Below, piece after piece: positions 1 to 64,000 of a stretch of DNA of 64,000 bases; position 1 is the stretch's first letter; every line of letters starts with the position of its first letter. A program made the position numbers and the translations under genes. A model generated the notes under the pieces. It ran no database searches, was not told the DNA's origin, and saw only the letters and a program-made list of their open reading frames with translations. This stretch comes from Pantoea nemavictus (GTDB lineage: Bacteria > Pseudomonadota > Gammaproteobacteria > Enterobacterales > Enterobacteriaceae), in assembly GCF_037479095.1 (NCBI RefSeq), contig NZ_JBBGZW010000001.1, forward strand, positions 806,001 to 870,000, written 5' to 3'.

Positions 1-1
1 G

Positions 2-1150
2 GCGCGTTCGCTTGAGCTGCCTGCCATTGTCGGCACCGGCAACGTTACCGCAACCGTGAAAAACGGTGATTTCCTGATCATTGATGGCGTGAATAACAAA
101 ATTTACGTTAATCCATCAGAAGATGTGCTGGAAGAGCTGAAAGCCATTCAGACACAATACCTGTCTGAGAAGCATGAGCTGGCAAAATTGAAAGATCTGC
201 CCGCGATTACGCTGGACGGACATCAGGTTGAAGTCTGCGCCAACATCGGTACAGTGCGCGACGTCGCGGGTGCTGAACGTAACGGCGCTGAAGGCGTTGG
301 CTTGTATCGTACCGAATTCCTGTTTATGGACCGTGATTCACTGCCAACTGAAGAAGAGCAGTTCCAGGCTTACAAAGCCGTGGCGGAAGCTGTGGGTTCA
401 CAGGCGGTCATCGTGCGTACCATGGATATCGGTGGCGACAAAGATCTGCCTTACATGAACCTGCCGAAAGAGGACAACCCGTTCCTCGGCTGGCGCGCGA
501 TCCGTATCGCGATGGACCGTAAAGAGATTCTGCATGCGCAGCTGCGCGCAATTCTGCGTGCCTCCTCTTTCGGAAAATTACGCATCATGTTCCCAATGAT
601 TATTTCAGTAGAAGAAGTTCGCATCCTGAAAGGCGAGCTGGAGCTGCTGAAAGCGCAACTGCGCGAAGAGGGCAAATCCTTTGATGAGACCATTGAAGTG
701 GGCATCATGGTGGAAACGCCAGCCTCCGCAGTGATTGCCCGCCATCTGGCGAAAGAAGTCGACTTCTTTAGTATTGGGACAAATGACCTGACGCAGTATA
801 CTCTGGCGGTCGATCGTGGTAATGATTTGATTTCACACCTCTATAACCCAATGACGCCGTCTGTTCTTGGCCTCATTAAGCAAGTGATCGATGCATCACA
901 TGCCGAAGGGAAATGGACCGGCATGTGTGGTGAGCTGGCTGGTGATGAACGTGCTACACTACTGTTACTGGGAATGGGGCTGGATGAATTCAGCATGAGC
1001 GCCATTTCAATCCCAAGCATCAAGAAGATCATTCGTAATACTAATTTCGAAGATGCGAAGGCATTGGCGGAGCAGGCTCTGGATCAACCGACAGCGGATG
1101 ATTTGATGAATTTGGTCAACAAGTTCATCAAAGAAAAAACGCTCTGCTGA
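2..1150 (+). CDS. ptsI: Phosphoenolpyruvate-protein phosphotransferase (PTS enzyme I), 5' end outside window
   Basis: C-terminal part of PTS enzyme I, the cytoplasmic protein that takes phosphate from PEP and passes it to HPr. The reading frame is open from base 2 and begins inside the protein at [11 protein letters not shown], so the phosphorylated-histidine domain lies mostly upstream of the window. The PEP-binding TIM-barrel is complete: [21 protein letters not shown] and the active-site cysteine segment [10 protein letters not shown] are all present. crr follows after 41 bp, the usual ptsHI-crr order. The ATG-like start that a gene finder would pick near base 56 is actually an internal GTG valine codon. 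Confidence 0.97.
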
Positions 1151-1191
1151 TCCACGGACGCTAGCCTCAAATTACTGCTTAGGAGAAGATC

Positions 1192-1695
1192 ATGGGTTTG
1201 TTTTCTAAACTTTTTGGCGAAAAATCAGAGAGCGCGTCAGGCACTATTGATATCGTTGCGCCTCTGTCAGGCGAAATCGTAAATATCGAAGACGTACCTG
1301 ATGTGGTATTCGCTGAGAAAATTGTTGGCGACGGTATCGCAATCAAACCAACCGGCAACAAAATGGTTGCACCAGTTGATGGTACTATCGGCAAGATTTT
1401 CGAAACTAACCACGCATTTTCAATCGAGTCTGATAACGGCATTGAGCTATTTGTTCACTTCGGTATCGATACGGTTGAGCTTAAAGGTGAAGGTTTCAAA
1501 CGCATCGCTGAAGAAGGCCAGAAGGTTAAGAAAGGCGACGTGGTGATCGAGTTTGATCTGGCATTGCTGGAAGAGAAAGCTAAATCCACGCTGACGCCGG
1601 TTGTAATCTCGAACATGGACGAGATTAAAGACCTGATCAAACTCTCCGGTCAGGTAACGGTTGGCGAAACGCCGGTTATCCGTATCAGGAAGTAA
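1192..1695 (+). CDS. crr: PTS glucose-specific enzyme IIA (EIIA-Glc)
   Basis: Soluble phosphocarrier that receives phosphate from HPr and passes it to glucose-type EIIB domains. In enterics it also controls adenylate cyclase and inducer exclusion. The 167-residue product has the usual length (169 in E. coli). The two active-site histidines are visible at about residues 74 ([10 protein letters not shown]) and 89 ([10 protein letters not shown]). The ATG follows a strong ribosome site (TTAGGAGAAG). The gene lies directly after ptsI and ends at a strong terminator, which closes the pts operon. Confidence 0.98.
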
Positions 1696-1718
1696 GCTTC
1701 GGCTGATTCGTGAGAATT

Positions 1719-1748
1719 AAAAACGGCGCCCATTGGGTGCCGTTTTTG
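1719..1748 (+). terminator. Intrinsic terminator of the pts operon
   Basis: GC-rich hairpin (AACGGCGCCCA paired with TGGGTGCCGTT, small mismatch) followed by a run of T, 24 bp after the crr stop. The A-run on its left side could also let it act for the convergent histidine kinase gene. Confidence 0.85.
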
Positions 1749-1832
1749 TTTGAGAGAATGGTTGAAGCTACCGGCCTCCTGCCTTTATCAGCAAACAAAA
1801 TGCCTGAAGAGGTTGAACACCCACGTAAAATA

Positions 1833-3194
1833 TTAATCCTGCTTCCAGCGCGGCAGCCTTAACGTCAACTCTAATCCCCCTTCCGGGCGATTTACCGCCT
1901 GTACTTCACCGTGATGCGCCAGAATCACTTTGCGTACGATGGAAAGCCCCAATCCATAGCCTTTACCCATCAGCGGTGAATTGACCCGGACAAAGGGATC
2001 AAAAATGCTCGAGAGCTTCTCATCATCCACGCCCGGTCCTTGATCGCGCACGCTAATCGCCAGCCACTGATTTTCCGCTTGTAAGCTCACGTTGATGTGT
2101 TGCCCTTTATGCGAGAAACGCAGCGCATTGCGCAGCACATTCTCTACGCCACGGCGGATCAGCTCGGCGTTGCCATGAACGGTATAATCCGCATTTTCAT
2201 CAACATGAAAATCGACTTTCACACCCGGAATCTGCGCTTCGTAGCGCACATCTGTTACCACCGCATGCAGCAGCCCAGTCAGGTCGAAATACTGCTCGCC
2301 CGGCATACTCTCGTGCTCAGCACGCGAAAGTGTCAGCAACTCACCAATCATCTTATCGAGGCGGCGCGCTTCCTCATCAATACGATTGAGTGAAGATGCT
2401 ACCGATTCTGGTGTCTGGCGCGCCAGTCCGGTCGCCAGCTGCAAACGCGCCAGCGGTGAACGTAGCTCGTGCGAAATATCATGCAGCAGCTCCTCACGCG
2501 CTTTTACCAGCGTATCAAGGCGCTCTACCATTGCGTCAAAGTCCTGCGCAACGTTCGAGAGCTCATCATGACGTTTACGCATCACCGGATAGAGTCGCAC
2601 CGATAAGTCACCGCTGGAGACGCGCGCAAAGCCTTCGCGCAGTTGACGCATCGGACGCGTCAGGTTCCACGCCAGTAGCAGGCTGAACAGCAGCCCGAGC
2701 GCACCGGCGAAGGTGAACATCGGTTCAGGAATATTGAGGATACGGCGCGGCCCGCCACCGCCCATCGAACTGTCTTGCCGCAAGCCTTTAACGTCGTAGC
2801 GCAGTTCATACTGTTTACCGTCCTGCCCTTTCACCCAACGCACAATGACCTCGGGAAAAGGTCCATGGAAGGGTGCGCTAAAGGTTTCAGGCGGAGCATT
2901 ACCTGACATGGCAGCAGGTTTATCGTGCTGAATAACAGAAAAGAATTGGCGGTCGTTCGGTTCCCAATCCGCCATCATGTCATCCAGCGAACTGAGTCCA
3001 CCGCGTTCCAGAACCGAAACCGCTGATGCCATTTGCAGATTAACGATGCGGCGAATGGCGACGATTTCCGGCGGCTCATGACGATTACCCGATAGCGTAA
3101 AGCCAAGCCACAACAGTTGGCTGATGATGACAAACACAATCCAGAAGCCCAGCAAAATCTTCCAAAACATGCGGCCGCGGTAGCTGTGTTTCAT
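1833..3194 (-). CDS. CpxA-like sensor histidine kinase
   Basis: Inner-membrane sensor kinase of 453 residues. Visible order: TM1 (about 11-33), a periplasmic sensor region (about 34-158), TM2 (about 160-178), HAMP (about 178-230), the phosphoacceptor H-box HDISHELRSPLAR with His at about 242, then an ATPase domain with N-box ENVLRNALRFS, G1 DQGPGVD and G2 GKGYGLGLSIV. The H-box and HAMP are close to CpxA, but the periplasmic sensor looks unrelated, so this is a paralogue and not the cell's orthologous cpxA. Its ATG overlaps the stop of the response regulator by 4 bp, so the two are co-translated. The signal it senses cannot be read from sequence. Confidence 0.88.
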   Translation of the reverse strand: MKHSYRGRMFWKILLGFWIVFVIISQLLWLGFTLSGNRHEPPEIVAIRRIVNLQMASAVSVLERGGLSSLDDMMADWEPNDRQFFSVIQHDKPAAMSGNAPPETFSAPFHGPFPEVIVRWVKGQDGKQYELRYDVKGLRQDSSMGGGGPRRILNIPEPMFTFAGALGLLFSLLLAWNLTRPMRQLREGFARVSSGDLSVRLYPVMRKRHDELSNVAQDFDAMVERLDTLVKAREELLHDISHELRSPLARLQLATGLARQTPESVASSLNRIDEEARRLDKMIGELLTLSRAEHESMPGEQYFDLTGLLHAVVTDVRYEAQIPGVKVDFHVDENADYTVHGNAELIRRGVENVLRNALRFSHKGQHINVSLQAENQWLAISVRDQGPGVDDEKLSSIFDPFVRVNSPLMGKGYGLGLSIVRKVILAHHGEVQAVNRPEGGLELTLRLPRWKQD

Positions 3195-3871
3195 CGAATG
3201 CGGTAACCAATACTGCGCACTGTTTCAATGTTGATGCTATCGGCAGTTAAGGCTGCCAACTTTTGGCGGATGTTACTGATATGCACGTCAACGCTGCGAT
3301 CGTAGGCTTCGCGCGGACGGCCAAGCCCCTTTTCCGACAGTTCATCCTTTGACACCACGCGATCCGGCGCGCGCAGCAGCAGATCCAGCAAGTTAAACTC
3401 AGATGCTGTCAGATCGAACGCTTTACCCTGCCATTCGGTAATGCGTGTCGCGGGATTAAGGCTGAGATCGCCCCAGCGCAGTAGCTCTTTCTTGTCCGGA
3501 ACCGGCGCCTGATCTTCAAAGCGACGCAGGACGGCGCGCAGACGGGCCACCAGCTCACGCGGGTAGCACGGTTTTGGCATGTAATCGTCAGCACCCATCT
3601 CCAGACCAATCACGCGATCGATATTGTCACCTTTAGCCGTGAGCATAATCACCGGCAAACGGCTGTTCTGCCGCACTTGGCGCAGCACATCAATACCGCT
3701 CATATCGGGCAGCATGATGTCGAGAATCATAGCGGTATAGTTGCCCGATAACGCGCCTTCCACACCGGCGCTACCGGTTAAAACCAGCTGCGTTTCAAAG
3801 CCTTCAGCAATCAGGTATTGGCTCAGCATGGTGCCAAGTTCTACATCATCATCAACAAGCAGAATTTTCAT
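3191..3871 (-). CDS. CpxR-like OmpR-family response regulator
   Basis: DNA-binding response regulator of 226 residues, partner of the kinase encoded just downstream. The receiver domain has the acidic pocket DDD (about 7-9), the phosphoacceptor Asp at about 51 (ILDIMLPDMSG) and the conserved lysine in MLTAKGD. The C-terminal winged helix carries RAPDRVVSKDELS and VDVHISNIRQKL, as in OmpR/CpxR. It is divergent from true CpxR and ends with SIGYRIR. The upstream gap to cysM contains ACGTT-N3-AACGT (about 3946-3958), which might be an autoregulatory site, although that is speculative. Confidence 0.9.
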   Translation of the reverse strand: MKILLVDDDVELGTMLSQYLIAEGFETQLVLTGSAGVEGALSGNYTAMILDIMLPDMSGIDVLRQVRQNSRLPVIMLTAKGDNIDRVIGLEMGADDYMPKPCYPRELVARLRAVLRRFEDQAPVPDKKELLRWGDLSLNPATRITEWQGKAFDLTASEFNLLDLLLRAPDRVVSKDELSEKGLGRPREAYDRSVDVHISNIRQKLAALTADSINIETVRSIGYRIR

Positions 3872-3983
3872 CTTTATCTCTCGCCTAAATTGCCGCTATT
3901 TTGTCCTGAGTCCGCAACGAACGCAGCCGATTTTACGCGATCCTTACGTTGCTAACGTCAAATGATTATTACGAAGACTATAG

Positions 3984-4025
3984 ACAAAAATGGCCTGGAC
4001 GCACCATGACAGTACATGCAGGCCA
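3984..4025 (-). terminator. Probable cysM terminator
   Basis: Read on the minus strand, TGGCCTG and CAGGCCA (plus-strand 3991-3997 and 4019-4025) pair around a 21-base loop and are followed by five T and TGTC. It sits 23 bp after the cysM stop. Confidence 0.7.
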
Positions 4026-4047
4026 GATAACAGGCGGGAAAGAGGAA

Positions 4048-4929
4048 TCAGTGGAAAACCCCGGTGGAGAGATAGCGGTCGCCACGATCGCAAATAATCG
4101 CCACCACCACGCTGCCAGGCTGCGCTAGCGCAATACGTAATGCGCCAGCAACGGCGCCGCCTGAGCTAACGCCACAGAAAATGCCTTCACGCTGCGCCAG
4201 CGCTCGCATGGTTTCTTCCGCTTCTTGCTGCGCCATGTCGATCACGTCATCGACTAAATCAGGACGATAAATGCCGGGCAAATAAGCCTCAGGCCAGCGA
4301 CGAATACCAGGAATGCTACTGCCCTCTTGCGGCTGCAGGCCAATCACCTGCACCGCTGGCGCGAACTCTTTCAAGTAGCGACCCACGCCGCTTATGGTGC
4401 CGGTGGTGCCCATGCTGGAGACAAAATGCGTCATGCGACCGCGGGTTTGCTGCCAGATTTCCGGGCCGGTAGTGAGATAGTGACCCAGCGGATTATCGGG
4501 ATTGTTGAACTGATCCAACACCCGTCCTTCGCCGCGATCGGCCATTGCCTGGGCGAGATCTCGCGCGCCCTCCATGCCCTGCTCACGCGTCACCAACAGC
4601 AATTCAGCACCGTAGGCGCGCATCGCGTCCTGGCGCTCCTGGCTCATGTTATCAGGCATCAGCAAACGCAGTTTGTAGCCTTTCATTGCGGCGATCATCG
4701 CCAGCGCAATACCGGTATTACCGCTGGTCGCTTCAATCAAGGTATCGCCCGGTTTAATCTCGCCGCGGAGCTCTGCGTGATGAATCATCGACCAGGCGGC
4801 GCGATCTTTTACCGAGCCGGCTGGATTATTGCCTTCCAGCTTTAGCCAGATTTCGCTGCCGTTGTCAGGCGTCAGACGCTGCAACTTTATCAACGGCGTA
4901 TTGCCGATGGTATTTTCCAGTGTGGTCAC
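4048..4929 (-). CDS. cysM: Cysteine synthase B (O-acetylserine sulfhydrylase B)
   Basis: PLP enzyme that makes cysteine from O-acetylserine and sulfide, or S-sulfocysteine from thiosulfate. The PLP lysine is at about 41 (AGSVKDRAAW), the substrate loop TSGNTGIALA follows, and the phosphate-binding segment SSMGTTGTISG is present. The start is a GTG (GTG-ACC-ACA-CTG) aligned to the E. coli N-terminus. The product is 293 residues, about 10 shorter at the C-terminus than in E. coli (ends STGVFH). It lies downstream of cysPTWA, as is typical, but a strong hairpin separates it from cysA, so it may depend on read-through or its own promoter. Confidence 0.96.
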   Translation of the reverse strand: MTTLENTIGNTPLIKLQRLTPDNGSEIWLKLEGNNPAGSVKDRAAWSMIHHAELRGEIKPGDTLIEATSGNTGIALAMIAAMKGYKLRLLMPDNMSQERQDAMRAYGAELLLVTREQGMEGARDLAQAMADRGEGRVLDQFNNPDNPLGHYLTTGPEIWQQTRGRMTHFVSSMGTTGTISGVGRYLKEFAPAVQVIGLQPQEGSSIPGIRRWPEAYLPGIYRPDLVDDVIDMAQQEAEETMRALAQREGIFCGVSSGGAVAGALRIALAQPGSVVVAIICDRGDRYLSTGVFH

Positions 4930-4955
4930 GGTTTGATTCCAGACGAAAGAGAGGC

Positions 4956-4984
4956 AAATAAAACGGGCGGGAAAGTCCCGCCCG
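4956..4984 (-). terminator. Terminator or attenuator between cysA and cysM
   Basis: Perfect 9-bp GC stem (CGGGCGGGA / TCCCGCCCG, 3-base loop) followed on the minus strand by TTTTATTT. It lies between the cysA stop and the cysM GTG. Confidence 0.85.
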
Positions 4985-5001
4985 AAGGAGTGTCAAAAAT
5001 A

Positions 5002-6090
5002 TCAGGCGCTTTCGGCAAAGGCAACCGGGCGCAGCGGCGTAGTACCATGGTAAATTCGCGCCTGTTGCAGGCCGATAAATAGACGTTCGCCACGTATTGG
5101 CGCGGTATGGTCACCGTCGAACACCACGGAAAACGCTTCACCTTGCCAGCCACTCGGCTGTACCACCAGCTGCCAGAAGTGGCCGCGCGGGCTAATTTCC
5201 AGCACCTGCACCGGCAGCGGAGTTTCCAGGCTGCTCTGGCGCGATACATCAATTTCCCATGGACGCAGGAACAGCTCTACCTCGCCCTGATGCGCTGGCG
5301 TATAGCCTAGCGGCCAGCGATGCGCGGCAACATGGAACTGCGAGCCGTGCACTTCGCCATCAAAGCGATTCACTTCGCCGAGGAACTCGAGCACAAAGCG
5401 GGTAGCCGGATCGCGCCATACGTCATCTGGCGTGCCAACCTGTTCAATATTGCCCTGGCTCATCACTACCACCGTATCGGCCACTTCCATCGCCTCTTCC
5501 TGGTCGTGGGTGACGAACACGCTGGTAAACTTCAACTCTTCATGCAGCTGACGCAGCCAGCGACGTAGCTCTTTACGCACCTGCGCATCAAGCGCACCAA
5601 ACGGCTCATCCAGCAGCAAGATTTGCGGTTCGACGGCCAGCGCACGCGCTAGCGCCACGCGCTGCTTCTGTCCGCCTGAAAGCTGGGCCGGGAAGCGATT
5701 GGCCAGATGGGCTAGCTGCACCATCTCCAGCAGACGCGTTACGCGCTTTTTGATCTCTGCCGCATTCGGCCGCTCACGGCGCGGCAGCACCGTCAGACCA
5801 AAGGCGATGTTGTCGAACACCGTCATATGGCGGAACAGCGCGTAGTGCTGGAACACAAAGCCGACCTGACGATCGCGCGCATGGATGCGGCTCACATCTT
5901 TACCATTAAAATGGATCTGCCCACTATTCTGATGTTCCAGTCCGGCGATAATGCGCAGCAGCGTGGTTTTCCCGGAACCGGACGGTCCCAGCAGCGCCAC
6001 CATCTTGCCGGAAGGAATATCCAGAGAGATGTCGTTCAGTACCGACGTGCGGTCAAACGCTTTGTTAATCTGTTTAATCTCAATGCTCAT
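5002..6090 (-). CDS. cysA: Sulfate/thiosulfate ABC importer ATPase
   Basis: ATP-hydrolysing subunit of the CysPTWA importer. Walker [10 protein letters not shown] is at about 35-43, the ABC signature LSGGQKQR at about 137, and Walker [12 protein letters not shown] follows. The C-terminal extension is the CysA/TOBE-like regulatory region. The 362 residues match the family (365 in E. coli). The start overlaps the cysW stop by 11 bp, implying translational coupling. In enterics the operon is activated by CysB under sulfur limitation. Confidence 0.97.
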
Positions 6091-6952
6091 GATTTTCCTC
6101 CTGTAGGCGCTTCTGCTGATGCTCTAAACGCCACTGCACCACGCTTTTCAGAAACAGCGTTACAATTGCCATCAGGGTCAGCAGCGCGGCGGCGGTAAAA
6201 GCGCCTACGGTGTTGTAATCCTGATGCAGTAATTCAACCTGAAGCGGCAAAGTATAGGTTTCGCCGCGAATCGATCCCGAAACTACCGAGACCGCACCAA
6301 ATTCACCAATGGCACGTGCGTTGGTCAGCACCACGCCATACATCAGTGCCCAGCGGATATTTGGCAGCGTGACGCGACGGAACATCTGCCAGCCGGAGGC
6401 GCCAAGCAGCACCGCGGCCTCATCTTCATGACTGCCCTGGCTCAGCATCACCGGCACCAGCTCACGCACCACAAACGGACAGGTGACGAAGATGGTTGCC
6501 AGCACCATGCCCGGCCAGGAGAACATAATCTGAATATTGTGCGCATCCAGCCAGCCGCCTGCGGGACCGTTAACGCCCCAGAACAGCAGATACATCAAAC
6601 CGGCGACCACCGGTGATACGGCAAAGGGGATATCAAACAGCGTTAACAGCAGCTGGCGTCCCGGGAAGGTAAAGCGCGTTACTAACCACGCCAGCAGCGT
6701 GCCGAACACCAGATTGACCGGCACGGTAATCAGCGCCACCAGGATGGTCAGCCAGATGGCGTGCAACATATCGCCATCTTTCAGGTTATTCAGCGAGGCA
6801 ACCAAACCCTGGTTGAGCGCTTCCCAAAAGATCGACACCATCGGCACCACCAGCAGCAGGATGGAAACCAGCGCACCGATACCAATCAGCAGCCACTTGC
6901 CCCAGTTGATGGGCTGGCGTTCGGCGTGATTGATGTGTGAAATCTCCGCCAT
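6080..6952 (-). CDS. cysW: Sulfate/thiosulfate ABC importer permease CysW
   Basis: Inner-membrane permease of 290 residues with about six membrane segments and the ABC-docking EAA loop ([19 protein letters not shown]). It pairs with CysT to form the channel. It follows cysT with a 1-bp stop/start overlap and overlaps cysA by 11 bp. Confidence 0.96.
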
Positions 6953-7785
6953 CAGTGACCTCCTAAGCGACGGCCAAAGCGGCTCTGCAAGGTGTTAATA
7001 GCGAACAGCAACAGCAGCGACGCTGCCATGATCACGGAAGCAATCGCGCTCGCCGCCGGGTAATCGAACTCCTGCAGGCGGACAAAAATCATCAACGAGG
7101 TCACTTCCGTTTTCCAGGCAATGTTGCCGGCGATAAAGATCACCGCGCCAAATTCACCAATGCTGCGGGTAAACGACAGCGCGGTACCGGCTAGCAACGC
7201 TGGCGCCACTTCTGGCAGCACCACGCGACGGAAACTCTGCCAGCGGGTTGCTCCCAGGGTTTCTGCCGCCTCTTCATATTCCGGACCAAGCTCTTCCAGT
7301 ACCGGCTGCACGGTACGCACTACAAACGGGATACTGGTGAACGCCATGGCGACGGCGATGCCGAGCCAGGTGTAAGAAACTTTGATATCAAAATGCGCCA
7401 GCCATTGACCGTACCAACCGTTGACCGAAAACAGGCCCGCCAGCGTTAAACCCGCGACTGCGGTGGGCAATGCAAACGGCAGATCCATCAAACCATCCAG
7501 CAGCGTGCGGCCCGGGAAGCGATAACGCGTCAGAATCCACGCCATCAACATACCGAACACCGCATTGAACAGCGATGCGACGCCCGCCGCCAGAATCGTC
7601 ACTTTGTACGCGGCAATCAGCTGCGGATGGGTAATCACATCCCAATACTGCGCCAGCGTCATCTGCGACAGCTGCATCAGCAACGCGCTGATCGGCAGCA
7701 GCAGAATCAGGCAGGTGAACAGCAAGCTGGTACCAAGGCTCAGTCCAAAGCCTGGCAAGACACGTTTTTGCGTCAGCGCGAACAT
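6952..7785 (-). CDS. cysT: Sulfate/thiosulfate ABC importer permease CysT (CysU)
   Basis: Second permease of the sulfate importer, 277 residues, with membrane segments across its length and an EAA loop (AAETLGATRWQSFRRVVLP). Its start shares a base with the cysP stop and its stop shares a base with the cysW start, so the four cys genes are packed without gaps. Confidence 0.96.
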   Translation of the reverse strand: MFALTQKRVLPGFGLSLGTSLLFTCLILLLPISALLMQLSQMTLAQYWDVITHPQLIAAYKVTILAAGVASLFNAVFGMLMAWILTRYRFPGRTLLDGLMDLPFALPTAVAGLTLAGLFSVNGWYGQWLAHFDIKVSYTWLGIAVAMAFTSIPFVVRTVQPVLEELGPEYEEAAETLGATRWQSFRRVVLPEVAPALLAGTALSFTRSIGEFGAVIFIAGNIAWKTEVTSLMIFVRLQEFDYPAASAIASVIMAASLLLLFAINTLQSRFGRRLGGH

Positions 7786-8801
7786 TAACCGCGCCCCGCT
7801 GCCAGCAATTTATCCAGCTCACCGTCGCTGGCAAAATGCGTTTTCATCACGTTATCCCAACCACCAAACGCATCGTTAACATTGAACAGCTCGGTCTGCG
7901 GGAAACGATCTTTCTGTTCGGCCATCAGCTGCGGATTGTTCACGCGATAGTAGTAACGGGTGATAATTTTCTGCGCTTCAGGCGAGTAGAGATAATTAAG
8001 ATAGGCTTTGGCGGCGTCAGTGGTGCCGTTGTGCTCGACGTTCTTGTCGATCCACGCCACCGGGAACTCCGCCAGAATGTTGTTTTTCGGTACGATGACT
8101 TCGTATTCGTCTTTGCCGTACTGATTACGGATGTTATTCACTTCCGATTCAAAGCTGATCAGCACATCCCCCAAACCGCGCTCGGCAAAGGTGGTGGTAG
8201 CGCCGCGACCGCCGGTATCAAACACCTCGACGTTTTTGAGGAACTTCGCCATAAAAGCTTCGGTTTTGGCTTTATCTTTGCCATCAGCCTGATCGGCAGC
8301 GCCCCACGCGGCAAGATAGGTATAGCGCCCGTTACCTGAGGTTTTGGGATTAGGGAAGATCAGCTTTACGTTGTCGCGCGCCAGATCGGCCCAGCTATGG
8401 ATCTGCTTCGGATTCCCTTTACGCACCAGGAACGCCATGGTGGAGTAAAAAGGTGAACTGCTGTTGGGCAAGCGTTGTTGCCAGTCCGCCGGAATCAGCT
8501 GACCTTTATCATGCAGCACCTGCACATCCGTTACCTGATTGTAGGTCACCACATCGGCGCGCAGGCCTTGCAGAATCGCCAACGCCTGCTTGGAAGAACC
8601 GGCGTGCGACTGTTTGATAGTCAGCTTGTCGGTGGGATGCGCGGCGTCCCACTGCTTCTCAAAAGGTGCATTCAGGGCGACGAACAGTTCGCGTGAAACA
8701 TCATAAGAACTGTTGAGCAATTCGGTCGCTTGCGCCGCACTCGCGATACTCAGCGAGAGCGCGATACCGCCAAGCCATTTTTTCGAAATCGGAAGTGTCA
8801 T
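7785..8801 (-). CDS. cysP: Thiosulfate/sulfate-binding periplasmic protein
   Basis: Soluble binding protein of the importer. The first 25 or so residues are a Sec signal peptide ending ASAAQA. The mature part has the sulfate-binding family motifs, including SHAGSSKQA and [11 protein letters not shown]. At 338 residues it has the usual length. It is the first gene of the cysPTWA cluster, so the CysB-responsive promoter should lie in the 190 bp up to 8993. No clear CysB site was picked out by eye. Confidence 0.96.
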
Positions 8802-8993
8802 GCAGCACCCTGAAAGACGGCGATTAAGCCAATGTCATTAGATGCTGTCAGTGTATTTATAACTCAGGTGAAAGCTGTAACGGTTTTATATATCGTTTAG
8901 GGATTTCAAAGTCTAAAAAGGCATAAGACGGCGGGAGAGTTTATGCAGGAAGTGGAAATATTAGGGACGACCGGGTAGCCGTCCATGTGTCGC

Positions 8994-9608
8994 TTAGCGT
9001 TGCCAGACAAGTTTAGTGATTTTCCAGCTTTTCAAGGTATCGTCCGACGGCATCAAGCCTTCGGGACCATGCCATTCACCGCTATAAATGTAGGAAATGT
9101 GCTGGCTGCCCGGCGCACGGCACTCCACATCACGCGCATCCAGACCGCTGACCATTTTGCAGTTATTGAAGGCTTTGCTGAACTTAGCGCTGAACAGATC
9201 GCCGATTTTGCTGCCGTCCGCCGCTGTGGCATCGGTATCCTGCACCTCAATACGCTCAACACTGGTGCTGCCGTTAATCACCAATTTAACCTTGTCGCCA
9301 TCCAGCGCCTGCCAGAAATCGACCACCTGACCATTCTGCGTGCGCATACCCTGACGCAGTTTGTAGTCGCCGTTCAGCGCTTTATTGATGGCCTCTTCCG
9401 ACATCGAGGTGGTGCTCGTCAGCCCCGCGACGCCTTGTTCGGTCACTTCCAGCGATCCGCCAAACCAGCCCAGCGGGTTGAGCGCTGACCAGTGATAGCT
9501 GAGCGGATTGTACCAATGGCTTTCGTTGGCGCTGGTTGAGGAACCTGAACTGGCGCAGCCGGCCAGAACCATGCTGCTAACCAGCAATGCGTGACGAACA
9601 ACTTTCAT
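8994..9608 (-). CDS. yfeY: YfeY-like outer-membrane lipoprotein
   Basis: Secreted lipoprotein of 204 residues. The N-terminus is a type II signal peptide with lipobox VLAGC (Cys at about 18). The rest resembles YfeY, a protein of unknown function that belongs to the sigma-E envelope-stress regulon in E. coli. It sits before yfeZ-ypeA-amiA, as in E. coli, but the yfeX peroxidase gene is not beside it here. A possible sigma-E promoter lies just upstream. Confidence 0.85.
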   Translation of the reverse strand: MKVVRHALLVSSMVLAGCASSGSSTSANESHWYNPLSYHWSALNPLGWFGGSLEVTEQGVAGLTSTTSMSEEAINKALNGDYKLRQGMRTQNGQVVDFWQALDGDKVKLVINGSTSVERIEVQDTDATAADGSKIGDLFSAKFSKAFNNCKMVSGLDARDVECRAPGSQHISYIYSGEWHGPEGLMPSDDTLKSWKITKLVWQR

Positions 9609-9646
9609 GAAAACTCCTTGATCTGCTAAGCCGATTGGCGTGCCTG

Positions 9647-9673
9647 TTGGAGTCGCAAACCGGCAAAAAGTTT
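9647..9673 (-). promoter_or_regulatory. Possible sigma-E promoter of yfeY
   Basis: On the minus strand AAACTT, 16 bases, then TCCAA. This resembles the sigma-E pattern GGAACTT-N16-TCNAA but lacks the leading GG. It is 39 bp upstream of the yfeY start. The E. coli orthologue is sigma-E dependent, which supports the call. Confidence 0.4.
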
Positions 9674-10133
9674 ACTCGATGTGCTGATGCTCCGGCAGAA
9701 AGCAGTCGCGCAGCCGCTGCTGGGTTTGCAGCCAGAACAGTGCGAGCAAATCGAATAGCGTCAATAACAGTGGCAGCGGGGAATCCGGGAAGGCGCCTTG
9801 CAGCAAACTGGAACCCTGCCACAGCAGGCTAATCAGCAACGATGCACTCAATACGTGACGCCAACTCTGCCACAGGCGCGGCCAGCGCTGACGATAGCCG
9901 GTCAGCAGCAAACCCATAGCGGCCGGAATGCCTAGCGCCAGTCCTAGCCAGAAGCTTTGGCGATCGGGATAGAACAGCGCCAGCAGATCATTACCCTGCT
10001 GACGTGATGCGCCCGCCATCACCAGCAGCAGCCAGGTGCGCGCCTGCAATAATAGAATCAGCCAGAAAAGAAACGGCAGCCGCAGCTGCCCTTTTGCATC
10101 GTACTCTTCAGGAAGGTATTTCAAACCGATCAT
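9672..10133 (-). CDS. yfeZ: YfeZ-like inner-membrane protein (DUF2919)
   Basis: Small membrane protein of 153 residues with about four hydrophobic segments and no catalytic motif. Position between ypeA and yfeY and length (151 in E. coli) support YfeZ. Its start shares a base with the ypeA stop (TAATG), so they are cotranscribed. Function unknown. Confidence 0.83.
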   Translation of the reverse strand: MIGLKYLPEEYDAKGQLRLPFLFWLILLLQARTWLLLVMAGASRQQGNDLLALFYPDRQSFWLGLALGIPAAMGLLLTGYRQRWPRLWQSWRHVLSASLLISLLWQGSSLLQGAFPDSPLPLLLTLFDLLALFWLQTQQRLRDCFLPEHQHIE

Positions 10134-10558
10134 TAATACTCACGATCTTCGATCAAACGTTTGCCCAGCAGCAGCGAATCCACCGGCTCGTACTCAAGCT
10201 TTTCATAAAACGCCACCACCTGATCGTTCTCTTCGCGCACCATCAAATTGATTTTTGGACAACCGCGCGCAATCAACTTCTTCTCCAGACGATTCATCAG
10301 CGCATTGGCAAAACCACGGCCCTGATAATCGGGGTGCACCGCCAGATAGTAGACGGAACCGCGGTGGCCGTCGTAGCCGCCCATTACCGTGCCGACCACT
10401 TCGCCGCCGACTTCCGCCACCAGAAACAGTTCCGGGTCGTGGTTCATTTTACGTTCGATGTCCAACTCTGGATCGTTCCAGGGGCGCAACAAATCGCAAC
10501 GCTCCCAGAGCGTAATCACTTCTTCAAAATCTTCCTGGCGGAAAGAACGGATTTCCAT
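10133..10558 (-). CDS. ypeA: GNAT-family N-acetyltransferase YpeA
   Basis: 141-residue acetyltransferase of the GNAT fold, identical in length to E. coli YpeA. The acetyl-CoA loop is visible as [15 protein letters not shown] at about residues 78-92. The ATG at 10558 (MEIRSF) is chosen; the longer frame to 10657 adds 33 residues not found in the family. The natural substrate is unknown. It forms an operon with yfeZ. Confidence 0.9.
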
Positions 10559-10769
10559 CGACGTTACCCTGCTGTTAGGCACAATTCGCTGATTATCACG
10601 CATTCTTTGCCAGGCGCAACCCTCACGCGTAACAACGGCGCAAAAAAAGCGCGACATGGCTGTTCGTTAGTTGCAATAGAAAGTAAACAGTTGAAATAGT
10701 TACGAGGTCGCCGCCTGGCCATTGTTACGCTATAACACTGGGCAGGATTTACCTGCCAGGGACCCATTA

Positions 10770-11627
10770 ATGAAGAAGATTTCACTGCTTAAGCGCCTTA
10801 CCAATCGTCGCCAACTGATTCTTTCCGGTTTAGCGCTGGCGGTGTTATCGCCGCGCGCCGTGCAGGCAACGGAAGTGAACAGCACTCTGCGCGTCAACTC
10901 GCGCCACACGCCACCAAAACCGGCGAGCAGCGGCAAACGCATCGTAATGATTGATCCCGGCCACGGCGGCATTGATTCTGGCGCGGTAGGCGAAGAGGGT
11001 TCGGAAGAGAAACACATCGTACTGGCCATCGCTAATACCGTGAAGACGCTGCTGCAGTCGCATCCGCGCATTGAAGTGCGCCTGACGCGCGACAGCGACC
11101 ACTTTATTCCGCTCTATCAGCGCGTCGAAATTGCCCACCAGCACGGCGCTAACCTGTTTATGTCGATTCACGCCGATGGCTATACCAGCCCGGATGCCAA
11201 CGGTGCTTCAGTGTTTGCCCTCTCCAATCGCGGTGCCAGCAGCGCAATGGCGCGGTATTTGTCGCAGCGTGAAAACGATGCCGACAAAGTGGGCGGCGCC
11301 GAGGTGCAGGACAAAGATCATTACCTTAACCAGATCCTGTTCGATCTGGTGCAGACCGATACCATCCGCAACAGCTTAACGCTCGGCAAACACGTGCTGG
11401 ATCAGATTCGTCCGGTGCATCATCTGCACAGCCAGCACACCGAACAGGCCGCCTTTGCGGTACTTAAATCGCCGTCGATTCCGTCAGTGCTGGTGGAAAC
11501 CTCGTTCATTACTAACCCGCGCGAAGAGCAGTTGCTTGGCACTCAGGCGTTCCGCCAGAAAATCGCCAGCGCGATTGCCGATGGTATCGCCCGTTACTTT
11601 GATGAGGTCGATCGCCGCGAAGCGTAG
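10770..11627 (+). CDS. amiA: N-acetylmuramoyl-L-alanine amidase AmiA
   Basis: Periplasmic zinc amidase that splits septal murein during cell separation. The N-terminus is a Tat signal (TNRRQLILSG and hydrophobic stretch to VQA). The amidase_3 domain has zinc ligands in DPGHGGIDSGA, a glutamate in SEEKHIVLA, HADG and the final catalytic glutamate in VETSFITN. The ATG at 10770 gives 285 residues, close to the 289 of E. coli. An upstream in-frame ATG at 10722 would bury the signal peptide. hemF follows after 48 bp, the standard pair. Confidence 0.96.
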   Translation: MKKISLLKRLTNRRQLILSGLALAVLSPRAVQATEVNSTLRVNSRHTPPKPASSGKRIVMIDPGHGGIDSGAVGEEGSEEKHIVLAIANTVKTLLQSHPRIEVRLTRDSDHFIPLYQRVEIAHQHGANLFMSIHADGYTSPDANGASVFALSNRGASSAMARYLSQRENDADKVGGAEVQDKDHYLNQILFDLVQTDTIRNSLTLGKHVLDQIRPVHHLHSQHTEQAAFAVLKSPSIPSVLVETSFITNPREEQLLGTQAFRQKIASAIADGIARYFDEVDRREA

Positions 11628-11672
11628 CGTTTATCCTGTGGTAGAATCACGGCAAATTTCTGGAACGAGTGA

Positions 11673-12587
<915 letters not shown>

Positions 12588-12590
12588 TCC

Positions 12591-12680
12591 GTGGGTCGCC
12601 ATTCATGGCGTAATGCTCCTCAGTTAAGCAGCGCACTTGCTCTGCATGGGTTACCTGGTCGCCATGAATGGCGACCCTAC
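12591..12680. repeat. Family A palindromic repeat pair (GGTCGCCAT type)
   Basis: Two copies of a roughly 24-bp palindrome occur right after hemF, at 12591-12610 (GTGGGTCGCCATTCATGGCG) and 12657-12680 (GGTCGCCAT-GA-ATGGCGACC then CTAC). They face each other and could form one cruciform. The same unit recurs in at least five other gaps of the window. Confidence 0.8.
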
Positions 12681-12714
12681 AGGCGTTACAGCGATGATGA
12701 TTCAGGAATAGGTA

Positions 12715-12919
12715 TTGCTGCTGCAGCGCGGGTGTTGAGGCGACATCCCAGCCCGCTGAGCGAGTGAGGGATTCCAGGGCGAGCCGCAGGGATGCGGCGA
12801 GAGGCGGCGCTGAGCAGGAGCGAATCGCCGCCGGTCCGTCAGGAATCGCGAGGGAGCGAAGGCACCGCGAAGCGGCGGGATGGGCTGGCGCAGGGCCCGG
12901 AGTGCAGAGGGCGTGGCCA
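12715..12919. other. GC-rich repeat-like intergenic block next to the IS
   Basis: About 200 bp without a credible gene. It is made of short inverted repeats, such as CCGCA-GGGA-TGCGG near 12787, and ends with GCAGAGGGCGT (12904-12914), the left arm of a hairpin whose right arm lies beyond the IS. An open frame runs through it into the IS orfA, but the codons look non-coding. Confidence 0.6.
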
Positions 12920-12971
12920 TGAACTGAACCCCGGATCCTGGACTTATTATCCAGAATCCGGAGATTTAAAA

Positions 12972-13484
12972 ATGAAGCATCCTTTTTCTGTCAGGCTTGC
13001 AGCCGTCACAGAGTATCTGTCCGGTAAATCCACTCTTGCCGAAACAGCGCTTCAGTTCAATGTTGGGCAAACACCGCTAAGACGCTGGGTACGTGCTCTC
13101 AAGCATCAGGGAGAGGAAGGACTGGTCCCCCGGCGTCCGCGTATTTATCCTCCTGAATTCAGGTTAAGCGTTGTTCGTTATGTTCTTGATAATCGATGCA
13201 GCAGCGCGGATGCTGCAGCACACTTTGGTATTCCTAATGAGACAGTGATCCAGAACTGGTTGCGTAAATACCGGGCGGGAGGCAGTGTGGCACTTACTCC
13301 ATCCAGAACCGGCCCTGCCATGATGAAAAAGAGTGCTCCTGACGACAAACCCCTTACCGAAATGACGCACAAAGAGCTGCTCAAAGAGCTTGAGTACCTG
13401 CGGGCAGAGAACGCTGTTCTAAAAAAGTTGAAAGCCCTGAGAGAAGAAAAGGCGCTCGGGGCTCAGCAGAAAAAACAAAAATAG
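12972..13484 (+). CDS. IS150-group transposase OrfA
   Basis: 170-residue helix-turn-helix protein that recognises the IS ends. Two HTH regions are visible (about 8-45 and 55-95) and the C-terminus is a leucine-zipper-like coiled coil ending LKKLKAL, as in InsJ of IS150. The start is the ATG after GGAGATTTAAAA just inside the left IR. The stop overlaps the orfB GTG. The A-rich end (AAAAAACAAAAATAG, 13470-13484) is a likely site for -1 frameshifting that makes the OrfAB transposase. Confidence 0.93.
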   Translation: MKHPFSVRLAAVTEYLSGKSTLAETALQFNVGQTPLRRWVRALKHQGEEGLVPRRPRIYPPEFRLSVVRYVLDNRCSSADAAAHFGIPNETVIQNWLRKYRAGGSVALTPSRTGPAMMKKSAPDDKPLTEMTHKELLKELEYLRAENAVLKKLKALREEKALGAQQKKQK

Positions 13485-14320
13485 TGTGCTCATTACTGCC
13501 TGAACATAGGCTTGCCAGCCTGCTACGGGCTATCGGTCTGCCCCGCAGCTCGTACTACTACCATGTCTCAAAAGACGCTACTGAAACCGACCGGTATGCC
13601 GCTGTCATACCGGTGATGACTGCACTTCACAGAAAGCATTCCGCCCGTTACGGCTATCGGCGTATGACGATAATGCTCAGACGAGAAGGCTTCACGCTGA
13701 ATCACAAAACGGTACGAAAACTCATGAAGCAACATGGGCTGACATGCCAGATTCGCCGCAGAAAATACCGCTCGTGGATGAATGATGGCAACAAATCTTC
13801 AGCCAATCTGCTTTCCCGCCACTTTGAGGCAGAAAGAAGTGGTATGAAATGGTGTACTGATGTCACTGAGTTCAGGGCTGGAGGGGAAACGCTGTATCTT
13901 TCGGTCGTTCAGGATCTGTTCAACAGGGAAATAGTGGCCTGGGAAATGTCGACAAGGCCAGCCCTTAGTCTGACGTGTAAAATGCTGGAGAAAGCGTTGA
14001 AAACAGGCCTCCAGAAAGAGGGGATAATGCTGCACAGCGACCAGGGTTGGCAGTATCGAACGCCGATGTGGCGTTCCATGCTGGCAGAAGGTCAGGTATT
14101 GCAGAGCATGTCTCGCAAAGGCAACTGTCTGGATAATGCAGTGATGGAAAACTTCTTCAGCCACCTTAAAGTGGAAATGTATCATCGTAAAAAGTATGAG
14201 TCTGTTAATGCACTGAAGCGGGATATAGACAGGTATATCCGGTATTACAACTGTGAACGCATTAATCTTAGGATGGGAATGAGCCCGGCAGAATACCGGG
14301 CAATGAAAGAAAACCAGTAA
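13484..14320 (+). CDS. IS150-group transposase OrfB (DDE integrase domain)
   Basis: 278-residue catalytic part of the transposase, in frame -1 relative to orfA. The retroviral-integrase-type triad is visible: Asp in WCTDVTEF, Asp in HSDQGWQY and Glu in NAVMENFFSHLK. The GTG start given is formal, because the functional enzyme is probably the OrfAB fusion made by frameshifting. No stop or frameshift disrupts it, so the element may still be active. Confidence 0.93.
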   Translation: MCSLLPEHRLASLLRAIGLPRSSYYYHVSKDATETDRYAAVIPVMTALHRKHSARYGYRRMTIMLRREGFTLNHKTVRKLMKQHGLTCQIRRRKYRSWMNDGNKSSANLLSRHFEAERSGMKWCTDVTEFRAGGETLYLSVVQDLFNREIVAWEMSTRPALSLTCKMLEKALKTGLQKEGIMLHSDQGWQYRTPMWRSMLAEGQVLQSMSRKGNCLDNAVMENFFSHLKVEMYHRKKYESVNALKRDIDRYIRYYNCERINLRMGMSPAEYRAMKENQ

Positions 14321-14445
14321 AAGGTGTCCAGGTTTTGGGGTTCAGTTCAGCCAGACGCCCTCTGCTCGGTCGCCGCACGACATAGCTGAAACTGCCACAG
14401 CCGATGGCGAACGAAAGTCGCTCAGTGCTTTACTAATCGGCATTA

Positions 14446-14463
14446 TGCCATTCATGGCGACCT
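14446..14463. repeat. Family A palindromic repeat, single degenerate copy
   Basis: TGCCATTCATGGCGACCTGG lies within 10 bp of the maeB stop. It matches the hemF-side copies and marks the other edge of the repeat block split by the IS. Confidence 0.65.
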
Positions 14464-14467
14464 GGTT

Positions 14468-16747
14468 TTATAACGGCTCGGTCTGCGCCTCCACTACCGC
14501 TAACGCCACCATATTCACAATGCGCCGCACCGAGGCGATGCGCGTCAACACATGTACCGGCTTGCTAATGCCCATTAACACCGGCCCCACTGTTACGCCT
14601 TCGGAACAGGAGACGCGCAGCAGGTTATAGCTGATGCGCGCCGCCTCCACGTTTGGCATGATCAGCAAATTAGCCGTGCCTTTCAGCGGGCTATCAGGCA
14701 TCAGCTCGCGGCGAATAGTCTCCACCAGCGCAGCATCGCCGTGCATCTCACCATCAATCTCTAAATTCGGCGCACGTTGCTGGATCAGCGCCAGCACTTC
14801 GCGCATCTTACGCGCGCCCGGCGCGTTTGAGGTACCAAAGCTGGAGTGAGACAGCAGCGCCACGCGCGGCTCAATACCAAAGCGGCGCACGGTTTCCGCC
14901 GCCAGCAGCGTAATATCCGCCAATTGCTCCGCGCTGGGGTCTTCATTGACGTACGTATCAGCGATAAAGGTATTGCCGCTCGGCAGTAACAGCGCATTCA
15001 TCGCGCCCGCCACTTTCACGTCATCGCGCAGGCCAAACACTTTCTCCACCACGTCATAATGTTCCTGATAATCGCCAATGGTGCCGCAGATCAGCGCATC
15101 CGCTTCTCCGCGATGCACCATGATCGCGCCAATCAGCGTCGGATTGCCAATCACCGCACGCTGCGCAGTTTCCGGCGTGACGCCGCGCCGTTTCATGATC
15201 TGGTAATACTCGCTCCAGTACGCTTTGAAACGCGGATCGGATTCGTTATTAACGATCTCAAAATCCTTACCCGCTTCGATTTTTAATCCCTGCTTTTGCA
15301 GGCGCATAGCGATCACGTTGGGACGACCAATCAAAATCGGCTTCGCCAGCCCGAGCGTCACCAGCTCCTGGGTGGCATGCAGCACGCGCACCTCCTCACC
15401 TTCTGCCATCACCACGCGTTTCGGATCTTTACGCGCCTGCGAAAAAATCGGCTTCATAAACAGGTTAGTTTTGTAGACGAACTCGGTGAGCTGCTCGCGA
15501 TAGGCATCAAAATCACTGATGGGCCGCGTGGCGACGCCCGACTCCATCGCCGCTTTCGCTACCGCTGGCGCAATCTGCACAATTAATCGCGGATCAAAGG
15601 GTTTAGGAATCAGATATTCCGGGCCGAAGCTTAAATCCTGATCGTCATACGCTGAGGCCACCACATCGCTCTGTTCCGCCTGCGCCAACGCGGCAATGGC
15701 GTGCACCGCCGCCAGCTTCATCTGTTCGTTAATGGCAGTGGCGCCCACGTCTAGCGCGCCACGGAAGATAAACGGGAAGCACAGCACGTTGTTCACCTGA
15801 TTGGGGAAATCAGAGCGCCCGGTGCAGATAATGGCGTCGGGCCGCACCTGCTTCGCCAACGGCGGCATGATTTCCGGCTCAGGATTGGCCAGCGCCAGAA
15901 TCAGCGGATCCTGCGCCATCTTCTGCACCATCTCCGGCGTCAGCGCTTTCGGGCCGGAGCAGCCAAGGAAAATATCTGCGCCGCCAATCACCTCATCCAG
16001 CGCGCGTGCGCCGCTATCGGCAACCGCATATTCGGCTTTGGTCGGTGTCATATTCGGTTCGCGATCGCGATAGATCACCCCTTTGGAATCGCATACCACA
16101 ATGTTGTGCTTCTGCATGCCGAGCGCCACCAGCAGATTCAGGCAGGCGATGGCCGAGGCGCCCGCGCCCGATACCACCAGCCGCACATCGCTAATGGCTT
16201 TTTTGACGATGGTTAAACCGTTGAGTACCGCGGCGGTGCAGATGATTGCCGTGCCGTGCTGATCGTCATGAAACACCGGAATCTGCATGCGCTGGCGCAG
16301 CTGCTGTTCAATGTAAAAACACTCCGGTGCCTTAATATCTTCAAGATTAATGCCACCGAAGGTGGGCTCCAGCGCAGCAATCACCTCAATGAGCTTATCG
16401 GGATCGTGCTCATCAATTTCGATATCAAACACGTCAATACCGGCGAACTTCTTAAACAGCACGCCCTTGCCTTCCATCACCGGCTTGCTGGCCAGTGCAC
16501 CAATGTTGCCGAGCCCCAGCACCGCGGTGCCGTTGGTGATCACCGCCACCAGATTGCCGCGCGCGGTGTATTTCCGCGCCGCCAGCGGGTCGGCAGCAAT
16601 TTCCAGACAAGGCGCGGCCACGCCGGGCGAATAGGCCAGCGCCAAATCGCGCTGCGTAGCTAACGGCTTGGTGGGTGAAACCTGAATTTTTCCGGGGGTG
16701 GGAAATTGGTGAAAATCGAGAGCGCTTTGCTTGAGTTGATCGTCCAT
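14468..16747 (-). CDS. maeB: NADP-dependent malic enzyme with phosphotransacetylase-like domain
   Basis: Converts malate to pyruvate, CO2 and NADPH. The 759-residue protein has the two-part MaeB plan: malic enzyme domain (about 1-430, with [20 protein letters not shown] and [15 protein letters not shown] for NADP) and a C-terminal PTA-like domain (about 430-759) that binds acetyl-CoA as a regulator. The ATG at 16747 ([12 protein letters not shown]) matches the E. coli start exactly in length and sequence. An upstream in-frame extension of 52 residues was rejected. It is transcribed towards the IS and divergently from talA. Confidence 0.97.
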
Positions 16748-17089
16748 TAGGCATCCTGTGGCGCAGCTAAATGAGCGTTCAGTATAGGAATCTACGCCAC
16801 AAAGAAGGGTGAAGGCGCTCAAAGAACCCGCAGTCTTAAAGGCACGGATTGCTACCGCTTCGCCTGCGGCTTTGCCACAGCCTGCTATCCTTATTGATGG
16901 CAAAAAGCGTAGCTGAACCGATTAAGGCCCGTCCTCCTTTCACTATCGCACCTCTTAAGCGCCACGACGGCACAATCAGAGAAAACGCATTTTCTTCGTG
17001 CAACGTCTGTAGCACTGTGTTGGACCACGACTTAACAGGAATGGGTGCAACACCTTTGCCCACATTATTGCTAATCAAGGAGTTAAGCG
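16748..17089. other. Divergent maeB/talA promoter region
   Basis: 342 bp with no gene. A TGC-TATCCT sequence at 16883-16891 resembles an extended -10 element pointing to talA, though that is a guess. The talA ribosome site CAAGGAG lies at its right end. Confidence 0.45.
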
Positions 17090-18040
17090 ATGAACCAGCT
17101 AGACGCACTAAAACAGTACACCACCGTGGTGGCCGACAGCGGCGATATTGAATCTATTCGTAATTATCACCCGCAAGACGCGACCACTAACCCATCACTG
17201 ATTCTGAAAGCCGCCGGTCTCGAGGGTTACAAACATCTGATTGATGACGCCATCGACTACGCGAAAAAACAGGGCGGCAGCAAAGAGACGCAAATCATCA
17301 ACGCCAGCGACAAAGTGGCGATCAACCTCGGTATGGAAATTCTGAAAAGCATACCGGGCCGTGTTTCGACCGAAGTGGATGCGCGCCTCTCCTTCGATCG
17401 TGGCATGTGTGTCACCAAAGCTGAGAAACTGGTGCGCCTGTACGAAGAGTACGGCATTGACCGCTCACGCATTCTGATCAAACTGGCTTCCACCTGGGAA
17501 GGCATCAAAGCCGCTGAGGAGCTGGAGAAGAACGGCATTCAGTGCAACCTGACGCTGCTGTTCTCCTTCGCGCAGGCCCGCGCCTGTGCCGAAGCCGGTG
17601 TATTCCTGATTTCACCGTTTGTTGGCCGTATTTATGACTGGTACAACTCACGCAAGCCGATCGACCCGTATGTGGTCGACGAAGATCCAGGCGTGAAATC
17701 TGTGCGTCGCATCTACGATTACTACAAAAAGCACCGTTACAGCACCGTCATCATGGGTGCCAGCTTCCGTAAAGTAGAGCAAATTCAGGCGCTGGCCGGC
17801 TGCGACCGCCTGACCATTTCGCCTAACCTGCTGGAAGAGCTGGCCAACAGCGATGCGCCGCTGGAACGCAAGCTGGAGCCATCAACTGAAGGCTTCCATC
17901 AGCCGGCTTCACTGTCAGAAGCGGAATTCCGCTGGGAACATAATCAGGATCCGATGGCGGTTGAGAAGCTGTCAGACGGCATCCGCCAGTTCGCTATCGA
18001 CCAGCAGAAGCTGGAAGACGTCCTCTCGTCACGTCTGTAA
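17090..18040 (+). CDS. talA: Transaldolase A
   Basis: Pentose-phosphate enzyme that moves a dihydroxyacetone unit between sedoheptulose 7-phosphate and glyceraldehyde 3-phosphate. The Schiff-base lysine lies in [12 protein letters not shown] (about 132). The 316 residues equal the E. coli TalA length. ATTNPSLI near the N-terminus is the family signature. It is followed after 69 bp by tktB, the conserved pair that E. coli induces in stationary phase with maeB opposite. Confidence 0.96.
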
Positions 18041-18109
18041 CCCGCAATCACTCTTATGGCGGATGAGCAACGGCTTGTCCGCTATCGCCAAATCACAAGG
18101 GAGAACCTT

Positions 18110-20119
18110 ATGTCTTCACGCAGAGAGTTGGCTAACGCCATTCGTGCACTCAGCATGGATGCGGTACAAAAAGCAAATTCCGGCCACCCCGGCATGCCGA
18201 TGGGTATGGCTGATATCGCCGAAGTGTTATGGCGCGATGTGCTGAAACACAACCCGAATAACCCGGCATGGGCCGACCGTGACCGCTTTATTCTTTCCAA
18301 CGGTCACGGTTCGATGCTGCTTTACAGTTTGCTACATCTCACCGGTTACGATCTGCCGATGGAAGAGCTGAAGAACTTCCGTCAGCTGCACTCAAAAACG
18401 CCGGGCCACCCGGAAATTGGCTATACGCCGGGCGTAGAAACCACCACCGGTCCGCTGGGCCAGGGCTTAGCTAATGCGGTGGGTTTGGCGATTGCCGAAC
18501 GTACGCTGGCGGCGCAGTTCAACCGTCCCGGTCACGACATTGTTGACCATCACACCTACGTGTTTATGGGCGATGGCTGTTTGATGGAAGGCATCTCGCA
18601 CGAAGTGAGTTCGCTGGCGGGTACGCTGGGCCTCGGCAAACTGATTGGTTTCTACGATCACAACGGCATCTCAATTGATGGTGAAACCGAAGGCTGGTTC
18701 ACCGATGACACCCATAAACGCTTCGAAGCCTATAACTGGCATGTTGTGGGCAGCGCCGAAGGCATTGACGGCCACGACTCGGCAGCGATCGCCGCCGCCA
18801 TCAAAGAAGCGCAAAGCGTCACCGATAAGCCGTCACTGATTATTTGCCGCACCACCATTGGCTTCGGCTCGCCGAATAAAGCCGGTAAAGAGGAGTCGCA
18901 CGGCGCAGCGCTGGGCGAAGAGGAAGTGGCGCTGACGCGGCAGAAACTGGGCTGGCACTATCCGCCGTTTGAGATCCCAAAAGAGATTTACCAGCAATGG
19001 GATGCCAAAGAAGCAGGTGCGCAGCGTGAGAAATCCTGGGATGAGAAATTTGCCGCGTATAAATCGGCGCATCCTGAGCTGGCGCAAGAGTTCTCGCGTC
19101 GCCTGAACGGTGAAATGCCGGCGAACTGGGAGAGCGAAGCGCAGAAGTTTGTTGAACAGCTGCAGGCTAACCCGCAAAAAATCGCCAGCCGCAAAGCCTC
19201 ACAAAACACGCTGGAAGTGTTCGGTAAACTGCTGCCGGAATTCCTTGGCGGTTCAGCCGATCTGGCGCCAAGTAACCTCACCATCTGGTCGGGCTCGAAA
19301 TCGATCAAAGAGGATACCGCGGGTAACTACATTCACTACGGCGTGCGTGAGTTTGGCATGACGGCGATTGGCAACGGTATCGCCCATCACGGCGGTTTTG
19401 TGCCTTACACCGCCACCTTCCTGATGTTCGTTGAGTACGCGCGTAATGCGGTGCGCATGGCGGCGTTGATGAAAGCGCGTCAGGTATTGGTGTATACGCA
19501 TGACTCGATCGGCCTTGGCGAAGATGGCCCAACCCACCAGCCGGTTGAGCAGATCGCCAGCCTGCGCGTGACGCCAAATCTCAGCCTGTGGCGTCCATGT
19601 GACCAGGTAGAAACTGCGGTGGCGTGGAAAGCCGCCGTTGAGCGCCATCATGGCCCAACCGCGCTGATCCTGTCGCGTCAGAACCTGCTGCAGCCGGAAC
19701 GCAGCCAGGAGCAGGTAGCGAATATCGCACGCGGTGGCTATGTGCTGAAAGACAGCGCAGGCACGCCGGACGCAATCATTATCGCCACCGGTTCGGAGAT
19801 CGAAATCGCGCTTGGCGCGGCGGAGAAACTGACCGCGGGCGGCCACAACATCCGCGTCGTTTCACTGCCGAGCACCGACGTGTTTGATAAGCAGGATGCG
19901 GCGTATCGCGAATCGGTGCTGCCATCCGGCGTGAAGGCGCGCGTGGCGGTGGAAGCCGGCATTGCCGATTACTGGTACAAGTATGTCGGTCTGGACGGCG
20001 CGATTGTCGGCATGACCACCTTCGGTGAGTCAGCACCGGCCGGCAAACTGTTCCCGGAATTCGGTTTCACCATGGAGAACATCGTTAGCCACACTGAAGC
20101 CTTACTCAAGCCGCACTAA
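18110..20119 (+). CDS. tktB: Transketolase 2
   Basis: Thiamine-diphosphate enzyme transferring two-carbon units between sugar phosphates. The 669-residue protein shows [11 protein letters not shown] near the N-terminus, the thiamine-binding GDGCLMEG with a downstream N, and the pyrimidine-binding region around [14 protein letters not shown] [16 protein letters not shown]. The ATG at 18110 ([10 protein letters not shown]) sits behind AAGGGAGAACC. The frame is open to 18056, but those residues are not in the family. It forms the talA-tktB operon and ends in a terminator. Confidence 0.97.
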
Positions 20120-20125
20120 TCGATC

Positions 20126-20161
20126 TGGCCCTGCGTCTTTTTGGCGTAAGGGCCATTTTTT
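20126..20161 (+). terminator. talA-tktB terminator
   Basis: Stem TGGCCCT / AGGGCCA around an 18-base loop, followed by six T, 6 bp after tktB. Confidence 0.85.
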
Positions 20162-20265
20162 GATCACAGCCTGATACAGAAAAAAATCCGCTCTGCCCCC
20201 TTCACGCCTCGCTCAAACTGATTACTATAAGCTTTCCTCCGATTCTCATAGCGGACGCTTTCCCG

Positions 20266-21435
20266 TTGAAAAAACGTACTCCTTTTTTACTGGCCTTAAT
20301 GGTTTCAGTGCTTCCATTAAAAAGCATGGCGCAGTCGTCACCCGATCCGCTGCTGGCATCGCAGATTGTTGATCGCTATGCCGAGCACATTTTCTATGGC
20401 AGCGGCGCAACCGGCATGGCGCTGGTCGCGATTGATGGCAATCAGCGTGTCTTCGCCAGCTTTGGTGATACGCGTCCTGGCAATAACGTGCGTCCGCAGC
20501 AGGATTCGGTGATCCGTATCGCCTCGCTAAGCAAGCTAATGACCAGCGAAGTGATGGTAAAGATGGCCGAGCGCGGTCAAATCCGTCTTGACGATCCGCT
20601 AAGCAAATACGCGCCGCCCGGAGCACGCGTGCCAAGCTATAACGGCCAACCGATTCGCCTGATTAACCTGTCAACCCACACCAGCGGCTTGCCGCGCGAG
20701 CAGCCTGGCGGCAAACCGCACCGTCCGGTGTTTGTCTGGCCGACCAAATCCGATCGCTGGCAGTGGCTCAGCGGTGCTGAACTGAAAGCAACGCCCGGCT
20801 CGCGCGCGGCTTATTCTAATCTGGGATTTGATCTGCTGAGCGATGCTTTAGCCAAAGCGGCGGGCACGCCTTATCCAGCGCTGCTGCAGCAGCTGGTGAC
20901 GCGTCCGCTCGGTATGAAAGACACCACTTTCACGCCGTCACCGGATCAGTGTCAGCGTTTGATGGTGGCGGAAAAAGGTGCCAGCCCGTGTAACAACACG
21001 CTGGCCGCGATTGGCAGCGGTGGCGTTTACTCGACACCAGACGATATGGGGCGCTGGATGCAGCAGTTCCTCAATTCGGCGGTTAATCACCGCACGCCGC
21101 AGATCGATCGCCTGCAAACCCTGATTTACCGTCGCGACCAACTAACGAAAGTTGAAGGTATGGATGTACCAGGCCGCGCCGACGCGCTGGGCATGGGTTG
21201 GGTGTATATGGGGCCGAAGGAGGGTCGTCCGGGGATTATTCAGAAAACCGGCGGCGGCGGCGGTTTCATCACCTATATGGCGATGGTGCCACAGCACAAC
21301 GTTGGTGTATTTGTGGTGGTGACGCGTTCGCCACTCACGCGTTTCACCCCGATGAGCGATGGCGTAAACAACATGCTAACCGAACTGGTGGGCAATCAGT
21401 CCGGTTCACCGATGACGGTGCAGGCGATTCGCTAA
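20266..21435 (+). CDS. ampH: AmpH-type serine hydrolase (class C beta-lactamase fold)
   Basis: Periplasmic penicillin-binding protein of the class C beta-lactamase family. AmpH in E. coli is a DD-carboxypeptidase/endopeptidase that processes peptidoglycan. All three active-site motifs are present: S-L-S-K (SxxK), Y-S-N (YxN) and K-T-G followed by a glycine run (QKTGGGGG). The N-terminus is a signal peptide (KKRTPFLLALMVSVLPLKSMA). The start is a TTG at 20266, because the first in-frame ATG would remove the positive part of the signal. No clear Shine-Dalgarno is visible. In E. coli the gene lies elsewhere, so it is an addition to this interval. The sequence does not suggest resistance by itself. 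Confidence 0.93.
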   Translation: MKKRTPFLLALMVSVLPLKSMAQSSPDPLLASQIVDRYAEHIFYGSGATGMALVAIDGNQRVFASFGDTRPGNNVRPQQDSVIRIASLSKLMTSEVMVKMAERGQIRLDDPLSKYAPPGARVPSYNGQPIRLINLSTHTSGLPREQPGGKPHRPVFVWPTKSDRWQWLSGAELKATPGSRAAYSNLGFDLLSDALAKAAGTPYPALLQQLVTRPLGMKDTTFTPSPDQCQRLMVAEKGASPCNNTLAAIGSGGVYSTPDDMGRWMQQFLNSAVNHRTPQIDRLQTLIYRRDQLTKVEGMDVPGRADALGMGWVYMGPKEGRPGIIQKTGGGGGFITYMAMVPQHNVGVFVVVTRSPLTRFTPMSDGVNNMLTELVGNQSGSPMTVQAIR

Positions 21436-21469
21436 TGGGTGAGTGGCGGTCGCCCGCCTTGGTTCGTGC

Positions 21470-21600
21470 TGGCTGCCCCCCACCTCGGTCCTCCCCCATA
21501 AATGGGGGAGGAAGACTCTGCTATATGTAAGTTTTGGAGCTGCATGTGGCAACGTCTCCTTCCCCCATTTATGGGGGAAGGCCGGGATGGGGGACAGCAA
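21470..21600. repeat. Paired C-rich palindromes (CCCCCAT-ATGGGGG type)
   Basis: Two perfect palindromes, CCTCCCCCAT-AA-ATGGGGGAGG written across 21490-21511 and an 11-bp-stem version at 21558-21581, lie in mirror order between ampH and the convergent ypfG. Their outer flanks (GCTGCCCCCCACCTCGG on the left and CCGGGATGGGGGACAGC on the right) are also inverted, so the block can fold as one large hairpin. Confidence 0.85.
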
Positions 21601-21667
21601 GCACATTTTAACTACAGTGAGCAAACTGTTACCCATCTGCACGATTTGTACCTTTATGCGCACCTGG

Positions 21668-22744
21668 TTAACGCGATTGCACCGGATTCTGCGGTTCGCT
21701 GATCCATAACGTAGGCCAATCCTCACTGCTGTGCCACGCATCGCAGGTTTTCTCTTCTGCATATTCTGCCAGCACAAACTCACTGCCGTCATACTGCCAG
21801 CGCGTCGCCACGCCGCAATCGCCCAATCCACGTCCTTTACTGAAGGTGTAGAGCAATCCATTGCTGGCATCGAATTCCGCATTCACCAGCTCCAGCTGCG
21901 TGTCGCTACGGGAAGGCGGGGTAAACGGCAACGTCAAACTCAAACCTCGCGATACATACGGCGCGCTGCGCGTCACTTCAAATGCCAGATCGATAACGTT
22001 GTAAGCGCCGGTTTCGCAGCTGACCAGCAGCAGCGCTTTGCTGTCGGTGAGCGGCGATACGCTCACTTCGCGCCGCAGCGGATCGAGCGAGCAGTTATCG
22101 GTATTCACGCGCCAGGTACCGTAATCAATCAATCCGCTGGTCTCTTCCTGGGTTAACGGCGCTGGCGACGGCAACGGTGCAGGGAGCTGCGGCAGCATCG
22201 GCTGTGGCGGCACATCCCATTGCACACGGTCGCCACGTTTCACCCAGGCACTGGCACCGTTAACCCTGCCCTGCACGTCATCCATGAGTAACAGCGCTGC
22301 CTTCATCCCGCTGAGGGGAACGGTAGCGCTCGCTTTATAGGTTAATTGCAGATTCTGCGCATCCAGCGTCTGCGCCAGGAACTCGTCGATGGCGATAGCA
22401 TTGCTGGTTGCAAGATGATGGGGTTCCACCGTCCAGTGTTTGAGATCGGGTGTCAGCCGGCGCTGATCGAGCAGCAGGTTATCTTTCAGCGGACCGCCCG
22501 ACAGATCGCCGCTGTAGGCGCTGCCGTAATCGATGCGCAGCAGCGGGCGATCGTTGACGCCAGCATGACGTGAGAGAGTCATCACCAGGCCATTATCCCC
22601 GGGGAAACTGCGAGCCACGCAAAAAGCCGCATTGTTGCAGGTCAGCTGCCAGTCAGAAAATGACTTTTGCAGTGGCTGAGCCTGCACGCACGCGACAAAG
22701 AGAAAAGGCAATAAAAGCAGTAATTTCATCCAATACGACATCAA
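21668..22744 (-). CDS. ypfG: DUF1176 family secreted protein, YpfG-like
   Basis: 358-residue protein of unknown function with an N-terminal signal peptide (MKLLLLLPFLFVACVQAQ). The V-A-C there is not a convincing lipobox, so it is probably soluble in the periplasm. Cysteines are spaced as in DUF1176 proteins (CNNAAFC, DNCSLD, SCETG, GDCG, KTCDAW), compatible with disulfides. E. coli carries ypfG, of the same family, at this place after tktB. It may start at the second ATG (22741). It converges with ampH across the palindromes. Confidence 0.75.
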   Translation of the reverse strand: MMSYWMKLLLLLPFLFVACVQAQPLQKSFSDWQLTCNNAAFCVARSFPGDNGLVMTLSRHAGVNDRPLLRIDYGSAYSGDLSGGPLKDNLLLDQRRLTPDLKHWTVEPHHLATSNAIAIDEFLAQTLDAQNLQLTYKASATVPLSGMKAALLLMDDVQGRVNGASAWVKRGDRVQWDVPPQPMLPQLPAPLPSPAPLTQEETSGLIDYGTWRVNTDNCSLDPLRREVSVSPLTDSKALLLVSCETGAYNVIDLAFEVTRSAPYVSRGLSLTLPFTPPSRSDTQLELVNAEFDASNGLLYTFSKGRGLGDCGVATRWQYDGSEFVLAEYAEEKTCDAWHSSEDWPTLWISEPQNPVQSR

Positions 22745-22902
22745 AAAAATCGGTCCCCAAATTCCTGGAAAGAAAATGATAGCGCAACGGGAACGCTGTC
22801 AGCAGGCCTAAACTGTGAGCCGGCCCTAATAGTGAGGTTAACTGCTGGAAAAGCAGGCACCTTGTGGCGATCGGGTACTGGATGACGCAATGCCTTCATC
22901 AT

Positions 22903-22999
22903 CCGTTTTGACCGATTACTGCTCAATCGGATTCGTCGCACTCTTGGTGCGCAATCACAAAACGGTCAAATACACACAAACGGTCATAACCGGTCATGC
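22903..22999. promoter_or_regulatory. Repeated CGGTCA operator-like boxes
   Basis: CGGTCA occurs three times as a direct repeat at 22963-22968, 22981-22986 and 22991-22996. An inverted copy TGACCG lies at 22909-22914. The first two direct copies share a longer unit, CACAAA(A)CGGTCA, spaced 18 bp. The array is upstream of the DeoR gene and fits a multi-site operator for that regulator, an inference from position. Confidence 0.6.
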
Positions 23000-23065
23000 C
23001 GGCTTAATTGTATGCTGGCAGCGTTCAACGCGCGTAGCGCGTTACTCCCGGCGCTTTAGCGGTGT

Positions 23066-23087
23066 TTTTGTGATGAATATCACTTAA
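23066..23087. promoter_or_regulatory. CRP-cAMP binding site
   Basis: TGTGA-N6-TCACT (23069-23084) in an AT-rich context matches the CRP consensus TGTGA-N6-TCACA with one mismatch. It lies about 155 bp before the DeoR start and about 40 bp before a plausible -10, suggesting catabolite control of the sugar operon. Confidence 0.75.
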
Positions 23088-23232
23088 TTTTGATAACCAG
23101 ACATCTCATTTACATTAAATACAGATCCAAATCACTCTAATCAGCTCAGGCATTTTCACCTCCACGGACTCGTGTGCAGTCCACACTTTCCTGCGGCGCA
23201 ATCCAGTAATTTATAATCATCGGAGGGCAGTT

Positions 23233-24063
23233 ATGTTGCCGATTGAAAGACAGCAGAGAATTATTGACGAATTAAATTTAAATGGTCGGGTCATTGTCGC
23301 TGAATTAGTCACGTTATGTCAGGTTTCACAAGAAACCATTCGTCGTGATTTAACTCAGCTGGAGAAACGTGGGCTGCTGCAACGCAGCCACGGCGGTGCG
23401 GTACCAGCAAAACGACAGGCTGCCAACATTCAGGGGAATACACGTGGTGTTAACGAGTTTGAATTATCTTTCCGCCAGAGAATAAATGAACATGTTGATG
23501 CCAAGATGGCGATTGCCAAACGCGCACTCGATTTCATTAGCCCCGGCGATTGTATATTACTCGATAGCAGCACCACATGCTGGTATTTAGCGCGACAGCT
23601 ACCGGATATTGAATTAACGGTATTAACCAATTCCATCAGAATTGTGCAAACCCTTGCGGCGCGGGGCAGTATCCGCACCATCTGTCTGGGGGGAGAATAT
23701 TCTGACCGTTATGAAGATTTCCACGGCGTAGTCGCCGAGCAACCGCTCAGGGAATTTCAGATTAATAAGATCTTTTTTTCCTGTAGCAGTTTAGGCAATG
23801 ACGGTTATTTACGTGAAGGTAACGAAAACAACGCACATTTAAAACAGCAAATGTTATTAGCAGCAGAAAGAAAACACCTGCTGCTGGATGGAAGTAAATT
23901 CCTGCGGCCCTCATTCGCGCGTATTTGCCACTATCGCGATGTGGACTTTCTCATTACTGACCAATTAAAAGACAAAGAGCTGGAACAAGAATTAGCGTGG
24001 AACGGCGTCAATGTTATTGATTGCTCCCAGCGCAGCCATTCTATGCAGCTAATAAAAAATTAA
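23233..24063 (+). CDS. DeoR-family transcriptional regulator of the sugar operon
   Basis: 276-residue regulator. The N-terminal helix-turn-helix is clear: RQQRIIDELNLNGRVIVAEL, then VSQETIRRDLTQLEKRGLL and RSHGGAV, the classical DeoR signature. The C-terminal DeoRC sensor domain, related to ribose-5-phosphate isomerase folds, has the usual DSSTTCWYLAR and LTNS motifs that bind a sugar phosphate. It is the first gene of the operon, 12 bp before the binding-protein gene. It probably represses the operon until a phosphorylated sugar intermediate appears, as is common in this family. Confidence 0.92.
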   Translation: MLPIERQQRIIDELNLNGRVIVAELVTLCQVSQETIRRDLTQLEKRGLLQRSHGGAVPAKRQAANIQGNTRGVNEFELSFRQRINEHVDAKMAIAKRALDFISPGDCILLDSSTTCWYLARQLPDIELTVLTNSIRIVQTLAARGSIRTICLGGEYSDRYEDFHGVVAEQPLREFQINKIFFSCSSLGNDGYLREGNENNAHLKQQMLLAAERKHLLLDGSKFLRPSFARICHYRDVDFLITDQLKDKELEQELAWNGVNVIDCSQRSHSMQLIKN

Positions 24064-24075
24064 ATCGGAGTCTTT

Positions 24076-25059
24076 ATGAAAAAACATCTTATCGCCTGTT
24101 CTCTCCTCGCACTGTTTGCCGCCACCGGGGCGCACGCTGCTGACAAATTACGTATGGGCATCGTGGTGAAGATTGGCGGTATCCCGTGGTTCAACGCCAT
24201 GGAGGCGGGCATCAAGAGTGAAGCGGCCAAGCGCGGTATTGACGCGTGGATGGTGGGTCCAACCGCAGCCGACCCCGCTTTGCAGGTGCGTGCTATCGAA
24301 GATTTGATTGCGCAGAAAGTCGACATCATTGGCGTGGTGCCGAATGACCCGAAAGTGCTGGAGCCGGTGCTGAAACGCGCGCGTGATGCCGGCATTGAAG
24401 TCATTACCCACGAATCACCAGATCAGAAAGGTGCCAACTGGGACTTTGAACTGGTGGATGCGCCAACGCACGGCATCAACCACATGAAAGCGCTGGCGAA
24501 GTGCATGCATGAAGAGGGCAAATATGCCATGTACGTCGGCAGCCTGACCGTGCCGCTGCATCAGCAGTGGACCGACGCCGCGCTGAACTACCAGAAAGAA
24601 CACTACCCGAAAATGCAGATGGTGACTGACAAGTTCGGCGTGGGCGAATCGCTGGATGACTCGATTCGCACCACCAACGAACTGATGTCTAAGTACCGGG
24701 ATCTGAAAGGCATTATGGCCTTCGGTTCACAAGGCCCAATTGGCGCCGGCCGCGCGGTAATGAACCGTAACAAGATTGACCAGGTTTGCGTAATTGGCGC
24801 CTTCAGCCCGGGCCAGGGCGCATCGCTGGTGCAGCGCGGTGCCATTAAAGGCGGCTATATCTGGAATCCGCAAACCGCTGGCGAAGTGTTTGTGCGCATC
24901 GCCGACATGATGCAGAAGAAAGAGGCTATCACCGACGGAATGACCATCGAGGGTTTGGGCAAAGTGAAGGTTGATGAGGCGACGCACACCATCCTCGGCA
25001 ATAACACCGAAAGCCTGGACAAAGAGAATCTGCCAAAACTGGTGAAAATGGGGCTGTAA
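24076..25059 (+). CDS. Sugar ABC importer, periplasmic binding protein (LsrB/RbsB-type)
   Basis: 327-residue binding protein with a Sec signal peptide cleaved near GAHA-AD (about 22). The mature protein is a type I periplasmic-binding fold, with MGIVVKIGGIPWFNAMEAG at the N-lobe and VGPTAADPALQVRAIEDLI as in the LsrB/RbsB branch. It delivers sugar to the two permeases downstream. Its stop (TAA) shares a base with the ATPase ATG. The ligand cannot be fixed from the sequence; the neighbouring AlsE and kinases suggest a rare hexose. Confidence 0.9.
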   Translation: MKKHLIACSLLALFAATGAHAADKLRMGIVVKIGGIPWFNAMEAGIKSEAAKRGIDAWMVGPTAADPALQVRAIEDLIAQKVDIIGVVPNDPKVLEPVLKRARDAGIEVITHESPDQKGANWDFELVDAPTHGINHMKALAKCMHEEGKYAMYVGSLTVPLHQQWTDAALNYQKEHYPKMQMVTDKFGVGESLDDSIRTTNELMSKYRDLKGIMAFGSQGPIGAGRAVMNRNKIDQVCVIGAFSPGQGASLVQRGAIKGGYIWNPQTAGEVFVRIADMMQKKEAITDGMTIEGLGKVKVDEATHTILGNNTESLDKENLPKLVKMGL

Positions 25060-26567
25060 TGATGAATGAGGTGATCCCACAGACGCTAATTGCGCTCGAC
25101 AACCTGTCGAAAACATTTGGTGGCAATCGCGCACTGAGCGATATCTCGCTGACCCTACTGGCTGGCGAAGTGCACTGTCTCGCTGGCACCAACGGCTGTG
25201 GCAAAAGCACCTTAATCAAAGTCATTTCCGGGGTGCACGCCCCGGATAGCGGCAGCCGTATTACGCTGGGTGAAGGCCCCAGCTTCCCGCGTCTGACCAC
25301 CCGTCAGGCGCGTGACTTCGGCATCCAGGTGATTTACCAGGATCTGTCGCTGTTCCCCAATCTCAGCGTGGCGGAAAACATCGCCTTTGAGCACAACCTG
25401 AATAGCCTGCTCGGCTGGCATCGCCAAGCCAAACTGCGTGCAACGGCACAGCGCATCATTGATGAACTGAAGTTCGAACTCAATCTGGATGAAAAAGTGT
25501 CGTCGCTGTCGATTGCGCAGCGCCAGCAGGTGGCGATTTGTCGTGCGCTGGTCGCCGATGCGCGGCTGGTGATTATGGATGAGCCAACGGCATCATTAAC
25601 GCGTACCGAAGTGAATCAGCTGCTGCGCACCGTACGTTACCTGAAAGACAAAAACATCTGTGTGGTGTTTGTCAGCCATCGTCTGGATGAAGTGCTGGAG
25701 ATCTCCGACCGCGTTACGGTAATCCGCGATGGGCGCAAAATGGGCTGCTGGCCCGCCAAAGAGATGACGCCGCACCATCTCACCGAACTGATGACCGGGC
25801 TGAAGCTCGACTATCAGCTAAAAACGCCGACCCGCAATGACGATCGCTTGATTCTCGAAGTCGAGAAACTGACGCGTGCCGGCCAATATCACGACGTTAA
25901 TTTCAAACTCTATCAGGGCGAAGTGCTCGGCCTGTGCGGCCTGCTCGGCTCCGGCCGCACCGAACTGGCATTGTCACTGTTTGGCATGACCAAACCGGAC
26001 AGCGGCAAGATCTGGCTCGACAGCAAACCGGTGCGCTTTCGTGGCCATGAAGATGCCATTAAAGCCGGGATCGGTTATGTCTCCGAAGATCGCCTCACCC
26101 TCGGTTTGGTGCAGCAGCAATCGGTGGCCGACAACATGGTGCTGCCGATCCTCGACAAGCTGCAGAACCGTTTTCACATTATTGATGAGTACCGCAAGAA
26201 CAAGTTGATCCTGCAGTGGATTCAGCAGCTCGGCGTGCGCGTCGCCGATCCCAATCTGGCGATCTCCACGCTCTCCGGCGGTAATCAGCAGAAAATCGTG
26301 CTGGCGAAGTGGGTGCTGACGCAGCCACGTATTTTGATTCTTGATTCGCCGACGGTCGGCGTAGATGTCGGCGCTAAAGCCAGTATCTATCAGCTGATTC
26401 ATGCGCTGGCGAAGGAGGGTCTGTCGATCATTCTGATTTCCGATGAAGTGCCCGAAGTTTGGTACAACTGCGACCGCATCCTGCACTTCCGTGATGGCAC
26501 CGTTCACGCCGAATACCAACCCGATACCGTTGAGCAACACCAGCTGGCGGAGGTGATTAATGCCTGA
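25059..26567 (+). CDS. Sugar ABC importer ATPase (two nucleotide-binding domains)
   Basis: 502-residue double ATPase of the RbsA/AlsA type. Domain 1 has Walker A GTNGCGKST (about 43-51) and Walker B LVIMDEPTASL, but a degenerate signature (LSIAQRQQV). Domain 2 has GLLGSGRTEL, a clean signature LSGGNQQK, and a Walker B reading LILDSPTVGVD, where the catalytic Glu is replaced by Ser430. Such asymmetry exists in some sugar ATPases. The gene overlaps the next permease by 8 bp. A second ATG at 25062 could be the start. Confidence 0.93.
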   Translation: MMNEVIPQTLIALDNLSKTFGGNRALSDISLTLLAGEVHCLAGTNGCGKSTLIKVISGVHAPDSGSRITLGEGPSFPRLTTRQARDFGIQVIYQDLSLFPNLSVAENIAFEHNLNSLLGWHRQAKLRATAQRIIDELKFELNLDEKVSSLSIAQRQQVAICRALVADARLVIMDEPTASLTRTEVNQLLRTVRYLKDKNICVVFVSHRLDEVLEISDRVTVIRDGRKMGCWPAKEMTPHHLTELMTGLKLDYQLKTPTRNDDRLILEVEKLTRAGQYHDVNFKLYQGEVLGLCGLLGSGRTELALSLFGMTKPDSGKIWLDSKPVRFRGHEDAIKAGIGYVSEDRLTLGLVQQQSVADNMVLPILDKLQNRFHIIDEYRKNKLILQWIQQLGVRVADPNLAISTLSGGNQQKIVLAKWVLTQPRILILDSPTVGVDVGAKASIYQLIHALAKEGLSIILISDEVPEVWYNCDRILHFRDGTVHAEYQPDTVEQHQLAEVINA

Positions 26568-27549
26568 TTTTTCTTGTTTACGCCCGCACTCCAGCCAGGG
26601 CTGGCTCACCTGGGTACTGCTGGCTTTTATCCTGTTCTTCTCCGCCGCCAGCGACCAGTTCCTGACGGTGCAAAACCTGCTCGATCTGGCGGAAAGCTAC
26701 GCCGTCACCGGCATCTTCGCGCTCGGCCTGTTTGTGGTGCTGGTGACCGGTGGCATCGACATCTCCTTCGCGGCGGTGGCGTCGGTGGTGCAATACCTAA
26801 TCGCCTCGCTGTTTGTGCAGTTCCAGTTTGATAACGCCGTGCTCAGCATCTTGCTGGCAGTGGTGTGCGGCACGCTGTTTGGCGTGATTAACGCCCTGCT
26901 GATTACCACGCTGCGCGTGGTGTCGATCATCATCACCATCAGCATGCAGTCGCTGCTGTTTGGTCTGCTGATGTGGGTGACCGGCGGCAAAAGTCTCTAT
27001 TCATTGCCGGATTGGTGGATCACCCTGCGCAGCGTGCTGCCGTTTACGTGGCAAGGCAACAGCTTCCAGCTTGGCTTGCCGCTGGTGACCATGTTGGTGA
27101 TTGCCGGATTGACCGCGCTGCTGCTGAACAAAACCAATCTTGGTCGCCAGCTGTATGCGGTAGGCGGCGATGCCGAATCAGCGCGCCGTATCGGTATTCG
27201 CGTGGGTCTGATTCATCTGTTCGCCTACGGCTGGCTGGGTGCGATGGCGGCGATTGGCGGGCTGGTGCAGGTCTATCGCATGGGTGAAGTGGTGCCGAAT
27301 GCGCTGGTCGGCGGCGAGCTGGATGTGCTGGCGGCCACCGTACTCGGCGGTGCCAGCCTGATGGGCGGCAAAGGCACGGTGAGCGGCACGCTAATGGGCG
27401 TCTTCCTTATCGCCATTCTGAAGAACGGCCTCAACCTGATTGGCGTCTCCAACTACTTCATGAACATCGTGGTGGGCGGCGTGATCATGGTGGCCATCGC
27501 CGTGACTCACTACAAAAAACGTAAAGAAACTGACGTCAGTTTCGTCTGA
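26560..27549 (+). CDS. Sugar ABC importer permease 1
   Basis: 329-residue RbsC/AlsC-type permease with about 8-10 membrane segments. The family motif is seen as VTGGIDISFAAVAS and the ATPase-docking loop near AVGGDAESARRIGIRV. It overlaps the ATPase gene by 8 bp. Two different permeases rather than a homodimer are encoded, as in the Lsr and YphD-like systems. Confidence 0.92.
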   Translation: MPDFSCLRPHSSQGWLTWVLLAFILFFSAASDQFLTVQNLLDLAESYAVTGIFALGLFVVLVTGGIDISFAAVASVVQYLIASLFVQFQFDNAVLSILLAVVCGTLFGVINALLITTLRVVSIIITISMQSLLFGLLMWVTGGKSLYSLPDWWITLRSVLPFTWQGNSFQLGLPLVTMLVIAGLTALLLNKTNLGRQLYAVGGDAESARRIGIRVGLIHLFAYGWLGAMAAIGGLVQVYRMGEVVPNALVGGELDVLAATVLGGASLMGGKGTVSGTLMGVFLIAILKNGLNLIGVSNYFMNIVVGGVIMVAIAVTHYKKRKETDVSFV

Positions 27550-27566
27550 CCACAGGAGCAAAAAAT

Positions 27567-28616
27567 ATGAAATCACTCTCTGCTCTGCGTCCGGACGGCA
27601 CCAATATCGGCCTGATGCTGCTGATTGCGCTGGCGCTGGCGATCTTCACCGTCATGCTGCCCGGCCGCTTTCTCACCGACTCCACCTTTATGAGCATGGC
27701 GTTTCAGCTGCCCGAACTCGGTTTGCTGACGCTGGCGATGTTTATCGCCATTCTCAGCGGCGGCCTCAATCTGGCGATTATTGCCACCGCCAACCTGACG
27801 GCGCTGTTTATCGCCTGGACGCTGATGAGCGCCCTGCCCGCCGATGCTGGCACCGGCATGCAGCTGCTGTGGCTACTGATGGCAATTATTGGCGCAATGC
27901 TGATCGCCACGGTGATTGGCGTGATTACCGGCGTGATGGTCACGCGCATCGGCGCGCACCCGATTCTGGTGACGCTGGCCACCATGATGACGCTCAACGG
28001 TATCGGCATCTGGCTGACCAAAGGCGCGGCGGTGAGCGGCATGCCGTCGGTGGTGCAGGCGCTTGGTTCCGATACGCTGCTCGGCGTCCCGCTGCCGCTG
28101 TGGGTATTTTTGATTGCCGCCGCGCTGCTGGCGCTGTTCCTCGGCAAAACCCGCGCCGGTAAATGCATCTACATGGGCGGCAGCAACATCAACGCCACCT
28201 GGTTCAGCGGTATTAATACCCATCGTATGGTGATTCTGGTGTACGTCATCTCCAGCCTGCTGTGCGTGTTAGCCGGATTGATCATGATGGCGCGCTTTAA
28301 TTCGGCGCGTATGGGCTACGGCGACGCTTACCTGCTGTTAACGGTGCTGGCGATCATCCTCGGCGGTACCGATCCCAACGGCGGTTTTGGGCGCGTCACC
28401 GGCGTGGTGCTGGCGCTGATCTCGCTGCAAGTGCTCTCCACCGGTTTCAACCTGATGAACATCAGCCAGCACGTCAGCCTGGCGATGTGGGGCGCGGTGC
28501 TGATTGTGGTGCTGGCCTTCAAACAATTTAAAACCCGCTTTAACGAACATCGTGCCGTCAAGCTCAGCAAACTGGCTGCGGCGCTTAACCCTTTGACCGA
28601 AAAAAAGGAAGTATGA
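27567..28616 (+). CDS. Sugar ABC importer permease 2
   Basis: 349-residue second permease of the same family, with segments such as ILSGGLNLAIIATANLTALF and YMGGSNINATWFSGI in the docking loop. It begins 17 bp after permease 1 behind a ribosome site (ACAGGAGCAAAAA) and overlaps the epimerase start by 4 bp (ATGA). Confidence 0.92.
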   Translation: MKSLSALRPDGTNIGLMLLIALALAIFTVMLPGRFLTDSTFMSMAFQLPELGLLTLAMFIAILSGGLNLAIIATANLTALFIAWTLMSALPADAGTGMQLLWLLMAIIGAMLIATVIGVITGVMVTRIGAHPILVTLATMMTLNGIGIWLTKGAAVSGMPSVVQALGSDTLLGVPLPLWVFLIAAALLALFLGKTRAGKCIYMGGSNINATWFSGINTHRMVILVYVISSLLCVLAGLIMMARFNSARMGYGDAYLLLTVLAIILGGTDPNGGFGRVTGVVLALISLQVLSTGFNLMNISQHVSLAMWGAVLIVVLAFKQFKTRFNEHRAVKLSKLAAALNPLTEKKEV

Positions 28617-29308
28617 TGCGTATTCAAGTCTCCCCGTCGTTGATGTGTATGAATCTGATGGAGATCAAGCACCAGCTCGCCGTGCTGGACTCCCGCGCCG
28701 ACTTCCTTCACATCGATATTATGGATGGTCACTACGTGAAAAATATCACGCTGTCGCCGTTCTTCATTGAGCAGATTCGCCCGTTTACCAAGGTGGCGCT
28801 GGATGTCCATTTGATGGTCGAGCAACCCACCGATTTCATTGAAGTGATTGCGAAAGCCGGTGCGGATTACATCTGCCCGCACGCCGAAACCATCAACCGC
28901 GACGCGTTCCGTGTGATCAATATGATCCGCAGCTTCGGCAAAAAAGTCGGCGTAGTGCTGAACCCGGCCACGCCGGTCTCGTTTATCCATCACTACATTC
29001 ATTTGGTGGATAAGATCACCGTGATGACAGTCGATCCGGGCTATGCCGGACAGCCGTTTATTCCGGAAATGGTGCAGAAGGTGCAAGAGCTGAAAACGCT
29101 AAAGCAGACCAACGGTTATCACTATCTGATTGAGATTGACGGCTCCTGCAATACTCGTACTTACAACACGCTGGTTGGCGCTGGCGCAGAAGTGCTGATT
29201 GTCGGCACCTCCGGTCTGTTCAATATTCACGACGATCTGGAAACCGCCTGGAACATGATGCGCGAAAGCATTGATGAGGCTCAGGGATTGGCGCAGGTAT
29301 CCGCATGA
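28613..29308 (+). CDS. alsE: AlsE-like hexulose-6-phosphate 3-epimerase (D-allulose-6-phosphate type)
   Basis: Ribulose-phosphate-3-epimerase fold, 231 residues, closest in feel to E. coli AlsE, which converts D-allulose 6-phosphate to fructose 6-phosphate. Metal ligands are visible in HIDIMDGH (His, Asp), DVHLMV and IEIDGSC, and the phosphate loop in VGTSGLF. SPSLMCMNL and KITVMTVDPG are almost the same as in AlsE. It starts at ATG 28613 (overlapping the permease stop) or at the second ATG at 28616. Its place between transporter and kinases is what points to a rare hexulose pathway. Confidence 0.85.
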   Translation: MMRIQVSPSLMCMNLMEIKHQLAVLDSRADFLHIDIMDGHYVKNITLSPFFIEQIRPFTKVALDVHLMVEQPTDFIEVIAKAGADYICPHAETINRDAFRVINMIRSFGKKVGVVLNPATPVSFIHHYIHLVDKITVMTVDPGYAGQPFIPEMVQKVQELKTLKQTNGYHYLIEIDGSCNTRTYNTLVGAGAEVLIVGTSGLFNIHDDLETAWNMMRESIDEAQGLAQVSA

Positions 29309-30198
29309 AAAAATGCTGGCTCGGTATCGACATTGGCGGCACCGGCACACGTCTGCAGCTGATGGAAGCAGGCCGTATCTGGTCGAGCTTCCGTAAAGTG
29401 CCGACGGCCAGCTGGGCGCAGCAGCCCGATGCCTTAAGCGCATTGGGGCAGTTGATCAGTGAAACGCTGGAGCAGCAGCCGGTCAGTGGCGTGATGCTTG
29501 GCTTGCCCGGCATTCTCAGCCGCGACCGCCAGCAGGTGATTTCGCTGCCGTTTATCCAGGCGCTGGATCAGCAACCGGTTGCCGCGCTGCTCACCGAGCG
29601 GCTTGGCGTACCGGTGGCGATGGACAAAGATGTTAACCACCTGATGCTGTGGGATTTACTGCAGCTGGAGCAGCTGCCGGACAGTGCCGTGGGCTTGTAT
29701 CCCGGCACCGGCATGGGCAACAGCTTGTGGCTTAACGGCCAGTTTTATCACGGTCAGCACGGCGGTGCCGGTGAACTCGGCCACGTGCCGATTGCCGGTA
29801 ACCATCTGCCCTGCCCGTGCGGCAATCACGGCTGTGCGGAAACGGTGACCTCCGGCCACTGGCTGAGCCGCTGGGCAGCCAGCAACGTGCCAGAAACCGG
29901 CATGTCAGCGCTGTTTAGCCAACATCGTGAACATGCGGAGTTGCAGGCTTTTGTACAGCGGCTGGCGCAGCTGATTGCCACCGAAATGAACATCCTTGAT
30001 CCGGAATACCTGATTCTCGGCGGCGGCGTGCTGGCCATGGCCGACTTCCCGCTGGCGCAGCTGCGCAGCCAGATTCAGCAGCATTTACGTCCACCCGCTA
30101 CGCGTGACGGCCTGAAGATCGTGTTTAGCCAATCCACCGATCACACCGGGTGCCGCGGTGCCTGTTTAGCCGCCGAACGTCTGTTCAGGAGTGCATGA
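29305..30198 (+). CDS. alsK: AlsK-like ROK-family sugar kinase
   Basis: 297-residue ROK kinase. ATP site IDIGGTGTRL is at the N-terminus, the catalytic region has MDKDVNHLMLWDLL, and the zinc motif CPCGNHGCAE is complete. AlsK in E. coli phosphorylates D-allose at O6. The gene overlaps the epimerase by 4 bp and the PfkB kinase by 4 bp. Sequence alone does not tell whether the true substrate is allose, allulose or another hexose. The name is by similarity and by the alsE neighbour. Confidence 0.75.
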   Translation: MKKCWLGIDIGGTGTRLQLMEAGRIWSSFRKVPTASWAQQPDALSALGQLISETLEQQPVSGVMLGLPGILSRDRQQVISLPFIQALDQQPVAALLTERLGVPVAMDKDVNHLMLWDLLQLEQLPDSAVGLYPGTGMGNSLWLNGQFYHGQHGGAGELGHVPIAGNHLPCPCGNHGCAETVTSGHWLSRWAASNVPETGMSALFSQHREHAELQAFVQRLAQLIATEMNILDPEYLILGGGVLAMADFPLAQLRSQIQQHLRPPATRDGLKIVFSQSTDHTGCRGACLAAERLFRSA

Positions 30199-31160
30199 TG
30201 AAAGGAAAAGTGTGTGTGTTTGGCTCGTTCAACCTCGACGTGGTGGCGGTGATGAACCGTTTCCCGATGCCCGGCGAATCGCTCACCGCCCATACCAGCA
30301 TGATGGGACCGGGCGGCAAAGGCGCCAACCAGGCGACGGCGGCGCTGCGTGCCGGGGCGCGCGTGCACTACATCGGCAAAATAGGTAATGATGACTTCGG
30401 CATGTTTGCGCGCCGTCATCTGGAAAAGACCGGTTTCGATGCCATTACCTTGTTTACCTGCAAAGAAAAACCGACTGGCAATGCGCTGATTTACGTGGCG
30501 GGCGACGATGCCGAGAACATGATTTCGGTCTATCCTGGCGCCAATACCACCGTGACCGCTGCGGAAGTGGCGCGCTGCCAACCCACGGTGGCTGCCGCCG
30601 ATATTCTGCTGGTTCAGCTGGAGAATAACCTCAGCGCTATTCAGCGCATGATCGACAATGCGCGCGCCGGCGGCACCTTTGTGATTATGAATCCGGCGCC
30701 GTGGCAGAAAGTCACGGATGCGCTGCTGGCGAAGGTGGATTTGCTGACGCCTAACAGCACCGAAGCGATGCAGCTGACTGGCGTGAAGGTAACCGACTTC
30801 ACCAGCGCGCAGCAGGCCGCAGAAGTGCTGCACCGCAAAGGCGCACGTCAGGTCATCATTACGCTGGGGATTGCGGGTGCCTTGCTCTCTGTTGCCGGAC
30901 AACAGGCATTACGTATTCCGCTGTTTCCGGCTCAGCCGCTGGATAGCACCGGCGCGGGCGATGCCTTCAATGGCGCATTGGCGGCGCGTCTCGCTTCCGG
31001 CGATGAGCTGCCGCAGGCGGCGCTGTTTGCCGCGGCTTATGCTTCGCTGTGTGTGGAGCGTTCTGGTGCGGCACACTCGATGCCCCCTTACGCAGAAGCG
31101 CTGGCCAGGTTGCAGGCGTATCCGGATTGCATCCTGGAAGCGTTGGGTGAGTGTGTTTAA
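30195..31160 (+). CDS. PfkB/ribokinase-family sugar kinase
   Basis: About 321 residues (ATGATG start at 30195; the second ATG at 30198 is equally possible). The N-terminal PfkB signature MGPGGKGANQATAALRAGA and the C-terminal catalytic DSTGAGDAFNGALA are intact, giving an active RbsK-like fold. It is the last gene of the operon, overlapping alsK. Two kinases of different folds in one operon suggest two phosphorylated intermediates or two substrates. Stronger similarity is to ribokinase than to fructokinase, but specificity is not assignable. Confidence 0.85.
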   Translation: MMKGKVCVFGSFNLDVVAVMNRFPMPGESLTAHTSMMGPGGKGANQATAALRAGARVHYIGKIGNDDFGMFARRHLEKTGFDAITLFTCKEKPTGNALIYVAGDDAENMISVYPGANTTVTAAEVARCQPTVAAADILLVQLENNLSAIQRMIDNARAGGTFVIMNPAPWQKVTDALLAKVDLLTPNSTEAMQLTGVKVTDFTSAQQAAEVLHRKGARQVIITLGIAGALLSVAGQQALRIPLFPAQPLDSTGAGDAFNGALAARLASGDELPQAALFAAAYASLCVERSGAAHSMPPYAEALARLQAYPDCILEALGECV

Positions 31161-31182
31161 GGCAAGATGGCCACACATTCCT

Positions 31183-31222
31183 GTAGCGGCGCAATTTATT
31201 GCGCGATAAATCGCGCCGCTAC
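31183..31222. repeat. Family B palindromic repeat (GTAGCGGCGC type)
   Basis: GTAGCGGCGC and GCGCCGCTAC flank TTATTGCGCGATAAAT-like inner arms, a 40-bp inverted repeat 22 bp after the last sugar-operon gene. It may serve as a 3' end stabiliser or terminator. A related pair is at 46761-46837. Confidence 0.8.
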
Positions 31223-31248
31223 GAAACTGTGCAATTTGGAGATTGTGT

Positions 31249-31827
31249 TTACGCCTGCAACCAGCCGGCGATCTGCGCATGCTGCAGCAGCATAATGGCT
31301 TTGCCATCGCGAATGCGGCCATCTTTTACCATCATCAGCGCTTCCGGGAAACTCAGCTCCAGCACGGTAATCTCTTCATCTTCGACGCCGCCGCCCTTGT
31401 TGGCACGCTGCGCATCGCTGTATTCCGCCGCGAAGAAGTGGATCAGTTCGGTTACGCCGCCCGGCGACATATAGGCTTCAAAAATTTTCTCCACTTTTCC
31501 CACTTGATAGCCGGTCTCTTCAATCGCCTCTTTACGAATGCAATCTTCCGGCGAATCGTCATCCAGCAATCCGGCACAGGTTTCAATCAGCTCGCCGCTG
31601 GTATTGCCATTAACATAGGTGGCGATGCGGAACTGGCGAACCAGCAGAACGGTATTTTTTTCAGTGTTATACAGCAGGATAGTTGCGCCGTTGCCGCGAT
31701 CGTAGACTTCGCGTTTATGACGCACGACTTCGCCGTTGTTGCGGGTGAGTTCATAGGTGAAGTTGCGCAGCACAAACCAGTTTTCTGACAACAACTTATC
31801 TTTGATGATGTTGATCTTTAACGACAT
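31249..31827 (-). CDS. nudK: GDP-mannose pyrophosphatase NudK
   Basis: Nudix hydrolase that splits GDP-mannose to mannose-1-phosphate and GMP. The Nudix box is present at about 86-107 with the core KEAIEETGY, and the flanking segments [27 protein letters not shown] and GGGVEDEEI are nearly the same as E. coli NudK. It is 192 residues against 191 in E. coli. Upstream is a 147-bp gap with a family A repeat, then the napC end. Confidence 0.95.
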
Positions 31828-31925
31828 AGCCGCTCCACTGCAGATTTGAGGGAGCCTGAGATAATAGGCCGAAGCGGTACGGAAAACTATCTGAATTGTG
31901 AGGTTGGACGTTTGATAAAAAACCA

Positions 31926-31951
31926 GGTCGCCATAAATGGCGACCCTACGG
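31926..31951. repeat. Family A palindromic repeat between nudK and napC
   Basis: GGTCGCCAT-AA-ATGGCGACC followed by CTACGG. A perfect 9-bp-arm palindrome in the gap between the nudK start and the napC end. Confidence 0.8.
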
Positions 31952-31974
31952 TTGAAGCTTGCACGGTTTACCTA

Positions 31975-32559
31975 TTAAAAACCGTTGGGCTGGTCTTTCA
32001 TATCCGGCAAATGGTGGGCAATGCCTTTATGGCAATCGATACAGGTTTTCCCTTCCTCAATGGCTTTGGTGTGCATCTTCGCCGCCACGGTTTTCTGCGC
32101 GGTTAAATCCATATAATCGAAGTTGTGGCAGTTACGACACTCCTGCGAGTTGTTGTTTTGCATCCTGCGCCATTCGTTTCTCGCCAGCTCAATGCGATGA
32201 TCCTCGAACTTTTGCGGCGTATCAATGATGCCGAAAATCTTGGCGTACACCTCTTTGCTCGCCTGAATTTTACGCAACATCTTCGGGCCCCACTCGTGCG
32301 GCACGTGACAATCCGGACAGGTGGCACGCACGCCGCTGCGGTTGTTGTAGTGCACCGTCTGCATATACTCCTGGTAGACGTTATTGCGCATCTCATGGCA
32401 GCCAATACAGAACTGCTCGCGGTTGGTCATCTCCATCGCGGTGTTGAAGCCGCCCCAGAAAATAATGCCGCCGGCAAAGCCCAGAATCAGCAGCGTGCCC
32501 AGCGCCAGACGGCTTGGACGTCGCCACCAGCGCCAGATGCGCAGAAGTTTCTCTTTCAT
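31975..32559 (-). CDS. napC: Periplasmic nitrate reductase, quinol-oxidising cytochrome NapC
   Basis: Membrane-anchored tetrahaem cytochrome that takes electrons from quinol and gives them to NapB/NapA. One N-terminal membrane helix (LALGTLLILGFAGGIIFW) and four CxxCH motifs (CIGCH, CPDCH, CRNCH, CIDCH) are visible. The start at 32559 is chosen because GAGGA lies 5 bp upstream; ATG 32562 leaves no room for a ribosome site. The 194 residues compare with 200 in E. coli. It is the last gene of napFDABC. Confidence 0.95.
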   Translation of the reverse strand: MKEKLLRIWRWWRRPSRLALGTLLILGFAGGIIFWGGFNTAMEMTNREQFCIGCHEMRNNVYQEYMQTVHYNNRSGVRATCPDCHVPHEWGPKMLRKIQASKEVYAKIFGIIDTPQKFEDHRIELARNEWRRMQNNNSQECRNCHNFDYMDLTAQKTVAAKMHTKAIEEGKTCIDCHKGIAHHLPDMKDQPNGF

Positions 32560-32566
32560 CATTTCC

Positions 32567-32998
32567 TCACTTACCGAAGCCATCAGCCGGTTTGAAGGTG
32601 TTCTCCACCACCGGCTTAGCATCGGTTTGCGGCACGTGACACTGCAGGCAGAAGTAGCGACGCGGCGATACGGTGCTGCTCACCAAACCATCGCGATCGG
32701 TGAAGTGCGTTGGGCTAACGCGCGGCGCGCCGGTGGTGAGGTAGCTCTGCGTGCCGTGGCACTGCAGGCAGCGGTTAACGTTTTTCGTCACCTGATAGCC
32801 ATCCACGCTATGCGGGATAACCGGCGGCTGATTCACGTAGTTGAGCGGCTTACGGCTCTGCTCTTTGGGCTGATGAATGGTGCCCTGCTGCGTAGCGGTC
32901 ACTTCCGGTGACTGATTGAGATCGACGCCGTTATTAGCGTAGACCGTGCCGCCGAGCATCAGGGCGGCCAACGTAACGAGTGTGATTAAGGGTTTCAT
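32567..32998 (-). CDS. napB: Periplasmic nitrate reductase, dihaem cytochrome NapB
   Basis: 143-residue electron-transfer subunit with a signal peptide (about 1-21, ending VYA) and two CxxCH motifs, both CLQCH, that bind c-type haem. It directly follows napA with an 11-bp gap. In E. coli napG and napH stand between napA and napB; here nothing does. Confidence 0.95.
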   Translation of the reverse strand: MKPLITLVTLAALMLGGTVYANNGVDLNQSPEVTATQQGTIHQPKEQSRKPLNYVNQPPVIPHSVDGYQVTKNVNRCLQCHGTQSYLTTGAPRVSPTHFTDRDGLVSSTVSPRRYFCLQCHVPQTDAKPVVENTFKPADGFGK

Positions 32999-33009
32999 TG
33001 CATCCTGCC

Positions 33010-35496
33010 TTAAATTTTAACCAGCTTGACGGCGCATTTTTTGTAATCGGTCTGCTTCGATAGCGGATCGGTAGCATCCAGGGTGACGTTATTCGCCAGC
33101 ACGCCGGCATCGAAGAACGGCATAAACACCAGGCCTTTTGGCGGCTGATTACGACCGCGCGTTTCGACGGTGGCAATGGTTTCACCACGGCGTGACACCA
33201 CGCGAACCTTTTCACCGCGACGGAAATTGCGATCTTTGGCATCAAGCGGATGGATATAGAGTAGCGCCTGCGGCACCGCACGGTGCAGTTCAGGTACGCG
33301 ACGCGTCATGGTGCCGGTGTGCCAATGCTCCAGCACGCGGCCGGTACAGAACCACAGATCGAACTCGTCATCCGGTGATTCCGCTGGCGCTTCGTACGGC
33401 AGGGCGAAAATGGTCGCTTTGCCATCCGGCTTGCCGTAGAAACGCACACCTTCACCGGCTTTAACGTAGCTGTCGTAACCTTCGCGATAGCGCCAGCGCG
33501 TCTCTTTGCCGTCAACCACCGGCCAGCGCAGACCACGCGCTTCGTGGTAAGCATCAAACGGGGCGAGATCGTGGCCGTGACCCCGACCAAAGCTGGCGTA
33601 CTCTTCGAACAAGCCTTTCTGGATATAGAAGCCGAACTCGCGGGCTTCGTCATTCAGTCGATCATCCGCCACTTCGCTCAGCGGGAACTGGTTGACCTGG
33701 CCGTTGGCGTACAGCACGTCAAACAGTGTTTTGTCGCGCAGTTCCGGATGCTGCTCAATCAGCGCTTGCGGCCAGACTTCAGAGACGTTGAAACGTTTGG
33801 AGAAGTTCACCAGCTGCCACAGATCGGATTTCGCCTCGCCCGGCGCCTTCACCTGCTGATGCCAGAACTGGGTACGACGCTCGGCGTTGCCATAGGCGCC
33901 CTCTTTCTCTACCCACATGGCGGTAGGCAGAATCAGATCGGCTGACAGCGCGCTCACGGTTGGATAGGGATCGGACACGACAATGAAGTTGCGCTCATCG
34001 CGCCAGCCCGGCATACGCTCCTGCGTCAGGTTCGGACCGGCCTGCATGTTGTTGTTGCACATCACCCAGTAAGCGTTGAGCTTGCCATCTTTCAGCGCGC
34101 GATCCTGCGCTACGGCGTGCAAACCAATTTTGGCGGGCACGGTGCCCTGCGGCAGCTTCCACAGCTTCTCGGCAGTGGCGCGGTGTTTGTCATTATTGAC
34201 CACCATGTCAGCTGGCAAGCGGTGCGAGAAAGTACCGACTTCACGCGCCGTGCCGCACGCCGACGGCTGACCGGTGAGCGAGAACGGACCGGTGCCCGGA
34301 CGCGAAATTTTGCCGGTTAATAAGTGCAGGTTGTAGCACAGATTATTGGCCCACACGCCGCGCGTATGCTGGTTGAAGCCCATGGTCCAGTACGACACCA
34401 CGTTAACTTTTGGATCGGCATACAGTTGCGCCAGCGCGATCAGCTGATCCTGCTCGACGCCGCTCATTTCGCTGGCTTTTTCGACCGTGTACTCCGAGAC
34501 AAATTTGGCAAATTCATCAAAGCTCATTGGCGTCGATTCGCCGCTGTCGGGGTTTTTCGCCGCAGCCTGGCGCGGATCGGTTGGACGTAAGCCGTAGCCG
34601 ATGTCGGTCACGCCTTTGCGCAGCGTCACGTGATTCTGCAGGAAGGCTTTATCGACCTTGTTGTTCTGAATAATGTAGTTGGCGATAAAGTTGAGGATCG
34701 CCAGATCGCTCTGCGGCGTGAACACCATGCCATTATCGGCCAGCTCAAAGCTGCGATGACGATAGGTGGAAAGCACTGCGACTTTGACATTGTCACTGCT
34801 GAGACGACGCGCCGTAATGCGTGACCAGAGGATCGGATGCATCTCGGCCATGTTGGAGCCCCACAGCACAAAGGCGTCGGCCTGCTCGATATCGTCATAG
34901 CAGCCCATCGGCTCATCCATGCCGAAGGTGCGCATAAAGCCCACCACCGCCGAAGCCATGCAGTGACGCGCATTCGGATCGAGGTTGTTGGTGCGGAAAC
35001 CGGCTTTCATCAGCTTGGATGCGGCGTAGCCTTCCCACACCGTCCACTGGCCAGAACCGAACATGCCAACCGAATCCGGGCCGTTGGCTTTCAGCGCGGC
35101 TTTAAACTTCTCTTCCATAATATCGAAGGCCTGATCCCAGCTCACCGGGGTGAATTCGCCATCTTTAGCAAATTTACCGTCGGTCATGCGTAACAACGGC
35201 TGAGTCAGACGATCTTTTCCATACATGATCTTCGGCAGGAAATAGCCTTTGATGCAGTTCAGACCCCGGTTCACTTCTGCTTGCGGGTCGCCCTGCGAGG
35301 CCACCACGCGGCCATCCTGGGTACCAACAAGCACGCCGCAGCCGGTGCCGCAGAATCGGCATGGCGCTTTTTCCCAGCGTATCGGTGCAGCCAACGACGT
35401 AGCGGCTTTGGTGACGGTGGGAATGGTGAGTCCTGCAGCCGTGGCAGCAGCCGCCGCCGCATTGGCCTTCATAAAATCACGACGACTTATGCTCAT
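33010..35496 (-). CDS. napA: Periplasmic nitrate reductase catalytic subunit NapA
   Basis: Molybdenum enzyme (828 residues) reducing nitrate to nitrite in the periplasm. The Tat signal SRRDFMK is at the N-terminus with a hydrophobic Ala-rich stretch. The [4Fe-4S] motif [10 protein letters not shown] (about 44-53) is followed by the fourth cysteine in LNCIKGYFL. The Mo-bis-MGD binding region ([11 protein letters not shown], with the Mo-ligand Cys) is intact. Its ATG overlaps napD by 4 bp. NapD binds the Tat signal before export. Confidence 0.97.
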
Positions 35497-35771
35497 GATG
35501 CTTCCTTACAAGGTTCTTCAATTTCGTCCTGCTGGTGATACACCAGCGATACCGCTAACACGCCAGCGATGTTGCGGCTCTCTTCAATATTGCGCAGCAG
35601 CGCGGCGCTATCTGCCGCACCGAGTGTCACCGCCAGCGTGCCGCGTGCGGCGTCTTCGGCCGCAATGTCGCAATCGGCAAAGGCCAGCAGCGCACGTTTT
35701 ACGCTGGGAATCGACGCCGGTCGCGCCTGAATCACCAGGCCGCAAACGTGCCAACTGTTTTCATGGTTCAT
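35493..35771 (-). CDS. napD: NapA maturation chaperone NapD
   Basis: 92-residue cytoplasmic chaperone that binds the NapA Tat peptide. The sequence ([21 protein letters not shown]) fits the NapD family. Start overlaps napF by 11 bp, stop overlaps napA. Confidence 0.93.
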
Positions 35772-36231
35772 GATGTAATCCTGTGGCTGAAACCGGACAT
35801 GGCGCGATACACGCGCCGCAACCGGTGCAGTGCTGCGGTAAGGTTTCAGGCTGTGCGATGCCGTTGGGCATCAGTTGGAAACGAATAGCTTGCTGCTCAC
35901 AACTCTCCTGACAGCTGCGGCAATTCACGCCGAGCAGAGTGATGCAGCGATTGTCGATGCGAATACGCTGGGGAAAGGGTGCGGTATTACGTGCGTTGAA
36001 CAGCGGCTGTGGACAGATTTCCACGCAGGCCGCGCAGAAGGTGCATTCGCCCTGCATAAAATCGAGGTGCGGCTCTTCTGCGCGATTAAGGCGGATAATG
36101 TGGGTTTCGCAGGCAGCCACGCATTTACCGCAGCCGTCACACCCTTTCTCTCCCCGCCACCACGGCAAAGCAATGACGTCAGCAGACGCTACGCGCTGCC
36201 CGGTAAAGAGTTCACGTCGCGACAGCGCCAT
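35761..36231 (-). CDS. napF: Ferredoxin-type protein NapF
   Basis: 156-residue iron-sulfur protein with three CxxCxxCxxxC-type clusters (CDGCGKCVAACE, CTFCAACVEICP and CTGCGACIAPCP). It assists NapA maturation in the cytoplasm. It is the first nap gene, so the promoter lies in the 36232-36340 region. The order is F-D-A-B-C. Confidence 0.95.
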   Translation of the reverse strand: MALSRRELFTGQRVASADVIALPWWRGEKGCDGCGKCVAACETHIIRLNRAEEPHLDFMQGECTFCAACVEICPQPLFNARNTAPFPQRIRIDNRCITLLGVNCRSCQESCEQQAIRFQLMPNGIAQPETLPQHCTGCGACIAPCPVSATGLHHEP

Positions 36232-36297
36232 CGGTTCACCTTAAACGGAGGAAAGAGAGATGGTGCGTAAAATAACCTGACGCTAATGAGGGCTATA

Positions 36298-36333
36298 TCA
36301 CCCCAAAGGGTTAAATCCCGATGTGGGATCAAG
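36298..36333 (-). promoter_or_regulatory. Candidate NarP and FNR sites for napF
   Basis: TCACCCCAAAGGGTTA (36298-36313) is a 7-2-7 style inverted repeat near the NarP/NarL box TACYYMT. TTGATCCCACATCG read on the minus strand (36320-36333) resembles an imperfect FNR box TTGAT-N4-ATCAA. Neither is a full match. The place, about 70-100 bp before napF, and the nearby narQP genes support the idea. Confidence 0.4.
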
Positions 36334-36348
36334 GGAAGGTGAATTGAA

Positions 36349-36375
36349 ATAAAAACGGGGGCCAAAAGGCCCCCG
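36349..36375 (-). terminator. ansP terminator
   Basis: Perfect 8-bp stem CGGGGGCC / GGCCCCCG with a 4-base loop, followed on the minus strand by TTTTTA. It lies 20 bp after the ansP stop and separates ansP from the nap promoter. Confidence 0.88.
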
Positions 36376-36394
36376 CAGATGAGAATGGCTACGA

Positions 36395-37897
36395 TTAACG
36401 CGCGTTATCGTCCGCCAGCGTTGGCGCTGCATCATCCTGATCGTCAGCATGATGTTCATGCTCTTTCATCGCTTCAGCATTGACGCGTTTACGTACGCCA
36501 AACCAACCCAGCACCAGCACCACGGCAATCAGCGGGATCGATGCAATGGTATAAGTGCCGTTCGGATAATCGAATGCCATCAGCACCAATACGCTCACCA
36601 GGAACAGCAGCGTTAGCCACGAGGTGAACGGTGCCCACGGCAGTTTGAAGCTGACATCTTCCGCCTTGCCCTCTTTAATCGCCTTGCGCAGACGCATCTG
36701 GCACACCACGATAAAGCCCCACGACGAGATGATGCCGAGTGATGCTACGTTCAGTACGATTTCAAACACCTGCGACGGCACGTAGTAGTTCAGCACCACG
36801 CCGATAACGTAAACGGCAATGGTCACCAGGATACCGGCAAACGGCACCTGCTGTTTGCTCATCTTCGACATGAACTGTGGCGCAGATCCGCCCATCGACA
36901 TCGAACGCAGAATACGCCCGGTAGAGTAGAGGCCTGAGTTGAGGCTCGACAGCGCGGCGCTCAGCACCACGATGTTCATTACGCTACCAATATAAGGCAC
37001 GCCGAGTTTGGAGAAGAAAGTCACGAACGGACTTTGTCCCGCCTGATAAGCATTCCACGGCAGCAGCAACACCAGCAGCACTACGGAGCCAACGTAGAAC
37101 AGACCGATACGCCAGATAACACTGTTAATGGCTTTCGGCAGCATGGTTTTGGGATCTTTACACTCCCCCGCCGCCGTCCCTACCAGCTCAATCGAGGCGA
37201 AGGCGAATACGACGCCCTGCACCAGCACCAGCGCGGGCAGCAAGCCATGCGGGAAGAAACCGCCGTTATCGGTGATCAGATGGAAGCCGGTGGTGTTGCC
37301 GTCCAGCGGTTTACCGGTACCGAGGAACACCACACCCACGATCAGGAACACCACGATAGCCAGCACTTTCACCAGGGCGAACCAGAACTCCATTTCGGCA
37401 AACCACTTCACGCCAATCATGTTCATGGTACCGACAATCGCCAGCGCGCCGAGGGCAAACACCCACTGCGGTACATCGCCAAACGCGCCCCAATAGTGCA
37501 TGTAGAGCGCGACCGCGGTGATATCAACGATACCGGTCATCGCCCAGTTAACGAAGTACATCCAGCCCGCAACGTATGACGCTTTTTCCCCAAGGAATTC
37601 ACGCGCATAAGAGACAAAGCTGCCGCTGGAAGGACGGTGTAACACCAGTTCGCCCAGCGCACGGAGGATAAAGAAGGAGAAGATACCGCACACCAGATAA
37701 ACCAGTGCCAGTGCCGGACCGGCCATTTGCAGGCGCGCGCCAGCACCGAGGAACAGACCGGTACCGATAGCACCGCCGATGGCGATCATTTGTACCTGAC
37801 GATTACCCATAGCTTTGTGGTAACCGCTGTCGTGAGAGTTGAGCCAGCGTCTTTTCGCAGCGCGTTGTTCGGCTGCGGTTTTTTTAGTTGATTTCAT
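36395..37897 (-). CDS. ansP: L-asparagine permease
   Basis: Amino-acid/proton symporter of the APC family, 500 residues, with 12 membrane segments. The motif IAIGGAIGTGLFLGAGARL is the APC signature. RILRSMSMGGSAPQFM, KWFAEMEFWFALVKV and the long stretch NTTGFHLITDNGGFFPHGLL are nearly the same as E. coli AnsP. The ATG at 37897 follows AGGATAGCT; an upstream in-frame ATG at 37924 has no such site. In E. coli the gene lies elsewhere, so it is moved here beside nap. Confidence 0.95.
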   Translation of the reverse strand: MKSTKKTAAEQRAAKRRWLNSHDSGYHKAMGNRQVQMIAIGGAIGTGLFLGAGARLQMAGPALALVYLVCGIFSFFILRALGELVLHRPSSGSFVSYAREFLGEKASYVAGWMYFVNWAMTGIVDITAVALYMHYWGAFGDVPQWVFALGALAIVGTMNMIGVKWFAEMEFWFALVKVLAIVVFLIVGVVFLGTGKPLDGNTTGFHLITDNGGFFPHGLLPALVLVQGVVFAFASIELVGTAAGECKDPKTMLPKAINSVIWRIGLFYVGSVVLLVLLLPWNAYQAGQSPFVTFFSKLGVPYIGSVMNIVVLSAALSSLNSGLYSTGRILRSMSMGGSAPQFMSKMSKQQVPFAGILVTIAVYVIGVVLNYYVPSQVFEIVLNVASLGIISSWGFIVVCQMRLRKAIKEGKAEDVSFKLPWAPFTSWLTLLFLVSVLVLMAFDYPNGTYTIASIPLIAVVLVLGWFGVRKRVNAEAMKEHEHHADDQDDAAPTLADDNAR

Positions 37898-38112
37898 AGC
37901 TATCCTGTTTGTCCTGACCATCAATCACCGCCTAACCAAACGATTGCGTATGGCGGTGCGAAATGGGGTAAAACCCGGTGCCAGCGCGGCGGAACGATGT
38001 CGCGAGACGGGGCGGGAATTTACGGCGATGAATCCTACCCGTTCTGCATGAACGAAGCAAAAAATACCGCCAGGCTGCACGAGTTGAATTGTAATAATCC
38101 GTCGCGGTGCAC
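37898..38112. other. Intergenic region upstream of ansP
   Basis: 215 bp with no gene between the ansP start and the DUF1471-gene terminator. It should hold the ansP promoter. No binding site could be named. Confidence 0.4.
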
Positions 38113-38139
38113 AAAAAAACCGGCCAGAGGGCTGGCCGG
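38113..38139 (-). terminator. Terminator of the DUF1471 gene
   Basis: Stem CCGGCCA / TGGCCGG with a 6-base loop, followed on the minus strand by seven T. Confidence 0.88.
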
Positions 38140-38175
38140 AAAAGGGATTGCTACAGGGATAACTACTGGAGGGAA

Positions 38176-38448
38176 TTAACGGTAAATCTCTGCGGTGCCG
38201 CTCCACAGGCTGGAATCGCCTGGGTTTTGCACACCGATAACGCGATAGTGGCTGGCACCTTGCTCTTCTGCTTTTTGCGACAAATGGCGTGTTGCATCAT
38301 CCAGCGAACCGCGCACGCCGCTTATGGAAACGGTGCCCGCGCTTTGCAGGTTTTGTGCCTGAGTGGCGCTCAGTGGATCGGCTGCCAGCGTCGAGAAACT
38401 TGCGGTGGCAAGCAGTGCAGCAGTCAGAACGGCATAACGTGTCTTCAT
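38176..38448 (-). CDS. DUF1471 (YhcN/BhsA/McbA) small periplasmic protein
   Basis: 90-residue protein with a signal peptide ending SFSTLAA (about 23) and a single DUF1471 domain: VSISGVRGSLDDATRHLSQKAEEQG then SHYRVIGV and WSGTAEIYR, the family's typical ending. Members answer to stress, metals and biofilm conditions; this gene's role is unknown. The ATG at 38448 is preceded by CAGGAGCATCTC. The longer frame to 38646 is not supported. It has its own terminator and faces away from narQ. Confidence 0.9.
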   Translation of the reverse strand: MKTRYAVLTAALLATASFSTLAADPLSATQAQNLQSAGTVSISGVRGSLDDATRHLSQKAEEQGASHYRVIGVQNPGDSSLWSGTAEIYR

Positions 38449-38691
38449 GAGATGCTCCTGTTGTCTTCCGTAGGGTTTAAGCGTGACAGGACTGATTATC
38501 ACGCACGCAATGAAAACCAGGTTGAGCATGCGGTAAAGCCGTTCAATAATTCGCCAGCTAACCGCGAGTTTTCCAGGGAAAGGTAAAGAGAACTGGTTTT
38601 CTCTGCTAAAAGTAACCTGATGTGACGAGATCTGACTCGCCGTCACCGCGCGGCTGCCCTATAATCCCCCGCTCTTAAAAGGGTTATTACC

Positions 38692-40380
38692 GTGATTGTG
38701 AAACGTCCCGTTACTCGCACCATTGCGCGTGCGCTCAGCGTTATTGTGCTGTTATCGCTGCTGACCACCGGGCTGGCGCTGATGACGCTCTCCAGCAGCC
38801 TGCGCGATGCCGAAGCCGTCAACGTTGCCGGCTCGCTGCGCATGCAGATTTACCGCCTGGCGTGGGATAGCGCGCGCGATCCACAGCAATTGGCACTTCA
38901 CACGCAACTCTATCGGCAAACGCTAGACTCTCCAGCCTTACGGCATCTTGAGCGCTCGTGGGTGCCGCTGGAAGTCAGCAGCCGTTATCGCTACCTGCGC
39001 GACAGCTGGCCAATGCTCCAGCAGACATTGCAACCCGAACGGGCGCAGATTTATCAGCAACGCGTTGCCAGCTATGTCAGCGAAATCGACCGCTTTGTGT
39101 TGGCTTTACAGCACTATGCTGAGCTGAAAATGCATCTGGTGGCCGCCAGCAGCCTGTTTGGCTTTTTGGCGATTGTCGCACTGGCGCTGTGGACGATTCG
39201 CTTCATCCGCCGTAACGTGGTACGACCGCTTAATTCGCTGGTTACCGCCAGCCAATATGTCGAGCAGGCGAATTTCAGTTTTCCGGCGTTGCAGGTGGAA
39301 CAGCCAAACGAGCTCGGCGTATTGGCGCAGGCTTTCACCACCATGGCGGAGCGGCTGCATTCACACTATCGCCTGCTGGAGTGCGCGGTACGGGAAAAAA
39401 CTGAAGATCTTACCGCTGCTAATCGCACGCTCTCCCTGCTGTATGAGAGCTCACAAATTCTCACCAGCAGCCCCCCTAATCCGGAACTTTTCCAGGGCCT
39501 GCTGCGCCTGGTGCAACGCCGTGAAGCGTTAACGGTGCTGAAAATCTCCAGCGAGGGCATTGAATTTCAGGCCGGCGTGGCGGCGGATGATGTGAGCTGG
39601 CAGCGTTTGCCGCTGCTGCAGGAAGAGCAGCGACTGGGCGAGCTCTGCTGGCAAACTCGCCGGGCACCGCCTGCCGATGAGCTGATGCAGAGCCTGGCGA
39701 ACATGCTGGCGCGCGCACTGTGGATTTGGCAGACGCAGAAACAGTATCAGCAGATGCTATTAATAGAAGAGCGCGCCACCATTGCGCGTGAACTACATGA
39801 TTCGCTGGCGCAATCCCTCTCCTTCCTGCGCATCCAATTGGCCCTGCTGCGCCGTAATGTTGATGACACGCAGCCGCAGGCCCAGGCGATTATTGCCGAT
39901 TTTGATCGCGCGCTGTCGGAAGCCTATCAGCAGCTGCGCGAGCTGCTGACCACTTTCCGCCTGACGATCGAGCAAGCAGATTTGGTACAGGCGATGCAGG
40001 CGATGATTGCGCCGTTACAAGAGCAGTCGCAGGCGGCGATCGATTTTGATTATCAACCCGGCCTGCAGATGCTGGATGCCCAGCAGCAGGTGCATGTGCT
40101 GCAGATTGCGCGCGAAGCGCTGCTCAATGCGATTCGCCATGCCCAGGCGCAGCACATTCAGATTCACTATCAGCGTGTCGCTGAAGAGGACCACTTGCTC
40201 ACCATTGAAGATGACGGCTGCGGCATTAGCAGCCTCGAAGAGCCGCCGGGACATTATGGTTTGACCATTATGGCGGAACGCGCCGCGCGGCTCTCTGGCA
40301 CGCTGATGATTACCCCGCAGCCGCAAGGCACGCGGGTTACGCTGCGTTTTCCGCCACGCCCCGCGCACCGGCTGAGTTAA
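38692..40380 (+). CDS. narQ: Nitrate/nitrite sensor histidine kinase NarQ
   Basis: 562-residue membrane sensor. Plan: TM1 (about 12-33), a periplasmic four-helix domain with the nitrate-binding P-box segment AGSLRMQIYRLA, TM2 (about 146-168), HAMP, a central linker, then the HPK7-type dimerisation H-box ERATIARELHDSLAQSLSF and an ATPase domain ending GHYGLTIMAERA. MIVKRPV at the start matches NarQ rather than NarX. The start codon is GTG. narP follows after 58 bp. In E. coli narQ also lies before acrD. Confidence 0.95.
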   Translation: MIVKRPVTRTIARALSVIVLLSLLTTGLALMTLSSSLRDAEAVNVAGSLRMQIYRLAWDSARDPQQLALHTQLYRQTLDSPALRHLERSWVPLEVSSRYRYLRDSWPMLQQTLQPERAQIYQQRVASYVSEIDRFVLALQHYAELKMHLVAASSLFGFLAIVALALWTIRFIRRNVVRPLNSLVTASQYVEQANFSFPALQVEQPNELGVLAQAFTTMAERLHSHYRLLECAVREKTEDLTAANRTLSLLYESSQILTSSPPNPELFQGLLRLVQRREALTVLKISSEGIEFQAGVAADDVSWQRLPLLQEEQRLGELCWQTRRAPPADELMQSLANMLARALWIWQTQKQYQQMLLIEERATIARELHDSLAQSLSFLRIQLALLRRNVDDTQPQAQAIIADFDRALSEAYQQLRELLTTFRLTIEQADLVQAMQAMIAPLQEQSQAAIDFDYQPGLQMLDAQQQVHVLQIAREALLNAIRHAQAQHIQIHYQRVAEEDHLLTIEDDGCGISSLEEPPGHYGLTIMAERAARLSGTLMITPQPQGTRVTLRFPPRPAHRLS

Positions 40381-40392
40381 CATTGCGCATCA

Positions 40393-40417
40393 GGTCGCCA
40401 TGCATGACGACCCTACG
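40393..40417. repeat. Family A palindromic repeat between narQ and narP
   Basis: GGTCGCCAT-GC-ATGACGACC then CTACG, one copy within the 58-bp gap of an apparent operon. Confidence 0.75.
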
Positions 40418-40438
40418 AAATTTGATACTGGAGACCTT

Positions 40439-41071
40439 ATGGCTAACCCTTCCCTGACAATTATGATTGTTGACGATCATCCGCTGATGCGCCGAGGTAT
40501 TCGCCAGCTGCTGGCGCTGGAGCCACGCCTGGAGGTGGTGGCCGAAGCCAACAACGGTACCGAAGCGCTGGCTGAAGCGCGCCGTTTGTCGCCGGATGTT
40601 ATCCTGCTGGATCTCAACATGAAAGGCATGTCCGGGTTGGATACGCTGAAAGCACTGCGTAATGAAGGCATTGCCGCACGCATTCTGGTGTTGACCGTAT
40701 CTGATGCGCGCAATGATATTTATGCCATGGTAGATGCGGGCGCCGACGGCTATCTGCTGAAAGACAGCGAACCCGAATGGCTGCTGGCGCAGGTGATGCG
40801 CGGCGCGAAAGGTGAGAATGTGTTTAGCGCAGCGGTGGCCGACTATCTCGCTACGCGTCAGCCGACGTCGAATCCGTTTAAACAGCTCACCGAACGTGAA
40901 CTGGATGTGCTGCAGGAAGTGGCGCGTGGCTTATCCAATAAGGAGATCGCCGCCACGTTGCATATCTCGGAAGAAACGGTGAAAGTGCACATTCGCAATC
41001 TGCTGCGCAAACTGGATGTGCGTTCGCGCGTTGCCGCGACGGTACTGTGGCTGGAGAGCCGCCATGTGTAG
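40439..41071 (+). CDS. narP: Nitrate/nitrite response regulator NarP
   Basis: 210-residue LuxR-type response regulator. The receiver has IVDDHPLMRRGIRQLL, the phosphoacceptor Asp in ILLDLNMKGMSGL (about 59), and LTVSDARND. The C-terminal HTH reads LTERELDVLQEVARGLSNKEIA, then ISEETVKVHIRNLLRKLDV. It fits NarP/NarL, and its place after narQ with no narX or narL nearby supports narP. The ATG at 40439 follows GGAGACCTT. It probably controls the neighbouring nap operon. Confidence 0.93.
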   Translation: MANPSLTIMIVDDHPLMRRGIRQLLALEPRLEVVAEANNGTEALAEARRLSPDVILLDLNMKGMSGLDTLKALRNEGIAARILVLTVSDARNDIYAMVDAGADGYLLKDSEPEWLLAQVMRGAKGENVFSAAVADYLATRQPTSNPFKQLTERELDVLQEVARGLSNKEIAATLHISEETVKVHIRNLLRKLDVRSRVAATVLWLESRHV

Positions 41072-41265
41072 CTGCGTACAAAAATCCGTCATTGCATTTA
41101 CACTTTCTCCATAATTTACTCACGATTCTCTAATTTACGCCGCGTAAAGTAACTGCAGCAGGCGTTTTCGAGAGAGCACCTTGCACTCCGCCAGCGTGAA
41201 GCCTTCCGTGCATCACGCTCATCATAATAAAAGTAAAAAATACGCAGTTGAGGAGTGTCGGTTCC
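41072..41265. other. narP-acrD intergenic region
   Basis: 194 bp with no gene. The acrD ribosome site GAGGAG is at its right end. GTAAA occurs twice (about 41144 and 41230) but not at CpxR-like spacing. Confidence 0.4.
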
Positions 41266-44200
41266 ATGTCGAATTTTTTTATCGACCGCCCCATTTTTGC
41301 CTGGGTTCTGTCTATTTTACTCTGCCTGTGCGGCACGCTGGCGATCATCTCGCTACCGATTGAGCAATATCCCGATCTCGCGCCGCCCAACGTGCGCATC
41401 ACCGCTAACTATCCCGGCGCATCAGCGGAAACGCTGGAGAATACCGTTACGCAGGTTATCGAACAGAACATGACCGGTATCGATAATTTGATGTACATGT
41501 CCTCGAACAGCAGCAATACCGGCCAGGCGCAAATCACCCTCACCTTTACCGCCGGCACCAATCCCGACGAAGCGCGTCAGCAGGTGCAAAACCAACTGCA
41601 AAGTGCGCTACGCAAACTGCCCGCGGCGGTACAGTCACAGGGCGTGACGGTCAATAAAACCGGTGATAGCAATATCCTGATGATTGCCTTTGTCTCTACC
41701 GATGGCAGTATGGACAAACAGGATATTTCAGATTATGTCGCCAGTAACATTCAGGATCCGCTCAGCCGTATCGATGGCGTCGGCCAGGTAGATGCCTACG
41801 GCTCACAATATGCGATGCGTATCTGGCTCGATCCTAACAAGCTGATTGCCTACGCGCTGACCACCGAAGATGTGGTGAGCGCCATTGAATCGCAGAATGC
41901 GCAGGTTGCGGTCGGCCAGGTCGGTGGCTTGCCGTCGGTGGATAAGCAGGCGCTTAACGCCACCGTGAATGCGCAGTCGATGCTGCAAACCCCCGAACAG
42001 TTCAAAGCGGTCACGCTGAAGACCAATAGCGACGGCTCGGTGGTGACGCTCGGCGATGTGGCGGAGGTGGCGATGGGCGCAGAGAAATATGACTTCCTCA
42101 GTCGCTACAACGGCCAGGCAGCATCCGGACTCGGCATCAAGCTGGCTTCCGGCGCCAATGAGATGAACACTGACAAACTGGTGCGTGCGCGTATTGCCGA
42201 GCTGTCGAACTATTTCCCGCACGGGCTGGAAGCCAAAGTCGCCTACGAAACTACCCCGTTTGTTAAAGCCTCGATTAAAGACGTGGTGAAAACCCTGCTG
42301 GAAGCGATCCTGCTGGTTTTCCTGGTGATGTATCTGTTCCTGCAAAACTTCCGCGCCACGCTGATTCCCACCATTGCGGTGCCGGTGGTGCTGCTCGGCA
42401 CCTTTGCGGTGCTCTACGCCTTTGGCTACAGCATCAACACCTTGACCATGTTCGCGATGGTGCTGGCGATCGGATTATTGGTGGATGATGCCATCGTGGT
42501 GGTGGAGAACGTCGAGCGCATCATGAGCGAGGAAGGCCTGTCGCCGCGCGCTGCGACGCGCAAATCGATGGGGCAGATTCAGGGCGCGCTGGTCGGCATT
42601 GCGCTGGTGCTGTCGGCGGTGTTTGTGCCGATGGCGTTCTTCGGCGGCACCGTTGGCGCCATCTATCGCCAGTTCTCGATCACCATCGTGTCGGCCATGG
42701 TGCTCTCGGTGTTGGTGGCAATGATTCTGACGCCCGCGCTCTGTTCGACGCTACTGAAACCGCTGCAGCAAGGCCATCATCACGGTCATCGCGGTTTCTT
42801 CGGCTGGTTCAACCGTACCTTCAACGCCAGCGCAGAGCGCTACGAGCGCGGCGTGGCCAAAATCCTGCGCAAAGGCGGCCGCTGGCTGCTGCTCTATCTC
42901 GCGATTATCGGCGTAATGGCCTTTCTGTTTATCCGCCTGCCAACCTCGTTCCTGCCGCTGGAAGATCGCGGTGTGTTCCTGACGCAGGTGCAACTGCCCG
43001 CCGGGTCAACGCTGCAGCAAACCTCGGACGTGGTTGCCAAGGTCGAGAATTACTACATGACCGCCGAGAAAGATAACGTGGTTTCGGTGTTCTCCACCAT
43101 CGGTGCCGGCCCTGGCGGTAACGGCCAGAACGTGGCACGCCTGTTCGTCCGTTTGAAAGATTGGGAAGAGCGTCCAGGTAGCGATCGCACTTCTTTCGCT
43201 ATCATCGAGCGAGCCACCAAAGCCTTCCACAAAATTAAAGAGGGTCGCGTCATCGCCAGCAGTCCACCGGCGATTACCGGCATGGGCAGCTCGTCCGGCT
43301 TCGATATGGAGTTGCAGGATCACGGCGGCATCGGCCACACCCAGCTGATGGCAATGCGCGATAAGCTGCTGGAAATGGCTGACAGCAATCCGGCGCTGTC
43401 GCGCGTGCGTCACAACGGCCTCGATGACAGCCCACAGCTGCAGATCGATGTCGATCAGCGCAAAGCGCAGGCGCTTGGCGTGTCGCTGGATACCATCAAT
43501 GACACCTTAACCACCGCGTGGGGCTCAACGTACGTCAATGATTTCCTCGATCGTGGACGCGTGAAAAAAGTCTACGTGCAGGCTGCCGCAGAGTTCCGCA
43601 TGCTGCCGGAAGACGTGAATAAATGGTACGTGCGCAATAATAGCGGCGGCATGGTGCCCTTCTCCGCGTTCGCGACCAGCCACTGGCAAACCGGTTCGCC
43701 GCGTCTTGAGCGTTACAACGGTTACTCGGCGCTGGAAATTGTGGGCGAAGCGGCTAACGGCGTCAGCAGCGGTACGGCGATGGACGTGATGGAAAAACTG
43801 GTGGGCCAGCTGCCGCTCGGGGTTGGCTTCCAGTGGACCGGCGCCTCCTATCAGGAACGTTTGTCCGGCTCGCAGGCACCGGCGCTGTATGCGATTTCGC
43901 TGCTGGTGGTGTTCCTGTGCCTGGCGGCGCTGTATGAGAGCTGGTCAATTCCCTTCTCGGTGATGCTGGTGGTGCCGCTCGGCGTGGTCGGTGCGCTGGT
44001 GGCGACCTGGATGCGCGGGCTGGAAAACGACGTCTATTTCCAGGTCGGTTTGCTGACGGTCATCGGCTTGTCGGCGAAGAATGCCATTTTGATCGTTGAG
44101 TTCGCTAATGAGATCAACAGCAAGGGCCGCGAACTGCTGGAATCGACGCTGGAAGCCTCGCGTCAGCGCCTGCGACCAATTCTGATGACCTCGCTGGCGT

Positions 44201-44382
44201 TTATCTTCGGCGTGCTGCCGATGGCGATCAGCAGCGGCGCGGGTTCCGGCAGCCAGCATGCGGTCGGCACCGGCGTGATGGGCGGGATGATTTCGGCCAC
44301 CGTGCTGGCCATTTTCTTCGTACCGCTGTTCTTTGTGGTAGTACGTCGTCGCTTCCCGCTGAAAGAGAAGCCGCACGATTAA
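41266..44382 (+). CDS. acrD: RND multidrug efflux transporter AcrD
   Basis: Inner-membrane proton-driven pump of 1038 residues, 12 membrane helices and two large periplasmic loops. In E. coli it exports aminoglycosides and bile-salt-like compounds with AcrA and TolC. The proton-relay aspartates are in [18 protein letters not shown] and the lysine in [14 protein letters not shown]. Sequence is AcrD over AcrB throughout ([20 protein letters not shown]). The ATG at 41266 is right; an upstream frame from 41248 adds 6 residues. No adaptor gene lies nearby, as in E. coli. Confidence 0.96.
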
Positions 44383-44390
44383 GTTTATTA

Positions 44391-44457
44391 GGTCGTCATA
44401 AATGACGCCCCTACGTCCGTGCATACCCCAACCGTAGGGGCGCCATTTATGGCGACC
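44391..44457. repeat. Family A palindromic repeat pair after acrD
   Basis: Two inverted copies: GGTCGTCATAAATGACG (44391-44407, then CCCCTACG) and CCGTAGGGGCGCCATT... ending ATGGCGACC at 44457. Together they can form a large cruciform. Confidence 0.85.
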
Positions 44458-44481
44458 GTTTTAAAGGCCCGTGACGACGCA

Positions 44482-44519
44482 ATAAAAAAGCCGCCATTGC
44501 ATACATGGCGGCTTTATTG
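44482..44519 (+). terminator. Bidirectional terminator between acrD and ypfM
   Basis: AAAAAAGCCGCCAT and ATGGCGGCTTTATTG form a 9-bp stem flanked by A on the left and T on the right. It can end both acrD and the convergent ypfM. Confidence 0.88.
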
Positions 44520-44576
44520 TTGTGTGTGGTAAGAATTACAGCAAGTTGGGAAATGCCCTGCTTTTCTCTTCACGCG

Positions 44577-44636
44577 TTACTTACGTAACATCGCTTCGAT
44601 AAATTCTTTCCAGTTTCCCATTTCGGTGTCGACCAT
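44577..44636 (-). CDS. ypfM: Small protein YpfM (19 residues)
   Basis: Nineteen-codon gene encoding MVDTEMGNWKEFIEAMLRK. The E. coli YpfM protein at the same place has the same length and shares LGNWKDFIEVMLRK-like ending, so the call is strong despite the size. Ribosome site GAGAGGG lies 4 bp before the ATG. In E. coli it is a small protein of unknown function, between acrD and yffB, as here. Confidence 0.88.
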   Translation of the reverse strand: MVDTEMGNWKEFIEAMLRK

Positions 44637-45029
44637 AAAACCCTCTCTTATTGTAGTGGCGATTCTACGCCGTTTTTTTCTACAGGTGAATACGCTTCCA
44701 CCTCTCATCACTATCGGCAAACGCGCGCAAAAGCTGTAATTTTCTGAAATTGCGTAGTGACGCACATTTCAGCAACTGCATAATGCGTCAGGAAAAAAGC
44801 CCAACTTAAATCGCGTAGCACAAATTGCCGTTTAGGATAATCCTTAGTGGTCTGATGATGCCGTGGGCAATTACTGATGGGATAGATGAAAGCGTTTTCT
44901 GGATCTAAGTAATAAAATTTATAACGGCAAAAGTGTCATGAAAAAAAGCGGCAATCGCCGTCAGCGCTCACGACACTTAGATCGCTGTGGTAAACTCGCG
45001 CTTTATTTTTAACAAAATGGGAATAAGCG
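44637..45029. other. Gap between ypfM and yffB
   Basis: 393 bp with no credible coding frame. It contains the ypfM promoter area and the yffB ribosome site (GGAATAAG). Otherwise AT-rich sequence. No sRNA could be named. Confidence 0.4.
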
Positions 45030-45398
45030 ATGACAGCGCAGTGGGTGATGTACGGAATTAAAAATTGCGACACGATTAAAAAAGCACGCAACTCTTTAGA
45101 GGCTTCCGGCATCGACTATCGTTTTCATGATTATCGCGTGGATGGCATTGACGACGCGCTGCTGCAATCGTTCATTGACCAGCTTGGTTATGAAGTGCTG
45201 TTAAACACGCGCGGAACCACGTGGCGCAAGCTGCCGGAAGCCGATCGCGCAGCGGTTAACGATGCGGCCAGTGCCAAAGCGGTGATGCTCGCGCAGCCTG
45301 CCATCATCAAGCGCCCCGTGTTAGCTGCACCTAATGGCGATCTGCTGGTCGGCTTCAACGATTCTCTTTATTCCGCGTTTATCCAGGAGAAGTCATAA
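45030..45398 (+). CDS. yffB: ArsC-like (Spx/YffB family) thioredoxin-fold protein
   Basis: 122-residue protein of the arsenate reductase superfamily with the single-Cys signature [14 protein letters not shown] (Cys at about 13) and RGTTWRKL. YffB has no settled function and probably does not reduce arsenate. It is followed by dapE after one base, an operon as in E. coli. Confidence 0.93.
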
Positions 45399-45399
45399 C

Positions 45400-46527
45400 A
45401 TGTTCTGTCCGGTCATTGAGCTGGCTCAGCAGCTTATCCGTCGCCCCTCTCTCAGCCCAGATGATGCCGGTTGCCAGGCGCTACTGATTGCGCGTCTGGA
45501 AGCCATCGGCTTTAAGGTTGAGCCGATGCACATTGGCGATACGCTCAACTTTTGGGCGACGCGCGGCCAGGGCGAAACGCTGGCGTTTGCCGGACATACC
45601 GATGTGGTGCCGCCGGGCGACGCCAATCGCTGGATCAGCCCGCCGTTCGAGCCGAGCATCCGCGACGGCATGCTGTTTGGCCGCGGTGCGGCTGACATGA
45701 AGGGCTCGCTGGCCGCAATGGTAGTGGCAGCGGAGCGCTTTGTTGCCGCCAATCCACAGCATAAAGGTCGTCTGGCGTTTCTGATTACCTCCGATGAGGA
45801 AGCCAGCGCGGTTAACGGTACGGTAAAAGTGGTTGAGCGTTTGATGGCGCGCAACGAGCGCATGGATTACTGCCTGGTCGGCGAACCGTCGAGCACCGAA
45901 ATCGTTGGCGACGTGGTGAAGAATGGTCGTCGCGGCTCAATGACCGCCAATCTTACCCTTCACGGCGTGCAGGGCCACGTGGCTTATCCGCATCTGGCGG
46001 ACAATCCGGTACATCGCGCCATGCCTGCGCTGAATGAGCTGGTAGACACCGTGTGGGATGAAGGCAATGAATTCTTCCCGCCAACCAGTATGCAGATCGC
46101 CAACGTGCAGGCCGGTACCGGCAGCAATAATGTGATCCCCGGTGAATTCTTTGTGCAGTTCAACTTCCGCTTCAGCACCCAGCTCACCGATCAGATGATC
46201 AAAGATCGTGTGGCGGAACTGCTGGATCGTCATCAGCTGCGTTATACGCTGGAGTGGAATGTTTCCGGTCAACCATTCCTGACTTCACGCGGCAAGCTGG
46301 TTGATGCCGTGGTAAACGCCGTGGCGCACTATAATGAGATTAAGCCACAGTTGCTGACCACCGGCGGCACTTCGGATGGGCGCTTTATCGCGCGCATGGG
46401 GGCGCAAGTGGTGGAACTGGGCCCGGTGAACGCCACCATTCATAAGATTAATGAGTGCGTGAAAGCGTCAGATTTGCAGATGCTGAGCCGTATGTATCAG
46501 CGCATCATGGAACAACTGATCGCCTAA
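45400..46527 (+). CDS. dapE: Succinyl-diaminopimelate desuccinylase
   Basis: Zinc peptidase-like enzyme of lysine and murein precursor synthesis, removing succinate from N-succinyl-LL-DAP. Metal ligands are seen in [11 protein letters not shown], the shared Asp in [10 protein letters not shown], Glu-Glu in TSDEEASA and His in [21 protein letters not shown] (His near the end). The ATG at 45400 matches E. coli length (375). ypfN follows after 20 bp. Confidence 0.97.
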
Positions 46528-46547
46528 ACGCGCCGAAGGAGCAAGGG

Positions 46548-46736
46548 ATGGAATTCTTTAAAGAGTACTGGTGGATCCTGGTGATCCTGCTGATGGTCGG
46601 TATTTTGATGAATGTTTACAAAGACCTAAAACGTATCGACCATAAAAAGTTCATGGATAACAAACCGACTTTGCCGCCGCATCGAGATTTTAACGATAAG
46701 TGGGACGATGAAGAGGATTGGCCGAAGAAGAAATAA
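46548..46736 (+). CDS. ypfN: Small membrane protein YpfN
   Basis: 62 residues with one N-terminal membrane helix ([18 protein letters not shown]), then [10 protein letters not shown] and [19 protein letters not shown], very close to E. coli YpfN (66 residues). ATG at 46548 has an AAGGAGCAAGGG ribosome site. Function unknown; conserved after dapE. Confidence 0.92.
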
Positions 46737-46760
46737 CCACAGTTAAATCAGTCTCCTTAC

Positions 46761-46837
46761 CCGTAGCGGCGCGATTTATCGCGCGTGTTTAGCAGCAGTC
46801 TCGCTGTAACAATGCGCGATAAATCGCGCCGCTACGA
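46761..46837. repeat. Family B palindromic repeat pair between ypfN and ypfH
   Basis: CCGTAGCGGCGCGATTTATC at 46761-46780 and its mirror TGCGCGATAAATCGCGCCGC from 46813 lie 27 bp apart and pair over about 24 bp. The genes either side are convergent. Confidence 0.85.
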
Positions 46838-46854
46838 AGTGTGCAGATATAAAT

Positions 46855-47553
46855 TTAGATCATCATCACCACATCATCATCGCCGGGCTTAGCGCCGCTC
46901 AGCGCTTCATCGAAGTAACGACGCGGCACGGTATAGCGCAGATGATTGAGCGCCAGCTCCATGCTGCGATCGTCAATGGCGTGCGGCAGATCCTCAACCA
47001 CATCCAGCGTCACATCGCCACCTAGCGACATAAGGCGTTGCTTCGCCTCCTCTGCGTACTTGAGCGGAATCTGCTCATCGTAATCGCCATGAATCAGATG
47101 GATAGTGTTGCGGGTAGATGCGCGCTGCGGCAGCGTGGCATAGCGGCCGCTAAACACAATTGCTCGCCCGGCCAAATCTGGCTGCGCCTTAACGCCTTCC
47201 AGCACCATGGTGCCGCCCTGTGAAAAACCGACCAGCGCAGTTGCTTCGGCGCGTACCCCGCTTTGCTGCTGCCAGTGACGCACCGATTCCACGAATTCCG
47301 GCATCACCGCATCCACGCCCTGCTGCTCCGAGCGATCGTGCGCCGGAATATCGGCAAACCATAGGCGTCCCTGAGGAACGCTGCTGGCAGCGTAAGGTGC
47401 GCCAACGGAAATCACCAACGCTTGCGGGAACGCCTTAGCGAACCAGCTGCCAATCTGTGCCATCGAATCCGGGTTGTCGTTTACGCCGTGATACAGCAGG
47501 AACAGCTGCGCTGCACTGCTGGGTTGCTGAACAATTACATATCGTAGTGCCAT
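46855..47553 (-). CDS. ypfH: Carboxylesterase/serine hydrolase YpfH
   Basis: Alpha/beta-hydrolase of 232 residues, equal to E. coli YpfH. Catalytic Ser in VGFSQGGTMVLEG (about 120), catalytic Asp in HGDYDEQIPLK and His in EDLPHAIDD. Natural substrate unknown; E. coli YpfH has esterase activity. It converges with ypfN across the repeats. Confidence 0.93.
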   Translation of the reverse strand: MALRYVIVQQPSSAAQLFLLYHGVNDNPDSMAQIGSWFAKAFPQALVISVGAPYAASSVPQGRLWFADIPAHDRSEQQGVDAVMPEFVESVRHWQQQSGVRAEATALVGFSQGGTMVLEGVKAQPDLAGRAIVFSGRYATLPQRASTRNTIHLIHGDYDEQIPLKYAEEAKQRLMSLGGDVTLDVVEDLPHAIDDRSMELALNHLRYTVPRRYFDEALSGAKPGDDDVVMMI

Positions 47554-47626
47554 AAGATCCTCCTCAAATCACTATACGCCGCTGCTCGCACAGAGATACC
47601 GGGAAAATTTGAATGAGATAATGGAT

Positions 47627-49588
47627 TTATTGCAACGAAGGGGTCTGCGGTGCCGCGTCAGGATTGAGCTGAATCAGGGCCTCGGCAACCTCAGATCGCA
47701 GCTTGTGCAGCAACGCCTTGCGCCCGCTAAGTCCCGCATTTTGCGCCGCGCTGCTCAGCGACTGTTTTTGCAGCAGAATGGCATGCAACAAGGGTGTAGA
47801 AGCGTGGCGCACCAGACGCTGTAACACCGCATAGCTGGCTTCAAAAGGGCGCTGTGCCCAGGCGAAACCCGCCAGCAGCGCCCAATCGTCATCATTGAGC
47901 AATTGGCTGTCATCGTTTGCCAGCGATAACGGCAGTTCAATGATCTGCTGCAGCCACGGCCAGTCGCGCGCCAGGCGCTGCGCTGCCTGCTGTTGTAGCC
48001 CTTCGCCTTTTGCAGTCATCGCCAGCATCGCCATCGCGGCATAGCAGCCGCTGCTGGCTTCGCGCTGCGAACCCATCCGCACCAGCGTAAAACCGCAGGC
48101 GCGCCAGAAGTGCCACAGGGATTCGGTGTAGCCGAAGCTAACCGAAAGATAATCACAGCCCCGCGCCTGCTGGCGTGCCGTTGCGACTAAAGCTTTGCCG
48201 ATACCGCACTGGCGCTGTGCCGCCTGCACCGCAATCCGGCTAATGCGTTGTGAACGCAGCGTCGCCGCCTGCGCAAAACCTGCATGCGCCGCCAGCGATT
48301 GCGCCACCAGATTGCCACGCGGCCGGCGGTAACCCGCCCATATCGCTTCTGCTAGCGCTTGATCTAATCCGCCCTCCTCCACCAGCCACAGCGCGCCGGT
48401 GATGTGTTCACCTTCTCCGGCTAACCAAAAACGCATGCCAGGTGCATCCAGCATGCGGCGTAAATCCAGCGGTGACGTGCGGTAGTGCGCGCTGGCCAGC
48501 AGGCGGTAACCCGCTTCCAGCGCAGAAAAGTTTTGCTGTGGTGTCGCCGGGAAAATTGCGACGTCGGCGTTTACGCGGCTTTCCTGCGCATCCTCAAACA
48601 GCAACGCCTGAGTGAGCCACTGCTCCAGCGGATCGTTGGGTGCCCAACGCAACGGCTCGTCGAGCTGGAAGTAACGGACATCGGGCAAGGTGGCGCAGAA
48701 GCGCAGCATAAAACCGCGTCCGGTGCCTTCATACCCTTGCACGGTGGTGGTGAGCAGCACACGCGGAAAACGCTGCACCAGCTGCTGCAACAGCGGCGTG
48801 GGAATCGCTGCCGCTTCATCGACAATCAGCCATTGCGCCGGCGGCGCCTGTTCCAGCGCCAGAATGGCATCCGGTGCCATAAAGCGGAAATGCTCACCCG
48901 CAAAATCGGCCAGCACCTCGGTTGAGACTTTGCCGGGCGCCGTTACTAAACAGTGCTGATTCTGCTGCGCCAGCATGCCCGCCAATGCAGATTTGCCGCG
49001 ACCGCGCGCGGCGGTGATCACCGCGACGCCGGCAGGCATCGTTTCGAGCTGTTGCAGGATTTGCGCCTGCTGCTGTGGTGCCTGGCAGTGCCATTCGGGC
49101 AGATCAATGTCGGCGGGATAACGCACAGGTTGATGCTGACGCTGCAACATTACCTGCGCATCGTCGAGCAGAAGAGATTGGAGATGATGGATAAAATGCG
49201 GTGTGGCGATCGGTTCGGCGACATCGGCCCAACGCAGGCTGTCAGCGTCCGTTTGCGTTGGCCAGCTTTTCCAGGCGGGCGTCAATAGCAATAACCAGCT
49301 GCCTGCACGCAAGGTTCCCGCCAGCGCCGCGAAGGCTTCGGCATGAAAACCTTTACGTGCATCAAATATCGCGTGCTGGAATTCACGGCCCAGTAACGTG
49401 CGCAATGCGGTTGGCGCGACCGCATGCGGCAAATCATCGCTATCGCTGAGCGTCAGCCAATCGCCTTGCAACTCCGCTCGCCATTGCGAGGCTTGCTGCC
49501 GGGCCCAATCCGCTTCGCCAGCAATCACACTCAGGCGGCGAATGCCTGCACGCTGCATCGCCGCCGTCGGTTCAATCAAGGACATCAC
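47627..49588 (-). CDS. tmcA: tRNA(Met) cytidine acetyltransferase TmcA
   Basis: 653-residue enzyme that acetylates the wobble cytidine 34 of elongator tRNA-Met using ATP and acetyl-CoA, which prevents misreading of AUA. The helicase-like part has Walker [13 protein letters not shown] (about 193) and DEAA box [10 protein letters not shown] (about 270); the GNAT part has [19 protein letters not shown]. Usual length (671 in E. coli). Its ATG overlaps the ypfJ stop by 4 bp. ypfH lies downstream. Confidence 0.95.
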
Positions 49589-50454
49589 TTGCTAGCGAAG
49601 GTGTTGCACTGACCGGGATCGCCGCTATCGAAACCGCGCTTCAGCCAGGTGTAACGCTGCTGGGATGTACCGTGCGTGAAGCTGTCCGGCACCACGCGGC
49701 CCTGACCTTTTTGCTGCAGGCGATCGTCGCCAATGGCTTCTGCCGCATTTAGCGCTTCCTGCAGATCGCCAACTTCGAGAATATTTTGCTGCTGCATATA
49801 ATGGCCCCAAACACCAGCAAAGCAGTCAGCCTGCAGCTCCATCTTCACCGACAGTTGATTAGCCTGCGCCTGACTCGCGCCCTGCTGCATCTGGCGTACT
49901 TTCGGCTCAATACCGAGCAGTTTTTGTACGTGATGGCCAACTTCGTGGGCAATAACATAGCCCTGCGCAAAATCGCCGCCGGCACCGAGTTTGGTTTTCA
50001 TATCATCGTAAAACGACAAATCGATATACACGGTTTGATCGGCCGGGCAATAAAACGGCCCCATCGCCGATTGGCCGGTACCACAATTGGTGCGCGTCGC
50101 ACCGCGATACATCACCAGTTTCGGCGGCACGTACTGTTTGTTCATCTGCTGGAACAACTTGCTCCAGGTATCTTCCGTGGTTGCCAGAATCACCGAGGTG
50201 AATTTGGCATCTTCATTACTCTGCGCGGTGTTCACCTGACGCTGCTGCGAAGTTGGCGCGACGCTACCGCCGCCTTCCAGCAGCGCGGTGAGGTCGTAGC
50301 CGTAATAGCCTGCAACAGCGACAACCACTAACAAGATTAGGCCACCTTTGCCGCGCGGAATGCGGATTTGCCGTCCGCCACCGCTGCCAATGCCCGGTGA
50401 ATCATTGCGTCGATCTTCTACATTGTCGCTTTCACGACGCCCTTGCCAGCGCAT
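49585..50454 (-). CDS. ypfJ: YpfJ-type neutral zinc metallopeptidase family protein
   Basis: 289-residue protein with one membrane helix ([17 protein letters not shown], about 40-56) and a zinc-site motif HEVGHH (about 171-176), with [13 protein letters not shown] holding a further ligand. It resembles YpfJ (287 residues in E. coli), and its activity is unproven. Overlaps tmcA. Confidence 0.92.
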
Positions 50455-50532
50455 GGCCTACTCCTTTAAACATGTTTTGGCATGATTTTAGTTGGCGGCG
50501 CAGGTTAGCACCAGTGTTGTAGTCACATAACA

Positions 50533-50603
50533 CCGTAGGGTCGTCATTAATGACGACCTCTATTACGGGCATAAAAAAAGGTCGTCATAAATGACGACCC
50601 TCC
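50533..50603. repeat. Family A palindromic repeat pair between ypfJ and purC
   Basis: CCGTAGGGTCGTCATTAATG... (50533-50558) and GGTCGTCAT-AA-ATGACGACC (50580-50600, then CTCC) in inverted order, between the ypfJ start and the purC end. Confidence 0.85.
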
Positions 50604-50620
50604 AAGATAGGTGGACAGAC

Positions 50621-51334
50621 TTAATCCAGCTTCACACCCAAACGCTGGGCGACTTCTTCGTACGCTTCAACCAGGCCGCCGAGGCTCTGACGGAAACGGT
50701 CTTTGTCCATTTTGTCCATGGTGTTTTTGTCCCACAGGCGCGCGCCGTCTGGCGAGAACTCATCGCCCAGCACCACTTCGCCGTTGAACAGACCAAACTC
50801 CAGCTTGAAGTCGACCAGGATTAAGCCCGCGTCATCAAACAGCTTGCTCAGCACGTCGTTGGCTTTAAAGGTCAGCTCTTGCATACGTGCCAGATTGGCT
50901 TTGCTCACCCAACCAAAGGTTTCGCAATAGGATTCGTTCACCATCGGGTCGTGTTTGGCGTCATCTTTCAGGAAGAGATCAAACAGCGGTGGATTGAGCA
51001 CAATGCCCTCTTCCACGCCCAGACGTTTTACCAGCGATCCTGCCGCACGGTTGCGCACCACGCACTCGACCGGCACCATCTCCAGCTTTTTCACCAGCGC
51101 TTCGTTATCCGACAGCAGCGCTTCCATCTGGGTCGGAATGCCCGCTTCCTGCAATTTGGTCATGATGAAATGGTTGAACTTATTGTTTACCATCCCTTTG
51201 CGATCAAACTGCTCGATTCGTGCACCGTCTCCTGCTGACGTATCGTTGCGGAATTCAAGTACCAGCAGATCCGGATTATCGGTGCTGTATACGGTTTTCG
51301 CTTTACCGCGATACAACTCAGCTCGCTTTTGCAT
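50621..51334 (-). CDS. purC: SAICAR synthase
   Basis: Purine enzyme joining aspartate to CAIR with ATP. 237 residues, the same as E. coli Pur[18 protein letters not shown] at the start and [14 protein letters not shown] are the ATP-loop signatures, and [18 protein letters not shown] is the substrate signature. ATG at 51334. A PurR box lies 65 bp upstream. Confidence 0.97.
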
Positions 51335-51398
51335 CTTGTTAACTCCAAACATGAAAGAACCCGTGTTCAGCGGTGTTTCACCGCGCGCCGACTGCGTG

Positions 51399-51414
51399 AC
51401 GCAATCGTTTACTT
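51399..51414 (-). promoter_or_regulatory. PurR operator of purC
   Basis: ACGCAATCGTTTACTT matches the PurR consensus ACGCAAACGTTTNCNT with one main mismatch. It is 65 bp upstream of the purC ATG, as expected for the promoter zone. Confidence 0.8.
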
Positions 51415-51440
51415 CGCCGGGCGCTATTATACACAAAATC

Positions 51441-51620
<180 letters not shown>

Positions 51621-51635
51621 TATGACAAATCAAAA

Positions 51636-51661
51636 CAAAAAGGCCGGGTAATCTCCGGCCC
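51636..51661 (-). terminator. dapA-bamC terminator
   Basis: Stem GGCCGG / CCGGCC with a short loop, followed by TTTTTG on the minus strand, 10 bp after the bamC stop. Confidence 0.85.
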
Positions 51662-51670
51662 TTTAGCAAT

Positions 51671-52699
51671 TTATTTCAGCGCGCCTTGAATCACTGATAC
51701 CAGCGCATCATTCTGCGTCTGGGTTAGCACGTGACCTTTCGGATCGATGAACTGCAGACTGCTGCGGTTATCCAGATCGCCAACCTGCAATTTGTAATCG
51801 CCGTTTGGTAATTCCGGATCTTTCGCACCGATCTCATCCCACACGCCGCTGCCCGGCTGTTTGTAGGTGACTTTCAGGCTGCCCTGCGAACGGTTGTCGT
51901 CAGTGACTTCCATGCCCACGCGTTTCAGCGCCGCTGGCAAACGCTGCCAGGTCACGTTGAACGGTGCACGCAGAATCAACAGCGGTAAACCGGTATCGTC
52001 CGCGCCGCTCTGGACATCAATTTGTCCGGTAGCACGGTTTGCTGCGGCATCCTGGCTGGCAGAATCCACTTTATCCAGACCGGTGCTGATGTCGTTCAGC
52101 ATCTGGCCGGTATAGCGTTGGATCTGCGCCGGAGAAGTGACGGCCTGACCTGACTGCTGCAGTTCGAGCAGACGTACCGTCAGCACTTGCTGATAGCTCT
52201 GATTCTGCACGCTGATCTGATAGCGACCGCGATACTGGTTATCTTCGTCAGCACGGTTCCACTGCACCCAATCGGTAGTCAGCTGCTGTGAAGCATCATC
52301 ACGCTGCGCAATCGGGAACTTGTAAGACTGGACTACGCCAACCACTTGCGACCAGATCGAACCCCGGCTGCTTTCCACGGCCAGCACACCGGTGTTACCG
52401 GTGAACTGCGCACGCGTGCCGTTCAGCAATGCCAGCGGCTGGGCTGGCGGACGAATATCCAGCTCTTTACCAACTGCGCCTTTGGCGACGCTATGCGGAA
52501 CATCGTAATCACCATTCTGCAGTGGCAGAATCATGCCGGCGGGCGCTTTTAAATCCTGCAGCTCAGGCGCCTGCAGGTAAGATTCGTCGCCGCTGACCTG
52601 GCGCTTATAACGCTGATCGTTGGAACACGCTGTTAGCAGCATCAGGGTGGAAAGGCCCACTACCGTTGCCAGCGTCGAGCGCTTAACTGAATAACTCAT
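51671..52699 (-). CDS. bamC: Outer-membrane assembly factor BamC
   Basis: Lipoprotein of the beta-barrel assembly machine, 342 residues. Signal peptide with lipobox LTACS (Cys at about 25). The unstructured N-terminal segment [19 protein letters not shown] is what binds BamD, and two helix-grip domains follow. It is downstream of dapA by 14 bp, the E. coli dapA-bamC pair. Confidence 0.96.
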
Positions 52700-52713
52700 T
52701 GATTCTCCCTAAA

Positions 52714-53592
52714 TTATCGCAGACCCGCTTTAATCAGCGCCTGAGCCGTTTTCGCCTGACCCGCTTCGGTCAGTGGCGTCATTGGCAAGCGCAGCGTGTC
52801 ATCCGCGATTAATCCTAGCTGTTTTGCTGCCCATTTCACCGGGATTGGATTGGGTTCACAGAAAAGCGTCTGGTGCAAATGCATCAGACGCTGATTCAGG
52901 CGACGCGCTTCGGCGAATTTGCCCTGTTGCGCCAACGCACAGAGTTCAACCATTTCACGTGCCGCAATATTAGCCGTTACCGAAATGACGCCTTTGCCGC
53001 CCAGTTGCATGGAGTCCAGCGCCGTGGCGTCATCACCGCTGACGATGATGAACTCATCATTAACCAGCTCTTGGATCTGTGAGATGCGCGATAAGTTCCC
53101 GGTAGCCTCTTTGATCCCGATAATATTTTTAATTTCGGCCAGACGCGCGACGGTTTCCGGCAGCATGTCGCAACCGGTACGCGAAGGAACGTTATACAGC
53201 ATCTGCGGCAGATCGGTGCTTTCCGCAATGGCTTTAAAGTGCTGGAACAAGCCTTCCTGGGTTGGACGGTTGTAGTAAGGCGTCACCGTTAAACAGCCCA
53301 CAACACCGCTGCCGGTAAAGCGTTTTGTCAGGGAGATGCCTTCAGCTGTGGCATTGGCGCCGGTGCCAGCGATAACCGGAATACGGCCATCAGCCAGTTC
53401 CAGGGTTTGCATTACTACATCACCGTGCTCGTCATGGCTGAGCGTGGCTGATTCGCCGGTGGTGCCAACAGAAACAATCGCCGCGGTGCCGCTGGCAACA
53501 TGATAATCAATCAGTTTTTTTAGACTTTCGCGGCAGACATTACCTTTTTCATTCATTGGCGTAATGAGCGCAACAATACTTCCGGTGAACAT
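52714..53592 (-). CDS. dapA: 4-Hydroxy-tetrahydrodipicolinate synthase
   Basis: First committed enzyme of lysine/DAP synthesis, condensing pyruvate with aspartate semialdehyde. The Schiff-base lysine is in [13 protein letters not shown] (about 161), the Tyr in [10 protein letters not shown] (about 133) and the Thr pair in GTTGESATL. 292 residues, as in E. coli. Confidence 0.97.
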
Positions 53593-53735
53593 GGGCTATC
53601 CCCTCGACAAACAAGTGCCTCATGTTACGTTTTACATTGAAAGAAAAGCAAGTGAGCCACGCCATTCCCGCGCTTGTCAGCAGTTTTTTTTATGTTTACC
53701 TTATAGTTATTAGCGAACGTACAGGAAATGCCATT

Positions 53736-54302
53736 TTGTCGCAGTCACAGCCTCACCATCTGGTGATCACCGCACTGGGCGTTGATCGTCCGGGTATCGT
53801 CAATACCATCACCCGCCACGTCAGTAGCTGCGGCTGTAATATCGAAGACAGTCGTCTGGCGATGCTCGGTGATGAGTTCACCTTCATCATGCTGCTCTCC
53901 GGCAGCTGGAATGCGATAACCCTGATTGAATCTACGCTGCCAATGAAAGGTGCCGAGCTGGAGTTGCTGATTGTGATGAAGCGCACCAACGCACGCGCTA
54001 CGCCACCGATGCCCGCCACCGTGTGGGTGCAGGTTGAAGTCCCGGATTCTCCGCACATCATTGAGCGCTTCACCGATCTGTTCGATAAACACCAGATGAA
54101 TATCGCCGAATTGGTCTCGCGGATTAAACCGTCGCAGGATGGCGTAGCCCCGACGCTCTATATTCAAATGACGGCGCACAGCCCGGCCAATCCGGTCAGC
54201 GCCCCTATCGAGCAGGCTTTCAATCAGCTGTGCGAAGAACTGCATGCACAAGGCTCAATTCGTCTTTATAGTGTGACCGACGATGCCAACAGCAGCGTTT
54301 AA
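53736..54302 (+). CDS. gcvR: Glycine cleavage system transcriptional repressor GcvR
   Basis: 188-residue regulator with two ACT domains (about 10-85 and 95-170) that represses gcvTHP by binding GcvA. Sequence ITRHVSSCGCNIEDSRLAML and FTFIMLLSGSWNAI match GcvR. The start is a TTG at 53736 with AGGA 11 bp upstream. The frame is open to an ATG at 53622, but those 38 codons look non-coding and are hydrophobic. It diverges from dapA. Confidence 0.93.
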   Translation: MSQSQPHHLVITALGVDRPGIVNTITRHVSSCGCNIEDSRLAMLGDEFTFIMLLSGSWNAITLIESTLPMKGAELELLIVMKRTNARATPPMPATVWVQVEVPDSPHIIERFTDLFDKHQMNIAELVSRIKPSQDGVAPTLYIQMTAHSPANPVSAPIEQAFNQLCEELHAQGSIRLYSVTDDANSSV

Positions 54303-54444
54303 TCAGGCTCCGGGTTATTTCGCCACACACTCTGCCGCGGCGGCAAACCGTGTAGTGAAATAACCCTGACGGTAAACACCCCCTGGCACTTTTGTTCCTG
54401 ATGGTGTATTACCCACAGCATGTAAAAAATAATGGAGAGTTGTG

Positions 54445-54912
54445 ATGAATCCACTGAAAGCCGGTGATACCGCACCGAAATTTAGCTTGCCCGATCAGGA
54501 CGGCGAACAAGTAAATTTGGCCGACTTCCAGGGACAGCGCGTTCTGGTCTATTTCTATCCGAAAGCCATGACGCCGGGTTGCACCGTTCAGGCCTGCGGT
54601 CTGCGCGACAACATGGATGAGTTGAAAACTGAGGGTGTCACAGTACTGGGCATCAGCACCGATAAAGCCGAGAAGTTGTCGCGCTTTGCCGATAAAGAGA
54701 TGCTGAACTTCACGTTGCTATCCGATGAAGATCATCAGGTGTGTGAGCAGTTTGGCGTGTGGGGTGAGAAAACCTTTATGGGTAAAACCTACGACGGCAT
54801 TCACCGCATCAGCTTCCTGATCGATGGCGAAGGCAAGGTAGAGAAAGTGTTCGACGATTTCAAAACGTCTAACCACCACGACATCGTGTTGGATTATCTG
54901 AAATCAGCCTGA
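54445..54912 (+). CDS. bcp: Thioredoxin-dependent thiol peroxidase (bacterioferritin comigratory protein)
   Basis: Peroxiredoxin of 155 residues that reduces peroxides. Peroxidatic Cys in MTPGCTVQACGLRD, with the second Cys five residues later as in Bcp/PrxQ. Nearly all of the sequence matches E. coli. ATG at 54445, behind GGAGAGTTGTG. It ends at a terminator. Confidence 0.97.
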   Translation: MNPLKAGDTAPKFSLPDQDGEQVNLADFQGQRVLVYFYPKAMTPGCTVQACGLRDNMDELKTEGVTVLGISTDKAEKLSRFADKEMLNFTLLSDEDHQVCEQFGVWGEKTFMGKTYDGIHRISFLIDGEGKVEKVFDDFKTSNHHDIVLDYLKSA

Positions 54913-54916
54913 TAGT

Positions 54917-54948
54917 AACGGGTGCGCAAGCCGCACCCGTTCTCTTTT
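54917..54948 (+). terminator. bcp terminator
   Basis: Stem AACGGGTGCG / CGCACCCGTT with a short loop followed by CTCTTTT. It can also act for the convergent perM. Confidence 0.85.
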
Positions 54949-56020
54949 ACTCTACTCGCGGCCCATCAAGCGCCGGTGTTTCAGGCCAGGCATGCACCAC
55001 GGCTTTTACCAACGTTGCCAGCGGAATCGCAAAGAACACGCCCCAAAATCCCCACATCCCGCCAAAAATCACCACTGACAGAATGATCACCAGCGGATGC
55101 AGATTCACCGCTTCAGAGAACAGAATCGGCACCAGCACGTTGCCATCCAGCGCCTGAATCACCAGATAGATGGCGATCATGGTCCAGAAATCGCTGCCTA
55201 GTCCCCACTGGAACAGGCCAACGCCAATCACCGGAAGGGTCACCACCATCGCGCCAATATAGGGAATCAGTACTGAAATTCCTACCAGCACCGCCAGCAA
55301 CAGCGAATAGTTGAGGCCCAGCATCAGAAACGCCAGCCAGGTTACAAAGCCTACCGCCACCATCTCCAGCACTTTGCCGCGAATGTAGTTCGTGATCTGC
55401 TGATTCATCTCTTGCCACACCACGCCCGCCAAACCGCGATTGCGCGGCAGCACGCGACGCACCGCGCTCAGCATCTGCTCTTTATCTTTCAGCAGGAAGA
55501 ACACCATCAGCGGCACCAGCACCAGATAGATCATCAGCGTCATCAAGCCCACCAGCGACGCTAGTGAATACTTCACCAACGATTCGCCTAAACCAGTCAG
55601 GCGGCTGCGCAGATTCTCCACGATGATGTCGATGATGCCAGCATCAACCAGTGCCGGATAACGTTTCGGCAAGCCAGCGGCAAAGAGATAGAGTTTATTC
55701 AGCATATTGGGCAAGTCGCGGGTCAGATTAATGCCCTGCTGCCAGGCCACCGGCGCCACAATCAACACCATCACCAATAAGATGCCCGCGAACACCACCA
55801 GCACCGCGCTGGTGGCCCAGGTGCGGCTACAACCGGCGCGCTGCAGGCGTACCGTTGGCCACTCAAGCAGGTAGGCGAGCACTAACGCCACCAGCAGCGG
55901 CGCCAGTAAACCGCTTAAGAAGAACAGAATACAAAACGCCGCCAGCAGAATCACCAGCAGGCCGATAGCCTGCGGGTCGCTGAAGCGGCGTTTGTACCAT
56001 TGATAAAGCAGAGCGAGCAT
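54947..56020 (-). CDS. perM: AI-2E family transporter PerM
   Basis: Inner-membrane protein of 357 residues with about eight helices, of the AI-2E/PerM family. Sequence EMNQQITNYIRGKVLEMVAV and SVLIPYIGAMVVTLPVIGVG resemble E. coli PerM. The substrate is not settled. The ATG at 56020 (MLALLYQWYKRRF) aligns with E. coli. In E. coli it lies next to bepA; here a diguanylate cyclase and two DsrE genes intervene. Confidence 0.93.
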   Translation of the reverse strand: MLALLYQWYKRRFSDPQAIGLLVILLAAFCILFFLSGLLAPLLVALVLAYLLEWPTVRLQRAGCSRTWATSAVLVVFAGILLVMVLIVAPVAWQQGINLTRDLPNMLNKLYLFAAGLPKRYPALVDAGIIDIIVENLRSRLTGLGESLVKYSLASLVGLMTLMIYLVLVPLMVFFLLKDKEQMLSAVRRVLPRNRGLAGVVWQEMNQQITNYIRGKVLEMVAVGFVTWLAFLMLGLNYSLLLAVLVGISVLIPYIGAMVVTLPVIGVGLFQWGLGSDFWTMIAIYLVIQALDGNVLVPILFSEAVNLHPLVIILSVVIFGGMWGFWGVFFAIPLATLVKAVVHAWPETPALDGPRVE

Positions 56021-56052
56021 GCAAAACATCCTTGAAACGAAAACAGAAAAGC

Positions 56053-56098
56053 GCACGTTCCGTAGCGGTGCCATAAATTACGTCGCTACGGAACGTGC
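56053..56098. repeat. Perfect 15-bp-arm hairpin between perM and the diguanylate cyclase gene
   Basis: GCACGTTCCGTAGCG (56053-56067) and CGCTACGGAACGTGC (56084-56098) pair without mismatch around a 16-base loop. The GTAGCG/CGCTAC core is shared with family B. Confidence 0.88.
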
Positions 56099-56111
56099 AT
56101 GATAGGGAGGG

Positions 56112-57704
56112 TTAATGCGTAATACTACTCACCAACGCATCCTGACCGGAGATCATTACGCAGTTGCGCCCGGCATTTTTCGCCTGATAGAGCGCGGCAT
56201 CGGCTTGCTTGAGGCTCTGTTCCTGCGCCCCGCCATCCGGCTGCCAGTCAGCAATCCCCACCGACAGCGTGACATTGCCAACCTGATCAATCCAGTTTTC
56301 CGCGATGCTGATACGCACGCGTTCGGCAAGAATGCGCGCATCTTCAACCGAGGTGGCGGGCAACAGCATCAGAAACTCTTCCCCGCCGTTACGGCACACC
56401 ACATCGGTTTGCCGTGCGCTGTGACGCAAGGTGCGCGCCACGTGTTTGATCACCTCATCACCCACATCATGACCAAAGGTATCGTTGACGCGTTTGAAGT
56501 GATCGATATCCAGCGCCAGCACGGAAAACGGTTGGCGCATGGTAGAGAAATAGTCGAGCACGGCGCTTAAACCGCGGCGATTGAGCAGGTTGGTCATCGG
56601 ATCGGTCTGGACTTCAGATTTCAGCCGGCCAATTTTGTCCTGCACTAAACCAATGCCGGTCAGCAACGCGCGCTTCACCTGCGCCGCTTCAAAATACCAG
56701 GCGCGAATGCCGCCAATCTCAGTTGATACGCCCTGCGAATCCATCTGGCTGGCTTTACGCGCCAGCTGCCACAGCGGCAAGGCAATCAGCCGCGCCAAAA
56801 TCACCGCCACCAGCAAGGTCAGCAACGCGAACGGCACCGAGTTTTTCAGCACTTTTAATAACAAGCCAGAGAGCGGCGCCAGCGTGGCATCGGTCGGTTT
56901 CAACGCCACCACCATCCAGCCGGTGGTGGGCACGATGGCATAACCGGCCAGTTTGGCTTTGCCCTCTTCGCTTAACTGCACTTCGCCGTTGGTTTGTTGC
57001 TGGCGCTGGCGCTCGCTAATGATGGCTGGCGCACTTTTGCCAATCAGCTGGCTATTCTGGTGATACAGCACCTGATTATTACGATCCATAACGTAAACCT
57101 GGGTGCCGTCGCGATAGAACTGTTCGCCGAGCAGCGCGTTCAGGATGCTTTTCTTTTTCAGATAGATAGTACCGCCCACATAGCCAAGATAGCGCCCGTC
57201 TTTGCTCCAGATTGGCCAGGAGACAAACACAATCAGGTTGTTAGCGGCGGAAATGCTGGGTCGGCTGACCATCGGCTGACGCTGCGCTAACGCTTCTCGC
57301 GAAGACTGGCTGGTCAGACGCATGCCTTTCAGCATCAACGATTCCGGTGAAATCGCCTTCACGATACCGTTACTGTCGACCACCGCAACCGAGTTAAAGC
57401 TGTTGGTTTGCTCACGCAGGCGATTCACTTCCTGCTGCGCCAGATCGTCATCATCAAAATCATTGCCTAACTGCGTCGCGCTGTAGTGCAGCTGCGACTG
57501 AGCCAGCTGAAAGAAGACTTCCGTGGTGGCGGCCAGTTTGGTGGCGTAAGCGCGATTAGCTTCGAGGGTGCTTTCGATCAGGACCATACGTTGCACGCGC
57601 CAGGTGGCGTACAACGCATTGGCGAGCGTGATGACGATGCTGGTGATTGCTAACAGCGCGATCAGCGTGCGCAGGTCAGTTTTTGGCCGCAGGCGCGTTA
57701 GCAT
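56112..57704 (-). CDS. Diguanylate cyclase with periplasmic Cache-type sensor
   Basis: 530-residue membrane enzyme. TM1 (about 13-35), a periplasmic sensor of double-Cache type (about 40-285), TM2 (about 288-310), a HAMP-like linker, then a GGDEF domain from about 365. The active motif is GGEEF (CRNGGEEFLML) with DIDHFKRVNDTFGH, so it should make cyclic-di-GMP. The I-site RxxD (RQTD) sits at the canonical spacing, so product feedback is likely. Signal unknown. It lies upstream of perM in an unusual position compared with E. coli. Confidence 0.92.
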   Translation of the reverse strand: MLTRLRPKTDLRTLIALLAITSIVITLANALYATWRVQRMVLIESTLEANRAYATKLAATTEVFFQLAQSQLHYSATQLGNDFDDDDLAQQEVNRLREQTNSFNSVAVVDSNGIVKAISPESLMLKGMRLTSQSSREALAQRQPMVSRPSISAANNLIVFVSWPIWSKDGRYLGYVGGTIYLKKKSILNALLGEQFYRDGTQVYVMDRNNQVLYHQNSQLIGKSAPAIISERQRQQQTNGEVQLSEEGKAKLAGYAIVPTTGWMVVALKPTDATLAPLSGLLLKVLKNSVPFALLTLLVAVILARLIALPLWQLARKASQMDSQGVSTEIGGIRAWYFEAAQVKRALLTGIGLVQDKIGRLKSEVQTDPMTNLLNRRGLSAVLDYFSTMRQPFSVLALDIDHFKRVNDTFGHDVGDEVIKHVARTLRHSARQTDVVCRNGGEEFLMLLPATSVEDARILAERVRISIAENWIDQVGNVTLSVGIADWQPDGGAQEQSLKQADAALYQAKNAGRNCVMISGQDALVSSITH

Positions 57705-58096
57705 GGCGCACCTGCTTTAAAGCGTAGATTCATAGATTTGTGTGCCTGACAGTCTTGTTATTGTTGGTTGCACTTGCCCTGGTGAGGGAACGAGCAATTG
57801 TACACCCACAACTCAAATTGAGCACGAAGCATCCTGTCAGCCACCGACAATTCTTTCTCACTGCTGGTGCTAATCGATCAAGCCATTGGCATCGTAAAAC
57901 GGCCACGGGCCGGGATAATCGCCGATGTTTATTTGCGTCAGCTGACATTGCAGACATGCGCTAAGGATATTGAGTGACGAGCCATCAGCCGCAACTCCAC
58001 TTGCAGCTGGCGCTTAAACCAGACCTAACTGTGACAGCAACATCGCGGAAAAATGACGAAGAGATGACAGCAGCGCGGGCTGCTGTCAGGCAGGCA
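57705..58096. other. Gap upstream of the diguanylate cyclase gene
   Basis: 392 bp between the cyclase start and the DsrE end. Small open frames here lack family features and are not called. Near its right end is a strong hairpin listed separately. Confidence 0.4.
58065..58088 (-). terminator. Hairpin downstream of the DsrE-like pair
   Basis: Perfect 10-bp stem TGACAGCAGC / GCTGCTGTCA with a 4-base loop, 9 bp after the DsrE stop. The T-rich stretch (TCTCTTCGTCATTTTT) is not adjacent, so termination is probable but not certain. Confidence 0.6.
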
Positions 58097-58705
58097 TTAC
58101 AACATCAGGAAAGCGTAACCTTCGTTTTGCAGCGAAGCCACGGTGGTGCCACTCGACAGCGTGTGGGTAACGCGGGTATCGATCCAGTCGCGCTCCAGCT
58201 GATGGAATGCTACCGACTGATCGCAAATGGTTACCTTGACGCCCGCGCTTCTGAGCTCATCAATTAGCTTGAGGTTCGGGTTATCGGTGCCGTAGGTTTT
58301 GCGGAACTGTTCATTATTTAGCGCCGCGGGTACCGCATCGCTGTTGATCGACACCACAAACTTCAGCTGATTCAGTGGAACGCCCGCTGCGTAGTAGAGG
58401 TTGGTGACGCGCGCAACGCGCTCCAGACCGAGATTCGGCTGGCGAACATCCCCTTCATTACGGTTGATCTGGAAGACGATTTTGTTGCTTAAACCCGGCG
58501 TGTTGGCCGGATTGTAGTCCGGCACACTCACAAAGTGGATTTTGCCGTAACCGGCAATGGCGGGCGTGCTCCAGAAATCGGCGGGCTCGCTCTTTTTATC
58601 TGCAAACTTGTCGCTGACTTTATCAATCAGTTCCGGAAGCTGTAACACATTACCGCCGACAAAACCTGCCAGTGCCGCGATAACAATATAGGATGCTGGA
58701 CGCAT
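58097..58705 (-). CDS. DsrE-like exported protein, paralogue 1
   Basis: 202-residue protein with an N-terminal hydrophobic segment (YIVIAALAGFVGGNVLQL) and a DsrE/DsrF-like domain (KIVFQINRNEGD, LGLERVARVTNLYYAAGVP, KFVVSINSDAVPA, VKVTICDQSVAFH). The ATG at 58705 follows AGGAGAAGTG; the longer frame to 58858 was rejected. It is about half identical to the gene just upstream, a tandem duplicate. DsrE proteins handle sulfur in some bacteria, but the ICDQS cysteine is the only clear one here, and no function is assigned. Confidence 0.85.
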   Translation of the reverse strand: MRPASYIVIAALAGFVGGNVLQLPELIDKVSDKFADKKSEPADFWSTPAIAGYGKIHFVSVPDYNPANTPGLSNKIVFQINRNEGDVRQPNLGLERVARVTNLYYAAGVPLNQLKFVVSINSDAVPAALNNEQFRKTYGTDNPNLKLIDELRSAGVKVTICDQSVAFHQLERDWIDTRVTHTLSSGTTVASLQNEGYAFLML

Positions 58706-58728
58706 TTCACTTCTCCTGTGCCTGAGAT

Positions 58729-59334
58729 TTACATCTGTAAGAGTGCATAACCCTGATTTTCCAGCGTCGACACGGTGGTCGGACTGGAGAGCGCATGAAT
58801 CACCGATTGGTCGATCCACGCTTTCGGGAAGTGATGGAATGCCACCGACTGATCGCACACCGATACCTTCACGCCCAACTTATTCAGTGCGCCTATCAGC
58901 GCCAGATTAGGGTTATCTGCTTTATAGAACTGTTGGAAATGCGCGTTATCCAGCATCGCCGGAGTGGCGTCACCGGTGACCGAGACGACAAAGTGCAGGT
59001 CATCAGCCGGCACGCCAGAGGCGATATAAAGATTAACCACGCGCGCGACGCGCTCCAGACCGAGGTTCGGCCGCTTCATATCCCCTTCGCTGCGGGTAAT
59101 CTGGAATACCACTTTGTTACTCAAGCCAATCACCGGCTTAAAGGCGGCGTCCGCTTCATAATGGATTTTGCCGTAGCCCTCCACGGCGGGTGTACTCCAG
59201 AAACCGTCCGGATCGGCTGGCTCGGCAGAAAAATGGCTCACAACACGCTGATACAGGTCATCACCCTTGCTCACGGTGGCGCCCACAAATCCACCCACAA
59301 TGGCGATGAGGGCGTATGTGACAACAGAACGCAT
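58729..59334 (-). CDS. DsrE-like exported protein, paralogue 2
   Basis: 201-residue partner of the gene downstream, with the same plan: membrane or signal segment (VTYALIAIVGGFVGATVS), FWSTPAVEGYGKIHYE, KVVFQITRSEGDMKRPN, VVNLYIASGVP and VKVSVCDQSVAFHH. Both end with a GYA-L-M tail. The ATG at 59334 is chosen over a frame to 59364. Only 23 bp separate the two genes, so they form an operon. Confidence 0.85.
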   Translation of the reverse strand: MRSVVTYALIAIVGGFVGATVSKGDDLYQRVVSHFSAEPADPDGFWSTPAVEGYGKIHYEADAAFKPVIGLSNKVVFQITRSEGDMKRPNLGLERVARVVNLYIASGVPADDLHFVVSVTGDATPAMLDNAHFQQFYKADNPNLALIGALNKLGVKVSVCDQSVAFHHFPKAWIDQSVIHALSSPTTVSTLENQGYALLQM

Positions 59335-59975
59335 AGAAACTCTCCGGCATGCACTGCGCGTCAATTCACAGTCCGTTTGAATAAAGTGCCTTATCTATAC
59401 CACAGCGTGCGCAGGGCAAAACGCCTGTAGTAACGGGCTGTCCGGCGTTTTGATTGCGCGAAAAATAATTAGCAGGGTTAATTGAATAAGAGTTTCGATT
59501 GTTGTGTGGCAGGAAGTGAAGAAATGATTGGCCGTGAAATTGTGACCCCAACTCCAGTAGAATAAGTTGACGTGCGTTTAAAATATAGCCGCCATTTACT
59601 GTTCCAGAGGCCATGCGCAGCGTGAGCACGATTAAAATAACTGATGGATAAAGCGGGCCAAACCCGCTGATTTGCCACTGCTTTTCAGAGTAAACCTATA
59701 AAAATTCATGCCAAACTCAATAATTTTGAGCAACTTTACGTAACTTTAACTTTTGGCGGCCTACAGCCCGGTTTATGCCGCAATGCCCTATTCAATTTTT
59801 TGCTGCATTTTTGCGATGCTGTAACCGATTTTTCATTTATAGACCATTAAGCTTCATCATTTGCTTGTCGCAACAGTGTGGTTAAGATAGAGCGCGCGGT
59901 ACCCATGCAAAATAAGCGCAGAACATTTGAACAACTTACCTGTCCAATTTCGGGTGACTTTTACAGGATCAAGGC
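59335..59975. other. 640-bp gap between the DsrE pair and bepA
   Basis: No convincing gene. AAAACGCC / GGCGTTTT (59418-59451) form a hairpin with an 18-base loop. The rest is AT-rich with AACTTT repeats near 59725-59750. It should hold promoters for both neighbours. A small ORF at 59478-59678 lacks a ribosome site and family features. Confidence 0.45.
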
Positions 59976-61439
59976 ATGTTTAACCGGTTGAAAAAATCAG
60001 TACTGGCGGCCCTTATTCCTGCGCTGCTGCTCACGCCTGCGCTGAGTGCGCGCGCCGACATTAGCGATACGCTGCCCGATATGGGCACCACCGCCGGTGC
60101 TACGCTGTCGATTAATCAGGAATTGCAGATGGGCGACTTCTATGTGCGCCAGCTGCGCGCCAGTGCGCCTCTGATAAACGACCCGCTGTTGAACCAATAT
60201 ATTAATGAGCTGGGTCAGCGCCTGGTGGCCCACGCCAACTCGGTACGCACGCCGTTTCACTTCTTTCTGATTCAGAACGACGAGCTGAATGCCTTCGCCT
60301 TCTTTGGCGGCAATGTGGTGCTGCATTCGTCGCTGTTTCGCTACACCGATAATGAAAGCCAGTTAGCCTCGGTGATGGCGCACGAAATTTCGCACGTTAC
60401 CCAGCGCCACCTGGCGCGCGCGATGGAAGAGCAGAGACGCAATGCGCCGCTCACCTGGGTGGGAGCACTGGGATCTATTCTGCTGGCGATGGCCAGCCCA
60501 CAAGCGGGTATGGCGGCATTGACCGGCACGCTGGCGGGCACGCAGCAGGGTATCATCAGCTTTACTCAGGGCAACGAACAGGAAGCCGATCGCATCGGTA
60601 TTCAGGTACTGCAACGCGCCGGCTTCGATCCGCAAGCAATGCCCACTTTCCTGCAGAAGCTGGCGGATCAGAGCCGTTTCTCCTCCAAGCCGCCGGAAAT
60701 TTTGCTGACGCACCCGTTACCGGATAGCCGCCTGGCCGATGCGCGTAACCGCGCCAACCAGATGCGTCCAGTGGTGGTGCAGTCGTCGCAGGATTTCTAT
60801 ATGGCGAAAGTGCGTTCACTCGGCATGTATTCCACCGGTCGCAATCAGCTGACCGATGATTTGCTCAACGACTATGCCAAAGGCAACGTGCGCGAACAGC
60901 AGGCTGCGCAATATGGCAAAGCGGTGCAGTTCCTGCAGGCCAAAAGCTTTGATAGCGCCAAACGGGTGATCGCCCCGCTGCTGGCGAAGCAGCCGGATAA
61001 CGTCTGGTTTCTCGATATCATGACCGATATCGACATCGGCCTGAATCAGCCGCAGCAGGCGATCACCATGCTGAGCAGTAATAAAGCCAGCAGCAGCAAC
61101 CCGGTGCTGCAGTTGAACCTGGCTAACGCCTATGTTGAAGCGAAGCAACCGGCTAACGCCAGCCGCATTCTCAATCGCTACACTTTCGCGCATCCGGACG
61201 ATCTCAACGCCTGGGATTTGCTGGCGCAGGCCTCCGCAGCCCAGGGTTTACGCGATGAAGAGCTCTCCGCGCGCGCCGAAGGTTTAGCGCTCAACGGACA
61301 ACTCGATCAGGCGATCTCGACGTTAAGCAGCGCCAGTGCGCAGGTGCCGCTCGGCAGCCTGAAACAGGCGCGTTATGACGCACGCATCGATCAGTTCCGT
61401 GAACTACAGAAACGCTTCAAGGTGTATCAAAAAGGATAA
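59976..61439 (+). CDS. bepA: Outer-membrane assembly metalloprotease/chaperone BepA
   Basis: Periplasmic M48 protease with TPR repeats, 487 residues. It matures or degrades beta-barrel proteins such as LptD in E. coli. Signal peptide ends SARA (about 27). The zinc motif [10 protein letters not shown] (about 135), the downstream Glu in NEQEADRIG, and C-terminal TPR-like repeats (about 310-480) are all present. yfgD follows after 5 bp. Confidence 0.95.
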
Positions 61440-61444
61440 GAAAC

Positions 61445-61792
61445 ATGGTGAGCATTTATCACAACCCGCGCTGCAGCAAGAGCCGTGAAACGCTAGCGCT
61501 GTTGCAGGAAAACGGTGTTGAACCTGAAGTGGTGTTATATCTCGATACGCCGCCCGACGTGCCGACATTGAAGCGCCTGCTACAACAGCTCGGCATGCAC
61601 AGCGCGCGTGAACTGATGCGTCGCAAAGAAGATCTTTATAAAGCGTTAGCGTTGGCGAATGATGAGCTGAGCGAGGATCACCTGCTGCAGGCGATGGTGG
61701 CTCATCCAAAACTGATTGAACGTCCGATTGTGGTTAATGGCGAGCAGGCGCGCATTGGACGTCCGCCCGAAGCGGTGCTGGAGATTATTTAA
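61445..61792 (+). CDS. yfgD: ArsC-family protein YfgD
   Basis: 115-residue arsenate-reductase-like protein: [17 protein letters not shown] with Cys at about 10, and [18 protein letters not shown] at the end, the ArsC plan. E. coli YfgD has 119 residues and the arsenate reductase role is unproven. It ends 4 bp inside the convergent hda stop. Confidence 0.92.
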
Positions 61793-62490
61793 AGCTCCAG
61801 CGCTTCCTTAACAAAGGGAATGGTGAGTTTGCGCTGCGCGCTAATTGAAGCGCGATCGAGGCGATCCAGCGTATCAAACAGCGTGCGCATCTCACGATCG
61901 AGGCGTTTCAGCAGGAAGCGCCCAACATCTTCCGGCAGCTCAAAGCCACGCAATCCGGCACGCAGCTGCATCGCCTGTAATTTGTCGTCATCCGACAGCG
62001 GCTGTAAGCGGTAAATCTGCCCCCAATCAAGGCGTGAAGCCAGATCCGGTAAGCCAAGATTCAGCTGGCGCGGCGGTCGATCGCCGGTGATCAGCAACCG
62101 CGTTTTACCGATTTCCAGAATGCGATTGTAGAGATCAAAGATCGCCATTTCCCACTCCGGATCGCCCGCAATACATTCGATGTTATCGATGCACACCAGC
62201 GCCAGATTCTCCATCCCTTCCAGAACTTCCGGCACAAACCACGTGCGTTTATCCAGCGGCACATAGCCCACAGCTTCGCCGCGCGCCGAGAGTTCAGCAC
62301 AGGCTGCATGCAGCAGATGACTGCGGCCACCGCCTTCGCGCGACCAGAAATAGAGATAGCTGCCGTGTTGCTGTGAGAGTGCGCCTTGCAGCGCCGCCAG
62401 CAGAGACGCGTTTTCCCCCGGCCAGAAACTGGCGAAGGTTTCATCATCGGGTAAATAGAGTGGCAGTGAGAGCTGTGCCGGCGTGTTCAG
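61789..62490 (-). CDS. hda: DnaA regulatory inactivator Hda, CTG start
   Basis: AAA+ protein that, with the beta clamp, makes DnaA hydrolyse ATP and so limits chromosome initiation. The family start is [18 protein letters not shown], and the codon in front of it is CTG (62490), with GAGG 5 bp upstream. No ATG lies in frame at this place, so the ATG at 62271 would lose the clamp-binding QLSLPL and the ADP-binding region. With CTG the protein has 233 residues, equal to E. coli Hda, which also uses CUG. The clamp motif QLSLPL is intact. Confidence 0.93.
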
Positions 62491-62583
62491 AAGTACCTCA
62501 ACGGATGAGCGGGCAGAAAACCGCGCAAGTTTATCACGATCTTTGTCGGAGATGAACCGGGCTTCCCTGCCCGGTTTGTCGCC

Positions 62584-63867
62584 TTAACTTTCGCGCTTCT
62601 CTTCCTCATCCAGCACCACTTCTTCTGGACGTAATACGCTGATTAGACGGAAGATCAGAGCCAAGCCAACGCCAACGATGGTCGCCAGCGCCATGCCTTT
62701 CAGCTCGGCGGCACCAATGTGCACTTTGGCGCCGCTGACGCCGATGATCAGGATCACCGAGGTCAGGATCAGGTTTTGCGCCTTGTTGTAATCCACTTTG
62801 GATTCGATCAGCACACGAATACCCGACGCGCCGATCACCCCGTACAGCAGCAGCGACACGCCGCCCATGACCGGCACAGGAACCGCCTGAATCGCTGCCG
62901 CCAGCTTGCCAACGCATGAGAGCAGGATGGCAAAGATTGCCGCGCCGCCAATCACCCAGGTGCTGTACACGCGGGTAATCGCCATTACGCCGATGTTCTC
63001 GCCGTAAGTGGTATTGGGCGTTGAGCCGAAGAAGCCGGAGATCATGGTCGACAAACCGTTGGCGAACATGGAGCGGTGCAGGCCAGGATCGCGGATCAGA
63101 TCTTTCTTCACGATATTGGCGGTGACCACTAAGTGGCCGACGTGCTCGGCAATGACCACCAGCGCGGCCGGCAGAATGGTCAGCATCGCCACCCACTCAA
63201 AACGCGGCGTATAGAAGGTTGGCAGCGCAAACCACGGTGCATTTTCCACCGCAGTCCAGTCCACAATTCCCATGCCGTAAGAGAGCGCATAGCCGACCAA
63301 CACGCCGACTAAAATCGGGATGATGGCGAGGAAACCGCGGAACAGCACCGAACCAAAGACCGTGACCGCCAGCGTCACCATGGAGATGATCACCGTTTTG
63401 CTGTCTGGCGAAGTACCGTCAGCAGGCAGCAAGCCAGCCATATTCGCCGCTACGCCCGCCAGTTCCAGACCGATAACCGCCACAATCGCGCCCATCGCCG
63501 CCGGAGGGAACATCACGTCAAGCCAGCCGGTACCGGCTTTTTTCACGATCAACGCCACCACGCAGAACAGGAAACCACAGAGGATAAAACCGCCGAGCGC
63601 CACTTCATAACCGAGCGGCAACAGCAGCAGCACCGGCGAAATAAAGGCAAAGCTTGAACCGAGATAAGCGGGGATTTTTCCTTTACAGATAAACAGATAC
63701 AGCAGCGTGCCGACGCCGTTAAACAGCAACACCGTGGCCGGGTTGATGTGAAACAGAATCGGCACCAGCACGGTGGCGCCGAACATGGCGAACAGGTGCT
63801 GCAGGCTGAGTGGAATGGTTTGCAGCAGCGGTGGGCGTTCACTAACGCCGATTGCACGACGAGTCAT
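62584..63867 (-). CDS. uraA: Uracil:proton symporter
   Basis: Inner-membrane uracil permease of 427 residues with about 14 helices (429 in E. coli). Nearly identical stretches include SERPPLLQTIPLSLQHLFAM, GSTPNTTYGENIGVMAITRV and VIAEHVGHLVVTANIVKKD, which holds the transport Glu. hda follows downstream on the same strand after a 94-bp gap. The upp gene, normally upstream, lies beyond the window. Confidence 0.97.
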   Translation of the reverse strand: MTRRAIGVSERPPLLQTIPLSLQHLFAMFGATVLVPILFHINPATVLLFNGVGTLLYLFICKGKIPAYLGSSFAFISPVLLLLPLGYEVALGGFILCGFLFCVVALIVKKAGTGWLDVMFPPAAMGAIVAVIGLELAGVAANMAGLLPADGTSPDSKTVIISMVTLAVTVFGSVLFRGFLAIIPILVGVLVGYALSYGMGIVDWTAVENAPWFALPTFYTPRFEWVAMLTILPAALVVIAEHVGHLVVTANIVKKDLIRDPGLHRSMFANGLSTMISGFFGSTPNTTYGENIGVMAITRVYSTWVIGGAAIFAILLSCVGKLAAAIQAVPVPVMGGVSLLLYGVIGASGIRVLIESKVDYNKAQNLILTSVILIIGVSGAKVHIGAAELKGMALATIVGVGLALIFRLISVLRPEEVVLDEEEKRES

Positions 63868-63955
63868 TGTTATCCCCTATCCTCTTCGTTATTCGCGCCA
63901 TGGCTGCGTTGCCCTGGCGTGAATAACTCAAGGATGACATTGTTGTGTTTTTAGA

Positions 63956-63984
63956 CAAAAAAAAGCCGACTCTCTGGCCGGCTG
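63956..63984 (-). terminator. Terminator or attenuator before uraA
   Basis: AGCCGGC...GTCGGCT stem (one mismatch) followed by eight T on the minus strand, 90 bp before the uraA ATG. It probably ends the upp transcript or attenuates into uraA. Confidence 0.6.
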
Positions 63985-64000
63985 CTTTCTTTATTTGGTT

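Follow-up and report, generated by a model that had tools for sequence, protein, structure and literature searches.

Organization of the operon

The window, a 64,000-nucleotide stretch of the Pantoea nemavictus genome, contains eight genes that are open on the forward strand from position 23233 to 31160 on reading the sequence. Domain and family searches assigned these genes to the families listed below, and two candidate regulatory sites lie upstream.

22963..22996, + strand: putative DeoR operator, three CGGTCA half-sites in direct repeat at 22963, 22981 and 22991, 242-270 bp ahead of the deoR start
23069..23084, + strand: putative CRP site TGTGATGAATATCACT, 1 mismatch to TGTGA-N6-TCACA
23233..24063, + strand: DeoR-family regulator (Pfam PF08220 and PF00455, NCBIfam; tree)
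24076..25059, + strand: sugar-binding protein, Peripla_BP_4 (family search; rhizobial relatives adjoin ketose 3-epimerases)
25059..26567, + strand: ABC importer ATPase with two ABC domains (ABC_tran; family searches)
26560..27549, + strand: ABC importer permease 1 (BPD_transp_2; family searches)
27567..28616, + strand: ABC importer permease 2 (BPD_transp_2; family searches)
28613..29308, + strand: AlsE, D-allulose-6-phosphate 3-epimerase (Ribul_P_3_epim; NCBIfam 381 bits; nearest solved structure 3ct7)
29305..30198, + strand: ROK-fold kinase of the AlsK family (NCBIfam 376 bits; nearest solved structure 3htv; tree)
30195..31160, + strand: PfkB/RbsK-fold kinase, proposed D-allulose 6-kinase (family searches; clade with class B kinases, defined below)

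Five of the seven junctions overlap and two are short gaps. The binding protein and ATPase genes share 1 base, the ATPase and permease 1 genes share 8, and the permease 2/alsE and alsE/alsK pairs share 4 each, while the overlap between the two kinase genes is 4 or 1, according to the ATG chosen within ATGATG. The gaps measure 12 bp (deoR to binding protein) and 17 bp (permease 1 to permease 2). These reading frames, junctions and domain matches agree with the original prediction of a single same-strand operon of these eight families that lacks an isomerase. A domain search of the operon also found no FGGY kinase, aldolase or further lsr-type gene. The eight are real genes and form one operon. 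dN/dS was calculated for four pairs, in which dS was often saturated or high.

Gene-order classes among AlsE loci

To place this operon among its relatives, we compared gene order across the best 80 AlsE loci fetched from named genomes, some of them cut by contig ends. The eight-gene order of the window (class A) recurs in 62 of the 80, as the original prediction had proposed to look for, and is thus not a product of chance. Carriers belong to Pantoea, Erwinia, Pectobacterium, Dickeya, Serratia, Rahnella and other genera. Class B (8 loci) has the order DeoR-AlsE-RbsK-FucP-type permease in an operon without AlsK or RpiB; one such permease (locus L055) scores above the L-fucose:H+ symporter cut-off. 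None of 5426 E. coli genomes held a class B place covering at least 80% of the query. Class C (10 loci) is the allose type, AlsE-AlsK-RpiB with an AlsC-type permease, accompanied by an AlsB-type binding protein in 8 loci and an RpiR homologue in 7. An RpiB gene adjoins the operon in 10/10 class C loci and in 0/70 loci of classes A and B together (0/62 for class A). These observations support grouping the window operon with loci that combine AlsE and an RbsK-like kinase and lack RpiB, apart from the allose type. The grouping is in line with the original proposal that D-allulose (D-psicose) may be the substrate and that a linked isomerase would be unneeded.

A published psicose utilization locus of Klebsiella pneumoniae (KP1_RS12820-RS12850) has a DeoR regulator, AlsE and a ribokinase-type kinase, and deletion of its permease impaired growth on psicose, according to the available text of PMC6020474. 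In the K. pneumoniae record CP125156.1 the class B operon adjoins deoC and another DeoR gene, matching the gene list given in that text. Like the window operon, this locus has DeoR, AlsE and an RbsK-like kinase and no isomerase; unlike it, the locus has a FucP-type permease in place of the ABC importer and no ROK/AlsK kinase. It also has, adjoining, deoC, an FGGY-like kinase ORF (recognized by eye) and the second DeoR gene. In the portion available, PMC5820359 scores Klebsiella genomes for eight D-psicose utilization genes, after Blin et al. 2017; PMC6020474, as excerpted, equates its own locus with Blin’s, and the eight-gene set is thus presumably the Klebsiella layout. Our search of openly accessible papers turned up neither a description of the eight-gene operon nor growth, binding or enzyme measurements on a class A operon, and the portions seen of PMC13042381, PMC10101011, PMC9343666 and PMC10576766 say nothing about it. 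The suggestion of an ‘undescribed system’ was nevertheless too strong given the published K. pneumoniae locus. Compared with the psicose locus known in Klebsiella, of which it looks like a variant, the window operon has another type of importer and an additional kinase.

Kinases, isomerase and importer

The ROK kinase exceeds the NCBIfam allose kinase cut-off (376 vs 253 bits), while the RbsK-like kinase, at 288.7 bits, lies slightly below the NCBIfam ribokinase cut-off of 299.65. In a tree that took in six class B kinases, with the K. pneumoniae kinase aligned only, the RbsK-like kinases of classes A and B form a single clade (100/99) separate from the genome’s own ribokinases. That tree nests class B inside class A (97/87), which would make the class B layout the derived one. 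No such nesting appears in the AlsE tree, where the two classes are neighbouring clades on a shared branch of only 85/79. Because the two trees disagree, we claim no direction of change between the psicose layouts.

The original prediction had cast the RbsK-like kinase as the added one. Comparison with Klebsiella-type psicose loci reverses this: the RbsK-like kinase is common to those loci, so it is expected to be the main-line kinase, with AlsK as the addition. One could instead suppose, as the original prediction had it, that AlsK phosphorylates allulose and that the RbsK-like enzyme has a pentose or a by-product as its substrate. Both kinases are present in 62/62 class A loci (AlsK is split in L073), and two class A AlsK motifs, GLPG and MDKDVN, differ from the canonical forms (mostly GLPA and mostly RDVN), so the substrate of class A AlsK may differ. 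However, AlsK is absent from 8/8 class B operons, which have RbsK, and of nine class B genomes or records, seven, the K. pneumoniae record among them, have no AlsK above the family cut-off anywhere. A K. pneumoniae locus of this layout supports growth on psicose (PMC6020474, available text), and two other kinases encoded in the window’s own genome, with scores of 366 and 360 bits, exceed the ribokinase cut-off. We therefore regard this arrangement as quite unlikely. In the other two, from Raoultella planticola and Cedecea neteri, AlsK and RpiB genes share a contig at a distance of ~6 kb.

AlsK may perhaps serve D-allose. The E. coli allose operon comprises alsRBACEK plus rpiB/alsI, as given in the part of PMC5893763 available. 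By that account it resembles the window operon in having AlsE, an AlsK-family kinase (the window’s versions both exceed their cut-offs) and an ABC sugar importer, and it differs in having one permease, an adjacent isomerase gene and no RbsK-like kinase; the window binding protein is also far below the AlsB cut-off. A stronger version of the allose idea would make the window mainly a D-allose operon, in which AlsK forms allose 6-phosphate, an unlinked RpiB isomerizes it, AlsE finishes the conversion and the RbsK-like kinase is secondary. Consistent with this, class A and canonical AlsK share one clade (99/98), alsI is stated to be dispensable in E. coli K-12 (PMC5893763, same part), and full-length RpiB is encoded in 29 of the 43 class A genomes searched as well as in the window’s own genome, which has two RpiB-family matches outside the operon (C1:4122503 and C1:4073199). 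Several findings argue against it. Beyond the invariable adjacency of RpiB in class C, 11 of the 43 genomes have only a short divergent RpiB-family match and 3 have none, so a linked isomerase seems unnecessary for the operon. The genome’s own full-length RpiB gene adjoins a transketolase gene, and a whole-genome search for the paired operator described below located none at an isomerase gene, which bears on an earlier concern that an isomerase elsewhere might share the regulator. The low AlsB score of the binding protein, given below, also speaks against it. We consider a mainly allose operon unlikely.

AlsE scores 381 bits, 110 above the NCBIfam D-allulose-6-phosphate 3-epimerase cut-off of 271; K. 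pneumoniae AlsE scores 355 with the same model, and a second, PTS-linked AlsE above the cut-off is encoded in the window’s own genome (C1:2203517). The binding protein is less readily placed. Its best family matches, RhaS (134.8 bits vs a cut-off of 342) and LsrB (110.9 vs 384), are both far below cut-off, as are RbsB (46.7 vs 337) and AlsB (46.7 vs 335). A ribose or autoinducer-2 system, which those best matches and the ribokinase-like second kinase might suggest, is highly improbable given these scores, which point to neither ligand, the lack of other lsr-type genes in the operon and the ribokinases encoded elsewhere.

Relatives of the importer point to ketoses. Rhizobial psi-like loci have a homologous binding protein (55-62%) and a two-permease ABC importer, and in 10 of 11 loci read with rhizobial-type importer relatives, the neighbours include a ketose 3-epimerase gene and, divergently oriented, a LacI gene. 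In A. tumefaciens an operon of this kind is faced by the gene for PsiR, a LacI-type regulator that responds to D-psicose, according to the available text of PMC7445875; from their layout, we infer that the rhizobial loci represent the psi operon proper. Their LacI regulator and free-ketose 3-epimerases are both absent from the window operon, which has a kinase plus AlsE instead. The importer family extends to other ketoses: on a Klebsiella plasmid, a locus with a related importer (binding protein 65%) encodes an FGGY kinase alongside an L-ribulose-5-phosphate 3-epimerase. These related importers in other ketose-type operons raise the alternative that the window importer and pathway serve another ketose, such as L-ribulose, D-tagatose or D-sorbose, with AlsE acting on that phosphate. 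The AlsE score, the AlsE clade neighbouring one that takes in the K. pneumoniae psicose-type locus, and the absence of an FGGY kinase or aldolase from the operon make this improbable. The likelihoods assigned to these alternatives overlap in part and need not sum to one.

Regulation and proposed role

The regulator of the E. coli allose operon is RpiR-type, while that of the window operon is DeoR. This had been taken as a novelty, but DeoR is common to the Klebsiella-type psicose group. In the DeoR tree, one branch (92/99) sets class A apart from class B, K. pneumoniae included, but the DeoR of another ketose-type operon falls on the class A side (L188; Klebsiella plasmid locus, 88/90 with Tolumonas), so DeoR kinship is no proof of ligand.

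The pattern CGGKCA-N4-CGGKCA, picked after inspecting these same upstream sequences, occurs upstream of deoR in 52/62 class A and 4/8 class B loci, is absent from the other 10 and 4, and turned up once in 3500 upstreams after first-order shuffling. In K. pneumoniae, the upstream region contains a single exact CGGKCA half-site. Across the window’s own genome the paired operator has four matches, compared with three for a backward control. Only the window’s match precedes a sugar operon; of the other three, classified by eye, one falls within an ABC-ATPase gene, one shortly precedes an HlyD-like gene and one is at a gene end beside a convergent gene. With one mismatch allowed, the 64 kb window holds 2 matches vs 1.88 expected, i.e., chance level. 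CRP-type sites with at most one mismatch occur in 41/62 class A and 5/8 class B upstreams, compared with averages of 0.9 and 0.15 after shuffling.

D-allulose is the best-supported substrate because classes A and B share the RbsK clade and the CGGTCA repeats and because rhizobial importer relatives lie beside ketose 3-epimerases. We estimate a probability of roughly three in four that the operon serves D-allulose uptake and catabolism. The computations establish which genes are present and in what order, how kinase, epimerase and regulator are related to those of psicose-type loci, and that the upstream repeats are conserved; the substrate, the individual reactions, binding at the operator and what AlsK does are inferred. 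The DeoR-type regulator would act at the CGGTCA direct repeats ~250 bp ahead of its own gene, with activation probably by CRP. D-allulose would enter the cell by way of the binding protein and two-permease ABC importer, the RbsK-like kinase would phosphorylate it at C6, and AlsE would convert allulose 6-phosphate to fructose 6-phosphate for glycolysis, with no isomerase required. AlsK would provide a second entry, most likely for D-allose taken up by the same importer, using an isomerase encoded elsewhere where present.

Allulose alone gives no explanation for the presence of AlsK in every class A locus. We tentatively propose, at somewhat less than even odds, an operon with two entrances, in which one importer takes up D-allulose as well as D-allose. 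Allulose would pass by way of the RbsK-like kinase directly to AlsE, and the divergent ROK kinase would feed allose through an unlinked isomerase or act as a second allulose kinase in RpiB-less genomes.

D-allulose is a commercial sweetener whose bacterial users and routes are thinly described in the papers we found. Our analyses name many enterobacterial genera as carriers of the operon and offer a candidate allulose-responsive DeoR regulator with a putative operator. They suggest a simple rule for reading genomes – an AlsE accompanied by this RbsK-like kinase, in the absence of RpiB, indicates allulose, and one accompanied by AlsK and RpiB indicates allose – and draw attention to the substrate specificity of one of the operon’s kinases.

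Operon structure and gene-order classes

The original prediction placed eight genes on one strand at 23233–31160. Reading of the sequence confirmed these ORFs, and family profile searches bore out the family proposed for each of them.

23233–31160, forward strand: deoR, sugar-binding protein (SBP), ABC ATPase, permease 1, permease 2, AlsE, the ROK kinase AlsK and an RbsK-like (PfkB) kinase
31181–31222: palindromic repeat-like sequence directly 3' of the operon, noted by eye

The seven junctions comprise five overlaps of 1 to 8 bases and two gaps (12 and 17 bp). AlsE exceeds the NCBI curated cut-off for D-allulose-6-phosphate 3-epimerase (best named match: Pantoea sp. RIT-PI-b, 100%) and the ROK kinase that for allose kinase, while the RbsK-like kinase falls slightly below the ribokinase cut-off. 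The SBP reached no NCBIfam cut-off among the models shown; its closest solved structures are 3d02 and 9i1m.

Five aligned AlsE proteins served to scan named bacterial genomes; from the 250 relatives obtained we kept the best 80 loci – those closest to the query rather than a census. The window's layout (class A) accounts for 62 of the 80. Permease 1 was matched in 61 of these loci and each of the other seven genes in all 62; in L075 one 683-aa ORF occupies the position of the two permeases. At a threshold of more than 150 bits, 52 loci carry exactly one copy of each gene. Among the remaining ten, one gene is split into two ORFs in L072 (rbsK), L073 (alsK) and L093 (permease 2), an extra abcA or alsE match lies elsewhere in L090 and L094, and L086–L089 (Enterobacterales CwR94, P. 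piersonii, UBA2655 and Dryocola) have a second SBP downstream; L075 is the tenth. The second SBP gene lies ~12.1 kb into the locus, 3' of the RbsK-like gene, and is 61–66% identical to the window SBP.

Class B, the Klebsiella-type psicose (D-allulose) layout, comprises eight loci (five Gilliamella, Entomohabitans, Raoultella planticola and Cedecea neteri) with the order DeoR-AlsE-RbsK-FucP-type permease; in one of them a distant ROK gene (29%) lies 8 kb off. Class C, the allose type, comprises ten loci (six Pleomorphomonas, four others), all with AlsC-type permease-AlsE-AlsK-RpiB, eight with an AlsB-type SBP and seven with an RpiR homologue. Six of the ten class C flanks contain a ribokinase-like gene 36–40% identical to the window's, five of them on the opposite strand. 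RpiB was found beside the operon in 10/10 class C loci versus 0/70 in classes A and B. In a separate survey of 394 genomes sampled from the order (own genome included), 15 had AlsE above the cut-off. In the regions examined around these AlsE genes, all eight genes scored in genomes G097, G276 and G228, seven in G238, where the ORF choice used masked the SBP ORF, and two in G324, to which the same caveat applies.

The kinases and the isomerase

A tree of RbsK-like kinases (24 class A loci plus the window, six class B, seven own-genome kinases and five class C neighbours) joined classes A and B in a single clade (100/99), apart from the own-genome kinases and class C neighbours, with class B nested in the Serratia/Rahnella part of class A (97/87). 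In the ROK tree class A forms one clade (100/99) within an AlsK clade (99/98), and seven other own-genome ROK proteins fall outside the latter. Several outgroup branches are very long. For AlsE (18 class A loci plus the window, seven class B) supports were 89/93 for A, 92/83 for B and 85/79 for A+B. With the same sampling for DeoR, a single branch (92/99) separates class A from class B; as the tree is rooted in the drawing, class B does not form a single clade.

Class A ROK proteins retain the CxCG-GCxE, HG-GE and catalytic aspartate motifs. GLPG occurs in 25/25 class A rows, and the fourth place is Ala in 11/13 class C rows (Ser once, Val once); the residue before the catalytic Asp is Lys (MDKDVN) in at least 24/25 class A rows and Arg in 12/13 class C rows. 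Between the window and the P. stewartii locus L080, AlsK has a dN/dS of 0.13 and RbsK one of 0.11 (dS 1.2), so both kinases look constrained. Since AlsK accompanies the ABC importer in 62/62 class A loci and is found in 0/8 operons with a FucP-type permease, we think that it serves a sugar brought in only by the ABC importer, D-allose being the obvious one. AlsK is also retained in the 14 class A genomes that lack a full-length RpiB, an observation that argues against a D-allose role unless another isomerase is used.

That count comes from 44 of the 62 class A loci, 43 of them with the genome searched, to which six class B genomes were added. A full-length RpiB match was present in 29/43 class A genomes and a short match only (62–72 bits, model positions 1–106 at most) in 11/43; this short form may be an isomerase in its own right. 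No RpiB-family match was found in 3/43 (P. anthophila L078, P. stewartii L080 and S. marcescens 106R L111) or in 1/6 class B genomes, single absences that may be gaps, completeness not being given. The S. marcescens 106R operon contig, without a match, spans 5.49 Mb.

The own genome (5.19 Mb, two contigs) has two RpiB-family matches. The full-length one adjoins a transketolase gene; a few kb away are a gene of the dihydroxyacetone kinase family and a protein with weak similarity (25 bits) to L-ribulose-5-phosphate 3-epimerase, an arrangement suggestive of tetrulose metabolism. The other match, 212 aa long, ends in a DUF3666 domain. The paired operator CGGKCA-N4-CGGKCA, carried at four places in the genome, is at neither gene.

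Upstream sites and relatives of the importer

This paired operator lies 5' of deoR in 52/62 class A and 4/8 class B loci, against 1/3500 shuffled sequences, though the pattern was chosen after inspecting these very sequences and, given the relatedness of the loci, the matches do not count as 52 independent events. Where present in class A, from Pantoea to Tolumonas, it lies 238–262 bp upstream of the start codon. A CRP-like site with no more than one mismatch occurs in 41/62 class A and 5/8 class B upstreams, and the K. pneumoniae upstream region has one exact half-site.

SBP matches on plasmids numbered 357 records, and among the 30 matches listed we examined 11 rhizobial-type loci (H16, H17, H20, H23–H30), whose SBPs are 55–62% identical to the window's. 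Ten combine a divergent LacI gene, a two-permease ABC importer and a ketose 3-epimerase homologue; a second epimerase-like gene, in one case a distant one, is present in five of the ten. In L191, the first epimerase matches solved D-tagatose 3-epimerases and the second, at 451.7, exceeds the D-psicose 3-epimerase cut-off of 300. PMC7445875 reports that A. tumefaciens PsiR responds to D-psicose and faces an operon starting with psiA; by their layout, the rhizobial-type loci would correspond to this psi operon. In the eleventh, L197, the LacI gene points in the same direction and the epimerase homologue is a distant one (34%); FGGY kinase and aldolase genes are present as well. On K. pneumoniae plasmid p3-KP21315, L188 (6816–14895) combines a DeoR (49%) and an importer of the same type (SBP 65%) with an L-ribulose-5-phosphate 3-epimerase and an FGGY kinase, and probably handles another ketose. 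Its DeoR falls on the class A side of the tree, next to Tolumonas (88/90), and SBPs of the same identity occur on Enterobacter and Citrobacter plasmids among the matches listed. Because relatives lie with such varied ketose genes, we regard the family as ketose importers, with allulose the likely ligand in the window.

Relation to the Klebsiella psicose locus

According to PMC6020474, deletion of KP1_RS12820 left K. pneumoniae impaired in growth on psicose, a defect partly rescued by supplying the gene on a plasmid, and the locus is tabulated in the order permease, ribokinase, allulose-6-phosphate 3-epimerase, alkaline phosphatase/deoR, deoxyribose-phosphate aldolase. K. pneumoniae CP125156.1 carries DeoR-AlsE-ribokinase-FucP-type ORF; beside these lie deoC, a further DeoR gene and, by eye, an FGGY-like ORF. 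From gene content, we take this to be the same locus. The record is labelled a plasmid in the plasmid collection, yet is chromosome-sized (5.37 Mb).

Searching the eight class B genomes whole and this record, we found AlsK above the cut-off in two of nine, R. planticola (C8:10205) and C. neteri (C24:20703), each with a full-length RpiB ~6 kb away on the same contig (C8:4276 and C24:14476). Such pairs would be expected of a separate allose operon. They span G441:C8:4276-11110 and G442:C24:14476-21593 in genomes also bearing a class B locus, so that allose and allulose operons apparently coexist there. No AlsK above the cut-off was found in CP125156.1 (best 128 bits); if this record is typical, psicose growth of K. 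pneumoniae therefore does not rest on AlsK.

The own genome encodes a second AlsE above the cut-off (G000:C1:2203517-2204191; L043 9015–9692, minus strand) adjoining an ascorbate/GAT-type PTS IIC gene, an arrangement also present on a K. pneumoniae plasmid (L189). This locus may provide a second, PTS-based allulose route.

We found no description of the ABC-plus-two-kinase form in the open-access literature searched. The core pathway is already known from Klebsiella, and the allose pathway from E. coli; because its importer differs, we class the window operon as a variant of the Klebsiella locus rather than a member.
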